A DNA stretch of 64,000 nt from Diplonema papillatum (lineage: Eukaryota; Euglenozoa; Diplonemea; Diplonemida; Diplonemidae): NCBI GenBank assembly GCA_030068145.1, contig JAPJBO010000034.1:434001-498000 (forward strand), written 5' to 3'. The notes beneath the pieces are model-generated. The model did not search any database. It had not been told where the DNA came from and saw nothing but the letters and a program-made list of their open reading frames with translations. Position 1 is the first letter of the stretch. Each line of letters starts with the position of its first letter. Below are positions 1-64,000 of the stretch, piece after piece. The position numbers and the translations under genes are program-made.

Positions 1-2
1 CT

Positions 3-1715
3 GTGGACAACGGTAGGTCTGACGCGACCGTGGAAGCCGCAGCCAGGCTGGAAGCGTCGCCACTGAAGCCGCGCACCAAGTTCCGCGTCATGCAGACGAT
101 CGCGGCATCCGCGCACTACGGCGCGGCCTACTGCGCCAACTCGGCCGGTGGCTTTGCGAACAACTCCGTCCTTCGCACGGCTCTCTCCGCCTGCTTGATT
201 CCTCGCTCAAATCGGGCGAAGAGCCCCCTCGCGACACTTACCCTTGTTGCGAAGGCGCACTTGTGCGATCCGGCATGCGCCTCCGGGTACAGCTCACTCC
301 GCACCGCCGCGAAGCAATACCAGAAGGAGAGGTTTCGGCTGCGAATGGATGCCCTTCTTGTATCCGGGGCTGACGCCTCCTTAAAGGGCCCCGTCGGGCT
401 GATATCCAATCTCCTTCGAGAGATACGTTTCCTGCCGGCGAAGCGGCACAGTTTCGAGTTGCTATCGTTCGAAGGTGCGACCGTGCCTTTTTCCGGGAAG
501 GAGACACTGCACTTCGTCCGTGAGGGCCTGCGTCTTCGAGCGTGGCGCTACCTGACGACACAAAGGCAAGGCTACTCGGGTATCGAGAGGGGGGTGGATG
601 TGCGCCTGCTGAACAGACTGTGGCAGAACCGCGCGACGGAGGACAGGCTCAGCTTTGCAATCCGCAAATGCATCGCAGGAGCGGTGTACTCTCGCGAGTG
701 GTGCAACAGAAAATGGGGAACGGATGACGGCGTATGCGAGTTCTGCGACGGTGGGACGCCGGGGACCCTGCTGCACTATTTCTGGGAATGCCCGGGACCG
801 GGGGGCAGGTGGGTCAATCTACGTTGCCGACTCGACGTCGCAGGAGTGGCGGCACAGAATATGCCCCTATGCCTGAGCACACGGGGGATTCCCCCCATCG
901 GAACCCCGCCGGTACTCGTGGAGAGGGTCCAGAAGCTGATCGGGACCATCTCCATCGAGATGGCGCAAGCGCAGCGTAATATCGCGACGACGCGCCCCTG
1001 GGAGCTTGCCTCCGCCGCGGCAGGGAGATATGACGTTGAGCTGGCAAGGGACAGCCGTGAGCTCCTCACGAAGCAGATCGGGACGCGCTTCGCGGCGACG
1101 CTAGTCTACTGGCTAAGGAATCTACGTTGGGTCAACACCCCCCCTCTCCCTACGACCGGCGTGGAACTCGCTTTGGATTTTGAGGCCTACACGCGATCCA
1201 AGCTGCCTGGGGAAACGTTTGCCGAAAAAGGGTTGCAGATAGGATATCTAACACGAGCCATCAACGACCTAAGCTTTGCTGACACGGGGGCCTCAGCCTT
1301 CCCCGGGAAGTGGCGTCAGGGTGTATGCTCTTTACGCTGTCTGGGTGCGCCGGCAATGCCGGGATTCACACACCGTCCACGTTTTGCGGCTGGACGGAGG
1401 ACAGAGGCGATGTTAAACGGCATAGTAGCAGTTTGCTCCAAAGACAGCTGGAATGACGCCAAACCCGTGTACCCTCAGGACGTAGCCTTCGCTCAATGGA
1501 AGCTGAAGTTTCCCATCAAGGTGTTAGCCGCCGCCGTAGGCCGCGCAGTCGCGAGGAAGAAGAGGGCCCGCAGCGTTACAAGGCGGCGATCCCCCGCGAG
1601 ACGAGCTCGCCCGCCGGCCAGAGCGCCCGCTGCAGCACCAACTCCGGTGCCGCCACTCACAGTAGCAGAGCCGCAACCTGCAGCGCGCCTCCGGAGCGAC
1701 TTACGCCCGCCGTAG
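3..1715 (+). mobile_element. LINE (non-LTR retrotransposon) ORF2, C-terminal part, cut by window edge
   Basis: An open frame of about 570 codons runs in from the left edge and stops at 1715. About residues 246-264 carry a CCHC motif, C-x2-C-x9-H-x4-C (CEFC...LLHYFWEC), the nucleic-acid-binding motif typically found after the reverse transcriptase in LINE ORF2 proteins. The tail from about residue 505 is basic and Pro/Ala-rich (KKRARSVTRRR). The reverse transcriptase and endonuclease would lie left of the window and cannot be judged. The frame visible here is intact. Assignment rests on the zinc motif and on the downstream CT-rich tail, so the clade is unknown. Confidence 0.6.
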
Positions 1716-2042
1716 CAGTGCGAAGAGAAGTGAGGAGACCGGAAACTCCCCGGAGAGATGGTCCCTGCACTCTAACTCGTCTCTCTCTCTCTCTCTAGTA
1801 ACTTTGCTTGCCACATATGCACCACGCGGCTTCGGGGTCCCCGTGGATATTTCCGGTTCCTTCTTCTCCCTGGGGTGGGGAGCTCTGCAGCCATCCCAAT
1901 TGCGACGTTTTGGGGCTGTCATTCGCAGAGCACGACAACCCACACCCACCCGTCCCTTATTTCAGCGGATAGTAATTTTTGCTTGCCACATATGCACCGT
2001 GCGGTGCGCCTCGGGGCCGCACGGAATGCCGGGCGGCTTGCA
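1716..2042 (+). repeat. LINE 3' tail and paired direct repeat
   Basis: After the LINE stop there is a short 3' region ending in a CT-dinucleotide run (1783-1798). The 21-base sequence containing GCTTGCCACATATGCACC occurs at 1803-1823 and again at 1978-1998, 175 bases apart. Similar GAGAGATGGTCCCT-type tails recur near 16497 and 43185 (diverged), suggesting relics of the same LINE tail. The 175-base spacer itself was not recognised. The stretch leads straight into the NPEPL1-like gene. Confidence 0.5.
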
Positions 2043-4229
2043 ATGGCGGCGCGTGTCGAGTGGTACTCGACCCCCCGCGCGCTGTCCAGCGCCAAACCTC
2101 GCGCCGCGAAGGGGAACACACCTTTCACTCTAAAAGAAGCCAAACCTACGATGCGAACCGAGCACGGCCAGGCCGTCCACGCCGAGATGTGGGCGCCCCT
2201 CGTCGAGGACTGCGTCCGCATGCGCTGCACGCTCGAATTCAAGCGCGCGGCGGACGTCGACTGGGCCACGCAGAAGACCATCGCCGTCTGCGGTACGCAG
2301 AAGACGCTCGAAGACGTCGCGGCGGCGGGCGTCCTGCCGGAGAAGGTCAGCGAAGTGCTCCGCGCGGTGGCGGCGAAGCTCACGCCAAGCGGCCTGCGCT
2401 GCGCCGTGAAGTCGCAGCTGCTCGTCCCTCCCGTCGGCGGCGTCGAGGAGATCGTCGTCGGCTGCGTGACCACCGAAGCCAGCCGCCACGTGTCGCCCTA
2501 CCGTGGCGACCAGGTGCGGGGCTTCGTCAAGAAGCACGCGACGCTGGCGGAAGGCGCGAGTCTGCTCCTCGCGGTCCCGGACCGGCAGTCCCTGCACGCG
2601 TACTACTCGCAGGCCAGCCACGGGCACTCCCTGTGCAAGCTGAAGGGCGCGCACGACGGCTTCGACGCGACCGAACCCACGATGCCAGCCGGCATCTGGC
2701 TCCCGGCCCCCTCCGCCGTCACCGACGACGACTTGAAAGCAGCGAACATCATCGGCGCATCGAACCAATTGACCGGGCGGCTGGTGGACCTTCCCACCAA
2801 CTACCTGAACACGCAGACGTACTCTGATGTTCTGAAGGGCCTCGCCGCGAAGTTCGGGTTTTCCCTGAAGCTGATCGAAGGAGACGACGTGTTGAAGGAA
2901 GGCATGGGCCTTCTGTACCACGTCGGGCGTGCCGCTGAGTACGGCGCGAAGCTGGCTGTGCTGTCGCATGAGCCGGCGGCGGCGAAGGACGACGAGGTGG
3001 TGTGCTGGGCGGGGAAGGGCATCGTGTACGACACGGGAGGCCTGCAGCTGAAGTCGACGACCGGCATGCCGGGCATGAAGGGCGACATGGGCGGGTCGGC
3101 GGCCATGCTCGGCGCCTTCATCGCGGCAGTGCGGCTGGGCGCACCCATCAAGCTCCACGCGCTGCTCGCGCTCGCTGACAACGCCGTCTCCTCCTTCGCG
3201 TCGCGCCCCGACGACGTGCACCGGTGCCTGTCCGGCAAGACCGTCGAGCTCAACAACACGGACGCCGAAGGTCGCTTGGCCCTTTCCGACGCGGTTGCCT
3301 ACGCGAACAAGCACCTGAAGCCGACCATCGTCGTCAACATGGCCACTTTGACAGGCGCGCAGGTTCGCTATCTCTTTAGCCTTTCTTAGTCTTTTTCAAG
3401 GATTGCTCTCAGTCCACGGAAGTAGGCGCGAGTTTGTTGTTTTAAACTTTGGGTGATCGGGTGCCTCTCGTCTCCTGTCGTAGTCGCGCGCGGGTGGCGG
3501 CAACATGTTCGGCTCGGCGCAGTTGGTTAGTACGTGTTGTGTCGCCTTCGACAGAGTGACCTGGCCTCTCGTCTACCATTTCAATCGGCGCGTGAGAGGA
3601 CTTCATTTGCGGGCGAATACAGTTTGCCTGATGACCTCACGACGTTCAAGCGGCCAACTCCCGGTTACTTGCGTGCAACCAGAACGACCGAACCCAAAAT
3701 ACCAACTCGCAGGGTGTCGCTTGCGGTCAGCATTTCGCCGCCATTTGCTCCAACGCGGAAGCCATGGAGCGACGTGCCGTGGCGGCCGGGCGGGAATCAG
3801 GCGACCAGTATGTATTCTTCCGTTCATCCAGCCTCGCCGCAGATATCGTTGAGCTGTCACTCCCCCGAATTGCATGTCCAGAACCATGCTGAGCACAAAT
3901 ACCATTGTAAGCACGTTCTTGCAAACCCTCCCCCGACTGATGAATAGCAATGCACCGCAAACCCACACAGAGTTCACCCCGTTCTTTTTGCTCCGGAGCT
4001 GTTGATGCCGGAGTTCGAGTCGAGCGTTGCCGACCACCGCAACAGCGTCGCAAACAGAGGAAACGCGCAAGTGTCGTGCGCCGGCCTCTTCATCTACACC
4101 GTGGGCTTAGGCGGCGCGGACTTCAAGGGCGAATGGCTGCACATTGACATGGCCGGGCCTTCCGTCGCTGACCCGTGCTGGGGCGTTTCCTTCATGCTTC
4201 ACCTGCACTCCCTCTGTCCCGTGAACTAA
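2043..4229 (+). CDS. NPEPL1: M17 leucyl aminopeptidase, NPEPL1-like, copy 1 (3 exons)
   Basis: Predicted exons are 2043-3362, 3713-3807 and 3971-4229 (557 aa), all with GT-AG introns and consistent phase. The enzyme is a cytosolic-type metallo-exopeptidase that removes N-terminal residues using two metal ions. From start 2043, residues K325, D330, K337, D348, D407, E409 and R411 match the bovine leucine aminopeptidase metal and catalytic set (K250 to R336) with identical spacing. The family signature NNTDAEGRL is complete. Exon 2 (GVACGQHFAAI) and exon 3 (HPVLFAPELLMPEF, then SCAGLFI) match the NPEPL1 C-terminus. A second in-frame ATG at 2151 would give 521 aa, and the N-terminus is unconserved, so the start is uncertain. 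A short TTTCACTCTAAAAG piece of dispersed motif D lies between the two ATGs. The adjacent paralog at 6.4-10.5 kb indicates tandem duplication. Confidence 0.9.
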
Positions 4230-6100
4230 GAAGGAGGAAACGCACCCAGAAATGCGAAGGGCGGCAGACAGAAAAGACGCGTGCGCCCAAAGGACGGACC
4301 TTATTGGCACTACCATACCACCACTTGCGGCTCGTACGCCTGGGACCTTCCCTGAAAGAATTCCGTCTGGGTAAGTTTGGTCGGCTGGCTTAAACTAACC
4401 CCGTTAAGGTGAGCCGGTCCGTCCCTATCTCTTGAACCTGCATCGAAGTGTCTGCCGCTGTTTATCACAGTGAATCACGGTCCCCACGGTCTATCAGGTC
4501 CGTCCCGAGTCCCTAGAGCTGCATCGGATTGCCCGGTGCTGTATTCTTCGGTCTATCACGGTCTATCAAGAGGGGATGAACCGGCTCAGTTAAGGACGGA
4601 AGGAGAGGGCGGCCGTCCAAGGCACTGATAGCACCTTTCCAAAACCCGGGAAGGACACTCTATTCTCTTGAGAAACCGCACAAGAACTTCTCAATTGGTA
4701 TCGTTTGCAAGACTTTGGGAAACAACAAGATTATCCCTCCCCGATATTTCTAAGGAAGACCTGGCGCACGAAGCATGCCGAAGCATGCCAACGCTGAAAT
4801 ATGATTTCCCTCCCCCGGTCAACAGTGCTCACGTGGGCGGTGTCTTCGGACAGCACCTCGTGATGTTCGCATCACAAAACAAAGAAGACAGTGAAATGGT
4901 CGTTACCTGGTCGGGTTTCGCTCGCGACCGTTTCCTGAACAATCCTTCACTAAATCCGCGGTTAAATAACCTGGCCTCAGTGGTGCAAGCACCACGCGCT
5001 CTTCAAACCCAAGAAACATTTTCCCCCGGTTTTATGTTTGCAACAAGTAAAAGAACCAAACAGAACTAAACGCATTTTTCATTTGAACCGCGGGTTCCCC
5101 TCAACCCCTGATTTCGCCCGTCGAAGAAGACTTGATGCTGGTACTGGGACCTAGGTTCCGAAACCACGAAGCTAAGCTGTCTTGGAGCACCTCCTTGACG
5201 TCGATTGGGCCCTGAGCGCTCCATCGAACCCAGATCCTAGTTTCCACGCGGGGCCGATTTTTGTACCGCGCGAAACGTTGCTTGTTTTCCACAACAAACC
5301 CACGCATGTCTTCCCTTCTTTGGCCTGTCGCCCCTGTTTCCATCTTCGAGCCGAGGCGGACCTGATAAAAAAAAACTACGAAGGCCACACCGAACGCGGC
5401 CACGCGTTTAACAACCGCCCTATCCCAGCGTGCCCTTGTAAGAAAGAACCTCCCTTGCTTCCCGTAAAAGGAAAGGGACGAAAAACTAAGAAGAGATAAA
5501 AAGAGACCCTTTTCTTGTTGAGGAAGTGGGCCGTGTACGCAAGGGCTAGGACCGCAGTCCAGCACACCGCATTTTGTGGGCATGCTTAAGCGCACTCGGT
5601 GTCAAGGGATACGTGAGTAAACATCGTGGAAGGGTGCACTTACTTTGTATCTCATAGCACAAGGAGTGGGTCTGCGCAATGAGTGCGGTCTGCGGAATGG
5701 GTTTGCGTTTCGATGCCCAGCACGACGATGTTAGTGGGCACGCAGCGTGGCGGAGTTGGCGCTGGTTTGGCCTCACCTGTCCACTTCAATGCCCCACTTT
5801 GCCTGTATCACATGTTAGGCTATAAGCTGCCTGCCAGTGTAAGCTACCGCGACTGGCCTACCGATGACACTATCACAGCAGGCAGCAGTACCAGCAGGCA
5901 GCACCAGCGGGCACTGCTCCGACAGAGATCACTTGACGTAAGTTGACCGTACGTTGATGTGACTAGCGGATTCCTCGAACCGTGCAGATTCTTCCCTGCA
6001 GGTTCTGCTTCGCAGCACCCCCAAATCAGGAACCGCTGCTGCAAATGCGCAGTTTGCTGTCTTGAGTCTGTTGAGCAACAGCGCCGCCAATCACGCAGAA
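4230..6100. other. Intergenic stretch between the two aminopeptidase genes
   Basis: No convincing coding exon was found. It contains a TGAGCCGG MITE at 4410-4588 (listed separately) and otherwise unique-looking sequence. Short open frames such as 4668-5069 and 5182-5499 show no recognisable domain. Confidence 0.6.
4410..4588 (+). mobile_element. TGAGCCGG MITE, copy 1
   Basis: A 179-bp element begins TGAGCCGGTCCGTCCC and ends with the inverted version GGGGATGAACCGGCTCA, giving terminal inverted repeats of about 20 bp with mismatches. It is flanked directly by GTTAAGG on both sides (4403-4409 and 4589-4595), a 7-bp target-site duplication. It contains repeated TCTATCACGG-type words. It is far too short to encode a transposase, so it is a non-autonomous DNA transposon. 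Two relatives lie at 26728 and 43409. Confidence 0.85.
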
Positions 6101-6313
6101 ATACTCGAGGGGCTGCCTTGTGATTACTTCGAAGGAGGCTAGAGGGGGAGAAACAGTACAGCTACAAAGTGGGTCTTTTTTGTTGAACGCTTACGCCCGC
6201 CACTAAATCCAGATTTACCTGTGTTTCGTGTGGGCTACAGCACATTTACATCCTTTGATCTATCGCAACTGGCAGTCTCCTCAAGCATTTCCTACAAAGC
6301 GGGTGCTTATGCA
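6101..6313 (-). repeat. R-family repeat, just upstream of aminopeptidase copy 2
   Basis: This is a near-complete copy of the about 240-bp family R in reverse orientation. It runs from ATACTCGAGGGGCTGCC through GAACGCTTACGCCCGCCAC to the CTCAAGCATTTCC / GGTGCTTAT end. The two ends are imperfect inverted repeats of each other. It lies about 70 bases before the predicted start codon, so it is in the 5' leader or promoter of the gene. Confidence 0.8.
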
Positions 6314-6384
6314 AAGAAAAGCAAACGACAACAACACAACCCGACAGAGGCCCGCCCCCATACAACAAGAAAAAGAAGAAAAGG

Positions 6385-9300
6385 ATGAAGGACGAGCGCG
6401 GCGAAGTGCGGGAGATGACGTCCTCGGGATCGAAGGGCCTGGGCGGGTCGTGGAGGGGGTTCGTGGGGGGCGTGTCGAAGGCGTGGGACGGGATCGTGGA
6501 CGACTGCGTCGCGATGCCGAGCACGATGACGTTCCGGCGGGCGCAGGCCGTCGACTGGCCGGCGAAGAGGCGGATCGCGGTCTGCGGGACGGAGGCGTCG
6601 CTGGGCGCGGCGGCCCGGGCGGGGATCCTGCCCGGCGGCGTCGCCGATATCCTGCTGCAGCTGCTGCCGAAGATGGCGCCGAACAGCCTCGGCTGTGCAG
6701 CGAAGACCCACATCCTCCTTCCCCCGTGCGGCGGCGTCGAAGAGCTGGTCGTAGGGCTCGTGACGACCGAAGCCAGCCGACACGCCTCCCCCCACAGGGC
6801 AGACCAGGTCCGCAACTTCGTCCGCAAAAACGTTGCCGCGTCGCCGGATGCCGCGCTCTTCCTCTCCGTCCCCAACAAGGACGCGCTGTACGCCTTCTCG
6901 ACGCAAGCGCCGCGGGGGCACTCCCTCTGCAAGTTCAAGGGCGCCAACGACGGGTTCGACGCGAACGGCACGTTCCCCATGGAGGCCGGCCTCTTCATCG
7001 CGGGCGGCGAAGCCGTCACCGACGCCGACATCGAAACGGCCAACGTCGTCGCCGCCTCGTCCCAGCTCGCGTCGCGCCTGCTGGAGCTGCCGGCCAACTG
7101 CCTGAACACGCGCACCTACGCTCGGATCATCCAAGGCCTCGGCCGGAAATTCGGTTTCGGTGTCCGGTTGATAGAAGGTGAGGACGTCTTGAAGGAGGGT
7201 ATGGAAAGCCGTTTTCTTTTTAGCCACATGCAATGTGTGAGGAAACTGAACCGCCCAAGTAGGACCTTCTGATCATGATCATTTGCCAAATTTGCCACCT
7301 GAAACCACGTCCAGGATTTGGGCTCAGGGTAGTGCGGTCAACGAAAACTCTAGTTTCCCTTTTCTTCTTTCTCCTACTCTCGCAGTGTACGGTTTTTTGA
7401 GCGGGCTAATCTTTTTGTATAAGCAGTGCACCTGTTTTGTAGGAAACTCTTGAGGAGACTGCCCGTTTGCGAAATCTCAAAGGAGGTCCATGTGCTGTAG
7501 CCCACACGAAACACAGGTAAATCTGGGTTTAGTAGCGGGCGTAAGCGTTCAACAAAACATGCCGAAGCAGCTCGACAGGTCGGGTGCGGTGAGCTGGGTG
7601 AAGAGGGTGGTCAGGACTGATGTCCCGGCCACCCTCTCCCGCCATGTAGTGCCATGGTGCCGTCGTGGCAGTAACGTGATACACGAAACTTACTCGATCT
7701 ACTCGTCACTCGACAAACTGAAGCGATAGAAAAGTCAAGTGATCAACACAGCTGAACAGATTGGGCTTAGGGGGCGGCGCAGAGCGATCACTTCTCCAGC
7801 TACAAAATCTTGTCCCCTGTATCCCAGTTTCGGCTATCCGGGCGCGAAATGTGCCTGCCGTGGCCTTCTACCTAGCCTTCACGGGTACCAATTTGTTTTC
7901 GATGGAAAATTGTAGTTGTATTCTTTTCTCCCCCTCTAGCCTCCGTCGAAATGAGCACAAGGCAGTCCCTCGAGTGTTTTTTGCGTGTTGCCCCCCCTCA
8001 CAACACGTATCGTGTGCGTCGGAGGCTAAAAAAAAGGCGAAGGCGGCGTGTTGGTGGTCGGTCAGAAGATTCCGAACCTGAAACGAAAGAGGAGAAAAAA
8101 ATATGTGCGGAAATGATCACCACACGCACAAACAAAACGAAATGTGTTAGAACAAGTTTGTCCCATGATTCGCGCTCTGTTATCAGATCGGGAAATGTTT
8201 TTAGTCGTGACCACCTCACAACCGGTAGGTATGGAGCTGCTGTATCACGTGGGCCACGCTGCTGAGTACGGTGCAGTGCTCGCTGTCTTGTCGCACGTTC
8301 CGAAGCAGAAGGTGTCCGATGAAGTTGTGTGCTGGGCAGGGAAGGGAATCGTGTACGATTGCGGCGGGCTGCAGCTGAAGACCAAGTCCGGGATGCCGAA
8401 CATGAAGAAGGACATGGGCGGCTCTGCGGCAGTGCTCGGCGCGTTCGTTGCGGCCGTGAGGCTCGGAGCCCAGTTCGAGCTGCACACGCTGCTCGCCCTG
8501 GCCGAAAACGCCGTTTCCGCGGTAGCCACCCGACCGGATGACATCCACCGGTGCCTCTCCGGCTACACCGTCGAAGTCAACAACACCGATGCTGAGGGCA
8601 GACTCGTCCTGGCCGATGCTGTCGCTTTCGCACACAGACACCTGAAGCCCACCCGCATTATCGACATGGCCACCTTGACCGGTGCCCAGGTGTGTACCTT
8701 TGCGAGCAAAACGTCTGTAGGAAAAAGCCGTCTCAGCGCTCTCGGCCGGTAGACAACTTATGCAAAAACCCATGGCTTTTGGCGATCATCGTGCTCCGTT
8801 CAAGGAGGACCTTCAGGCAACTGGAGTGCGCGAATACCGTTGCAGGCAACTTGTTGAGCGACGGAGAGCACAATGGTAGATCGTCGGTGAAGCAGAATGC
8901 GAGATGCTGCATATAACACGACCTGTGCACGAGAACAAGTGTGCAAATATGTCTGCATCCCTGTCACTACCCGACTCCCAGCCTTAATGATCAACCGGAG
9001 ACCGTAAACCACAAAAAAATTAGTATGGCGCTTCCGTTTGTTTGTGCCCACTAGCGGCTTTTCACCTGATTTGGTGAGTTGCTTTTAGTACGCTGCCAAC
9101 TACTAATTTTTAGTACCAACAATGCATTGTTAACACAAAAAAAAACATGAGAACACTGCGAGTCGCCCGAAGGCTTTGCAACCCCGAGTTTCAAGACAAA
9201 ACATTCGCTCGCAGTGAAACTCTCACCGACCTCAGCTGTTGAAACCCTAAGCGCTCAACGTGGGCGCAGGGCTGCACACCAATTACACCTTTCGCTGCAC

Positions 9301-10499
9301 ACAGGGTATCGCCACGGGGCAGCACTACGCCAGCATCCTTTCGAACAGCGAGAGCTTGGAACTGCGTGTGTTGAAGGCAGGCAAGGAATCCAGCGATCAG
9401 TATGAGACCCCCATTTCGCCCCCTTCCCCTTCTGACAAAAGCGTGGGGCCCGAGATCGCTTTCCTCGCGAACGTGAAGTCGGTGTCGGTCGCAAGAGACA
9501 CGGAAAAGGCAAAGCACATAGGAAATAAGAGCGCGCGCTAAAATAAGTCGAATAGTCGGCAAAAGGCAACAAAGATACACGCACAAGTACACGTACTGCC
9601 ACTACAGCAGATACGATACGCACACTAACATACTGTACCTTAAAGGAACCTTTACAATGACGACAATGGTCACCCGGAGACTTTAAAACCCCGAATCCCT
9701 AAGCGAACTTGCACTCTAACATACCAGATACCAAACTGATGCCGCCGTCCTGCCTGCATCAGATGTTGTCGCTCTGACTGAACGTGTCTGCGGCTTGGAG
9801 GGCAGCGGTGGTAAGGACCAGTCATCGAAAGCACTTCTCGTGCATGGTGAACATGTCAAAACAGGGCAACCCCTGCGCGATGCAACAAAATGCTTTGCCC
9901 GACGCAATATTTCAGCACGCACCAATCAATTCTTCATACGAAGCACTGTTCTGTCCAAACCGTGAAACTAAGATTCCACCCTCCTAGCGCGGCGGCCACC
10001 TCAGGGGAATTAACCCAGGAAAATCGGCGCAACCCTCAGAGCCTCACCCCCCAACTCTCATAGACAGAGAGAAAAAGAGCGCCAGAGCGAAAAGAAAAGA
10101 TAACGTTATCTTCCCCCCCGAAAGAATAACAACAAAAAAAAAAAAAAACACACAAACCGACGGTGACCCCGAAAACCTTTTTCAACCTTTCCAATTCCCT
10201 TCAAGCTGGACCATTATACAACGACCCACTTTCAACGCAGGTGCTTCCCCATTGTGTTCGCGCCGGAGGTGCTGCTGCCTGAGTTCGACTCGCCGCTGGC
10301 CGACTTCCGTAACAGCGTCGCGGGGCGGAAGAACGCGCAGGCGTCGTGCGCGGGGCTTTTCATCTGGGCCGTCGGTCTCGGCGGCGCCAAGTTCAACGGC
10401 GAGTGGCTGCACGTCGACATGTCGGCGCTGGCCATGGCCGACGGGTACGGCTGCGGCTGGGGCGTTTCGCTGCTGCTGAGGCTGTCGTCGGTCTGCTGA
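6385..10499 (+). CDS. NPEPL1: M17 leucyl aminopeptidase, NPEPL1-like, copy 2 (4 exons)
   Basis: Predicted exons are 6385-7198, 8229-8689, 9305-9399 and 10241-10499 (542 aa, phase-consistent). Metal and catalytic residues K310, D315, K322, D333 and the NNTDAEGRL signature are present with canonical spacing. The 95-nt third exon (GIATGQHYASI) and 259-nt last exon (FAPEVLLPEF, SCAGLFI) have exactly the lengths of their counterparts in copy 1. It differs from copy 1 by one extra intron at 7199-8228, which splits the codon for Gly in KEGMELLYH; copy 1 is uninterrupted there. ATG 6385 is the first in-frame ATG after the R repeat. The N-terminus is Gly/Ser-rich and unconserved. The function should be cytosolic peptide trimming, as for copy 1. 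Confidence 0.9.
7199..8228 (+). mobile_element. Repeat-built extra intron of aminopeptidase copy 2, with flanking 8-bp duplication
   Basis: The intron starts GTATGGAAAG and ends CCGGTAG. The 8-mer GGTATGGA occurs at the left splice site (7198-7205) and again across the right site (8228-8235), as expected if an inserted element duplicated its target and the left copy now serves as the 5' splice site. The intron body is repeat DNA: family A at about 7216-7400, the left part of an R copy at 7411-7557, a 352-base unrelated insert, the right part of R at 7910-7980, then a diverged family B copy at about 7995-8150. The paralog has no intron here. Confidence 0.75.
9165..9210 (+). repeat. Diverged D motif inside intron
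   Basis: This is a weak copy of the dispersed D motif (CCCGAAGGCTTTGCAACC, then CCGAGTTTCAAG) in the second intron of aminopeptidase copy 2. Similarity is clear only in the central 30 bases. Confidence 0.45.
9664..9716 (+). repeat. D motif copy
   Basis: This is a near-consensus copy of the 55-bp dispersed motif D (TCACCCGGAGACTTTAAAAC, then AAGCGAACTTGCACTCTAA). It lies in the last intron of aminopeptidase copy 2. Confidence 0.7.
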
Positions 10500-13400
10500 A
10501 GGCACACCCCCCCTCTCCCCCTTCCATGGTCCTTCTCTCCCCGAGACGAATTTGCCTGTGCTCTGGCAGTATGGCTGGTCCTGGACCGTTCCGACTGAAA
10601 AACGGGGGGTTCACTCTAAAAAAGGGGTTCTCTTTCTTTTTCTGCCGCAATCTCCCCGAGAAGTATGTGGCATCTTTCAGCCCGCAAAACGCAGTTGTAC
10701 CAGAACGCCCCCGGCTGCGTCAACATCGATGCCATCACCCACACCGGAGGCAGGTGACGAGCAACGAACAGCCGCCTGGCAACCTGACCCATACCGCTTC
10801 CGTGTCGGCAGATACTCTGTTTTTCTGCGCTAATGATGGGTCTGCCTTGTGTGTCCGAAGCACGGTGCAGATGGGACCGGTGCGGTGGTGAGCACGAAAC
10901 ATTTTTCCAAGCACAAACTTGCGACCCCCTCATTCCCCTGGCTGGCAGCAGCAAGTGTGCGCTGCGAGAATTTGTGTGTGGTGGGACGACAGCTTTCGTG
11001 GCTCCCCACAGCTGCAGCTGCCCACACAGTGCCGCTCGATGGAAACCCCCGCAGACGGCGACCCCTTTGATGATTAACCGCAGCATTTCTAGCTGAGCCA
11101 CTTCCCCCTTCCGAGCCTGCGACCCGTATATCTGACGGTGCTGCACCCCTTCGCCAGTCGGACTTCGTTGCAATACTTGCTTCACCAAGGCGCAACCTAG
11201 CCCCTCGCGGCCCAGCACCGTTCAGCACACACAGAAAAAAGGACGGAACCCTTCTCCCGGTATCCAAGAGTGGCAACAGCAGCTTCGCACACAATTGAGC
11301 GTAGCTCCGATGCTGACTTGAAGGCAGCGTGGCGAGCACCGGGGGTTTCATAGCCCCACGTAGTTCCCTCGAATCGGCGTGGTGCCGTAGTCATTTTTTT
11401 GAAGGAAACGGTTGGCCCTCGAAGCGCTTTCACACGGGGGGACAGGTCCAATCTCTATGCGCGCGCATGATTTTGGGCCTGAATAGGAAAGGCGGTAGCC
11501 GCCACTTGATCCCGATGAAAATACTTTCTTCGAGGCGCGCGGTCAGCTCTCGGTCAGAATGCCGCCTACTATCTCTTGGTTCCACGATGACTTACTCTAG
11601 CTTTCATCCCTCCGATGCTGTTTGCACAGCAGACTTTGTTTGACCTGGTTCATTTTGTTCTTTTTCTGACGTTGTGCTGCACCCTGGAGGCGCGGCGTAT
11701 GGACAACAGACTTTGTTCTGACTTCTTCTTGCTGCACCTCTACGTTCCCGTCGAGTTCAAGACGGATCACGGTTTGGGTGTCTCTCGAAGAAGGTTGTCT
11801 GGCTTGCACTCTCAACAGCACACGACATCTATAAAGACGCACTAGAGGGTGCACATTCGGACGGTTTGACCCGAGGAGGGTGGTGTGGTTAGGTTGCGTG
11901 GCAGGCGTGATTACAACGGCCTACGCGCAGACCGCTAATAATGGGGAAAACAGCCCGTTTCTCGTGTTTCGTATCTCTTTATCGGCAACGGGTGCATGCG
12001 GTCGGTGGAGGTATCTTTTGGGCGTGTGCTATTCATTCGGGGAGTCCCGTCCAACCCGTCGGTCCCTGGTGCATCCGTCGGCGCATCGGAGTGATGGTGT
12101 TGCGACGGATCGTGGATGTTCCTGTGGTGGGACCGCCCTTGGAAGCAACAGCGGGCAAGGGGGTTGGACTGGGCTCACGTGTGCACAATACGCAGTGCCC
12201 TGCATCGCCTCATCCGCAGCGCGGAATCTCGTTTCCCCGAAAGTCTTCCGTCTTTCTCTGCCCGGTCTCTGTACATTCGCCTATACAGAACAGACGCGTG
12301 GCTTTTAAATCCGATGTCCACCCGCTCACGGCTACGGACTGCAGGCAAGCCGGCCTTTCCCCTCCTGAAAGTGCCCTGTGGGTGCACCGTGGTATACCGT
12401 ATGGTTCACCGCGATAGCAGGGACAGGGGATGTATCGGCTTCTCCGCAGGTTCTCAGCGCCGTCCGTAGTCCGCGGACGCCCAGGAATTACGCGCCGCCG
12501 CGTCCGTGGATGAAAAGATGGCATCCAGCGTGGTTCCCCCGCCCCCTCGCCCCCTCTCCAGGCACGCCGTTGCCCATCCCACACCTCTCTCCTCACTGGG
12601 CAAAAGGTGCAGCCGGCTGCCGCTCGTTTGTTCCAGCGACTCTTTTCTTTTTTGCGACAACCAATTTCTGCTTCCCTGGAGACAGTATTTGTTACAGCGA
12701 AAAAGAACGTGTGGCAGCGGTTTAGCTAGAACAGATGTAGTTTAATCGCACAAACAAGACAGTGTTGCCAGGTTGCCCCCGGATTGCCCTGCAATGCATT
12801 TCGCGAAGGCTGAATAGATGTAGCGTGCTTTTTCTTGTGTCTAGCAAAATGCAGTTTGTCATGGACAAACACCGATCGCTGGCAGCGTACAATCCGGGCA
12901 GTCTATCTGTCGCCGCCGGAGATGGAAGTGTGGTGTATACAAAATTGCTCGGAAAGTACGGCGTCGTAATGTCAAAAAATCAAGAACGACTCAACCGGCG
13001 GATTTCACAGCAGCCTCTCTTCACCCCGTCCCCTACGCAATGCTTGAATCTGAATCGAGGAAGAAGACCGCTACGGTAAACCGGAAAATTGAAAAGATAC
13101 CGCTCAAAACACGAAACCGCCTAGAGCCCGGATGGCTGGCTGGCTGTGCCCGCTGGTTTGGCTGTCTGGGTTGTGCTTTGACTAGCAGCTGGCTCAGGCT
13201 AAAAAAAGGCGCGGACGCAGTGCGAGCACCGCAACGGTCAAACGCAAAGCAGGTCCCCGGGGGTTCCTGCTTTCCAGTGTTAGCCGACGTTTGTGGTGAA
13301 TCCTGCCGCCCTTTTTCAGTACTAGCAAAATTGCGGGTGGCCATACAATATATCGTGAACACTACGTAGACAGCGTGTTTTGGGGGCTGATCAAAATTTG

Positions 13401-13509
13401 CAACCTGGAACTGATACCGGCACGCACAAAGCGAAGAGCAAAATAACAACCCTTTATCCAGGCTTGCGAAAAAAAGGAAAAGAACCCGCGACAAGAAAAG
13501 CCAGGGAAG
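10500..13509. other. Gene-poor stretch between aminopeptidase copy 2 and SKP1
   Basis: No recognisable exon was found in 3 kb. Open frames near 11880-12470 and 12762-13079 lack known domains and show no splice-supported continuation. A family B relic lies at about 13318-13450, directly before SKP1: GCGGGTGGCC, GACAGCGTGTTTTGGGGG, then GGCACGCACAAAGCGAAG. The sequence AATGATGGGTCTGCCTTGTG at about 10830 resembles TGATGATGGTCCGCCTTATG inside the SKP1 intron, another small repeat. Confidence 0.5.
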
Positions 13510-14641
13510 ATGCCGACCAAGATCGAGCCGGGAAACTACAAGGAGGTCGACTTCTCGAAGTGTGTCGTGCTGCAATCGAACGACCAGAAGCCGACGGAGT
13601 TCGTCGTTGAGAGAGAGGCAGCCAAGATGTCGGGGTTGATCAAGGATATGTTGGAAGACCAGGACGAGGAGGACCAGCAGACCATCATCCCCATCCCGAA
13701 CGTGAACGGCAGAACACTTGAGTACGTGCTCGAGTACTGTGAGCACCACTGGAACAACCGACCAGACCCCATCGACAAGCCGCTCCGTGGCCGGATCGAC
13801 GACGTGATCAGCCCGTGGGACAGGAAGTTCATCTGGACAGACCTCATCAAGGGAGGGGACGAGAAGCAGCACGAGCTGCTGATTGAGGTCATCATGGCTG
13901 CCAACTTCTTGAACATCAAAGACCTGCTCGATCTCACCTGCGCTACCGTCGCGTCTCTCCTCAAGGGCAAGACCACCGAGCAGATCCGAGCGCTCTTCAA
14001 CATCGACAACGACTTCACCCCCGAAGAAGAAGAGAAGATCAAGGAGGAAAACAGGTGCTCACTTCCACTCCACCTCCCTTTTTTTCTGTCGTGTAGGACG
14101 CTCGTCTTAGAAGAGAAATCGCTACAAGCCTATGCTGACTAGTACCATACCAAAACTACAACCATCTCTTCTCCGAAGAAGAGTCGATGTTAATGGCTAA
14201 TGTTGTATAAGAGGCAGTATCCTGCCTCAACATGAAACACGACATCCTTCCCCCTCCCCTATAAACAACCATCTCTTCTCCGAAGAAGAGTCGATGTTAA
14301 TGGCTAATGTTGTTTAAGAGGCAGTATCCTGCCTCAACATGAAACACGGCATCCTTCCCCCTCCCCTATAAACTAGACTCACACCGCTGTGCTGTCTGCA
14401 GACTCTCAGGTTCCGTGCTGATGATGGTCCGCCTTATGTGTCCGTGGTTTCTTCTTTGGACCAGTTGTGGAGTACACAACCATTCCAACCAAGCATGAGA
14501 GGCAGTGTGCTGTCTGAGCATTAAACTAAGCTTTACCCCCCGGGGCCCTCCCTTCTTCAATGCCAGCAGTGGCATGTGTGCATGTGTAGTTCGATCGCAA
14601 CGTAAACCCCCAACGAATACAGATGGTGCGACGAGGCGTGA
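13510..14641 (+). CDS. SKP1: SKP1, SCF ubiquitin-ligase adaptor (2 exons)
   Basis: Exon 1 is 13510-14054 and exon 2 is 14623-14641, giving 187 aa. SKP1 bridges the cullin (CUL1) and F-box proteins in SCF E3 ligases. Residues 1-125 form the BTB/POZ-like fold (VVLQSND, then ILEYCEHHW-type helix; here YVLEYCEHHW). The C-terminal F-box-binding half has the family blocks LIEVIMAANFLNIKDLLDL, FNIDNDFTPEEEEKIKEEN and the final WCDEA. The terminal exon of only 19 nt is required to restore the conserved ENRWC ending. Reading through the donor would instead give an unrelated 30-residue tail. The length is typical for the family (about 160-190). The start is the only ATG before the conserved core. Confidence 0.95.
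14159..14373 (+). repeat. 107-bp tandem duplication inside the SKP1 intron
   Basis: Two nearly identical 107-bp units (14159-14265 and 14266-14372) begin CAACCATCTCTTCTCCGAAG and end CCCCCTCCCCTATAAA. Only about two base differences were noted, so the duplication is recent. Each unit contains the self-complementary words TCTTCTCCGAAGAAGA and AGGCAGTATCCTGCCT, able to form small hairpins. A weaker relative (GAGGCAGTGTGCTGTCTGAG) lies at about 14490, still in the intron. Confidence 0.9.
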
Positions 14642-15271
14642 GCCTTAGCAGCGTGCATCGAAGCCTGCTTCTTGAAAAAGAAAATAACCAAAATAAAAGA
14701 GCCCCCGAGAAGGGAAGAGTACTTGGGCGTGGCAGCCAGAGGGGGTGTCTCCTCCGCAACGGAAACACGAAGCTGTTCGACTAGCTAGAGACAGATTCAA
14801 GCCACTTCCGCAGAAAAGCCCGCAGATATGCGCAAGGGCATAAAACCCACACCCACCGGTCACCCCGACCCGTAGGTTCACCTCTTCTCCCCTTTTTAGG
14901 TCTCTCCAATACCTTCCGCGGGGGTTTCTTTCAAAGAATTCGCGAAAAACTAGCAGCTGCATATTAAAGTGGCTGCAGCAGTGCAAGGAGAGAGGGTAGT
15001 GACCCTTTTTCCGCTTATCTGGGAATATGAAGCAGTACCAGCGAAGGGTGTAAAGGGGAGGGGGAGGAAAAAGAAGTAGAAAACATTGAAAATAGAGACA
15101 AGCGGGAGAACGGAGGCGCGAGGGGGTCTGTCGACTATAGGGCGTCGTTGCACGTACACACACCTGCACATGTTCTACGTCTAAATACCTGCCCTCTACC
15201 GCTTCTGTCGTCAAGACCGGCGTCCTTCTCTCAAGTTTAGATGCTTGTTCTTCGTTGCTGTCTGACTAATT

Positions 15272-15490
15272 TTTTTTGTATAAGCAATTATAGGAGTAGG
15301 AAGTTCTTGTAGGGAGGCTGCGAAATCTCAAGGAGGTAAATGCTGCCGCAGCCCACGCGGAACACAGGTAAATCTGGGTTTCGAGGCGGTGTAAGCGTTC
15401 AACCAAAAAGACCCACCCCTTGTTGTTGTAATGTCTTTCCGACTCCAACCTCCGTCGAAATGTAAGCACAAGGCAGCCCCTCGAGAACTT
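15272..15490 (+). repeat. R-family repeat, diverged full-length copy
   Basis: This copy is recognisable from TTTTTTTTGTATAAGC through ACACAGGTAAATCTGGGTTT and GTAAGCGTTCAACC to CTCCGTCGAAATG and CCCCTCGAG. It is more diverged than the copies at 6101 or 53582. Confidence 0.75.
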
Positions 15491-17284
15491 TCTTACCAGT
15501 TTTCAGATTCCCCCCTCCTTTACCCCACATGTTTTTTTTTTTTTTTTTTCCTCCTCCCTCTTTGTCCACATGTGAATGCGAGAAGAAAAGTTTGCGCGCC
15601 AAGAGCGAGGGCAAAAGGCTCGTCAAATGCACATCACGGGTTTTCGTCAGGAAGCTCAACTCAGTTCGCCTGCGGGCTGCACCTTCAAAAAAAAAAAAAA
15701 CAAAAAAAAAAAAGAGTATTCGATTGCCGGCAACACAAGACACCGCGGGCCGCGCCTTAGCGCTGCTGCTTTTCGCTCTCCTTTCGTTCTTATTCCGTCG
15801 ACGTGTGTCGCCTAGACTTTTTCCGTTCCTTTATTCCACGGACACTGCTCCGGGTTGCTGTTCGTTGAAACGGGACCCGTTGCGTTCCGAACTTAACGGC
15901 CCTCTGGGTCTTTGCCGCTGAGGAGCAAGAGGGAGCGGCCACATCAACGACCTAGGACGAATTGGCTGCTCGCCCGTTTGCGTGCTTTTCGCCCGTTCCC
16001 CAACCTCTCGCTATTTGATCGAGGTTTTCTTTCTGCATGAGCCCCTGCTCTGCAGGAAACACTCGAGGACGCCATTGCGCCGGAGCCCGCACGAAACGCA
16101 AGAAACGTCTGGGTTTAGCGCCGCGCGCGAGCACGCGGCGAGGGGCACCGTGAAGGTCCTTGCATGGGGGGGGGGGGCGCAAGCGAAACAGCGAAACGAT
16201 CGCCGGTCAGCGGTTGTTTTCTGCTGTGCGGGCCGAGGCCCCATCCCCACGCTTCCGCCCTTCTGGCAGACCGTGTGTTTGGACCGTCAAAAGCAAACAG
16301 CCTTCCCAGAGGTGGGGACACGGGGTGGCTGGCTTTCTGCACCCTTGCTGTCTCGCTCCCAGGATACCAGACGGAAACCGACGAACTCCGGGACAACCGC
16401 GGCCGCATAAAGCGTACATCTGCCTAAACCGACGTGGCGACCTACGCCCGCTATGGAAGTATGTGGTAGTAGTGGAGGCGACCGGGTCCTCCTCGAAGAG
16501 ATGGTCCCTCCACTCCAACCCGTCTCTCCATTCGTGGCGGCGCTGTGGACCCGCATGAAGTAAACGATTCCAAGCTGTGACGCATTCTCCGTTACTCCTC
16601 GAACAGGACCACCGCTTAGTCAAGTAATCGTAGGCAAACAGTGGTGGTTTCAGCAGATATACGCGCTATGTCGGTCTTGAAACCCAAGAAAGAGTGAATA
16701 AAGAGTGCATTAGATACCCGGAAGGCGCGGGGGAAGTGCGGTGCGCTTCAACGGCCCGCCGTGGGCCCTGGCATCACTGCACCCACCCGCCCCTTTTGAA
16801 TCGTCCGTTTTCTGTTCTACGTTCCTTGTCGCTGTCTATTCTCACATATTTCTTTTTCCTACTCTCCCCACTTCTTCTTTTTTTTTTGTCCTCAGCAAAA
16901 GCCTGGCACGTAGCTTAATTACTTTTTCACCTTGCCCGTCTTCTTGTGTTTTTTTTTCTTTTTTTATTTTTTTACTCTCTTTCACCCATTGCAGTTTTGC
17001 TTTTTTTTCTCCCGCTCTCTCTTTCTTTGGTTTGTTTTTTCCTATGTTGGTTTAACTTTAGCGCTTTCGGGCCCCTTTGAAGTCTAAGCTCAAGAGTGTT
17101 GTCGCAACGAGTCGGCGGTGTGGTTTCAATTCGATCCCGGCGAAAAGTCAAAGCAGAAGGGAAGTTCGTGAGAGAACGTGGTCGCCTGGCTAATCTCCTC
17201 CCGAGCACTTTGCTGGAAGTCAAGTTCTCTTTCGGAGTTGCGATCAACTGTTGCGCAACACTCTGCCGCCGACGCCGCAACTCC

Positions 17285-17545
17285 GGGCCAGCACCCCCGC
17301 CCGGCGAATGCCACCCAATGCAACGCAGTCCCCAGCTGCGTCCACCCGGCGCGCGAACCGACGCAATCGCGAAGAAACGAGCGAGGATTCATCCAACGAT
17401 GGCTCCGGCCGGGAGACCACAACGACACCCACTTGTAGGCCGCCCCCGCGGCGGCGCAACAAACGCTGTAACGTAGACACGGAGTGTGCAGAGTGCGTTG
17501 CTCAGGGTAGTCGAAGGCCTGACAACAACACGCAACAAACTTACA
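17285..17545 (+). mobile_element. Truncated copy of the element C right end
   Basis: The sequence aligns along its length with 34255-34500, including ATGGCTCCGGCCGGGAGACC, the CCGCGGCGGCGCAAC block and TGCGTTGCTCAGGGTAGTCG. The left half with the Cys/His-rich part is missing, so this is a partial copy. Confidence 0.8.
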
Positions 17546-18146
17546 ACTGTTGCCATTTAGGTACTGCGAAACAAAGTGTCAAAAGTCACGAGTTCCGCTG
17601 CAGGGCACAAGAAGAAAGAAAGCCAGAAGAACGCGTGATGCGACGCAGCGGCAAACCGAATGCCGCGTGCGTGGCCACAGGGGGGGCACGATCGCTGGGC
17701 AAGAGAGCGGCGCGCAATGCCCTTCGAGCGCAAGTTCGGCCACGGCACAGCGTGCAGACGCGACGATCTTTCCCGGTACGCTGTTTTGACCTGCACTGTT
17801 TTTTTCTTCTTTTTTTTTACCAAACATGAAATGTTGGAGGAAATGAGAAGCTCGTCGCCGCAAACCGTGGCGTTTTCACTTGCGTCCTGAATCCAGCTTC
17901 ACGTAAAAACGATCAGGCACTGCGTTCAGCGAAAACAACTCTCTCTTCCCATCATCATCATCATTAGTTTTGTATCAGCCGCGGTTGTGCGAGTGACGAC
18001 CTCTTATTTTCTGTGTAAACATTCCTACGGATGGGAAGACGGCAGCTGCTCCCTTGTGGGGTTAGGGTCTTCGGATCCGTAGCTTATCCGTTTCCAGCGA
18101 CAAACGGGCTTCGGCTCGCGAATCCTCGTTTGGAGGCACCAGTCAG

Positions 18147-20580
18147 GTGGGGAGTTTGGCTGGGGCGGCGCGTCTGTTACACAAAAACGCAGGTGTCCTA
18201 AGGCAAGCTCAGCGGGAACAGAAATCTCGCGTAGAGCATAAGGGTAAAAGCTTGCTCGATACACCATCTTCAGTACCGATCCTCGGTGCGAAAGCATGGC
18301 CTTACGATCCTTTGGTCTCGCTTCATGTTGAAACCCCTGTGATGAAAGTGCAGCCCAACACTGAGGCCCAATGTACGTAGTCCGCGGATACCGACCGGTA
18401 CCACGGAAACGTCCGTCCAGTCGAAAGCCGCCGCGTGATTCTCAATATCCGTTTTCAGTCTTACGGGTAGAGTGGTGTAAAAGCCTTACCCCCAAAAAAC
18501 ACGTCAGGTCCGAGGCTCGAAGTTGACGCACGAATGGTTCAACAAGGCACCGTTCGAGCCGTTTTCGTTCGCGGAGCGGTGGGGCCCGGACAAGGGGTTC
18601 TTCCACCGGGACAACGCCAAGCACGTCAGCGTCGCGATGAACCCGTGGGGGTTCCTGTACCCGGGCGGGAAGGTGCAGAGTCCGCTGTGGCAGAGCGACC
18701 CGGGCATCGGTCCGCACGAGGTGGCGGGCACGCCGAACGACGGGGTCACAGACGACATCGCGTACAGAATAAAGATGGAGCATAACCACCCTGAGACCCG
18801 CTGGGACCACGAGCCGACCCCGTTCGGCGTCTTCGACTACGACTTTTCGCGGAGGGTTGGCATGGTCGGCATAAAAGTGGGCAAGGTGACCCAGGTCGAC
18901 GATTACGGCAACCTGATGAACGCGAGCGTCGTCTGGTGCCCAGACCAGCACATCATCGCACAGCGCACGCGCGAGGCGGATGGCGCCTGCGCCATGACGG
19001 TCGGCGCGTACAACGCGGAGCACGGCCAGCTGAACCTCGCCGAGCTCTGCGCAGAAGCCGGCGTGCCGCAGAAAAAGGTGTCCGCCCACTTCTCCATCAC
19101 GGAGGACGCTTACCTCCCGGTCGGCACGCGGCTCGACGTCCGCCACTTCGTTCCGGGGCAGCTGGTGTGTAATTCCCTCGCTGCTCCCCCTCACAACAAG
19201 AAATCCACCCAGCTCGAACCCTGGAACGAAGGCTTTTAGCCCGCCTGGTGTGGCGACACTGGACAGCCCCTGTTCAGGACGAGACCAGCTTTTTTCGGCC
19301 TCAATCGGTGCCAGGTGGTTCCTGAACCAGCACTTGCATTATTTGAGGTTTAGAGATCCGGTGTTTCAGGGTCGCCGGTTGACCATCAACCCGGTGTTGT
19401 TGGGTGTAGACATGTTATGTTTCGTGTGCAGCTGTTTCGGTATCCGCGAAGCCTGGCGCGAGGGTGCGCTTAGAGGGAGGGTTATAAAGGGCCGGGTCGA
19501 ATAAGAACACGTGGGGTTGTATTCGATTTGCCGAATACTAAAAAAAAGCATTTCGGGGAGGCATGCTTTGCCGAACAATAGCAGGGTCATATGATGGTAG
19601 TGTTTTTTTTTTTTTTTTTTTGACAGCCAGAAGCAGGGGTTATTCTAATCCCCGAAATACGGGAAAATCAAAGCATGGCCGGAAAGTTTTTTTTCCCACG
19701 TTGAGCGAGGTTTTTTTGATGACCTGGAAGCCTGGCATGCGACCTTCGTGGGCGTGTTGCTGCTTTGCCACCTTGTTGTAGACCCCACTTGTGGGGCTTG
19801 CGGGTTCTCTGTTTTTTAGCCATGCAGGATAATCCCTGGCCAGAAGCGTGTCAAATAACTGTTGCTATTCGACCCGCTCCCTTTACCCCGTTCACGGGAA
19901 GAAACAAAGAATTGTTTTGTGCGCCCTCATCACTTTTCACCATCATCGATCCGTTGAGGTTGATCGCCCGGTTTGTTACCGCCGTTACCGCAGGCAATAT
20001 TCCGCCTATTATATAAACCCAACTCCAAACGCAGGTGTCGACCACCTCGCGCACCATCGAACGAGGGTTCCAAGGGGTCGTAAAAAGGTGGGGATTCAAA
20101 GGTGGTCCCGGACGATACGGGCCGCTCCGAAGTAAGGCGTGGCACAGGCGACCGGGGTCGATGTCTTCCGGTGAAGCCGTTGGGAAGATCGTGAAGGGGA
20201 AGCGCATGCCGGGGCATATGGGTGGACTTCTCCGCACCACGGGGAGCAGCTGGGTCTGGCGGGTCGATTACAAGAACCAGCTGCTGTACATCCTCGGGAA
20301 CCTACCGGGGCCGATGGGGCAGTTCGTCACGCTCATGGACTCGAACCAGAGGAAGTTCGACTACTGGTACGGAGCCCCGCCGTTCCCCACTTTCGTACCC
20401 GACGAGGAAGAGGACCTGTCGCAGGTTTCGTGGGACGACGCGCAGCTCGTCAGCAGGTCGCGGATCGGGTTCCCGAAGGAAGTCGGCAGAATGCCGGCGG
20501 CCGAGCTCCTCGAGACGTACAACTTCGCCAAGAAGCAGAAGGAGCTCATGGCCGCAGAGCACATCGCTACTTCAGCTTAG
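18147..20580 (+). CDS. MRPL3: Mitochondrial large-subunit ribosomal protein uL3m
   Basis: Predicted exons are about 18147-18372, 18515-19164 and 20035-20580, in consistent phase; the first exon and true start are uncertain. uL3m is a core protein of the mitochondrial large ribosomal subunit next to the peptidyl-transferase centre. Exon 2 carries HEWFNKAPFEPF, the family core RVGMVGIKVGKVTQVDDYGN and LPVGTRLDVRHFVPGQLV. Exon 3 continues with the signature GFQGVVKRWGFKGGPGRYG, then RRPGSM and GKRMPGHMGG, and an acidic C-terminal extension FPTFVPDEEEDL shared with mitochondrial rather than cytosolic L3. No in-frame ATG lies in the open stretch 18066-18372, so an upstream exon with the targeting peptide is expected; I could not place it. 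Donor GTACGT at 18373 is strong. Confidence 0.9.
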
Positions 20581-20799
20581 CCTCTTTCGTTGCGCCGCTG
20601 ATTTTTTGCAAATTGACTTCACGGTTGGAGTCCTCAACTCGGTTCAAAAAGACGAAGGTGCTAATGCAAATCTCATCGAGACATTCAACGAGCAGGAGCG
20701 TGTCGACTGCTAACCCAGGAGGTAGGCGACGTCACGATTCCGTTCGTTCAGGTCAGCAGGAACAGCGAATGCCGCACGCGGTTCCCACTTGTGCTAGAA

Positions 20800-21110
20800 A
20801 GACAATATGCCGTATACTTCGTCGGACGACGGGTAGTTGGATCCAGAGCCCATGTGTAAGATTGCACAGGTGTTCCCATTTGTTGGGTATTGGCAGTGTT
20901 GGCTCTATATAGTACGTGGCTGAATTTCTTCGTCGGGATGAAGAGACGTGAACCATAGGCAAATGGGTCGAAGCACCGACACGTACTGTGAACAAGCGAG
21001 CATGCCCAAAGCAGGTGTTTCCCCGAACAATAAAGCATGGAATATCTATAGCAAGGGTTCGATTCTCTGCTCATCAGCTGATCGGTCCAGAGAGGGAGAT
21101 AGCACTCCTT
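20800..21110 (+). pseudogene. Small-subunit (18S) rRNA-derived fragment
   Basis: GTAGTTGGATCC at about 20837 and, in the right order and spacing, CAAAGCAGGTGTTTCCCC, GAACAATAAAGCATGGAATA and CAAGGGTTCGATT at 21010-21056 match the central domain of 18S rRNA. The canonical counterparts are AAGCTCGTAGTTGGAT and AAAGCAGGC...AGCATGGAATA. Flanking conserved 18S helices are absent, so this is a fragment rather than an rDNA unit. A related piece lies at about 40085. Confidence 0.75.
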
Positions 21111-22019
21111 GAGCTTCTCGAGATCGTTTTGAACAAGAAGTATCGGTCGCCTCAGCGGCCGTCGAGCACTGTCGCCAAAGAGAAGGGGGTCGGGCCAAGA
21201 TGCTCACTCGAAGCTTCGTGGATGGTCGCGCACAAGTCAGCCCCCCGGTCAAACACGAGCAACTGTCTTATTCTTGACAAGCGACTAGACATTGGCGTGG
21301 AGATGCAGGACCTAGAAAAATCGGCAGCTGGTCGAGACGTGCAAGAAGTTGAAGAAGCTCACATGGCTCAACATGGCTACTTGAATTGTTTTTACGCAAA
21401 CCGGTTACCAGAATTGGCCGCTCTCTGACCAGGGCTAGTGCTTGGCCTCTCAGTCCCTGTCGCTATCTGGGTGTGTACCTCGCTTAGGCGTGTGGGGGGG
21501 CTTTTTCTCGAAAAGCACGTGCCTCCCTGCTCGCCAAAAAGTTGCGTTTGTCCCCCCAAACTCAGTTTCCCTCGAGGCTGGTCCACATTCCCGCGTGGGG
21601 AAGCCGAGGCCATCACAGAAACGGGACTCCCCCTGTTGCGGGACCGGCAGGCTTTCTACCGGGAGCTCCTTTCGCCTTTTTTCCGCAACATCCGCGCGCC
21701 AGGCTCGGAGAAAAGCCAGACGGATCCGACCGGACGAACAGATGCAAATAGCACCATCCCGGTATCCCGGAAAATACGTGAAGGAGAGTCCCGAGAGATA
21801 CGAGCTGAAGCCAAAACACGAAAAAATGGCAAAGACTGCGGCGTCAGTCCGAAGCGGCGATCGTTGACAACGAAGCTGACGTATAGCACAGACATCAGCC
21901 CACGGTCAGAACTGCATAACTGACGATTGGTGATAACACGTAGCTAATGATTGGCACCAGGCACACACTTTTCAAGCAGATGACTACTACACAGCAACAC
22001 CACCACCGACAGCAGTATT

Positions 22020-22410
22020 GGGCAACAACCAGGAACACACTGGTAGGTGAGCAGCGACACCTCCCGAAAGTGAGCCAAGGGCGAAGGACGTATCTGCGGC
22101 TGCTGCGGCAGTTGCCCGGTGGCAACCCCACACGCAGAACGCGGGGAAGGGGACCGTGTTTTCCCAACTACATTGAAGCCTTCCCGACCGTAGTATCCGA
22201 GGAAGGTGCAAACATGGAGGGTGCTACGGTATGCACGGGTCTTGGGCGCGTGCCTCGTGCAGGGCGGGTGTTTTGTGATCCGCCGCGAAGTTCTCTCCTG
22301 GTGCAATCCGGAGAGACCGGCGTCGAGTTTCGGCTCACAGCCGGTTCCCTCGGGCGGCAACCCTCATGGAGAGAGAGCGCCAGACACAGTCCGTCTTAAA
22401 AAGGACCACA
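22020..22410 (+). repeat. Family F repeat, copy 1
   Basis: Part 1 (22020-22225) matches the reverse strand of 32830-33040, for example CGAAGGACGTATCTGCGGCT. Part 2 (22226-22410) matches 31930-32113 on the same strand, for example GATCCGCCGCGAAGTTCTCT. The two parts are contiguous here but split and inverted at 31.7-33.0 kb. A multi-kilobase mobile family is likely but no ORF is assigned. Confidence 0.8.
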
Positions 22411-22558
22411 CACCACCGACAGCAGTATCAATAGCCAGCACAATGACAACAACAAAGCTCTTGTAGCACCAATGATGCAGTAAACCCAAAAACAAGGCAG
22501 CGGGGGGCGGCAGGAGAAAGGGGTGGCGGGTGGTGTAGCTCCGGGGGGGGGGGGGGTA

Positions 22559-24764
22559 ATGCCGCCGAGGTCGCATTTGATCGAGCGCCCGCGTAGCGCA
22601 GCCCAGGTGCGCCGCGACGAGTACGACGTCGAAACGACGTCGTCGCGGCGGTACCAAGCAACGCCATCGGGGAGGCCGTTCGACGTCCCGCAGCCGGTGG
22701 TGCACCACGTGTCCCACGGCTGGCTCGACCTTGAGCGCACCGCATCCTCCCCTGGCCCGCAAGAGCATGTCGTCACCGCCAGGCCTTCGGAGATTGGCGG
22801 GTATATCCCCAGGGCAAAGCGCTTCCACGGCGATGAAGTCGCTCCTTCACAACCGGTGTGTGACCGTTTTCGTGTTATTTTCTCACCAGCTTCGGCTGAT
22901 ACCATTTGCGCACTTAAACATGGTTAACAAGACGACTGAAAGCATAGACACAAAGATAGCTCAAAGCATTTGCAGAATAACACGAAAAGCCTCTAGGAAA
23001 ACCCCCCGTTTTCACATCTCTTCCGTATGACAATCTTGCGGGTTGACCTACATTGTATCGCGTAGGCTAAAACGACGCAGGCAAGCGTATTTTGGGGGTT
23101 GATGAGAGTTCGTACCCTGAACGTGAAACAGGGTGGTACTCATTTGCATGCAAATGACTCCCCACTAACGCAACAAGAAGACGAAACAGGGTGAAAATCT
23201 TCCCAACCACGCAGTGCTCCGACGTGCCGGGACCTGACGTGTATGACGTCACATCGTCGTATCGGGATAAGCGCCTGCATATGCGGTTTCGAAGCAGCAA
23301 GCGACAACCGCTTCTCGAACACGGATGTGGCCCGGGTCCAGGGTATGCTTTGGTTGTAGGCTCGTTTGCGTGTACTTCAGGCTCGGGACAGATAACCGAG
23401 GACTCTCTCCTCAGGGTGAACTGGAAACAAATATCTGCTCCAAGCCGATACCAAACGCAGAAGAAACCGAGCAGCCGCAGTACACGAATGGGCTTGCCGA
23501 AAGTGACCATTTGCGGTTGGAATCAAATTCACGACGTTTTGTGAACTAAGGGGTAACCAAGCTTCGTGATTTTTGAAGCCTAACGTGTGGAACAAAATCA
23601 CTACGGACGGTGTGTTGGGTCCCCCCGCGCGATGTTCAGCCCGAACAATCTTGCGGGGGGTATGGGTACGCGAGTTGCGTTGAACACACTTTCCGCAGGT
23701 CGTACAACGCGAAGGACCTGTCGACGTATCGCTGCCCGAGTGCGGGGTTCACCCGCGGGGGGCGAGACAGCGGCTACGTGGAGGTGACGCCCGGTCCCAG
23801 CGACTACCAGAGCCCGGCCAAGCGGAAGATGCGCGGCCCGCGGTGGGTGCGGCCGGCCGCCGGCGCCGCTGCGCCGCCCGCGCCGGCGGACGGCGGCGCC
23901 AGCTACACCATCGGCGCCCTCGACGCGACTGGGCTGGCACCCGCCTCCGCCACCTCCTTCTCGCGCGCCCGCCGACTCCCCGACTCATCCTCCCACCAGA
24001 GCCCCCTGCCCGGCCCCGGCGCCTACTTCTCGGCGTCCGCCCTGGCAGCGACCTCCAGACGCCCCCGGGGGGTCCCGTTCGGCAGCTCGAAGCGCAGCGC
24101 GGCGGGCCCGGCGGGCGCCGGTTCGGATACCTACACTAAGCACGGGTCTCCCCGCCAAGCGGCGCGCGTGTACACTTTTTCGAAGGCGTCCCGCTCTTGT
24201 GGGGGAGGGCGGCCCGAAGCATGTGGCAGCCCGGGGCCGGCGGAGTACGACGTGCTGCAGGCAGACCAGGTGGTGAGGCGCCGCGTGAAGGGCGGCGCGT
24301 GCTTCAAGACGAGCCGGGGGCTAGGCCGCTGCTCTGCGTCGGCCAGTCCGGGGCCCACTGCGTACGATCCGAAGGAGCCGTCGCACGGCAGTGCGAAGGG
24401 TGTCTCGATCTGCCTCGCGGGGAGGACCGACATCAGCGCGGGAGCCGACAACCCCGGTCCGGGTTCGTACGAAGTGGCGGCGCACGAGCTCTCGGCGGCG
24501 GGCAGAGGCGCCCCGCGCTGGTCTGCCAGCAGGGCGCAGCGGGCGCTGTACGCGGCCATGCAGGGGGCAGAGTCGCCCGGCCCGCAGGGCGAAGCGGCCG
24601 CCGCTGGCGGCGTCCCCGCGGCGGCCGGCGGCGGCATCACGTTCCCGAAGGGCGGCCGCGACACGCACCACGGCAGCGCGACGCCGGGGCCGGGGGCCTA
24701 TACCCCGGGCCGAGAGTTCATGCAGCGGTCGTGTCCCACCGCTCTGCTCTACTTGACTGGGTGA
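22559..24764 (+). CDS. Sperm-tail PG-rich repeat (STPGR / SHIPPO-type) protein, 3 exons
   Basis: Predicted exons are 22559-22855, 23215-23342 and 23699-24764, phase-consistent, 496 aa. STPGR proteins bind and decorate axonemal microtubules or outer dense fibres, so this is probably a flagellar protein. PGP-x-Y motifs recur: SSPGPQEHVV, DVPGPDVYDV, GPGPGSYNAK (formed exactly across the exon 2/3 junction), TPGPSDYQSP, LPGPGAYFSA, SPGPAEYDVL, SPGPTAYDPK, NPGPGSYEVA and TPGPGAYTPG. The junction-spanning repeat supports the intron call. Exon 3 is strongly GC-rich with Ala/Gly-rich linkers. ATG 22559 follows a 15-base G run. The 3' end is duplicated downstream in shortened form. Confidence 0.88.
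23031..23125 (+). repeat. Family B relic in STPGR intron 1
   Basis: CAATCTTGCGGGTTGACC, then CGCGTAGGCTAAAACGACGC and TTTTGGGGGTTGATGAG match family B copies at 26905 and 61982. A short palindromic insert shared with two R copies follows at 23136-23172. Confidence 0.75.
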
Positions 24765-25330
24765 AACAGCGTCAGTCCACCTGCAAACAGTCTATCAGCA
24801 AGCGTGAAACCTTGGCGCAATATTTAGTCGGAATCCCTGTGTGCCATGCCCGCAACAGTCGTTCCAGCGTGCCCGGGGCCGGCGGAGTACGACGTACTGC
24901 AGGCAGACCAGGTGATGAGACAGGACGGCGCGTGCTTCAAGACGAGCCGGGGGCTAGGCCGGCGCGGGAGCCGACAACCCCGGTCTGGGTTCGTACGAAG
25001 CACGACGGCAGCGCGACGCCGGGGCCGGGGTCCTATACCCCGGGTCGAGAGTTCATGCAGCGGTCGTGTCCCACCGCTCTGCTCTACTTGACTGGGTGAA
25101 ACTGAGTCAATCCACCCCTCCTGGGAGTAGTCTACTAGCAAGCGTGAAGCCGTGGCGCAATATTTCGTCGGAATCCCTCAGTACAGTCGTTCCAGCGTGC
25201 CCGGGGCCGGCAGAGAACGACGTGCTGGAGGCGGACCAGGCGCCGCGTGAAGGCCTATACCCCGGGCCGAGAGTTGGTCGCTCTACCTGACTGGGCGAAA
25301 CCTTTACGCAATCCTTCATCGGAATTGCTC
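24765..25330 (+). pseudogene. Shrinking tandem copies of the STPGR gene 3' end
   Basis: Two further copies of exon 3 material follow the gene head-to-tail. The first (24765-25099) keeps CCGGCGGAGTACGACGT, TGCTTCAAGACGAGCC, a PGPGSYTPG-coding piece and the same C-terminus ending CTACTTGACTGGGTGA, but large internal parts are missing. The second (25100-25295) is shorter still. A last tail piece (TGGGCGAAACC) reaches about 25330. Between copies lies the spacer GGCGCAATATTT...CGGAATCCCT. They are non-coding remnants with shifted frames. Confidence 0.88.
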
Positions 25331-26727
25331 ACGAAAGGGTGGAATGCCCGGTTTAGTCGTCCCAGCATAACGACGCTTCTTTGATGAAGGTCAGGTTACT
25401 TCCGTTGACGGACGACCCTTAAATGGGTGGGCGTACCGTTGATTCTGTATCGGTGGTTTGCTGCTGCAGACGAACGACTCCAACACACCACAATGATCTG
25501 CGCAGTGGTCCCTCTAACTGCCTACAGGTCCTTCTCCATACGCGGTTGCTACTGGATACCCCTCGGAGTAGTACCTGCAGCAGTACCCGTCTCTGATTCT
25601 GTCTCTATCTTTATTTTTCTAAAGCCGCCTCCTCGAGCGACTGATCGAACCCCAGCGAGCGAGCCCACTGCGAGTCAAGCCAGACAATCAATTATTTCCA
25701 CCATGCCGCTGTACTGTGGTCCGCAGTGATCTCTAAATCGAAGACCGGCGCTCTTTTGAAGGAATCCAGCAGCAAAGCAAGCAAGACACGTTAATGCGTT
25801 TTTCCAGTCAGTGTCCTCTCCCTCGCGTCGATCGAACCGTATCCGAGTGAAACTGCGGGAAACCGGGTTTCCCCACGCAACAAATGCATGCACTCGAGGA
25901 ACTGAGGCAGACTCCGCATGTGTAGGACACATTGCCGCAGGGTGCGTGGCCCGGCAGCACGGGATGGGTCGCACGCCCGAACCGGGGACTCTGTCTGCAT
26001 GCACTTCCTTCTGGCAACGGCCCCAAGAGACGGCATTGCAGCACGTTTAGGTCATCGCGTGAAGTGCTCCATGTGCGTATTAAGGATGAGATGGCATTGG
26101 CCACCTCCGTCAAGTAGCGTCAGAAAACACATGAGGCACATCACCCTGCGTGCGGTCTCTTGCTGCCAGCCTCCGGAAATTTCACACCAACCCAGTGTCT
26201 GCCTACCTCAATTCTGGACCGCTGGAAGTTGCATCTCAGTTTTCCTTTAAAAAAATCTGTCTTTTTGTTCGAAACCCTCTAGTCTCAACCAAAAGATGTT
26301 CTTGCGGCTAGCAAGCTTGACCGAGTTAATCGCACAATACGCATTTATTTTGAAGTGAAATCGGTTAAAACCCGTTAGCCCAAGCTCCAGTAATAACGTG
26401 TTAGCCAAACGCTTGACCCACAAACCAGTGGAACGGCGTGATTCCTTCTACTTGGCTCCTTGCCCTGTTTCCAATGCAATACGACAATTCCTCGGCTCTC
26501 TTGGTCGGCTGCAACAATGTCCAATAGTCCCCTTCTGTCCAGCTTTTCGGACGGTTACCCCTGTCCGCAGTTTGAAGCCGAGGAGAAGCTATCCGACAGT
26601 CAAAACCACACACCGTTGGGTTCTTGTTGCAGTCCGGATGCTAGAGAGGGGATGGCACTACAAATAACGCTACAAAGCACGAACCGATCAATGCAACAGA
26701 TCCGGCACACCATCCTTTTTAGTCATA

Positions 26728-26900
26728 TGAGCCGGTCCGTCCCTATCTCTTGAGACTGCATCGAAGTGCCTGCCGCTGTTTATCACAGTGAATCACGATC
26801 CACCACGGTCTATCAGGTCCATCCCTAGAGCTGCATCGAGTTTCCCGGTGCTGTAGTCTTCGGTCTATCACGGTCTATCAAGAGGGGATGGACCGGCTCA
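26728..26900 (+). mobile_element. TGAGCCGG MITE, copy 2
   Basis: This 173-bp element has ends TGAGCCGGTCCGTCCC and GGGGATGGACCGGCTCA. It is flanked by TCATA on both sides (26723-26727 and 26901-26905). It is about 90% alike to copy 1 by eye and in the same orientation. Confidence 0.88.
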
Positions 26901-26904
26901 TCAT

Positions 26905-27062
26905 AGCAATCTTGCGGTTTTGCCCTTCAATGTATTGTGCAGGCTAAAAGGACGTAGACAGCGTGTTTTGGTGGTTGGTCGGACCTGCAAATGACAAAGG
27001 GTAAATAAGTGGGGGAACAATCAACCGGCACGCACAAACAAAGCGAAGTGCCTGTCTTTTTT
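26905..27062 (+). repeat. Family B repeat
   Basis: AGCAATCTTGCGGTTTTGCC, then TGTGCAGGCTAAAAGGACGT and GTGTTTTGGTGGTTGGTC, up to CACAAACAAAGCGAAGTGCC. This is the same family as 61982-62145 and the relics at 13318, 23031 and 7995. Confidence 0.8.
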
Positions 27063-27514
27063 TGTGATATTCTTCCACTCACTCATCACGAGCTGTGACG
27101 TTGTGGTGCGCGTTGGCTTCCCGATGACTGGTTCGTGATTACTTCCCGCCAATGAAATGGGAGGATGCTGGCGGCCTGCTCGTCGAAACCCCCTTCGGGG
27201 ACCCTGTTTTCCTCGTGTTGTCGGGAAGCTTCTACTGGAGATACTGGAGAAATACTCGGGGCACCGCGCAATTAGGGCTCCTGTTGTTGCGTTCAACTCG
27301 TGGCTGAAATCGTCCTGGTGGCTAGGGACGGAGCCAGCATTTTTGCTTCCCGTATCCGCCGAGTGGCACATCTGGCGGGAGAGGGTCAGTCGCAGAAACT
27401 GAGAGCTGGTGCCAGTCAGTCAAAACCACAGAATCAGAGCCAGAGCCTTCGGGAGTCAAACTGGCGGTCTCCTCGAGTATTTCTCTTCTCCACAACAGTT
27501 CTCCAACAGTTCCT

Positions 27515-27660
27515 GTTTGTTGAACGCTTACGCCGGCCACTAAACCCAGCTTTACCTGGTGCTTCGTGTGGGCTACAGCACATTTGAATCGAAAGTTTGA
27601 TCTATCGCAACTGGCAGTCTCCTCAAGCATTTCCTACAAAGCAGGTGCTTATACAAAAAA
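27515..27660 (-). repeat. R-family repeat, partial
   Basis: The segment from GTTGAACGCTTACGCCGGCC to TTCCTACAAAGCAGGTGC is present in reverse orientation. The outer CTCGAGTAT half is missing. Confidence 0.8.
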
Positions 27661-28011
27661 GAAACTGACAAAGCTGAAGAGATCTGTCGAAGAACAGCTC
27701 AGCACACAAAGGCCACGCGGCACGCTTGTTTTCCAATAAGCCTCGGCCTGACTGGTGTCGATCGCGTGTGAATTCCCGAGAGTCCCCTGCAACCCGGGGA
27801 GACTCCGCTTTTGCTCCAAGCTTTGCAGCTTGTAGATACGTCTCGCAGATGTGGTGGTCCTGAAAACGTGAGAATGAAAGCCGCATTAGTGCAGCGCCAA
27901 CAGAGTGTGCGCACTCAAAAAAAAAACCCCCCAAACAACTTCCGCCGGTAGAGGAAACCTGCCTAAAGAACCCAACTGCCTTCGGGTGGGCTAGTCTGAT
28001 ACTTGCTGTCG

Positions 28012-28333
28012 TTTGTTGAACGCTTACGCTGATTCTTACGCTTACGCAGATTCACCTGTGTTTCGTGTGGGCTACAGCACATTTACCTCCTTTGATCTTT
28101 TGCAGCTGGCAGCTCCTCAAGTATTTCCTACGAAGCAGGTGCTTATACAAAACCGTACACCGCGAGAGTAGGAGAAGGTAGAAAGGGAAACTAGAGTTTT
28201 CGTTGACCGCACTACCCTGAGCCCAAATCCTGGACGTGGTTTCAGGTGGCAAATTTGGCAAATGATCATGATCAGAAGGTCCTACTTGGGCGGTTCAGTT
28301 TCCTCACACATTGCATGTGGCTAAAAAAAAAAA
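28012..28333 (-). repeat. R-family plus family A, adjoining
   Basis: An R part (28012-28152) is followed directly by family A (28153-28333: CCGTACACCGCGAGAGTAGG to CACATTGCATGTGGCTAAA), both reversed. The same A-R adjacency occurs in the extra intron at 7216-7557. The upstream 27934-28012 piece (CAAACAACTTCCGCCGGTAG) recurs at 42476. Confidence 0.8.
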
Positions 28334-29551
28334 AAGAAGCTCAACTTACACGCGCCGCAGCCAGGCGGAGATCCGGTTAAATAGTCCGCAACTATGTGAC
28401 GGGCCTTTCTCTCTAGAACCACCACTGCCGCCTCCCTTGCTCTGGGGGTGCAGTTGTAGCTGAGTGTAGGTCGGTCCCGGCACCGAATAATCGACAAGCA
28501 CGCCCTCGCACGAGCTCGGCGCGACGGGCTATTCTTTCAGGACCACCAATCGAATATATTCCCCGCCCTCCCCGTCTTCGCGCGAATGCTGAACGACTCT
28601 TTAACCTGTGTTCGAACTCGTGTATTGTTATTCACCAGGTGTCCGTTCCCACTGCTTCCGCGCTCTGCATGATCGTTAAGCCGATAGACCATGATGTACC
28701 GGATATACAGCATATGAGGCAATCCTATGCAGCTTCACAGGATAAGGGAGACCATGATAAGCCATGGTGCAGCGCAGCGTAGTGCGCCTGCGGTAGACAG
28801 CGCAAGAGGATGGGAAATCTTTTGAACTTACGTCGTGATGAGGATCGATGATTGCGGGATCGGAAGAGGTGCCTAGGACATTTAGGAGCATCACAGACCT
28901 GCTAATGGCTCGCTCTTCGGCTCTTACGCTATAAGTCGCGCGCAGTCCCCTTACGAAGTGGCTGACCCGTGCCAGCACTCACCCCCACGCTGCCCTGTGC
29001 GCGTATTGAGTTCTGTAAAGTGCAAGTGCCATCAAGGCAGGCGAGCACTGTTCACGGGCTAGTGTTACTTATTGACGTCGTCCGTCGGGAGAGACACCGG
29101 TGATGAGGATGAGGTAGCTGGTCATTTTCAAGTCAAGTTCCATTCCCGCTCGCTTTCGCGGTGCGGTCTTTCCGGGCCGTTTTTGGCTGTTTCCGGGTCG
29201 GTGGCGGGGAAGATGTTAGACATTCCATTTCCTGGTCGTGCGTCGTGTTGTTCGCGGCCTGCCGCGATCGCTTCGATCTTCGTGTCTTCCCTGTCGGGGA
29301 TGTATGTCCTCAGATGCTGAACAGCGCCATAGCCCGGGGGACCCACGCCAGCGGGCGTGCTCCGTTGGCGCTTTGCATCTCAACTTTAAGAAGAAAAGCC
29401 TCCTCGTCCCAAGAACCTCACGAAAACACCAAGACCGATCTGCACACACCCGTACGGATCGTCTAAAAACACAAAAGCGCGAGCCAGGTTCACCGACCCC
29501 CCCCCCCGGGTGGGGTGGGCTTCTGAGGGAGAGCGAGGGGGTGCGGACAAC

Positions 29552-31741
29552 ATGGACAGCGTGCAACTAAGCATAGAAGACGTCGCCGAGGTGTCTGGAG
29601 TCAAAAACAGCGTGGCGTCCGTGTGCCGCCGCCTGGGGGTCTGCTGCGCGAAGGATGTGCTCGAAGTGGACATCGGAGCGGACATGCCGTGGCTCGAGGC
29701 GCAAGGGCTCAGTTACATGGACGTGCGCAGGTTGCAGAACGCGGCGCGGAGGCTTGGGGGCAGCGGCCGCCTGGCGGCCGGCGCGCCCGCCGCAGACCGG
29801 CGCCGGGAGGTCCATCACTCGGCAAGCGCCGAAGGGGGCGCCGTGTCGCCGCCGGGCTCATCTAGCGGGCTGCGCCAAGAAGAAGAAGAAGAACGGGCTG
29901 ACTACTTCGACCCGTCGCCAGCCGCGCCGCAACCCGGCCGCGCCTCGTCCGCCGCCGCCTCGGCGGACGAGGGGAAGACGTGCGGCTCGTTCTCCTGGCA
30001 GATCTTGGGCCGGCGGGGCGGCGCAGGCGGCGGGCCGCTGCCCCCGTCGACGGCCACGAGCCGGTCGCTCGCTTTTTTCGGGCCCGATTCTGGTCCCGAA
30101 GCGCTGGCGCGGCAGGGGGGCGGCGGCGGCGGGCCGACGAATTCGACCCGATCCTCCGCTTGCTTCGGACCCGAGTCCGGTAGCGTGCCGCCGGGCTGCG
30201 CGTCGGCGATCTCGACCCGATCCTCCGCTTGCTGCGAAGCAGGAGGGCGGCAACCCCTCGCCGACGGCGGTGCGACCCGATCCTCCGCTTGCTGCGAAGC
30301 ACGAGGGCAGCAACCCTTCGCCGGCGGCGGTGCGACCCGATCCCTCGCTTCCGGCTGCGTGCTACCCGGTGCTGCACCGTGTACGGAGGCTGCGCCGCCG
30401 CGCGCGAGCCGGCCGAGTTCGACGCCACCGCTGACGCCCGAGGCCGGGGCCCGACCCGCGAAGCCGTTGGCGGAGCAGCGCCGCTCCCCAGTGCCTCCCG
30501 CGGACGGCGTGCCGCCGCCGCCAACGGGCGGGAGCGTACCCGGGGCCCCCCCCCCGCTGACCGCCGCGAACGTCGGCAGGCATTTGGACGGCGCGCGGCC
30601 GAAGGCGCCGTGCTGCGGGGCCAGCGCCGCAAGCAGCTCCACCGCGACGGCCGCTGCGCGCCGCTCGACGCGCCTTGACGACCGGATCTCGGCCGCGCAG
30701 CGGCTGAAGGCTGCGGCCGCGCCGGCCGCCCGCAAGCGCGGGTGGGTCGCTGCGGCCGCCGGCGCCGAGCGCAGCCTGCTCGACCTCCGCCGCGAGTGGG
30801 TCCGGCGGTGCGCCGACGGCGGCGGTGCCGCCGCAGCCCGCCCGGCGTTCGACGTGCGCGGCGCGGTAGCCGCCAGCGGCGTGTTTCCCGCGGCACCCCG
30901 CGGGAATCAGGCATCAAACGCAGAGCGGCGCGGCGGGGCCGCAAACCCGGGAGAGGAGGGGGAAGCACAGAGTGTCAGCTCCTCGAGAAGCACGCAAGCG
31001 AAGCGCGCGCGGCTGGCAGAGGGGCCCGCGGAAGAGCAGCCCTGCCTCTTCTTCGACGAGGCCCACCCGCACCTCTCGCCGTTCTCACCCCATCCGGTGA
31101 CCATCGACTCAGCAACGTACCCTACGGCCATGCACTACGTCCGGGCGCTGGCGTTTGCCGGCACGCCGTATGCGGACATGCTCCGCCGGATCCCCGAGCC
31201 GGCCGCGATGCTCACCGCTGCTGCTAGGCTGGGCGCGAAGGCGGAGGTGGGCGGCGGCGGGTGCGTCTGGGCGCCGCTGCGGCGGGCGACGGCCGAAAAG
31301 TACCGGCAGCACCCGCGGCTGCGCGGGCCGCTCTGCGCGACGGGGCGCGCCGCGCTCGTGTACTCGTCACCGGACCCGGTGCTGGGAGGCGGCGCCGGCG
31401 GCGCCAACTGCGTCGGGCGGGCGCTGTGCGACGCGCGGGAGCTGTGCCTCTCGGGCGGCCTCCCGCGGTTCGACGGGTCGCCGCCGAGGGTCGAAACGCG
31501 GATGTGCACAGTTTGCGACTGCAGGCCGCAGAGCGGGGGGTCCACGTGGTGCGACCGGTGCCTGGCGCACGCGGAGGCGGGCGCCGTGCGGTCGTCGGCT
31601 GTCCCCAAACCCCTCCCCTCCGCCGCGGCAGCTTGTTCTGCGTGCTGCGAAGCGCCCGCCGTGCCAGGCTACATGTGGTGCGAGGCGTGCTACAGCCGGG
31701 AGCGGCGCCAAGTCTACCAGGGGCACATTTCGCACACGTGA
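29552..31741 (+). CDS. NADAR-domain protein with two C-terminal Cys4 modules
   Basis: A single open frame of 729 aa. Residues about 500-640 match the NADAR (YbiA/RibX, DUF1768) fold: SPFSPHPVTID, YPTAMHYVRA, then KYRQHPRLRGPLCATG and a terminal GRALCDAREL. Family members act as N-glycosidases on ADP-ribose- or ribityl-type substrates. Here the Glu of the usual PT-x-EHY motif is Met (residue 527), and the Trp-Gly-Asp-like turn before the last helix is LGGGAGG, so catalysis is doubtful. Residues 652-725 hold two C-x2-C-x10-C-x2-C modules (CTVC...CDRC and CSAC...CEAC), probably zinc-binding. Residues 1-75 form a helical region of unknown type; 76-495 are Ala/Pro/Gly-rich with short tandem repeats. 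GC is very high. The extreme 3' end overlaps a dispersed repeat (see 31690). The start at 29552 is the first ATG of the frame. Confidence 0.75.
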   Translation: MDSVQLSIEDVAEVSGVKNSVASVCRRLGVCCAKDVLEVDIGADMPWLEAQGLSYMDVRRLQNAARRLGGSGRLAAGAPAADRRREVHHSASAEGGAVSPPGSSSGLRQEEEEERADYFDPSPAAPQPGRASSAAASADEGKTCGSFSWQILGRRGGAGGGPLPPSTATSRSLAFFGPDSGPEALARQGGGGGGPTNSTRSSACFGPESGSVPPGCASAISTRSSACCEAGGRQPLADGGATRSSACCEARGQQPFAGGGATRSLASGCVLPGAAPCTEAAPPRASRPSSTPPLTPEAGARPAKPLAEQRRSPVPPADGVPPPPTGGSVPGAPPPLTAANVGRHLDGARPKAPCCGASAASSSTATAAARRSTRLDDRISAAQRLKAAAAPAARKRGWVAAAAGAERSLLDLRREWVRRCADGGGAAAARPAFDVRGAVAASGVFPAAPRGNQASNAERRGGAANPGEEGEAQSVSSSRSTQAKRARLAEGPAEEQPCLFFDEAHPHLSPFSPHPVTIDSATYPTAMHYVRALAFAGTPYADMLRRIPEPAAMLTAAARLGAKAEVGGGGCVWAPLRRATAEKYRQHPRLRGPLCATGRAALVYSSPDPVLGGGAGGANCVGRALCDARELCLSGGLPRFDGSPPRVETRMCTVCDCRPQSGGSTWCDRCLAHAEAGAVRSSAVPKPLPSAAAACSACCEAPAVPGYMWCEACYSRERRQVYQGHISHT
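30141..30360 (+). repeat. 60-bp coding tandem repeat in the NADAR gene linker
   Basis: Units beginning CGACCCGATCCTCCGCTTGC recur, with an exact 60-base period at 30212, 30272 and 30332; a related unit lies near 30147. They translate as TRSSACCEA-type repeats. The period is a multiple of three, so the frame is kept. Confidence 0.85.
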
Positions 31742-33045
31742 CGGCGCAAGCGTTCGGTCGCGCGGAAAGGTGTGTGTACCATCCTGCATTCCGTTCGCAG
31801 ACGTGCTCTGCCCTCTGCCTGAAATCGAAGGCAAGGCACTCGATTTAAGGCCTCCGGGGCCCACTGTGTCTCGCGGCGGCGATGAAGTCGAAGGCGAAGG
31901 GCGGTGCATGGCGTGCTACAGCCTGCGGTAGCCATGCACGGGTCTTAGGCGCGTGCCTCGTGCAGGGCGGGCTTTGTGATCCGCCGCGAAGTTCTCTCCT
32001 GGTGCGGTCCGGAGAGACCGGCGTCGAGTTTCGGCTCTCAGCCGTTTTCCTCGGGCGGCAACCTTAAGGGAGAGAGCGCAGACACAATCCATCTTAAAAA
32101 GGACCACACACTAATGCAACACATTTCCAGCTGGATTCGGCGGGGACCACATGCGGACGGACCTAGCACATGAAGTGCGGCACATCTTCCAGCGTACCTG
32201 GGAAAGTCTGCTAAACGGAGCATCGGTTCACGCGTTCAGCGTTTCTGCAGTGCCGTGTCAAGTGGCTACTCAAAACGCACACCTTGGGCGCTTGTTCTGT
32301 ACTCTCCACAGAATCCGGACACATACGACATCCTCCATCTCGCAACTCGTTGCGAGTTGCTGCTTGTACTCGTCTGCCGTTGCGAGACGCTTGACGAAAG
32401 CGAGGTGTACCCGGAAACAGCGGTGGAGGGAGAATCTGAGTCGAATATTTAGACAGAACAACTACTGCTGCTTCTCATGCATGATTGGTTACAAGTCTTC
32501 TTCGGAGAAGATGCTGAAAAGACTACCAACATTTTGGCGAGTATTCTGAGCGAGTCGACACGAACGCGTTGCGTTAGCTGGTCGCTCGTGCCGGCGCCCT
32601 ACGCGGTACACGTTGTAGGGTGAAGGCACGGCTGCTGCGGTACTTTACTTTCCCGTCGTTTGCGAGACGCAATGGGCCCCTCGAATCGAGATGTCGTACT
32701 TACTTTTTGCCTTTCGCCTTCAGGCAGAAGGCGGAGCACGTCTTCGCACGGAGTGCAGGATGTCTCACCTATTTTGCGCGACGAACGCGTCGTCCCGTGA
32801 GCCAAACGTGCCCTGTAAGACTTGGCGCCGCTCCCAGCACCCTCCATGTTTGCACCTTCCTCGGGTGCTACGGTCGGGAAGGGGCTCCAATGTGTAGTTG
32901 GGAAAACACGTTCCCCTTCCCCGCGTTCTGCGTGTGGGGTTACCACCGGGCAACTGCTGCAGCAGCCGCAGATACGTCCTTCGCCCTTGGCTCACTTTCG
33001 GGAGGTGTCGCTGCTCACCTACCAGTTGGTTATTGTCCTAATTTG
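31690..33045. repeat. Large inverted repeat with family F, overlapping the NADAR gene end
   Basis: 31690-31880 (from GAGCGGCGCCAAGTCTACC) is mirrored on the other strand at about 32660-32850. The homologous stretch includes the last codons of the NADAR ORF, AGACGTGCT and GGGGCCCA blocks. Between the arms lie a family F segment (31925-32115) matching 22226-22410 and unique sequence 32116-32640. The right part 32830-33045 matches 22020-22225 in reverse. No ORF with a known domain was found inside. Confidence 0.75.
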
Positions 33046-33540
33046 TTGCGTTAGTGTGTTGGCCTTTGAAGCGTGGATGATGCCTCTCGCGCTGCTCCCC
33101 TTGAGGTTCCTGGCTCATGCCAAAGCGCCGCCGCCCAGGTTAAGGAGTTGCGGCATCAGGCGTGAATTTGTTGCATTAGTGTGATTGTTAGGCCTTCGAC
33201 TACCCTGATATCCAGCTTGAACGCGATCAAAAAACTCCGTCGTCTCCTTTCCACCTTAGAACTGCGCGGCCCCCGCTTGCCTTTCGCGCCGGTGTAGAAT
33301 ACGTTTGGTTGTTGTACCCTACGCTTTGAAACGAAACCCCACCAGATGCTTCCTCCCTCTACCTTTGCCAGCAGCGATTCTCCCTGAAGTACCGCCAACG
33401 GTTGGTTCGAGCATACGGGTTAGGATCACTTCAAACCGTGCGCTTGACGGTGCAAGCCCGCTGGAACTTCTGCTCTATCAGCTTTTCCAGCAACGCTTTC
33501 TGGAACATCGACAACGGTTGACTCCGAAGCGTCCAACTCG

Positions 33541-33620
33541 AAGGTCGCAGCTCCGCGGCCTTCATTGCGAGGATGAGAACTCGAAGGTCGCAGCTCCGCG
33601 GCCTTCATTGCGAGGATGAG
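33541..33620 (+). repeat. Short tandem duplication in element C
   Basis: CTCGAAGGTCGCAGCTCCGC...CATTGCGAGGATGAG occurs twice head-to-tail (about 33537-33577 and 33578-33618), a recent duplication of about 41 bases. Confidence 0.85.
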
Positions 33621-33774
33621 GATACAACTGCCTGGGGGGATTAGTCGGCAATGGGGCTACACTGGTGCAGGTCTGCAAGAACCTTTGTGTTATCACCTGT
33701 ATTGCCGGCGGCGTGTCAACTGCTGGTTCTTGACGCGCTCTGCGCATCCAGTGCTGGTGCCCGCGTCGCAGGCC

Positions 33775-34398
33775 ATGACGCGAGGGCGTTTTCAGGTCTG
33801 CGACAAGTGCGCGAAGAAGAAGTGTCCGTTGTGCGCTTCGAGCTCACAGCGCACGCCGGAGCAGTGTTGCCGGGACCACCACGATCCCGGTGACGGTGTC
33901 CTCACGCAGTGCTGCGGAGCACACCACCTGACGCGTTGCGGCGGCTGCGCCAATGCCTCCGTGTGCTGCCAGAGTGGCCACCACCGGGCGGGAGGCCGGC
34001 CAGACGACGCCGACGACGAGAACGAGGCACCTGCGCCTCCGGCGGGACCGCAACCGGCACCGGTAGCGCCGCCGACGCGGGCTCCGACGCAACGGGGAGA
34101 CGAGCGAGGAATCCTCCGGCTCCGGCCTGGGAGACTCACCAACGATCGATCGCGCGGCGCCGCTGCGGCGGCGTGCTGCAGAGGACCCTTCCGTCCCATG
34201 CACCAGCGCGGCGGCGCCGACGCACTCAACTGCCAACGCCGCAACTCCGGGCCAACACCCCGCCCGACGAACGCCGCCCAATGCGCAGCCCCCGGCTGCG
34301 TCCATGCGACGCGCGAACCGACGCAAACGCGAAGACACGAGCGAAGGATCATCCAGCGATGGCTCCGGCCGGGAGACCCCAACGACACCCACTCGTAG
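33775..34398 (+). CDS. Cys/His-rich protein of element C
   Basis: A 207-residue frame starting at ATG 33775. The first 70 residues hold Cys/His clusters: CDKCAKKKCPLC, EQCCRDHH, then HHLTRCGGC...VCCQSGHH. The repeating pattern H-x4-C-x2-C-x5-CC-x3-H suggests zinc-binding units. The rest is Pro/Arg-rich and low-complexity. A homologous Cys/His array lies on the minus strand at 62409-62744. No function can be assigned. Residence inside a TIR element suggests a mobile-element protein. The C-terminal frame is uncertain, because the sister copy at 17.3 kb keeps a different frame open. Confidence 0.5.
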   Translation: MTRGRFQVCDKCAKKKCPLCASSSQRTPEQCCRDHHDPGDGVLTQCCGAHHLTRCGGCANASVCCQSGHHRAGGRPDDADDENEAPAPPAGPQPAPVAPPTRAPTQRGDERGILRLRPGRLTNDRSRGAAAAACCRGPFRPMHQRGGADALNCQRRNSGPTPRPTNAAQCAAPGCVHATREPTQTRRHERRIIQRWLRPGDPNDTHS

Positions 34399-34515
34399 GC
34401 CGCCTCCGCGGCGGCGCAACAGACGCGTTCCATCTGCTGCGACGTGGACACGGAGTGTGCATAGTGCGTTGCTCAGGGTAGTCGAAGGCCTGACAATCAC
34501 ACTAATGCAACAAAA

Positions 34516-35801
34516 TTACACAACTGCTGGTTCTTGAAGTCGTTCGATATCAAGGCAGCACTTCTGCAAACCCCAGCCCACGTGGGTGTGTGGGCTGCCA
34601 TCTGAGTATGAGGGTGATTGGCGGGCAATACCTGCATCCATGCAGCCATCAGCCCACTTTAGCGGTGCGCTGTCCCGCGAGTGCTGATTGTCTGCATCGG
34701 GTGCCGGGGAATCCGGGCTCGGTTCCGGAGAGGGAGTGATTCAAGTTGTAGGGAAGGGGACGGGGTTAGTCACACCTTAGCAGCCCCAGGGCCTCTCCCC
34801 ATCCACCTGTATGTGTTCTCGTGGTCACCGCTACCGCGCTGACCTTTCCCGAGAGCCGCGGGTAGCACCCGAGAGCGCCACTCACAGCACTTTTAATCTG
34901 AGCCCGGACATATCCCGCATTACCATCCCGCATGTGTGCCTCCAAGCCATCCTTTTCCCGAAGTTACGGACCGAGTTTGCCGACTTCCCTTACCTACATT
35001 GTTCTGTCGGCCAGCCTAGTAACGGTGCGGCCCCACAGAACCTTCTTTGCGGGGGCAATCGTAAACGAGGGAATCTGCCTGACGTGTCACAGTGGGTTAT
35101 CGACCCACCGTTAGGGTCCTGCTGCAAGGTCAGATCAACTGAACAGCTCCCTGTGGCGTCGGTGCAGGGTTGTTGACCCAGCGAGCTCCTGCCGGACAGG
35201 AGGGCGGTCAGTTCTTCACTTCATGGACACGCCGGCTGGTTTTACCCGCCAAACAACAAACAAAACGAGTTCCCTACCTGTGCTTTCCTCAAAAGGCAGA
35301 GGTCGGGTATCCAACGGAAGCGTCGAGAAGAAAATAAACAGGGCTGGCTCGGCGACTGAACAAGTTCATAGGCCCTGCGACAGCTGACGGGCGGCACCCG
35401 CGTGCGTGCCTCGTGGTGCAGCCAAGGTGGACGGCTTGCTGCGTACCGTTCTGGCGGCGGCAAAAAGGGGCCGCTCGCGCCCCCCCTCGGCGATTGTGTG
35501 TTTGTGTTTGTGCGATGACCTTTACATGTGTGTTCTGGTTAAACCGCTGCCAACGTTCTTCTTTGGCGGAATCTCCAGGAAAGCAGACAATTGTTTGTCG
35601 CAAACAAGAAATCCGGCAGCCGCCTTGGTTCCTGCAGAAAACCCCACCGAACTAAACAGGTGGAGGTGCACACGGGGGGGTCCGGGTAGAGCGAGTGGCG
35701 GGCTGGGCTTGCGTTTGCGCACGCGAAACGCGCGGTTCTGGGAGAACGAGGCGAGGCCCCGCCTCCCTTCCCTCCTCCGCCCCCTTTCCCGCTGCGTCCC
35801 A
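34516..35801. other. Stretch between element C and the charged-protein gene
   Basis: It contains an antisense LSU rRNA fragment near 34900-35060. 35406-35801 is open in the frame of the next gene but has no ATG and no domain. It is probably leader or intron, and ends in a pyrimidine-rich tract before ATG 35802. Confidence 0.5.
34900..35060 (-). pseudogene. Large-subunit (28S) rRNA-derived fragment
   Basis: Read on the minus strand, 34945-35022 contains GAACAATGTAGGTAAGGGAA, GTCGGCAAACTCGGTCCGTA and ACTTCGGGAAAAGGATGGCT. This is one of the most conserved stretches of 28S rRNA, almost base for base. The flanks quickly lose similarity, so only a piece of the gene is present, not an rDNA repeat. 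Confidence 0.85.
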
Positions 35802-37742
35802 ATGGGCAGCGGGTACGAGAAAGAGGACGAGAAGGCGAAGCAGGCGCGCTTGAAGATCCTGCGGCGCATCCTGCTGAACGAACGGGGCAACGTGGGCGAG
35901 CTAGAGCGCAGCACCGCGGAAACCGCGCGCCGGCGCGACCGGCGGGACCGCGTGACAAGCAGCGAGACGCGAGAGAGGGATGACCGGGACCGTCGGCGGG
36001 GCGACAACGTCGAAGAGTCGGACGCGCGTGAAGGAAGCTTGCGGACGCGAAATAATGGCAGGAACGAAGAGTCGAAGACTGCGCGAAGCAGAGAGCGGCG
36101 GAGGTCAAAGGAGGATCGTGGGAAGAAACGAGAAAGAGAGAGGGATGACCGGGACCGTCGGCGGGGCGACAACGTCGAAGAGTCAGACGCGCGTGAAGGA
36201 AGCTTGAGGACGCGAAATAATGGCAGGAACGAAGAGTCGAAGACTGCGCGAAGCAGAGAGCGGCGGAGGTCAAAGGAGGATCGTGGGAAGAACCGAGAAA
36301 GAGAGAGGGACAGCGAACCCGTGCGGATCGCTAGGGAACGGGAGAAGGTAAGAGAGACCCGAAGAGACAGCGAGCCCGCGCGGACTAGCAGGGAACGGGA
36401 GACGGAAAGAGAGATCCAAAGGGACAGCGAGCCCGTGCGGACTACTAGGGAACGAGAGATGGAAAGAGAGATCCAAAGGGACAGCGAGCCTGAGCGAGCT
36501 CTTGAGAAGGAAAGAGAGCCTCGGAAGGATAAGAAATCCCGGCGAAGTACCAGAGACCGTGAAAAAGACAGGGGCGAAGGCAGTGAGAGGGAAAGAGAGC
36601 GTCGGAAGGATAAGAAGTCTCGGCGAAGCACGAGAGACCGTGAGAAGGACAGGGACGAAGGGAGTGAGCGCGACAGGGACAGGGAAAGGGGGGCTCGGAA
36701 AGACAAGGAACCTCTGCGAACTACCAACGAACGTGTGAGAGATAGGGACGAAAGCAGTGAGCGAGAAAGGGAACGAGAGGGTCGGAAGGATAGGGTGCCT
36801 CTGCGGACCACTAGAGAACGGGAGAAAGATAAGGGCGAGGGCAGTGGGCGGGAGAGGGAGAGAGACAGGCAGAGGGGCAGCGAGCGCGAGAGGCGACGGG
36901 ACACGGAGAGCAAAGCGGCCGCAAAGGATTCGGACTCTCGGCACCAGGAGAAAGCCAGAAAGGAACAGGAAAGAGAGGCCAGGAAGGAACAGGAAAGAGA
37001 AGCCAGAAAGGAACTGGAAAGAGAAGCGCTCGCGAGGGAACGGCAGGCAAAGGAGGCCGAGGCGAAGAAGGAACGAGAATTAGTAGAGGAGAGAGAGCGC
37101 CAGAGGAAGCAGGACAGGGAAGACAGAGACCGGAAGGAACGAGAAAAGCAAGAGCGCGCGGAGCGTGAGCGACGCGAGCAGGAGAAGCGCGAAAGGGAAG
37201 AACAACGGGCCAGACGCGAACGAGAGGAGCGCGAACGGAGGGAAAAAGACAAAAGGGACCGAGAAGACCGGGAGCGACGAGAGAGGGACAAGCGGGAGAG
37301 AGAGGATCGCGACAGAAGAGAGCGGGTCTTGCGCGAAAGGGAAGACCGTGAAAGAAGGGAACGGGAGCGGCGCGATAGGGAAGATCGGGCGAAGGAAACC
37401 CGTGACCGGCACGAACACGAAAGGAGGGAGAGGGACAAGCGGGAGAGACTGGAAGAAGAGAGAAGGAAGCGGGCGGACAGGGATCGGGACAGGGACCGAG
37501 AGCGACAGCAAGACAGAGAAAGGGAACGGCGAAGAGACGCTGCAGCAAGGACCAGGCTGCGCGATCCACGAGACCGCGCCCCGGACGCCGGCCTCACCGC
37601 GGCCGGCTCTTCTGCGAGGACCACCATCCCGTTCTCCGGGCGCAAGGATCCCCCCTCCGAACCCGCGAAGGCTGCTGCCCCTTCGTATGCTTCCGCGCTT
37701 TTTCCCCCTCGCAAAAACGCCTTCATACATGTAAGCAACTGA
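35802..37742 (+). CDS. Highly charged Arg/Glu/Asp/Lys-rich protein, probable long single alpha-helix
   Basis: A 646-residue frame starts at MGSGYEKEDEK. A short N-terminal helix-like segment (KILRRILLNERG) is followed by about 550 residues composed almost only of R, E, K, D, S and Q in i/i+4 alternation (REREDRDRRERE, EKEREPRKDKKS). This pattern is expected for a single alpha-helix or a trichohyalin-like/SR-type protein. The last 60 residues are less charged (AGSSARTTIPFSGRKD). The final codons read CAT|GTAAGC at 37730/37731, a good 5' splice site, so the gene may continue in an unseen exon. A 165-bp exact-frame duplication lies at 35979-36308. The family is not recognised; nuclear RNA-processing proteins often look like this, but that is only a possibility. 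Confidence 0.6.
   Translation: MGSGYEKEDEKAKQARLKILRRILLNERGNVGELERSTAETARRRDRRDRVTSSETRERDDRDRRRGDNVEESDAREGSLRTRNNGRNEESKTARSRERRRSKEDRGKKRERERDDRDRRRGDNVEESDAREGSLRTRNNGRNEESKTARSRERRRSKEDRGKNRERERDSEPVRIAREREKVRETRRDSEPARTSRERETEREIQRDSEPVRTTREREMEREIQRDSEPERALEKEREPRKDKKSRRSTRDREKDRGEGSERERERRKDKKSRRSTRDREKDRDEGSERDRDRERGARKDKEPLRTTNERVRDRDESSEREREREGRKDRVPLRTTREREKDKGEGSGRERERDRQRGSERERRRDTESKAAAKDSDSRHQEKARKEQEREARKEQEREARKELEREALARERQAKEAEAKKERELVEERERQRKQDREDRDRKEREKQERAERERREQEKREREEQRARREREERERREKDKRDREDRERRERDKREREDRDRRERVLREREDRERRERERRDREDRAKETRDRHEHERRERDKRERLEEERRKRADRDRDRDRERQQDRERERRRDAAARTRLRDPRDRAPDAGLTAAGSSARTTIPFSGRKDPPSEPAKAAAPSYASALFPPRKNAFIHVSN
35979..36308 (+). repeat. 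165-bp in-frame tandem duplication in the charged-protein gene
   Basis: Two near-identical copies start GATGACCGGGACCGTCGGCG at 35979 and 36144 (period 165 = 55 codons). Only a few substitutions separate them, so this is a recent in-frame expansion. Confidence 0.92.
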
Positions 37743-40084
37743 TTCCATTCGCAACAGAAGCGAGTCACGGTAGTGCCGCCCCGACGACCCAGCTAGGGCC
37801 TATCTGCGGCTAAACTCCATGTCTAAAGTTATTCGAGACCTTGCAATGTGTTCCAATGTAAGCCTGATAATTGAGCTACTGAAGATCATGTCACTGTCAC
37901 AGTTTACATGTCCGTGCTTTACATGGAGATCCCTAACTCAGGATACCAGGTGAAAAAGGAAAATAGCGACCTGAAGAGAGGGCCCAAACTCGGCCTGCTC
38001 AAAGACATACGAATAAGCGCCAATCAGTAACACGACTGGCTCATCGTAGACGTCGTGACTCTGCAGGTACATATTGACAACAATTCCACACAGACGCTTT
38101 GCTCGTGGCACCGGCTCTGATGACGATTAGGGTGTGTAGCCTCGCGGATGAGTAACGACTCCGTTACACTGATCACTTGAGTCGTAGCACATCGTCATGA
38201 GGAGTGGTGGCAGCAAACAGACGACACTCCCTGCAAGCGACGTCGCGTATTCGATGCGTCACGCGTCGCTTTTAGAAGCATTGCTGCCCTTCAAATGATG
38301 ATGACGTCATAAGACGCTTAAGAAGCAGCGCTAGCAAACAGAAAACACCCCCGAAACACAAACTACATCGCGCATATAGGGGATCGAGATCTGTTCGGAC
38401 GATGTGACACAGACCATTATGCACCTGAGGGTTGCGGTTTTCTACGTTCGTTCGCGTAGCCGGAAATGTGGTCGAACGTCTGCTGTGGTGGCTTCATAAG
38501 ATGTTCCCGGATGAATGAGGCCAGGTTATCTCGTGTTTGAACAAGCCCCCATGTCCTCCGCCCAAACTGCGTTAGGACGTTGCGATCGATCGTGTCTTCT
38601 CTGTTGTGGACTTCCAGGTTCGCCTTCAGGGTCTTTTCAAACTGCTAGATTTTGGTACTGGTGCTCACAACCCTGCAGCGGGCAGTGGAAGGGGGAGACA
38701 GCCACTGTCGGCAACAGCTTGACCCTTAACCGTGTGGATTTGTCATCTTGGTTTTCCAGGCTCAAGTCTTCTTCACTCTCCGACCCCATCCGTCCGTGGG
38801 GGGCGTAAAGATCTTCAGGTGAAGATACTGCCTGTGTTGAAACGAGGAGGCCCTTTCACATTTCTGTGTGCGAGAATGAAATCAACGTGCGTTGCCCAGA
38901 TTTGTTCGAAGGCGAGTGGACTCGGCCTAACAGCTGCGTGCTAGCGACTCGGTTCACGATCGAGGCAACACGAGCAAGTGTTGGCCTCAGGAGACAAGTC
39001 CTCTTACCGCCCGCCAATTCCACTTCGATCAGCCTCTCGTGTTCACCAGAACCGGCTAGTGTACTGAACCTCAAATCCCTTTCCAGTAAATCACGATCGG
39101 GCTGTGCTGCGTCCCCAAGGATTGGCACATCTCCCTTTCAGTGCGGCTTGTGGGTATGACACCCTAAGCCTCGCACACTCGTGTTCCAAGACGGGTAGTA
39201 GATCGCTGTGTCTGACATGAGCGAGCGTTTAACCACGTCAGGCCAGCGGGAGCAAGGACGTTGTCCGAAGACGCCGACACTTACCGGTCGTCCGTAGTGG
39301 TTGTAAGTCCTGAAAATGGCGGGTTGTTGATCTATCGTGCCAGGGCCGCCGGCAGAGACCGAGGTGCAAACCTTTTTGCTTGCCCGCCCCTTTGTTGCCT
39401 TCAAAGCCAACAAACCCCGCAGTAAGCGCTAAAAAGGTCCCGCCGTGCCTCACCGGTCGACCCCCTGTCTTTTCCCTAGGGCTATGATGGCAAGTGAACT
39501 CGGTTCCATCCGTTTTCTTTCTCGAAACATGGAGGCGAAACGTCCGCATTCCCGTTTCCTTGAAGGTATGGGAACGGAAACGGAAGCGTTGTATTTTTTT
39601 GCCATCAAAAAGACAGGCGCTTCGTTTTGTTTGTGCGTGCCGGCCCTACTAGCCCTTGGGGCGGAGCTGTCCCGTGCCTACCTGACGAGAGATGACCCCT
39701 TTGGCTCGTATTTAGGATTCTCTCTCACACAGTTGTGGACCGCTTACCGCCGTACTTCCTGCTCTCGCAATCACACGAAGCTCTAAACAGGAAAAGCCAT
39801 CATTCCCCCCTGAGGCCGAAACACAAAAATAAAAGACCCCAAGACCACCCTAAACACCCCTTCGTCTGTCGGTCACCGCCGTATCTTCGCTCGCCACGAG
39901 GCCAGAACAGCCGATTTCAGCGTTTACCATGCAGTCGCCAGCCCACATGAACCACTACAGCTACCTGGCACAGAGTTTGGCGAAGAAGGTATGTGTCTGT
40001 GCCTCCCGCACCTCCGCTTCATGGATTGAAGTATCTACGTCTTGTAAACGGACCTCTGGACACACAAGGCCATTTGAGGTGCAA

Positions 40085-40260
40085 AAAGACTCCTGTCAAA
40101 AAGCTCGTAGTTGGATCCAGAGCTCAGGTTGCAAGGTGGCCCGCGCATCAGCGTAATGCTGGTATTCAGAAGGCTGGGATAAACCCCTTGCATCAAGACC
40201 TGTGCTCCATGAACGGTGGTAATGGTGCCTTGCAAGTAATCTCTTCATCGGGATGAAAGC
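40085..40260 (+). pseudogene. Second small-subunit rRNA-like fragment
   Basis: TCAAAAAGCTCGTAGTTGGA at 40096-40118 is the near-universal 18S stretch after the 530 loop. The ends of this fragment (GTAGTTGGATCCAGAGC; CTTCATCGGGATGAA) match the fragment at 20837-20950 in order, but the middle differs. It is a diverged fragment rather than a working gene. Confidence 0.6.
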
Positions 40261-40774
40261 GCTTACGCGTACACGGGTCTAAGCCACGGACACATAAGGC
40301 GGACCACCATCAGCGCGGAGCCTGAGTCTTCAGACAAGACAGCGATGTGGGTCTAGCTTTTCAGTTCGTAGCTCGTTGCAGCCAAACCCCCAATGCTACC
40401 CATCCGCCTCGGGGAAAAGGCCCCTACTTCATCCGTGTTTGAGCATTTAGTAAAAACACTCGTGGGGGTGGTGGTTTGTTCACAGCAACATCGGTGGTCG
40501 ACGACCGAAACATGGTGCAGCCGGTGCGGTGTTGCGCACGTATCCATTCCAAGCACCTTCTTCCGATTCCGTCACCTATAAACGAAAGACAAAGAAAGGC
40601 CCGTGCAAAGTTGAGTGAATGAGACAAAAATAGCTCCCACTTTGCTAAAAACAATGGACAATGGCCGAAACCACCAATGACCAACAACTAAGGTACCCAC
40701 CGATGCGCTTACCTCGTGTAACCACCACTCTTACGACACTCAGAGCACAAAGGATATCTTCCCATAACGACGAA

Positions 40775-40828
40775 GGTCACCCGGAGACTTTAAAACCCCG
40801 GAGTTTCAAGCGAACTTTCACTCTAAAA
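40775..40828 (+). repeat. D motif copy, upstream of cyclin exon 1
   Basis: A consensus copy of the 55-bp motif: GGTCACCCGGAGACTTTAAA, then ACCCCGGAGTTTCAAGCGAA and CTTTCACTCTAAAAAG. It lies about 60 bases before the likely cyclin start. The preceding 115 bases (from AATGGCCGAAAC) resemble those before the copy at 63636. Confidence 0.8.
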
Positions 40829-40885
40829 AGATGGGTTCATATCTACTGCGAACCACAGGCACCGGAGAGAAGCCGCCCGAACCTG

Positions 40886-42436
40886 ATGGTTGCAATGTCC
40901 AACTTTCTTGAGTACCTTTGCACAAGCAACCGAGGCATCGCGACGGGAAGCCCGTTCGATGGCACTTTCCCATGCAGAGTCAACTATCTGCTCGACCGTC
41001 TTCGCCGGCACTGCGGGTGCGGTGACGAGGTATGCCTTCTTGCACAGCAAGCACACCGACACCGAATGGAAGTGAGTTGTGTAAACGCACTCTGCTGCAG
41101 AACACGCACTCTGCTGCAGAACACGCACTCTCCTGCAGACACGCACTCTGCTGCAGAACACGCACTCTGCTGCAGACACGCACTCTGCTGCAGAACACGC
41201 ACTCTGCAGCAGAACACGCACTCTGCAGCAGAACACGCACTCTGCTGCAGAACACGCACTCTGCTGCAGAACACGCACTCTGCTGCAGACACGCACTCTG
41301 CTGCAGAACACACACTCCTGCTGCAAAACACGCACTCTGCTGCACCAGGCAGCCACGCACAGGATTCGCATCCCTATCCCGCTCAAAAAGCGTAGTCGCA
41401 TCTGTGTTCGGTATCTTGTGAAACTCGGCTGGCCCGACACAGCGCCCTACTCAACAACTCAGATCTTCTTGTGCATGTTGCTTCTGATAAACGATTTGAC
41501 GGTCGACCACAGAGTAGTGGTAACGTACAGAAGCGTTCACAGGCTCGTCCTCGCAGCCACTCTCATAGCAGTGAAGATGCGGGAAGACTTTTACAACAGC
41601 AACTCGGTATGGTCCAGCTTGATAAGTTTGATTGTTTACTATTAGTTCCAACAATCGGGGCAGCATTCAGTTCCGAGACTGGCTCGTGGGCAGCAGTCAG
41701 TTACGTGAGCGTCGCCACCTCCCCTTGCGAGCTTTCGGACCAACCTGCTAAAGGAGGACTTTGCCCAAGCGTAGTAAACTAATATTCCCCTTCCACCCGT
41801 ACAGCAGCATGTAGGCACGTGGGGGGCCCAGGGCCACATTCATTGCGAAGGTGTTTCGTGGTGTCGGTCGCAGAAGTCTTTTTTGGCTAGCCAAAGTGAG
41901 TGAAAGAGTACGTACACTAGTGCGTTGCTCAGGGTAGTCGAAGGTTTGACAATCACACTAGTGCAAAAAGTTTACTACACTAGTGAGTAGAGTAAAGAAC
42001 GAGTGTAGTAAGAGCGCAGGTAGCACAAACTACCATACCAACGGACGACCGCAAAATGTCTTGCCTTTCCTTATCCCTCAAAACCAGCACAAGAACAACA
42101 CGACGACACGCACAGCATTTCGCTGCCGTCGGCGGAATCACGGTGCAGGAGATGAACAAGGTCGAAGGCGCGCTTCTGAACAGCCTCGAATGGGAACTGG
42201 CGCAGGCGCCGTCGTCGTACCACGAGCTTTACACGATTCTGACGCGCGATTGGTCGGTGATGCCGCGCGGTGGTCCTGTCTTCCCGGAGGTGAAGCGCGT
42301 TGTCGAAGCGCCACCGAGCGTCGAGGAGGAGGAATCGTGGTCCGACGAGCCCCTCCCCAGCACCCCGAGGGAGCAGCTCTCCGGAAGCGGATCATCGACA
42401 AGGGAACAGCTTTCCACGAGCGGGTCGTCGTCGTGA
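40886..42436 (+). CDS. P/U-type (PHO80-like) cyclin, 3 exons
   Basis: Predicted exons are about 40886-41029, 41463-41606 and 42116-42436 (about 202 aa), all phase 0 with GT-AG borders. Cyclins of this type bind and activate a cyclin-dependent kinase. The cyclin box is rebuilt across the exons: FLEYLCTSN and VNYLLDRLRRHCG (exon 1), SVHRLVLAATLIAVKMREDFYNSN (exon 2; the HR-LV-AATLIAVK helix is typical) and HFAAVGGITVQEMNKVEGAL (exon 3; the VGGI-xx-EMN motif is diagnostic). The tail is acidic then Ser/Gly-rich (SGSGSS). The frame is also open back to ATG 40661, but that stretch is repeat D, so ATG 40886 is preferred. The acceptor-like CCACAG at 40855-40860 may mark the exon start. Intron 1 is a minisatellite. 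Confidence 0.82.
41088..41350 (+). repeat. CTGCTGCAG minisatellite filling cyclin intron 1
   Basis: About 14 tandem units of 17-19 bases (ACGCACTCTGCTGCAGAAC and shorter variants) occupy most of the 433-nt intron. The CTGCAG core is palindromic. No splice site is disturbed. Confidence 0.92.
41919..41974 (+). repeat. Solo element C end in cyclin intron 2
   Basis: AGTGCGTTGCTCAGGGTAGT, then GACAATCACACTAGTGCA matches the right terminal inverted repeat of element C without the rest of the element. Confidence 0.8.
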
Positions 42437-43408
42437 CGGAAAAGAGAAGAAAAGAAGAGAAAAAAAACGCTCACCCAAACAACTTCCGCCGGTAGAGAAA
42501 CCTTGCCTAAAGAAATCAACTGCCTTCGGGTAGGCTAGTCTGACACTAGTTGTCGTCGGGAAAAGAAAAAAAACAAGGAGCCTGCAGCCCCCCTCCCCGA
42601 AGAAAAACGAGAAAAACGACGATGGTCCGGAGACCCTCAACCCCCGGATCCTCCAAGCGAACTTTCAACTCCAAAAAGTCGGGAAGAAAAAGATGGTTGG
42701 TGCAATGCCAAGGAACTCTGCATAGGGTAGGGAAACCCTCCGCATACTTGCTCGTTGGGGGAGGAAGGTTTACACGTTTTTTTATCATCTCTCTTTTTCA
42801 CGCGTCCAAAGTGACTACAGAATGGATAATCACTCAACTCCCTGCGCAAACTACGAAGAACCCCCAAAACACGAGAAGCGATACGAAAACTGCGGTCCCA
42901 CTGTGGTCAGTGGATGATGTTCCAACTAACAAACAAGGTGGCGAACCTTCGTAATTTGACCAATGAGCTGACGTCCGCGAGGCAGGCTAGTGCGGTTAAC
43001 ATGAGAAAAGTGGCAAGGCAGACACGTCGACATTCAGTCTGGTCACGCCATCGGCCAGGCGCCTTGTGTATCGGTGAAGCGAGGAAGGGTTAAAGAGGAC
43101 GTTTCACCGACACTCACTGCTCGTATATAATATTATACACCATGCATCCCACGCGTTGCGTGCGTGGGCACCGCAAACTTCCCGGAGAGACGGTCTGCAC
43201 TGCAACTCATCTTTCTCTGGTGGAAATGGCCACCGAAAAGGCTGCACTTCCTCATGTGCCAGAAATCTCATGTTGGTTCCAGCGGAGAAACGCACTGGCC
43301 CCCCGCGCACACGGAAACGAAAAGGAAAAAGGTGAACTGAATTAAAAATTTAAAAAAACGCCGCGACGAAGAAAAGCTTCCCCCCAATAAAACGGCAAAA
43401 AACAATTT

Positions 43409-43608
43409 TAAGCCGGTCCATCCCCTCCTGATAGACTGTGATAGACAGAAGAATGCAGCTCGAGGCAATTCTATGCAGCTCCAGGCAATTCTATGCAGCT
43501 CTAGGGGATAGGGATGGACCTGATAGCCTGTGGTGGACCTTGATTCGCTACAATGAACAGCGGCAGGCAAATCGATGCAGTTGCAGGCGATAGGGATGGA
43601 CCGGCTCA
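43409..43608 (-). mobile_element. TGAGCCGG MITE, copy 3 (inverted orientation)
   Basis: A 200-bp element with ends TAAGCCGGTCCATCCCC and GGGATGGACCGGCTCA. It is flanked by AATTT on both sides (43404-43408 and 43609-43613). The interior has repeated GCAGCTC(C/T)AGGCAATTCTAT units, so this copy is somewhat longer than the other two. Confidence 0.85.
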
Positions 43609-45562
43609 AATTTCAAAGAAAAATGAAAGATCGGTCTCCAAACAATGAAAGATGACACCAAAGAGAAAAGCAACAAAAAAAAAAGAAAGCACGCAAAAGG
43701 ATGTCTTCCGTAGACGCTAAACCCCGCGGGGTGTTCAAAGCAAGCTTCCGGTCCAACAAAACAACTCACTTGCGACCGATGGGCACAGAGGTGGTTTCGG
43801 CTCTTTTTTTAATTGATGATAGCAAGCGAAAAACTCTGTAGGGAGTCGTTAGACTGCACGACGGCGGGAGAGCCGGAAAACCTTAAACACGACTGGTCTC
43901 CCCCACCTCATTATCGTGAGAAAGGAAGCGAAGAATAACCCACTTCGTTTCATGGTGGCAGGGCTTCGTGCGCCGATTGTGCGCCTGATCGCATCCTGGT
44001 ATCCCAGTCGCGGGCGAAAAGCGCACGTATTTTACGATCGCGCTTTAAGTCCTACCAAGTTCCAAGGTGCGCCACGCCGCTGATGATTTGGTTTGGAAAG
44101 TAGGCAGGGGCCCGTGGCTCTGCGGTATCCGCCGAGCGCGTGACTGGCCGAAATCGTGAGAGAAGCTTTTTTTGGCGCCGGAAACCAGGCTTCGCCCCGC
44201 AAAAGGGAACCATCAGATTCGTCGTGAAGTGTCCCCAGCCGAATCCACCTGCTGCTGCCCTCGGTGATCTGAACGCATACCATCGTCTGACTGTTTCGGG
44301 CGAAGCAAGCATCTGCGGTACTTGCTTTGCCTCCTCCTTTACAACGCGACGAGTTCGAAAGTCGCACCTACTATACTGTAGCTGTCAAGAGCTGCGACCT
44401 TGTTCCCTGGTTCTTCAAGAATCTTCACTCCAAGATTCTCTCCCCTCATCTGTGCAGGGGGGATTGAAGAAACCAGTTTCTAGAGGTCGGACATCGGGGA
44501 CAGCGGAATCAACAACCGACCCGCCGTGTGCGGGTTTACGAGCGAAAACGCAAAAATGCCCTCGGGCCGACGAGCTGGCGGCAATTTGCACGGGGGTATA
44601 CGGTGTTGGCCTTCGCGTCCGCGCTTCGGTGCTGCGCACACTCACGGCCAAAAAGGTCCAAGTACGTCGTGCACATTGCCGCCAGACCCCCGACGGTATT
44701 AGCGGTGTTTTGCAATAATGCGATTGTTGGCGTTTGAGAAGTAGAACCCGGCGGCGCTGTGGTCAGCTGGCTGAACCGTGTCATCAGACGTGATGCCGCC
44801 TGGGTTGGCAGCCTGAGTGAACTTGTCCTGCGAACCACCCGCAGCCGGCGTACCGATGGGCTTCAATACGCTGCGAGGTTGTAAGAGATGGTCTTGCTCT
44901 CTTCAACGCCGTCTTATCTTCACGCCGACAACCTGCGGTGAGGGCGAACCGCCAGAAAAAAAAAATCGGAACCACACAAAAAAAAAAAAAAATGAAAGCG
45001 TTGGAGCGTTTGGGACGCGTGATCCAAAAGGACAAGAAAACACCCAAAAAAAAAAAAAAAAAAAATTGAAAGCTCCGACCAAAAAAAACGAAAATGAAGC
45101 AGCTTTTCCTCGAAGAACACCAGTGTGTCTAACTACGAGCTACAGCAGCGGCATTCATATGCGCGTGTCGAGGCTATTTCTCTTGCCTCAGTCAAGTAAT
45201 TGTGGCGGGTACGGGTGCTGTGCGCCAATTGCGTGTTGACGAGGTCATCGCCATGAAGATGTCGAAGTAGTAGGTAAAGTTGAACTTGATATGCGGCATA
45301 AGTCAACAACAGCATATAGATATAATAACAATAATGTGTGACGATAGACTCAGGGCTTATGCTCCGTTTCAGCCTCAGAGGAAATACGTGTGGTCCACAT
45401 GTGGGTGTTTAAGGTTCGAAGGGGGGACCTTTCGCTCTATGTGCGGCGGTCAAGAGAAATAGCCTCACTACTGGACTTGGCGACACCTGGCTGTGCGGCC
45501 TAGGCGACTTGCGGGTGCACGTGGACCAACCTGTGGCAAGTACACGCACAAAAAGATCCAAT

Positions 45563-45608
45563 AAAGACTTTAAAACCCCGGAGTTTCAAGCGAACTTTCA
45601 CTCTAAAG
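45563..45608 (+). repeat. D motif copy
   Basis: AAAGACTTTAAAACCCCGGA, then GTTTCAAGCGAACTTTCACT and CTAAAG match the D consensus exactly apart from its first ten bases. Confidence 0.8.
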
Positions 45609-46160
45609 AATTAACGTGTGGAAAGCCACACATTCCACACGTGGAGCGTAAGCCCTGGATAGGCTGCACAAGCCGCGCACTGACTACCTCTTCGGTAAAG
45701 TAAAAGAGTAAAGAAATACCACTAGCAAGTCAAAACTACGTTTTTCTCTGTCGTAATAGTACCACGTTCTAAACACAAGAAACAGTCTCAAACTGATCGC
45801 CCCGAAAGCTGGTCAACCCCCTCCCCCCCCTCAATCGCGCGAGCACAGAATTCGACGAAAAGAAAAAGAGGAAAATAAGTGAACGATCAACATCGGATGA
45901 TCGTCGCCAGCGCAAAAAAAAAAAATGCCTTCAACCCCCCTCAGAATACTCGAAACGAACGACGCATCTCGCAAAAAAAAAAAAAAAGTGGCGAACAGGG
46001 GTGTTTGTCTTGCGTGTGCAGCCTTCAGCTCGTCCGGCGGTCTCGGCAGCCTTGCGAGCAAAAGCGGGTGAACCTAATGTCGCCCCTCCTCCCCTGATGT
46101 CCTGCCGTATCATTTGCGCGACCGCGTGCCCGCCTCCACGAGCTTGGTCACTCGCCTCTG

Positions 46161-46303
46161 TTTATTTTTTGTACAAGCACCGGCTTTGTAGGAAATGCTT
46201 GAGGAAACTAGTTGCGAAAAATCTCAAAAGAAGGTAAATGTGCTGTAGCCCTAACGAAACACAGGTAACTCTGGGTTTAGTGGCGGGCGTAAGCGTTCAA
46301 CAA
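46161..46303 (+). repeat. R-family repeat, left part
   Basis: TTTTTTGTACAAGCACCGGC to GGCGGGCGTAAGCGTTCAAC. It is followed at once by the reversed word TTACGCCCGCCACTAAAC, making a local palindrome at 46280-46328. Confidence 0.8.
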
Positions 46304-46546
46304 AAGTTACTTACGCCCGCCACTAAACAACTACAAAAGACCCTCGTCACTCGAACAACCGCGGCTGACATAATACCAATGATGACGATGGAAGAGATAG
46401 TTGTTTTCATTGAACGCAGTGCCTGATTCTAGTTAGGTAGTCGAGTTGTAGTGTAATGCAAAGCTGTATTCATTCGGACGCAAGTTAAAACGTCAATTTG
46501 TGGCGACGAGCTTCTCATTTCCTCCAATATTTCATGTTTGGTAAAA

Positions 46547-46917
46547 ATACTCGAGGGGCTGCCTTGTGCTTACTTCGAAGAGGGGGAGAAACAATAACTA
46601 CAAAGTGGGTCTTCTGTGTTGAACGCTTACGCCCGCCACTGAACCCAGATTCACCTGTGTATCGTGTGGGCTACAGCACATTTGCCTCCTTCGATATTTG
46701 AATATTGCTGCGATAGTGGGGAGTCATCGGCATGCTGATGAGTACCAAACTAATTTTCCTACAACTCCTATCAATCCTTCAATATTACGCAACTGGCAGC
46801 CTCCTCAAGCATTTCCGACAAAGCAGGTGCTTATACTAAAAAATACTCGAGGAACTGCCATTGTGCTCATTGCGAAGGAGGCCAAAGGGGGAGAAAGCAG
46901 TACAACTACAAACACTT
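46547..46917 (-). repeat. R-family copies, one interrupted, in tandem
   Basis: An R copy (46547-46840) is interrupted at 46700-46786 by a short insert containing the palindrome CATCGGCATGCTGATG. A second partial copy (46843-46917) begins directly after it with ATACTCGAGGAACTGCC. Confidence 0.75.
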
Positions 46918-49900
46918 GTTTCCCTTCTCCTGCAGACATCGCAATGTGTTCTGAATGAAAGCCGCATATTGAGCGATACCGACACCACGCTGAACATTTT
47001 CACTCGGAGATCTCCAACGAGAACCATACTGGCGAAAGGCTTATCGTGCCCAAACCTGGCACACACAAAAAAGAAGTACAGAAGAAAACACCGTCCCAAT
47101 CAACTTTTTAGCGTTTATTTTCTGGTAGAGAAACGCTGGGAACCTACCAAATGAACCAACCACCTCCGGGGGGGAACTGGTCTGCCACCCGCTGGCGTTG
47201 GGGGAATGAAAACTAAACCAAGCAATTACAACCGGAATAACAAGCCAAGCGAACCCGTGAGATGAGTTGGTCAAACGATGCCAACGACAACAGAGGTTCC
47301 CACCAACACTCCCTTCGGTGAGTTGGGCCGCAAATTGCGAATAACGATATAACCGACATGTCACCCGGAGTATTCCAGAATTTCGAGTTTCTACCGCCTT
47401 CGGGTGGACTACACAAGGGGGGATGAATTATGACTGCTCAGTAGTTCAGTTGTATTCAACTTGCGCTTTAACCCTATTCCGACGAGGCGCCTATAGATTA
47501 AATCCGGGTCTTCTATGACAGGGTCGCATGGGCATACCCACTGATACCTTTCGCTGAACCGTTACCCAAGTGTGCAACCATACGCGTGGCACCCACGGTG
47601 GCTGACGTGGGGCTTTTGCACAGTGTCACAGGCAATCGAGGCAAAGCAGGGGAGGTTCTGCTCTTCGTATTGTCTGACGAGAACTGCCTAGAAGAAAGGG
47701 AGAAGTAAGAACACGTCTTTGTAGCTGATAGCACTAGCGTAAGGGAATGTTGAGTGACTGCCTTAACCCGGGGAAACGAGCTTGGGCGAGGTCACCGGGG
47801 GGTTAGGGAGGGTGGGAAAACCTTGGAGTTTTCTTTGAGTGGGATTAACACGCAGTCTTTTTCCCTCCGAGGTTTTATTGTCGCAAACGAATCCCCGTAT
47901 GCAGCGGGCGGTGCCCACGGCACACGGCACCAAGCATCCATGCGGAGCATCAAGTGTAACAGCCGTATCAGGCTGCCACGCAAACCCACATCATCGCACA
48001 CACACACGTATCAGGTTACCACACAACGCACACACACCCTCTCCGGTAGCTCCGGTCCGCTGACCTCCGCGGCCTTTAAAAAATCTAACCACACCCTGAA
48101 GGCTGTGTGAAGTTCTTCGACTTTTCGTGGTGCATCAACTTCCTCAGTAAAACTGTGAACACAAAGGCAGATTTACCTTGTAAACCAGGATTGAAGACGA
48201 CGAGGAGAACACCTGGGCTAGGAACAAAAACAGATCGATGGCAGCGTACTATCCTCACTCCCGTTGGATGAACAAAACAGGTTTGAAGGAAGTGCGCACA
48301 AACATTGGAAGCGCCAGATCCGTTTTTTCAACTACCCACCAACAAGGGGCAAATAAGACAACAAGTTGGTGCCGGGTTTTTTTATATGTGTACAACGGGC
48401 TTGGCCTTCACGTGGCGACGCTGTTGACCGCACCTTAATTGAGTTGCGGTCGCCGATCCCCCAACCGCTAGCATCATGTACGCGGAAAAAGTGCTGACAG
48501 CACCGCCCGGCGAATAGAGGGCCACAAAAGTGGCAAATCGACCGGTCCGGAGGTGCTTAGCAGCCAATGGCCTGATGGCTGAGTGCACACCTAAGCAGGG
48601 CTGCATCCTTGTGTTGTAGCCGTGTTGTGTATAAGGCTTCGTGGGGGTCTGGTAAACCACCTCGTCGCAATAGGCGCAAACTTTCTCGACAATGATTGGA
48701 CAGTCGGGGGTGAAGAAGAGAAAAGTAAAGCAAGACCTGCTCCCTGCGCCTGCTGTCTCCGGCTGCTTCGGCAGACAACACATACTACTACTACTACTAC
48801 AACGTGCTTGACTGCATCAATTCACGTGCCACCTGTTGGCAGGTGAACAAGCACGAACGCAACGCAAAAAAGAGTGGAAGCTAAATGCCTGGACCTTCTA
48901 GCTCACCTCCTCACCCATTCTCTCACTCCTGGGACAGATCCAAAATTAAGCACTCACTCACTCATTTCTCGCAGTATCTGGATTCCAGACTGTACGCCTT
49001 CTGTCCATTCTGTTACTCGACACAACGAACATCAGAACGAATCGAGGCATGGACACAGCGATCATCGTTGAAGGAAAAACAGAGGAGAACCCGAAAAAAA
49101 GGGTACCCTCCGCGGCCGGCCCTCTCCCCTGAAAACAGGCAACAGAACGAAGCCTCGGAAAACGCATCGCGTAAAAGCACCCCGCCGCCCGGTCCAGCCA
49201 GACCGTCTCTTTCTGCGCACTCGTTCCCCCTCCCCTCCCCCCCTCTTTCCATTCTGCCCTGCCCTATTTCGAATGCACGCCCACAAGAGCGCTCTACCCC
49301 CGCCTACGGAAGGGCGAAACGAGTCGTATTGCACAGTCAGAAATACAATGGACAAGCTTTCGGCAATCGCACACGTCCGAGCAAGATCGCCCGCGCAGCT
49401 TGAGAACCCTACAGTCGTTGACGCATGGTGCAAGTGAAGTAGGAATCTGTAGTACTTCGCAGGGTTCTTGTTGATCCTCGGCCGGCGTCCTGGTTCTACC
49501 CCGATGTCCTCCGAGTACCAAGACCCGTGTTTAAAAAGATGAATGGCCGAACCCCCTTGGTTAAGGTGGATAGTGGCCGAGAAAGCAAATCCACCATAAA
49601 CAAGAGGTTAGGTTTTGGTGCCCCGTGTTCGAAGATGGGTACCAGACCCAAGGTTTCGGACGGCCAGTCTCATCTCTGTGACTTTGTTCTAAGAGCTGAG
49701 ATGGTTTCCCACCTGCCCCATCATCACGTGGCCAAAATCGTGCGTGGGTGCCTTTGTAGTGATACTTAGGGCGCTGATTCAGCTCTGGCGAATGACAGAG
49801 TGGTCCTGTGCAACGACGGGCAAATCAGAATCGGATGCGCGAATGACGGTAAGTTGCTCTCGAGCTTGCCCGCAACCTACCGGGGTCACGCAAGCTGCGT

Positions 49901-50971
49901 GGAACTGTACGACAGCTTTATTATTATAGTTCAACAAAGTGGACGGCGAAAATGACTTGGTGTGATCCGCGTCCTCTCGCAGAATCCGGTAAGAACTCGG
50001 CAATCATCAGGTACAACCCGGCGAAAACGCGGCACAACCCGCGCGAAACTGGAAGCTGATGATCACGCCAAACGGCACATCAACCTTCTTATGAGGCTAT
50101 GACGAGGTTCTGACACGATACGACTCTCTTCCGTCCGACCGTCCACGGACCGGCGCACGCAGGGGAAGCGAGTGAGTCTCCAGGAACGGACCGCAACTCG
50201 CCTTGCTGCGGTGGGCGTGTTTAGACCGAGGAAAAAGAAATCTGGACGTCCCACGGGATCGTCGGAAACACAAAAAGAGCCCTGAGAACCCGAGAAACGA
50301 AAAACGAAGGGGGAAAAAAAAAAAAAAAGAACCCGTACAAAAACTTGAAAGGATTAGACGACGACCGTAAGCGTTACGAACCGTGAGCGTTCGAACGCCG
50401 GCGAAAGAAATTGCGCCATTTTTGCCTGTTTTTCTTGTGTGTGTGGGGGGTTTTTTTTTTTTGTGTGAAAGCACCAGTGCTCCCGCTAACCTCACTTTGG
50501 TGAGGAATTCGAAAACCTGCTTTTGGGCTTTTTTTTTTGTGCCCCCCAATTTTTTCCCCCCGTGCTGTGCAGGTTATTAGCTTCGTTTCTGCCTCGGTTT
50601 CTCGACCAACTTTCTGAGACCGAGTAGCTTTTCTCCAGGGGAGCACCAGAATCTTTCAAAGGGGGGGTCCGGGGGGTCTGCCCCCCGGCGAACGGTACGG
50701 TACAGGTGGAGAAAGTTTGCACTTCTCAGTCTGTTTGTCACAATAAACACTGCACATTCCTGGAGGCAACAGCCCATTTCAAATTCAACCACCACTCGAA
50801 TCTGTGTGCTGGTAAATCATTACCACGAGTAGATGCAGACCAGAGATCATGGAACAAGGCACTTGAGCAGAGTAGACCGTGCAGGGCTTTGGCTACACGA
50901 TACCACCAACGGGAAAAAGGTGAGGAATTCCTCACCCTCTTTTTTCGAGCCTCTTTTTTTTTATGGTAACA

Positions 50972-53455
50972 ACACGGTTGTGATACGAATCGTTTATTGT
51001 ATTTTATTGTATTTTTATTGTACAAATTTTCGTATATTATTGTATACAATACTGTACAATAATACAAGAATATACAATAATATACAATAATATACAATAA
51101 TTTACAAGAATATACAATAATATACAAATCATTATTGTACGACTGCAGTTAGAGAAACAATCAGAGCAGCTCTGCGAAGTAACAGCATTATCGTTGAACC
51201 CAACTCATGGCAGAATCGAAGAGAACTCCCAGTGGCCAACCAGAGACTCAAAAATACCGGCTTCATAAAACTCAAAACAGTTTGGAACTACGCGAAAAGG
51301 TCAGGAACAAAATGGGGCGCAACAAAAACCCACCCAGTGCAGTTAAAAAACTCGCTCTGAGTCAGTCGCAGGAGAGTACACGCACAACCTCTAAGCCAGC
51401 AGCCAAGAGCCAAAAGAGGAAACAGCTAGTCGAAAGCGAAGACAGCACGAGCGACAGCAGCCCCCCTCTGCCGAAATCGAAGAAGTTAAAGAAGAACCTT
51501 GACAAAGCACAACCTCTGCCGAAGCCGAAGAAGTTAAAGGAGAACCTTGACAAAGCACAAGAGAGCAGCAAGAAGAAGAATCGACCGTACTACGTTTCTC
51601 CTGCAACTCGACTTCAGGGTCTTTCGGACACCCAGAAAAAAGGCCTGGTGGTGAAGACAGTGGAGAGTCTCGACTTTGACGTGCGCCAGGCAAAGCTGAA
51701 GGAAGGCCGTAAAGAGACCGACACTGTCTTGTGGTGCAATCCATGCAACCAGATCATCGACCACCGGGAGCAGTCAACGGCGAAGAACCACAGTGTTTGC
51801 AAGTCACACCTTAGGCGCCTCGAGGCGCTCGCCAAACAACCAACAAAGCCCATGCCAGCTGAAAGCGCTGCCTTGAAGCAGGCCTGTCTCTCGGTACCAA
51901 ACAAAGAGGCTTTTGAGGATGATGTCTCATTTGTCGCTTGCGCAGCTGGCCTGACTCGAGGACAGACGGAAATGATGATGCTGCCTGTGCGGAAGCACCT
52001 GTTCCCGAAATTCAGCTCAGCCCAGAGTCTTCTGGCCCGCATGCCGAAGCATGTCACAGAGGCCGAAGAACGGATTAAATTCGTTGTTGAAAGGCAGTTG
52101 CTCGGAATTGCACTTGACAGCACAACAAGCCCGTCGTTGCGTTGAACCTGCAATACATGGGCATAACTGCTTTCCTCGAGAAAGATGAGGTGCTCCTTGG
52201 GATCGACTCCCTTGACGATAGAAGCGCATACGCGGCAGAAGACGTAGAACAGCTCATTGCACGGATCACAAAAGAATTCAGCTTCGAAGTTTCTTTTGTA
52301 AACTTGGACAGGTGCGCTGTGAACCAAAAGCTGGCAAAGGGCATGAAGAACGCGCCTGTTGTGTGGTGCACTTGAACAAGGCCCTGCGCGAGTACTTTAC
52401 GACTCTGTTCCCCGACGCAGTCGAGTTTTGTACCCTCTTTTCGCAGGCGCTTGGTGGGTCGAAGAATGCTCGTCGGCGGAGGTGGAAAGACTTTCAGAGC
52501 AAGTACCAAAGTAGCGAACGGGCGCGGCACCAGGAAAACAAGGACCAAGTGACGAAGATAAAGAAATGCCTGGAAATGATTGAGCAGGGATACGTTCTGG
52601 CAGCAAACTCGTTGAAAAAAGCTTTTCCAGAAGTCGAAGACTCCTTCGCCTTTTCGAGTATATCAGAGCCAACGAAGACGTCATCGATGTTGACGTCGAG
52701 TCACCAAGCCCAGCTGCCGCTAGAACACTTGGAGAGACCCGGTGGTCGAGCATCCTGGACGTTTGCGAGCACGTCTTCCAGAGGCGGGAAGTCCTCGCCA
52801 AATTTGTCAGAGAAGAACTTCAGAGGAAATACTTTCCCCTTTCCATCAGAAAGTTGGCTGCTGCAATGGGGTGCAACGAAACAGCCGATAAAAGTTATTC
52901 TCAACTTGCTGAAATGAACATTGCTGCAAGCCACCTTCGCAAGCTTTTAAATTGGGTGGCAAACCCCCCAGGTGCGTCCGATGCATCCAAAATTCATGGG
53001 GAGTATGCACGCTATTGTGCCTCGGTCGGGGAAAAGGAGAGAGAGTTGTTGTCAACGGTTTGGGACATATATGACAGCAAGGATGTGTTCCGACGACAAT
53101 GTTCAGTGCGATACAGAACTTTTTTGCGTGTGAAGGCTGCTTTGCCACTTCGAATCATAGGAGTCCGGGACCTAATTGACTAGTTGGCGGTTTGCATCTA
53201 TGTGTTTGAAACCTTGACAAAGACGACAATGTTCAGAAGTCAGTTGTTCGAGTCCATTGGGTTAGCTCATTCCGTGTAAAAGCCGTCTCGACGTTCTGCT
53301 CACCTTACTCTCTGCACTGTGCACGTACAATAATGTACAATAATCGTACAATAATGTACAATAATGTACAATAATATACAATAAAAATACAATAATTCTC
53401 GGTCAGAGGGGTGAATACAATAATGTACAATAATCCATTCGTTTCACAACCGTGT
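50972..53455 (+). mobile_element. hAT-like DNA transposon, apparently decayed
   Basis: Terminal inverted repeats ACACGGTTGTGATACGAATC (left, 50972) and ACACGGTTGTGAAACGAATG (right, read inward from 53455) extend over about 30 bp with a few mismatches. They are followed by AT-rich subterminal arrays of TACAATAAT on both sides. The flanks share AACA (50968-50971 and 53456-53459); only four bases match, fewer than the 8 bp usual for hAT. The transposase is open at 51207-52145, then continues in other frames to about 53183, so this copy carries about three frame changes and is probably inactive. Confidence 0.8.
51207..52145 (+). CDS. Transposase N-terminal part, hAT-like, with zinc finger
   Basis: 312 codons. 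Residues 20-125 are Lys/Ser-rich with a duplicated KSKKLKKNLDKAQ / KPKKLKENLDKAQ segment and nuclear-localisation-like runs. A BED/CGGBP1-like finger follows (WCNPCNQIID...KNHSVCKSH, C-x2-C then H-x5-H). Downstream, in a different frame (52142-52375), DRCAVNQKLAKGMKNAPVVWC resembles the DNCAVNRRLA-x-PLVGC block of hAT-like transposases. The protein would bind the element ends and cut DNA; the break in frame argues it is no longer made whole. Confidence 0.6.
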   Translation: MAESKRTPSGQPETQKYRLHKTQNSLELREKVRNKMGRNKNPPSAVKKLALSQSQESTRTTSKPAAKSQKRKQLVESEDSTSDSSPPLPKSKKLKKNLDKAQPLPKPKKLKENLDKAQESSKKKNRPYYVSPATRLQGLSDTQKKGLVVKTVESLDFDVRQAKLKEGRKETDTVLWCNPCNQIIDHREQSTAKNHSVCKSHLRRLEALAKQPTKPMPAESAALKQACLSVPNKEAFEDDVSFVACAAGLTRGQTEMMMLPVRKHLFPKFSSAQSLLARMPKHVTEAEERIKFVVERQLLGIALDSTTSPSLR

Positions 53456-53581
53456 AACAAGCTTGCTTGTCTATATCAAAAAGTGTCGGATGGCAGCGTG
53501 CTGTGTTAAATCACTCAAAACAGGGTTTACACACGTACGCACAAACAAATTCTCGCACTTTTTTCGTTAGCGGGAGCACTG

Positions 53582-53787
53582 GTAAGCACCTGCTTTGTAG
53601 GAAATACTTGAGGAGACTGGCAGTTGCGAAATTTCAAATGTGGTACTCATCGGCATACCGGTGACTACCCACTATCGCAACAATATTTCAATCTCAAAGG
53701 AAGTAAGTGTGCTGAAGCCCACACGAAACACAGGTAAACCTGGGTTCAGTGGCGGGCGTAAGCGTTCAACAAAAAAGACCCACTTTG
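53582..53787 (+). repeat. R-family repeat, left half, split by the 7.6-kb element
   Basis: R runs from GGTAAGCACCTGCTTTGTAG to GACCCACTTTG and stops exactly where the composite element begins. Its missing right half (TTTGTAGTTG to CTCGAGTAT) resumes at 61408-61483. A 50-base insert with palindrome CATCGGCATACCGGTG lies at about 53642-53690. Confidence 0.9.
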
Positions 53788-53952
53788 GGACGACGTTTTT
53801 GGAATACCGACGGACAATGTCCCACCCTGGGGCCGTGGCCGGGGTGGGTGGGTACCCCCCCCCCCTAATACTGGTCCATTTTTGGTCCAATTTTTTGGTC
53901 CAATTTTGGTCCAATTTTGGTCCAATTTTCGTCCAATTTTGGTCCCCGAAAA

Positions 53953-54084
53953 CTATGCGCAAGTACGGAACAACCCAAACAACTATTCGCAACTATGCGC
54001 AACTATGCGGTACAGCCCAAACAACTATGCGCAACTATGCGCAACTATGCGCAACTATGCGGAAAAGCCCAAACAACTATGCGG
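53953..54084 (+). repeat. AACTATGCGC array, first block
   Basis: Tandem ACTATGCGCA-type units with interspersed CAGCCCAAACA. The block is preceded by GGTCCAATTTT repeats and followed by a diverged copy (54085-54232) of the module that also sits at 54421 and 59029. Confidence 0.9.
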
Positions 54085-54567
54085 AATGCTTTGTGCGCTT
54101 CACTCGGTGACAGTGATAAGTTCAATGATAATGAACGCGAAAGGAAGAAAATTAAACGAATTGCACTTACGATGGGGTAACCCCCCGAGATAGCCGCTGA
54201 ATGGTGAGAGAAACAGGCTAGCCCAGGAGGTCACGGGGGACGGAGGGCGGGAACCCAGGTCCCCTGGACCTCGCGCTGAACGCGGACATGAAAAACAAGA
54301 CAAGCAACCCGGTGTGGGTGGGTGGGAACTTTTTGTTGTCCGATTCCTTTGAATCCGGTGCCCAACACCTTCCTAGAGAGTGGTTCGTTACGCGCTTAGC
54401 ATTCCCACGATGAATCGACAGAATGCTTTTTGCGCTTCACTCGGTGACGATCTTGACTGACAATGAATTGAACGTGAAAGTAAGAAAACTAAACGAATTG
54501 CACTTACGATGGGGTAACCCCCCGAGATAGCCGCTGAATGGTGAGAGAAACAGGCTAGCCCAGGAGG

Positions 54568-56208
54568 TCACACCACCAAACCCATATCGCCAGTCAGGAA
54601 CTGCCTAACTGCAAGTGCCATGTCGGCCACATTCTTATCGGAAATTGCCGATAACGGAACCCGTGACGGAAGGTCAGCAGGATTCCCGGCGCTTTTTACC
54701 CAGCGCACAGATAAGGAAATGTTCATGTGGCGCAGGCGTGTGAGCCCGTTCACCACGGCATCGTTCAAAGTCTGCGATCGCAGACATGCCCCTTTCCGAG
54801 CAACACCCTGCACCGTCGTGTTGTCGACCACGACGGTGACCGTGCCGCCCGCGTACTTGTCAGGCACTGCCGACACACAAAGTTCAAATGCAAGGGCCTC
54901 CAGCTCGTTGATGTGAAGGCCCTTTTCTTTCCTGGACCACCGCGAGCCCAGAACTTCGATCGCGTTGGTGGCGACGTCAACCAGCACGCCGCCCCATCCC
55001 TCGAGACTTGCGTCCACAAACACGGTGAGCGACGGCACCCGGGCCGCCACTGGCATTCTTCGCTTCTCCAACACCGCGCGAACCCAGCCGTCGAGTAGCC
55101 GCTGCACACTACCCGAGAGGCGAACCGTCTGGTCGACGGCCTTCTCGCCCCGGTTCAGCGCATTCGTCAACCGGCGAAGAAACTTCAAGGCGAAGTAGAA
55201 CTCGCCGACGAAAACACCCACGATGGCCGACGCGTGCAGCAACCGACCACCCAGCGTCTCCAGACCGGACGCGGACATCGCACCCTTGCGCACCTCTACC
55301 AGATCCCGTGCCAATTTCTTCGACAACCTTGCCGAAATGCCGACCTTCCCGCTCTGGTGGTCCCAGTCCACCCCGATAAACTCGTACCGGGTGCTGGCGG
55401 TTCTCGTGTCGGCGTCCTTCCACGTAACCTTCGAACGCGCTGCCAATTCGTCGACCTTGCGGGACGCCTCGAGCACGTCTTTCCGGGACCCCGCGTAACG
55501 CACGTTGTCGACCCACGTGTGCACCGTCACAGCCGCTGGCACCGCATGCGCCGTCTTAACGAAATCGGGGTGCCCGGCGATCGTCGAAGTCAACGTGTGC
55601 ATCAATTCCGGTGCACACGTGTGGCCCATCGGCAGGCGGGTGAGTTCCCACCAATCGCCTGCGTCGTCCTGGAAGCGAAAGGCATCCCGTGCCCCCCGCG
55701 GAACTTCTACGCCGTAAAAACCGCAGCGGAGGTCGCGTGTCGAGCCACACTCCGCGTGCACCGCGTCGAGGTACGTGCTGACGTGCTTCAGCGGTACCTG
55801 GGCCTCGTAGCCATCCGCCTCGATCGCGTCGTTCGCTTCGTGCGTCCACAAAATAAAACGTTGGCGCAGAGCGCCTTCCTTTTCCTCCACCACAGTGAAG
55901 GGGACGTTGACCGACCTACCCGGGCCGCTAGCCCGTTGCGCAATGCCGTTCATCTCCAGCTCCTCCGCATGCTTCGCTTGCAGCCGCGAAACCCGTCGAG
56001 AAGAAGACGGCCGCAATTTCGCCACATCAAACGTCCGCCGCCACGTCTCATCGAACCTGGCCCGCGTCGTCTCGTTCATACGCCCACGCAACAGCCCCAC
56101 GTTCATGGGTCGCACGTTGTCGACGTGCAACGGCGAAGCCTTCTCGTCCTCCGTCTTCGGTAGGCGCGTCTGTTTGCCGCGCTTGAACACCGAGTGGTGC
56201 TGCCGCAT
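54568..56208 (-). CDS. Reverse transcriptase-RNase H ORF of the VIPER-like element
   Basis: The frame is open from 57996 to 54568, but the part upstream of about 56250 overlaps the recombinase ORF, so the protein probably starts near Met at 56208. The RT palm and fingers region lies in the first 300 residues (FYGVEVPRGARDAFRF, LTRLPMGHTCAPEL), and the RNase H domain lies toward the C-terminus (LTVFVDASLEGWGGVLVD, HINELEALAF, VVDNTTVQGV). The role is to copy the element RNA into DNA. The ORF is open. Confidence 0.85.
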   Translation of the reverse strand: MRQHHSVFKRGKQTRLPKTEDEKASPLHVDNVRPMNVGLLRGRMNETTRARFDETWRRTFDVAKLRPSSSRRVSRLQAKHAEELEMNGIAQRASGPGRSVNVPFTVVEEKEGALRQRFILWTHEANDAIEADGYEAQVPLKHVSTYLDAVHAECGSTRDLRCGFYGVEVPRGARDAFRFQDDAGDWWELTRLPMGHTCAPELMHTLTSTIAGHPDFVKTAHAVPAAVTVHTWVDNVRYAGSRKDVLEASRKVDELAARSKVTWKDADTRTASTRYEFIGVDWDHQSGKVGISARLSKKLARDLVEVRKGAMSASGLETLGGRLLHASAIVGVFVGEFYFALKFLRRLTNALNRGEKAVDQTVRLSGSVQRLLDGWVRAVLEKRRMPVAARVPSLTVFVDASLEGWGGVLVDVATNAIEVLGSRWSRKEKGLHINELEALAFELCVSAVPDKYAGGTVTVVVDNTTVQGVARKGACLRSQTLNDAVVNGLTRLRHMNISLSVRWVKSAGNPADLPSRVPLSAISDKNVADMALAVRQFLTGDMGLVV

Positions 56209-56246
56209 GAACCGTCTCGGATCATCGTGGCCCCGCTTCCGGCCCT

Positions 56247-57449
56247 TCACAGGTGTTCGGTCACCTCCGCCGTTCTCAACACGCGCGCCAGTGCCACCAC
56301 ATCCGACGTGTACCGCACCGTCATTTGAGCCAGCGTCGGGTCGACGTTGTCGGCGGTGTGTTTCGCCAAGCGCGAAATCAGGTGCTCGGGAAATGGAGCC
56401 CCCGCCGCTTTCGCGCACACGAGGTGGTCGACCGCCCCTCGTTTGATGCTGTGCGCCGAGTACCGGCACATCCGCGGTTCGCGCGCCCACATCCCGTCGA
56501 GCTGCGACGTTGTCACCGGCGTCAGCGGGCTGAAATTCCCTGCGCCACGTACCAACGCCGCGATCTCCTCCGTCAACGCCCCGCGAATCACTGCTGTTTT
56601 GCTCAGACAATACGGGTTTCTGGAACGCCCCTTCGGAAGCGTTCCCCAGTCGATGATCACCTCCGTGGTGCTCACCAGCACAAAACACGGGCGCGTCAAC
56701 AGTCTCACCTCCGCCCAGCGCGACGCCGTCTTCCACGCCACGAACGCTGCCAAACGCAGGTGCGGCACCTGCCGCCTCGCCCACGAAATCAGCGTCTCCC
56801 TCGGGATACCCTCCGCCTGGGACAGGGGGATAGACGCCCCATCCCCACGAAGCACCGACGCCAGCACCTTCAACGGCTTGCTGTCCACCCCCATATGGCC
56901 AAAAACTGCCGAAAGGAGGCGGGAATACCCCAACATCCCCTGGGGTTCCACTGACGTTGCCACAACAAAAAGCACAGCCACATCCGGGTTGAGGCCCAGT
57001 CCACGCCCACTGGCCCACGCCTGGAACCGGCGCCACATATTGCGCCGGTCGTCCACCGTAGAACTCGCCCATGCCCGACCAACTGCCTGCTGCAAACGGC
57101 GGTGCGCCTCCGCCACCGACACCCCATTCTCCTTGTGTCTCGCCGCAAGAGCCCGGGAAATCCCCACGCCCGTCTTCGACGCCACCAACTCGTGGATCGC
57201 CTGCCCGATGACTGAGGCTGCGCGCGCCGACGGTTTCAGCACGTCTGCTACCCCGAGCGAGGATGCGGGAAACTGCGAAGAGTTGGTTCTCCCGCTCTCG
57301 CGTGAAGGGCCGGTGGTCGGGTTCTGATCGGACCGGTCGCTCGGGAGAAGATGGTCCGCGTCTAGGGCGCGCCGAACGGCCGCCAAAACCGTCTCGGTCT
57401 CCACTTCGAGAGGAACTCTGTGGTTGGTGCGGGGAGGGGCCGGCGGCAC
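56247..57449 (-). CDS. Tyrosine recombinase ORF of the VIPER-like element
   Basis: A 400-residue protein whose C-terminal half has the tyrosine-recombinase arrangement: TASRWAEVRLL (first Arg), YSAHSIKRGAVDHL (H-x2-R), LAKHTADNVD (His) and a late VRYTSD Tyr. The N-terminal 150 residues resemble a SAM-like core-binding domain (VSVAEAHRRLQQAVGRAW). It would integrate circular DNA copies. It lies between gag and RT, as in VIPER; in DIRS and Ngaro elements the recombinase follows RT. Confidence 0.85.
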   Translation of the reverse strand: MPPAPPRTNHRVPLEVETETVLAAVRRALDADHLLPSDRSDQNPTTGPSRESGRTNSSQFPASSLGVADVLKPSARAASVIGQAIHELVASKTGVGISRALAARHKENGVSVAEAHRRLQQAVGRAWASSTVDDRRNMWRRFQAWASGRGLGLNPDVAVLFVVATSVEPQGMLGYSRLLSAVFGHMGVDSKPLKVLASVLRGDGASIPLSQAEGIPRETLISWARRQVPHLRLAAFVAWKTASRWAEVRLLTRPCFVLVSTTEVIIDWGTLPKGRSRNPYCLSKTAVIRGALTEEIAALVRGAGNFSPLTPVTTSQLDGMWAREPRMCRYSAHSIKRGAVDHLVCAKAAGAPFPEHLISRLAKHTADNVDPTLAQMTVRYTSDVVALARVLRTAEVTEHL

Positions 57450-57548
57450 CGTGACTGCCGCGGGGGTGGGAGGATTGAATAAAAGAGGGGGAGGAAGAAT
57501 AACTGGCCGTGCAGGGGTAGCCCCGCTTACTTGCCGGGGGAACGCCAG

Positions 57549-58658
57549 TCACTTCCCCCCGTAACCGTTTCCCTGACCATACCAAGACTTGCCCCCTTTT
57601 CCGCCTTTGCCTTTCTTCCAAGCAGGCGTCGCGTTCCACTTCGGCGTCCTGTTCTTCTCCTTCTCCAGGTCCCCTTTGACCTTCGCCATCAACCGCTCGA
57701 CCAAGTCGCCGGACTCGGCTTCCATCTCCCGTAGCATCCGGGACCGCGGGACCTTCTCCACGCACCAACCGTAGTTGAGGCGGACATCCAGCAACAGCTC
57801 GTTGCCCAGCCGGACCAGCTCCTCGTTGGCCGACCACCCCGCCGACCCGGCTGCGACCCCAAGGATCCACGTCTTCAGCTTCTCGAAGCTCGCCTTCAAG
57901 AACGCGCCCCCCGGGGCTCCGACGTACCCAGCCACGTACTCCGAATGGAGGTCGCGAACGAGCCCGTGCGGGTCGGACGCCGCAACATCCGCCCATTCGC
58001 GGACATCCTTCAGACTGTACCGCACGGGCAGCGCGTAGTGTCCTGCCGGCCCCTCAAAGGCAGCAGCCGACAGGCTGGCCGCCGGTAGCCCCGAAAGCCG
58101 TCCGTGCAGCGAGGCGATCTCCGCCTTCTGCTGCTCCACCACAGCGTACAGGTCCTTAACCAACGCGGCTAGGCCCCCGTTCGCGTCCGCGGACGCCCCA
58201 GCAACAGGGGGCGGAGGGAGAACCGGTGGCGCCACCGGCTCAATGGGATCGGCCTCGGCGTCCCTCCGCTCCGCCTCGGCCCACATGCGGCACGCGGGCA
58301 CGCCTTCCTTCCAGCATCCACTCGCCTTCATCACGCGTCGAAACAACGGGCCGTTCGTAGCACCGACCTCCGCCAGCACGGCAATGAGCTTCCAAGGCTC
58401 CCAGGACTCAACAAAACCTACGCCCTCCGAGGCCGCCGCAAACTCAAAAACTTCGCACGCAACCTTGCGCGCCAGCGCAACGGCGTCTCCGGCACCCCCA
58501 AAGAAGAACACGGCCCACCTCTCCAACTCTGGCAGGTTCACGGTGCGGCGCGGAAGGACGGGTCCCACCGCATCTTCGAACGCACTGCGGATATCCGCCG
58601 GCACCGCGAACGTGGTGTACCCGGTGGACGTCGCCTTTCGGAAGGGACTTGCTGCCAT
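57549..58658 (-). CDS. Gag-like ORF of the VIPER-like element
   Basis: A 369-residue protein beginning MAASPFRKATS. The middle is helical with a short coiled coil (LYAVVEQQKAEIASLHGRL) and the tail is basic Gly/Lys/Asn-rich (KGKGGKGGKSWYG), suited to RNA binding. There is no zinc knuckle. Gag identity is by position and composition. Confidence 0.7.
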   Translation of the reverse strand: MAASPFRKATSTGYTTFAVPADIRSAFEDAVGPVLPRRTVNLPELERWAVFFFGGAGDAVALARKVACEVFEFAAASEGVGFVESWEPWKLIAVLAEVGATNGPLFRRVMKASGCWKEGVPACRMWAEAERRDAEADPIEPVAPPVLPPPPVAGASADANGGLAALVKDLYAVVEQQKAEIASLHGRLSGLPAASLSAAAFEGPAGHYALPVRYSLKDVREWADVAASDPHGLVRDLHSEYVAGYVGAPGGAFLKASFEKLKTWILGVAAGSAGWSANEELVRLGNELLLDVRLNYGWCVEKVPRSRMLREMEAESGDLVERLMAKVKGDLEKEKNRTPKWNATPAWKKGKGGKGGKSWYGQGNGYGGK

Positions 58659-58767
58659 GTTTTCTTTAACTTGCGGAACTTTTGTTGTCCGATTCCTTTG
58701 AATCCGGTGCCCAACACCTTCCTAGAGAGTGGTTCGTTACGCGCTTAGCATTCCCACGATGAATCGA

Positions 58768-59028
58768 CACAACTATGCGCAACTATGCGGAACAGCCCAA
58801 ACAACTATGCGCAACTATGCGGAACGACCCCAAAGTATGCGGAACAGCCCAAACAACTATGCGCAACTATGCGCAACTATGCGCAACTATGCGCAACTAT
58901 GCGGAAAAGCCCAAACAACATGCGCAACTATGCGCAACTATGCGGAACGACCCCAAAGTATGCGGAACAGCCCAAACAACTATGCGCAACTATGCGCAAC
59001 TATGCGGAACAGCCCAAACAACTATGCG
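58768..59028 (+). repeat. AACTATGCGC array, second block
   Basis: Units ACTATGCGCA and ACTATGCGGAACAGCCCAAAC alternate, with two GACCCCAAAGTATGCGG variants. It sits between modules X and Y at the gag end of the retroelement. The same array in the opposite orientation occurs at 60749-61190. Confidence 0.92.
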
Positions 59029-59196
59029 GAATGCTTTTTTGCGCTTCACTCGGTGACGATCTTGACTGACAATGAATTGAACGTGAAAGTAAGAAAACTA
59101 AACGAATTGCACTTACGATGGGGTAACCCCCCGAGATAGCCGCTGAATGGTGAGAGAAACAGGCTAGCCCAGGAGGTCACACCACCAAACTTTTTG

Positions 59197-59464
59197 TTCG
59201 AGACTGGAGGTCCTATGAACATGCAATGTGAATAGCCTCTATTCGAGCCAACCCCACTTTTACTTACTGTACTGTTTTGTACTAGATAATAGCGCGGAGC
59301 TGGCTTTTTCCGTTTTTCGGATTTCATGCCTGTATGGTCCACTTCAACAGTGCGACGGTCTCCGGACCCACAGGTCCGCGGTTCGATCCCCGCGCGAAGT
59401 GTTTTTTTCGGTTTGAAGTTTTTGAGAATTTTTCGAGACTGGAGGTCCTATGAACATGCAATGT
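59197..59464 (+). repeat. 33-bp direct repeats framing a 202-bp segment
   Basis: TTCGAGACTGGAGGTCCTAT...ATGCAATGT is found identically at 59197-59229 and 59432-59464. The segment between holds the tRNA-like sequence. Confidence 0.9.
59330..59406 (+). tRNA. tRNA-like sequence with B box and poly-T stop, probably degenerate
   Basis: GGTTCGATCCC (59381-59391) is a perfect RNA polymerase III B box, and TTTTTTT follows at 59402-59408. CACTTC and GAAGTG can pair as an acceptor stem, and GTCTCCGGA resembles an Arg(CCG) anticodon loop. The anticodon and D arms do not fold well and spacing is short, so it is more likely a tRNA-derived relic than a working tRNA. Confidence 0.3.
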
Positions 59465-60600
59465 TCACCAGAACTTTGCTTCACCCGAACTTCGCCCGAA
59501 CTTTGCTTCGCCCGAACTTAGCTTCACCCGAACTTAGCTTCGCCCGAACTTTGTTTTGCCCGATCTTAGCTTCACCAGAACTTTGCTTCACCCGAACTTT
59601 GCTTCCCCCAGAACTTTGCTTCGCCCGAACTTTGCTTCACCAGAACTTAGCTTCGCCCGAACTTTGCTTCACCCGAACTTAGCTTCACCCGAACTTAGCT
59701 TCGCCCGAACTTTGTTTCGCCCGATCTTAGCTTCACCAGAACTTTGCTTCACCCGAACTTTGCTTCCCCCAGAACTTAGCTTCGCCCGGACTTTGTTTCG
59801 CCCGAACTTAGCTTGACCCGAACTTTGCTTCGCCCGAACTTTGCTTCACCAGAACTTAGCTTCCCCCAGAACTTTTTTCGCCCAACTTTGCTTCACCAGA
59901 ACTTTGCTTCATCGAACTTTGCTTCCCCCAGAACTTAGCTTCGCCCGAACTTTGTTTCGCCCGAACTTAGCTTCGCCCAGAACTTTGCTTCGCCCGAACT
60001 TTGTTTCGCCCGAACTTTGTTTCGCCCGAACTTAGCTTCACCAGAACTTGCTTCACCCGAACTTAGCTTCGCCCGAACTTTGCTTCACCAGAACTTAGCT
60101 TCCCCCAGAACTTTGTTTCGCCCGAACTTTGCTTCACCAGAACTTTGCTTCATCCGAACTTAGCTTCGCCCAGAACTTTGCTTCGCCCGAACTTTGTTTC
60201 GCCCAACTTTGTTTCGCCCGAACTTAGCTTCACCAGAACTTTGCTTCACCCGAACTTAGCTTCGCCCGAACTTTGCTTCACCAGAACTTAGCTTCACCCG
60301 AACTTTGCTTCACCCGAACTTAGCTTCGCCGAACTTTGTTTCGCCCGATCTTAGCTTCACCAGAACGTCCGAACTTTGCTTCACCCAGAACTTAGCTTCG
60401 CCCGGACTTTGTTTCGCCCGAACTTAGCTTCACCTTCGCCCGAACTTTGCTTCACCAGAACTTTGCTCACCCGAACTTAGCTTCGCCCGAACTTTGCTTC
60501 GCCCGAACTTTGTTTCGCCCGAACTTAGCTTCACCCGAACTTTGCTTCACCAGAACTTAGCATTGCCCGAACTTAGCTTCGCCCGAACTTTGCTGTTCCC
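59465..60600 (+). repeat. 16-bp minisatellite (CCGAACTTNGCTTCRC)
   Basis: About 70 units such as GAACTTTGCTTCGCCC and GAACTTAGCTTCACCC with length variants fill 1.1 kb. It is non-coding despite open frames. Confidence 0.93.
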
Positions 60601-60748
60601 CGAACTTTAACTGCTGCCTCCAGTCTCGCCACGCGCCGGCCTTAGCCGAGCGCACGTACTTGTCCGATTCCTTTGAATCCGGTGCCCAACACCTTCCTAG
60701 AGAGTGGTTCGTTACGCGCTTAGCATTCCCCACGATGAATCGACACAA

Positions 60749-61190
60749 CTATGCGCATACTTTGGGGTCGTTCCGCATAGTTGCGCATAGTTGCGCATAG
60801 TTGTTTGGGCTTTTCCGCATAGTTGCGCATAGTTGCGCATAGTTGTTTGGGCTGTTCCGCATACTTTGGGGTCGTTCCGCATAGTTGCGCATAGTTGCGC
60901 ATAGTTGTTTGGGCTGTTCCGCATACTTTGGGGTCGTTCCGCATAGTTGCGCATAGTTGTTTGGGCTTTTCCGCATAGTTGCGCATAGTTGTTTGGGATG
61001 TTCCGCATCGTTGTGCATAGTTGTTTGGGCTTTTCCGCATAGTTTCAGGTTGTTGCGCATAGTTGCGCATAGTTGTTTGGGCTTTTCCGCATAGTTTCAG
61101 GTTGTTCCGCATAGTTGCGCATAGTTGTTTGGGCTGTTCCGCATACTTTCGGGTCGTTGCGCATAGTTGCGCATAATGGTTTGGGATGAT
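60749..61190 (-). repeat. AACTATGCGC array in inverted orientation
   Basis: The reverse complement of the 58768 array (GCGCATAGTTGCGCATAGTT). It directly follows an X module (60661-60748) that has kept the forward orientation. The switch from ACAACTATGCGCATAC to reversed units lies at about 60755. Confidence 0.92.
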
Positions 61191-61407
61191 CTTAACACGT
61201 CCAAAAAAAAACCTCAAAAAAAAAATTTCCCGCTGCGCGGGGCCAAGAAATCCCCCACAAAAAATGCCCCAAAAAAAATTTCCCCGCTTCGCGGGGGAAA
61301 ATTGTTAGGTAAAAAAAAGATTTCTCGGGATTTCTGGGGGGTGGGTGGGTACCCCCCCCCCCCATTTTCGACGGACAATGTCCGTCGGTATTCCAAAAAC
61401 GTCATCC

Positions 61408-61483
61408 CTTTGTAGTTGTTGTTTTCTTCCCCTCTAGCCTCCGTCGAAATGAGCACCAGGCAGTCCCTCGAGTATTTTCACTT
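61408..61483 (+). repeat. R-family repeat, right half of the split copy
   Basis: CTTTGTAGTTGTTGTTTTCT to GGCAGTCCCTCGAGTATT completes the R copy begun at 53582. CTTTG is present at both junctions. Confidence 0.9.
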
Positions 61484-61489
61484 TTTTTT

Positions 61490-61660
61490 TAACCATTGCA
61501 TGTGTGTGAGGAAACTGAACCGCCCAAGTAGGACCTTCTGATCATGATCATTTGCAAAATTTGCCACCTGAAACCACGTCCAGGATTTGGGTTCAGGGTA
61601 GCGAAAACACTAGTTTTCCTTTCTACTTTCTCCTACTCTCGCGGTGTACGGTTTTGCGGA
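61490..61660 (+). repeat. Family A repeat
   Basis: CATTGCATGTGTGTGAGGAA, then CCTTCTGATCATGATCATTT up to CTCTCGCGGTGTACGGTTTT. Relatives lie at 7216 (in the intron) and 28153 (reversed). Confidence 0.85.
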
Positions 61661-61981
61661 AGAAAAGTGGGCCGCGACACGGGAAAAAGAACGAAGTTTT
61701 ATGGACGCGCAGATGAACCACCTGCATCAAAAGCTCGCACGAGCTGCCAATATGCAGGAACCCGCGACCTGCGCAAAACGCGAAAAACGGGTGCGCGAAA
61801 AACGGGTTTGGAAAGTGCGAAATGCTGCTGGGAATAGTTTGGCGAGACCCCTTGAGTGGAAATGCCCCACCATTTAGAACCCCCGAGATCGTGTGCCAAC
61901 GTTGGCAATCGACCCGACTCTGAAGAATGAAACCGGTCAAATTATGACTTCAACTCCGAAAGCACCGTCTTTTTAGTACTA

Positions 61982-62150
61982 ACAATCTTGCGGGTTGCCC
62001 TTCAATGTATTGTGCAGGCTAAAAAGACGTAGGCAGCGTGTTTTGGTGGTTGATCAAAATTCCTTACCTGAATATACACAGGGTAAATACAAGTGGGAAA
62101 ACGATCAACCGGTGCACAAACAAAACGAAGCGCCTGTCTTTTTATCGGTC
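61982..62150 (+). repeat. Family B repeat
   Basis: ACAATCTTGCGGGTTGCCCT to ACAAAACGAAGCGCCTGTCT. It is the fullest copy of B in the window. Confidence 0.85.
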
Positions 62151-62187
62151 TGCCAAGGGCTCGACTCAGCTATCGCTTAGAAATCTT

Positions 62188-62240
62188 GCGCTCGAAAAAG
62201 ACCCGGAGCCTCAAGTGAACGTTTTAACCCTAAAAGGGGC
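62188..62240 (+). repeat. Diverged D motif copy
   Basis: AAAAAGACCCGGAGCCTCAA, then GTGAACGTTTTAACCCTAAA resembles the second half of motif D. Confidence 0.5.
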
Positions 62241-62255
62241 AACCTCTGATCCAAT

Positions 62256-62391
62256 TCACCCCCTGTCTGGTCGAACGTTGTATATATATACAAATGTTGT
62301 ATATATAATAGTGCGTTGCTCAGGGTAGTCGAAGGCCTGACAATCATACTAATGCAACAAATTTACACCCCCTGTCTGGTCGAACGTTGCC
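62256..62391 (+). repeat. Element C end framed by a 24-bp direct repeat
   Basis: CACCCCCTGTCTGGTCGAAC plus GTTG occurs at about 62258 and 62368. Between them are an AT palindrome (GTATATATATAC) and the solo right end of element C (62309-62364). Confidence 0.8.
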
Positions 62392-62408
62392 GAACGTTGT
62401 AGTTTGGG

Positions 62409-62744
62409 TTAGAAAAGGCAAAGAATCCGTGACGAAAATCTGTGTATCGCCGTCTGCTTCAATGTTCTGCCGCTTCCGGGAGCGCCAGTTCCACGTTCTC
62501 TCGCTTCGCTGTGTTCGGTGCTGACGCGGGGCCTCTCCGGCTCCTCCTTCCTCGTCGTCTCTGTCGGTTCTTCTCCTCTCGCCGCGGCCGCCCGGCGATG
62601 CCTCTTCCTGCAGCAGTGCCCGGGCTTCTTGCAGCTGTCACACGTCTGCATCTCATGTTCAAGACACCGGTAGTAATGGTTGCGACAGCATTCCGCTGTT
62701 GTCTTGCACGTGGCGCACTGTGTCACCCGGTGCTTGGCGCACAT
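62409..62744 (-). CDS. Cys/His-rich ORF, second homolog of the element C protein
   Basis: A 111-residue frame from ATG 62744 on the minus strand; the frame is open for another 30 codons upstream without ATG (RGCENHHKQRDGLAVE). Two clear Cys/His units: KHRVTQCATC...ECCRNH and EHEMQTCDSCKKPGHCCRKRH, the same H-x4-C-x2-C-xn-CC-x-H pattern as at 33775. The C-terminal half is Arg/Glu-rich. No enzyme domain was seen. It is likely a partial mobile-element gene; it is not in the same orientation as the nearby element C end. Confidence 0.5.
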   Translation of the reverse strand: MCAKHRVTQCATCKTTAECCRNHYYRCLEHEMQTCDSCKKPGHCCRKRHRRAAAARGEEPTETTRKEEPERPRVSTEHSEARERGTGAPGSGRTLKQTAIHRFSSRILCLF

Positions 62745-63635
62745 CTCTACCGCCAGGCCATCACGTTGCTTGTGATGGTTTTCGCAACCACGCCACCGTC
62801 TTGTGCCGGCGCCAACCGATCGTGCACTTCACCTTTTGGTGCTGGTGGCATACGCGCTCGCCTTTGCCTCGTACCTGGGGATCCTACCATGCATCACCCA
62901 GTATAATCGCCGCGTAATCGAGCGGGGGGCGCAATCGAGGGTTTGTTGAATTGGCTCAGGGGACCCCCCGGAAGATGGGGTTGGAAAAAGAAAAAAAGAG
63001 AGTTCGAGAAGAACGTCTAGAATTATTCTACGACGGCCAGCGGCAAAATGAAAGAAGGAACGAAAGTCGACGAATGCACAGCGCAGGTCCCGCAGTTGCG
63101 GTTCCCTTGCAAAAGCAAGTATTCTGGGGGCAAAAAGCCCCGGAGTCACAAGCGAACAGTCAGTCTGAAAAGTGATGGCACTTCTTAGCGCCCGGCCGGG
63201 CTCGGCAAGAAAGGAAAAAGATAGGTAGAATGTGACGAGCTCTTGGCATAACCTGCGACTTTTGTTGCAGACGCACGAGGATAATTGCCCGTCCTCCTCC
63301 AGCTGATGCTCATTATCTGTTTTGTACCGCATATCGTACAAGGACAGGGAAGCAAGCTTCACACAGAATGAAGCGGCTGGTTTGACGGGTGTTCACAAAG
63401 AGGTGAAGTATTGATGACCAAAAATAACCCGTTTGCTGAGGGTCACCCGGTGACGTTCAGGTCCCGGATTCTCAAACAAACGTTCACGCTGAGAAATAGC
63501 GAACCGTGCGGAGAGTCCGTGTATAATGGCCGAAAACAAGAACGAACTAGAACACCGGTACAACCCGGAGATACTCTACGCGCGTACAGCATAAAGTAAA
63601 GCACAGGCTCTGTGCGCAAGAACATTACAACGCAA

Positions 63636-63687
63636 GTCATCCGGAGACTTTAAACCGGAGTTTCAAGCTACCTTCCACTCTAAAGAA
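63636..63687 (+). repeat. D motif copy
   Basis: TCATCCGGAGACTTTAAACC, then GGAGTTTCAAGCTACCTTCC and ACTCTAAAGAA. The leader before it (from AATGGCCGAAAACAAG, 63524) resembles the one before the copy at 40775, so D belongs to a longer, mostly diverged element of about 165 bp. Confidence 0.75.
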
Positions 63688-63945
63688 ATGCAGCAGTCCT
63701 GAGCTCCCGTGTAAGTATGGATTCTTGTTTTCTGTCCCCGAGCTTTAATTTGAAGGAGAGAGAAAAGCGTCGTGACTACACAGAGATTTCGGACGATGTA
63801 TTTGGGTTGTTTCACTCATTTTCTGTTAATGATAGCTGTAGGCGTCTTTCTTAGCGCATCAAGATACTCTTGAAAAGTCATCTGCGGGCGGCGGATGCAC
63901 ACCACACTTCACTTTCACGTACACTATTTCCTACATTTTTTTTTT

Positions 63946-64000
63946 TTTGTATAAGCACCTGCTTTGTAGGAAATGCTTGAGGAGACTGCCAGTTGCGATA
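63946..64000 (+). repeat. R-family repeat, cut by window end
   Basis: TTTGTATAAGCACCTGCTTT, then GTAGGAAATGCTTGAGGAGA and CTGCCAGTTGCGATA are the exact left end of R. Confidence 0.9.

Follow-up and report, generated by a model that had tools for sequence, protein, structure and literature searches.

Among described transposons, PIF/Harbinger-Tourist MITEs such as mPing combine short non-autonomous forms and GG-type termini with a 3-bp duplication that is usually TWA or CWG. In Drosophila virilis, Tetris is a foldback element and DAIBAM a MITE with internal tandem repeats; a TIR end is common to the element and the miniature, and the abstract identifies no autonomous partner (PMC4079207). The VIPER elements of trypanosomatids are described with split direct repeats in the order A1 ... 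B1 A2 B2 (PMC6681497). The Diplonema papillatum genome paper defers their rigorous identification and names TATE, MULE and Helitron for 60-odd DNA-transposon-like ORFs (PMC10161547).

We analyzed a 64,000-nucleotide stretch of D. papillatum DNA (the window), in which a copy of the repeat R is split by a TIR element. The family of this outer element resembled Tetris and DAIBAM as a non-autonomous TIR element with modular, size-variable forms, internal tandem repeats and a TIR end common to its miniature forms. Unlike them, it had 10-bp and TTGGTCC-type array units, recurred at a single exact position within another repeat, and had arrays that receive a tyrosine-recombinase retroelement. With the PIF/Harbinger-Tourist MITEs it shared the 3-bp duplication, GG-type termini and short non-autonomous forms, but its target did not look like TWA or CWG, and the Harbinger DDE domain PF13359 had no match in the genome, in a search that was positive in 1 of 14 control genomes and had no positive control inside this genome. 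CACTA/EnSpm elements have a Transposase_21 domain and CACTA ends; the ends of the outer family differ from these, and PF02992 gave 0 matches, although it was positive in no control genome either.

The nest and its outer TIR family

The first-pass annotation had described an R copy split by a large TIR element containing a VIPER-like retroelement, and the R halves, inverted ends and retroelement were all found in the window (Table 1). The three-layer nest that it proposed was real, but the layers exceed three, since a second VIPER-like remnant is in turn interrupted by an insert of 1.47 kb, in which ARAGORN detected no tRNA gene. With a 3-bp target duplication the outer element measures 7622 bp.

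Table 1. Features of the nest (window coordinates)
Feature	Position	Strand	Basis
R copy, left half, including left TSD TTT (53784-53786)	53583..53786	+	aligned with empty R copies
TIR element, A end, GGGACGACGTTTTTGGAATACCGACGGACAATGTCCCACCCTGGGGCCG...GGGTGGGTGGGTACCCCC	53787..53865	+	171 related ends genome-wide; A-type inner sequence recurs
TTGGTCCAATTT array, A-side subterminal module of TIR element	53866..53947	+	sequence; recurs within other copies
CAACTATGCG array of TIR element, left part	53952..54083	+	array words in 16/21 complete copies
VIPER-like tyrosine-recombinase retroelement, full length, 4686 bp, TGTCGATTC...AAAGCATTC	54084..58769	-	identical ends in other surroundings (L063, L064)
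Split direct repeat B2	54084..54244	-	82% to B1 over 155 nt
Split direct repeat A2	54331..54423	-	
Split direct repeat B1	54427..54581	-	
ORF for reverse transcriptase / RNase H, 546 aa	54568..56208	-	RT_RNaseH and homologues
Tyrosine recombinase ORF, 400 aa	56247..57449	-	structure model, Foldseek, conserved residues; sequence without Pfam match
ORF1 (gag position), 369 aa	57549..58658	-	no Pfam match
Split direct repeat A1	58680..58769	-	
CAACTATGCG array, continuation after VIPER-like retroelement	58770..59028	+	
Second VIPER-like remnant: B copy 59029-59190, A copy 60661-60744, unrelated insert between	59029..60744	-	
1.47-kb insert: short start and 16-bp CCCGAACTTTGCTTCG-type array	59191..60660	.	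comparable start/end adjoin L063
CGCATAGTTG array (inverted), right part	60745..61190	-	
B-side subterminal region	61186..61354	+	41 genome matches
TIR element, B end, ...CATTTTCGACGGACAATGTCCGTCGGTATTCCAAAAACGTCATCCC	61355..61408	-	
R copy, right half, starting with right TSD TTT (61409-61411)	61409..61478	+	aligned with empty R copies

The window contained two occurrences of the end sequence, inverted relative to each other; shuffles gave 0 matches, which rules out a chance origin. Genome-wide we found 171 ends with up to 3 mismatches (83 on the plus and 88 on the minus strand), against 0 for a reversed-pattern control, and 138 exact ends (54 GGAC and 84 GGAT). Many of the ends faced each other in pairs 0.13-14 kb apart, and the search for further end copies that the first-pass annotation had proposed yielded flanking inverted pairs with matching duplications. 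We compared 21 complete copies of 135-9427 bp, among them short forms of 135, 137, 292 and 365 bp. This set excludes C199 (without a matching duplication) and C1305 (two A ends, no duplication), both of them longer candidates. The TIRs were about 28-36 bp long (GGGAYGACGTTTTTGGAATACCGACGGAC...), with the termini GGGAYGACG...CGTCRTCCC, and were exact inverted repeats over 28 bp in 19 complete fetched pairs and in the window copy. Genome matches to the B-side subterminal region lay on contigs with an exact end in 37 cases and on contigs without one in 4. Among the 122 exact ends that were read, 24 had a flank in common; these belong to copies of a larger repeat that was amplified and do not represent separate insertions. 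A viral carrier was ruled out, as the end had no exact match in viral contigs. The outer element in the window thus belongs, as a single copy, to a TIR family dispersed in the D. papillatum genome.

The VIPER-like retroelement and its place in the array

The gene order of VIPER is gag - tyrosine recombinase - RT/RNase H, and the predicted genes of the inner element follow it. Its split direct repeats also stand in the order A1 ... B1 A2 B2, as in trypanosomatid VIPER. The RT/RNase H ORF had 105 homologues, among them one from Diplonema papillatum at 99%, and was 35% identical over 94% of the query to Trypanosoma grayi TcC31.12, which we take to belong to VIPER; an RT_RNaseH match in the enclosing frame (E 0.0011) was below the curated Pfam cut-off. 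These similarities show that the RT/RNase H is related to that of VIPER. Since Pfam and PDB sequence searches with the 400-aa ORF gave nothing useful, an alignment, a structure model and a fold search were used. The model had a mean pLDDT of 78.7, and Foldseek matched it to 3c28_B (product synapse complex; E 1.4e-6) and to Cre recombinase 1ma7_A, for which the E-value was 2.5e-6, the TM score 0.39 (by query length) and the rmsd 7.6. Of the R/K/R/H/Y motif of tyrosine recombinases, R244, H364 and Y380 were invariant across 19 sequences, and no fewer than 90% of these had K273 and R337. The fold match together with these residues indicates that the ORF encodes a tyrosine recombinase. Unlike trypanosomatid VIPER, the inner element has a diplonemid host and near-identical copies, many of them in the 10-bp arrays of the TIR element: 40 RT-region copies (the window's included), which are the best-scoring of 670 candidates and not a random sample, were 97-100% identical. 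No target duplication was evident at the copies L063 and L064; the array targets are repetitive. VIPER elements are not known to make one.

Within the CAACTATGCG array the retroelement favours one phase, GCATAGTTG^CGCATAG. Eight of 12 distinct 5' array junctions, counted by eye, read CATAGTTG joined to TGT, and 12 of 17 3' array junctions started with (C)CGCATA. VIPER coding sequence was found in 10 of the 16 array-bearing complete copies and in none of the 5 array-less ones, but four of these five are short (135-1208 bp), so that size and array are confounded.

It had been left undecided by the first-pass annotation whether the composite moved as a unit or collected insertions afterwards. We consider it unlikely that TIR ends, VIPER and arrays together make up one large transposon that travels as a whole with VIPER as its regular cargo. 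Such a transposon would fit the presence of VIPER coding sequence in 10 of 21 complete copies, the clean 3-bp duplications around large copies (the window's, L041, L048 and L049), and the 18 of 40 scored VIPER RT copies (window's included) that lay inward of an exact end at a distance of no more than 12 kb, where about 0.5% would be expected for 10 kb; this last figure equally fits the landing-site chain described below. However, VIPER faced either way with respect to the ends, its array positions differed, it has exact ends of its own, and it was found in unrelated repeats too; 22 of the 40 scored copies had no exact end nearby, and of three fetched copies away from exact ends, two were inside other repeats. 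Among the copies that lack VIPER coding sequence, those of 135-1328 bp had the same ends and 3-bp duplications. The 11 copies without it measured 135-4456 bp (median 1208), and the window copy minus 54084-58769 and 59029-60744 comes to 1220 bp. When VIPER junctions were compared across the fetched copies for composite movement, no clear common insertion was seen. Given the VIPER-less copies with the same ends and duplications and the preferred array phase, later acquisition is the simpler reading, and the cargo probably arrived after the outer insertion.

Target duplication and the search for an outer transposase

A 5-bp CTTTG duplication had previously been assigned to the window copy. We compared the flanks of the 21 complete copies and found that a 3-bp duplication fits 19 of them while 5 bp fits 14, so that the duplication at the window copy is better read as TTT. 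A G preceded GGAYGACG in all 122 exact ends read (of 138) and a C stood on the right side in 21/21 complete copies; being invariant, both are best counted to the element (53787-61408). The duplicated NNN itself varied (TTT/AAA, TCT, CCC, TGT, TAG, ACC, AAT, ATA), and mispaired ends of six non-R copies, taken as a control, gave a 3-bp match in 0 of 30 cases. The 3 bp were missing in two copies, L057 and L046, the latter with 4 bp (ACTG on both sides). That the duplication is really CNNNG, made by a transposase of a 5-bp group, is quite unlikely, even though 14 copies have identical 5-bp flanks and 31 of 54 non-R ends have a C at -5. Twelve of the 14 copies sit in R, whose target reads C-TTT-G (once C-TCT-G) anyway, the outer G is constant, and of the seven non-R copies (L054 included here although filed under R by the script) two match over 5 bp and six over 3 bp. 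On the flank comparison we rejected 5 bp as the general length of the duplication.

No transposase belonging to the outer ends was found in 57 stretches (the complete copies, C199, C1305, 30 ends read 1.5 kb inward, and L125-L127), a survey in which a short-exon transposase would be missed; the first-pass annotation had likewise seen none. In these stretches, 50 distinct frames with a length of 150 aa or more were neither VIPER nor low-complexity; all of them were read by eye, and Pfam was run on about a dozen frames. The only transposase-like ones were the hAT-like frames of L125 and L126. By eye, L127, a 2.8-kb stretch inside an A end, had no transposase-like frame, and its 169-aa frame had only weak Pfam matches below the cut-off. 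The outer family is a non-autonomous DNA transposon, MITE-like in its size-variable forms, which agrees with the earlier description of a large, cargo-bearing, non-autonomous TIR element, here inserted in R and with the VIPER-like retroelement inside.

The hAT-like frames could make the outer family a member of the hAT superfamily with its transposase inside two copies, which we regard as very improbable. In L029/L125 an open frame of 797 codons lies ~260 bp inside the A end (Dimer_Tnp_hAT, E 0.0016; zf-BED, E 0.13), and L022/L126 has a 311-aa frame near the B end (Dimer_Tnp_hAT, E 0.0013) and two further frames (404 and 321 aa), one of them hAT-like by eye, without a Pfam match. However, all these Pfam matches were below the curated cut-offs. 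The 311-aa frame stands between TIRs of its own, CAGGGGATTATACGGGC...GCCCCGTATAAACCCCTG, with an 8-9-bp repeat ATTTTTAG(C), and is thus a nested hAT; the L125 frame is preceded by a hAT-like end, CAAGGGTACCTGTAACTC, seen also in L060 and L062; and the 8.8 kb read beside the 404- and 321-aa frames contained no A end. hAT elements have an 8-bp duplication and CAGGG-type ends, and the 3-bp duplication and GGGAYGACG ends of the outer family are not hAT-like. These ORFs were rejected as the outer transposase.

R as a landing site and the proposed chain

R is a dispersed repeat of about 270 bp whose target site, with up to 3 mismatches allowed, matched the genome at 7008 places, and empty R sites with a single CTTTG were found in the genome. 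Of the 122 ends, 44 (39 by a stricter test) lay at one R position, in different R copies and in both orientations (25 typed one way, 13 the other and 6 untyped, the two ends of one copy being counted apart). We aligned the hosts of 11 of the 14 complete R-hosted copies, leaving out L048 (short flank), L057 and L073. The element was oriented one way in 5 and the other way in 4 (2 untyped), the outer flanks differed among the hosts, and an internal segment of the window's R was missing in 9 of the 11. A joining of two R copies by rearrangement was excluded by the alignment with empty R copies, in which the two halves of the window's R form one copy like the empty ones.

A target matrix was trained on 53 non-R flanks and scored against 63,950 window positions. 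The target consensus was roughly palindromic: A-rich ~14-19 bp out, C, NNN, G, and T-rich ~14-19 bp out. Six empty R sites scored 19.5, 18.7, 15.6, 19.2, 19.5 and 19.5 against a window maximum of 16.8, five of them thus above every window position, and the other R site in the window itself (position 6166) ranked second with 16.3. Only 1 of 200 control matrices placed an R site in the top 0.1%. Some training flanks are slightly R-like, scoring up to 12, where 95% of 40-mers drawn at random from the window do not exceed 9. Because a model trained on non-R insertions ranks empty R sites so high, R can be called a site at which the TIR family lands by preference, and this precise, repeated targeting is the main point beyond the first-pass reading. 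That a single R copy took the element and the composite was then amplified is scarcely credible, for all the abundance of R and the 24 ends that do trace to a single insertion amplified within a larger repeat, given both orientations in R, the differing flanks and internal R length variant of the hosts, the widely different interiors, and R-like targets predicted from non-R insertions.

We consider it likely that a non-autonomous, target-selective TIR family underlies a two-step chain of landing sites, each layer hosting the next. Of this chain, the analysis itself supplied the family, its ends, the recurrence at the R site in both orientations, the target consensus, the preferred array phase and the tyrosine-recombinase fold match. 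A transposase would insert the outer element into R by cut-and-paste; we infer that it acts in trans because none was found with the outer ends. It would prefer an extended, roughly palindromic A-rich/C-NNN-G/T-rich target, which R would supply in near-optimal form in thousands of copies. The outer element would often bring a 10-bp CAACTATGCG array, into which the VIPER-like retroelement would integrate at its preferred phase, and further insertions would come later, leaving a hierarchical nest in which every layer offers a preferred landing site to the one that follows.

Diplonemids, which are abundant among marine protists, have genomes rich in repeats, and a predictive target rule would account for how thousands of R copies attract another transposon and a retroelement then piles into that transposon. 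The landing-site chain bears on the evolution of safe-haven targeting outside plants and animals. More tentatively, an undescribed transposase superfamily in diplonemids might mobilise the outer family, with its GGGAYGACG ends, 3-bp duplication and extended palindromic target, and R, TIR element and VIPER might form a self-sustaining chain. If true, such a chain would confine insertions to repeats and spare genes.

Ends of the outer family and the target duplication

We searched the assembly holding the window (2910 contigs, 271 Mb) of Diplonema papillatum, a free-living marine flagellate, for the end of the outer TIR element that splits one copy of the ~270-bp dispersed repeat R. The end occurred 171 times at <=3 mismatches, 138 of them exact, and the reversed-pattern control gave 0. 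Of the exact ends, 122 were read by coordinate, leaving out 16 exact and 33 inexact ones. The two ends of a normal copy could be distinguished by their dissimilar subterminal sides (A end and B end) and had only the terminal 28-36 bp in common; 4 + 3 + 3 of the 122 fitted neither type. Facing pairs of ends, which the first-pass annotation had proposed looking for, were recovered in 19 of the 20 stretches taken around end pairs, and with the window copy and a small copy (L073) we compared 21 complete elements of 135-9427 bp. Two longer pairs were kept out of this table, one of 14 kb (contig C199) without a matching duplication and one of 12 kb (C1305) with two A ends and without a duplication.

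Coordinates of the nested features in the window
Feature	Position	Strand	Remark
R, first part	53583-53786		
Outer TIR element	53787-61408		
VIPER-like retroelement	54084-58769	-	exact ends obtained via copies in other surroundings
R, second part	61409-61478		

One common outer flank, ...AAGATGATTGGG, adjoined 24 A ends (L061, L089, L093, L097, L102, L104, L106-L118 and L120-L124), mostly on small contigs; these are a larger repeat that contains one insertion and has been amplified. A further repeat with GTGCAGTAGTAAA-type ends and ACTAGTAAA arrays recurs beside G/C runs inside TIR ends (L058/L059 on C199, L068, L077, L095, and L119 with an end variant).

The base before GGAYGACG was G in all 122 exact ends read and the base after the right end was C in all 21 complete copies, so the TIR is best written GGGAYGACG...CGTCRTCCC. 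The 5-bp CTTTG duplication initially described for the window copy was therefore revised: with the flanking G and C invariant, a 3-bp duplication fitted 19 of the 21 complete copies and the 5-bp reading 14. Among the non-R copies, including L054 with its only loose match to R, 3 bp fitted 6/7 and 5 bp 2/7. Two copies broke the 3-bp rule: L057, and L046, where ACTG stands on either side, a base longer. A mispaired-end control on six non-R copies (L054 not among them) gave 0/30 matches.

Insertion into R and other targets

The R site accounted for 44 of the 122 ends, 22 per side of R; another 24 belonged to the amplified repeat, and 54 lay elsewhere, one of these (L034) inside an R copy at a different position. 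Under a stricter R test the counts were 39 for R, 24 for the amplified repeat and 59 for other places; R sequence was still present beside the junction in 4 of the 59, and the L086 end was R under the first count and not on the stricter test. Typed ends were oriented in R 25 one way versus 13 the other (6 untyped), and the 11 aligned of the 14 complete R-hosted copies were divided 5 versus 4, with 2 untyped. The outer flanks of these 11 copies differ. An internal R segment was missing in 9 of the 11 host R copies and present in the window's R and in four empty copies (L002, L003, L004, L006); the host R of L055 was truncated. The L022 (C38) and L088 (C240) ends, from two copies in opposite orientation, have the flank CCCGGTTAAAAAATCTTTGATCTG in common, which makes it a second repeated target besides R.

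The consensus of the 54 non-R flanks had A at 63-74% at -15 to -17, was T-rich at -8 to -10 and had C at -5 in 31/54. We built a two-sided target matrix from 53 flanks with R-similarity scores <=13. Some of these flanks reached 12; by comparison, 95% of random 40-mers from the window stay at <=9. Six empty R sites scored 19.5, 18.7, 15.6, 19.2, 19.5 and 19.5 with this matrix. Over 63,950 window positions the maximum was 16.8, and the second-best position (16.3) was the window's other R copy, at 6166. Control matrices made from random window sequence showed no preference for R: 1 of the 200 ranked it within the top 0.1% among 2000 sampled positions (median 45%). The high scores of the empty R sites indicate that the non-R insertions predict R as a target.

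The R target site had 7008 genome matches (<=3 mismatches). The published genome report puts the assembly at ~280 Mb, 52% of it repeats, with ~6000 copies of the most frequent dispersed motif (PMC10161547); R may be this motif. R itself is MITE-like in look, with inverted ends GGAAATACTTGAGGAGACTGCC / GGCAGTCCCTCGAGTATTTT, and a T-rich run often lies upstream of its copies.

Coding frames and published relatives

As noted on first reading, no outer transposase was visible: none belonging to the outer ends was recognised, by eye and Pfam, across 57 fetched stretches, which comprised the complete copies, C199, C1305, 30 ends followed 1.5 kb inward, and L125-L127. These contained 289 frames >=150 aa, of which 100 matched VIPER, 133 were low-complexity and 50 were distinct others; the 50 were judged by eye, and Pfam was run on about a dozen frames. 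The sole transposase-like frames were hAT-like. Inward of the A end in L125 (C107), a 797-codon frame with an AT-hook-like start and a zf-BED-like finger (E 0.13) matched Dimer_Tnp_hAT below cut-off (E 0.0016); a hAT-like end, CAAGGGTACCTGTAACTC, adjoins it, only the near end being seen. It is a putative long open hAT-like transposase frame. In L126 (C38), a 311-aa frame with a C-terminal dimerisation-like match to Dimer_Tnp_hAT (E 0.0013, below cut-off) lies near the B end. It was rejected as the outer transposase, since its own hAT-like TIRs (CAGGGGATTATACGGGC...GCCCCGTATAAACCCCTG) and 8-9-bp repeat (ATTTTTAG(C)) mark a nested element, located ~0.3-1.3 kb from the B end on its inward side. 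Two overlapping frames ~4.7-6.5 kb from the same B end, one of 321 aa with several Cys motifs and one of 404 aa whose last part looks hAT-like by eye, had GTTCGAGAATGGGCAAAAAGTTA repeats beside them; neither was matched convincingly in Pfam, and the 8.8 kb read beside them contained no A end. The Harbinger domain PF13359 was not detected in the genome, and PF02992 gave no match, its control being silent as well.

Searches of the open literature, subscription papers aside, on transposable elements of D. papillatum and on VIPER and TIRs in diplonemids brought up no description of the TIR family; the closest published analogue found was Tetris/DAIBAM (PMC4079207). Other papers mention low transposon diversity in Paradiplonema, from a report cited in PMC12278014, and MITE-like elements suggested as intron sources in two other diplonemid species (PMC12621601).

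The inner retroelement and the order of events

The retroelement reads A1, ORF1, tyrosine recombinase, RT/RNase H, B1, A2, B2, the same order of split direct repeats (A1...B1, A2, B2) as reported for VIPER (PMC6681497). The VIPER-like nature first assigned to it was borne out by this order and by the predicted recombinase structure (mean pLDDT 78.7), for which Foldseek returned 22 matches at E <=0.001, nearly all Cre-type entries, headed by the product synapse complex 3c28_B (E 1.4e-6) and Cre 1ma7_A (E 2.5e-6), at TM ~0.4 by query length and rmsd ~7. Along its full length, the window RT shared 99% identity with a D. papillatum protein. RT copies were 97-100% identical among the 40 scored of 670 candidates, which indicates that the family was recently active. 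Eighteen of the 40 lay <=12 kb inward of an exact outer end (computed expectation 0.5% for 10 kb), 8 of them between two outer ends.

Distinct retroelement junctions were compared in 10-bp CAACTATGCG-type arrays. The 5' sides, tallied by eye from junction rows, read CATAGTTG|TGT in 8 of 12 cases, one of these having a changed base in the element end, and the 3' sides began with (C)CGCATA in 12/17. VIPER coding sequence >300 bp was found in 10/16 array-bearing complete copies versus 0/5 array-less ones, a comparison limited by the length of the latter, four of the five being <=1208 bp. In the right flank of L064 (C144), a long tandem array of GGTTACA type has taken in VIPER, and past the array a second, different frame starts, gag-like by eye.

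Subtracting VIPER (4686 bp) and a second remnant together with the insert in it (1716 bp) from the 7622-bp window element leaves 1220 bp. This remainder falls at the median of the 11 complete copies that lack VIPER coding sequence (135, 137, 292, 365, 1154, 1208, 1328, 1878, 2421, 4262 and 4456 bp). The first-pass annotation had allowed either movement as a unit or later gain of insertions: later gain fits the 1220-bp remainder, and an already loaded element may, less probably, have moved into R. As the VIPER-free size range is wide, our confidence in the overall explanation was lowered slightly but is still high. The size of the remainder agrees with an ordinary short element first landing in R and being loaded afterwards.
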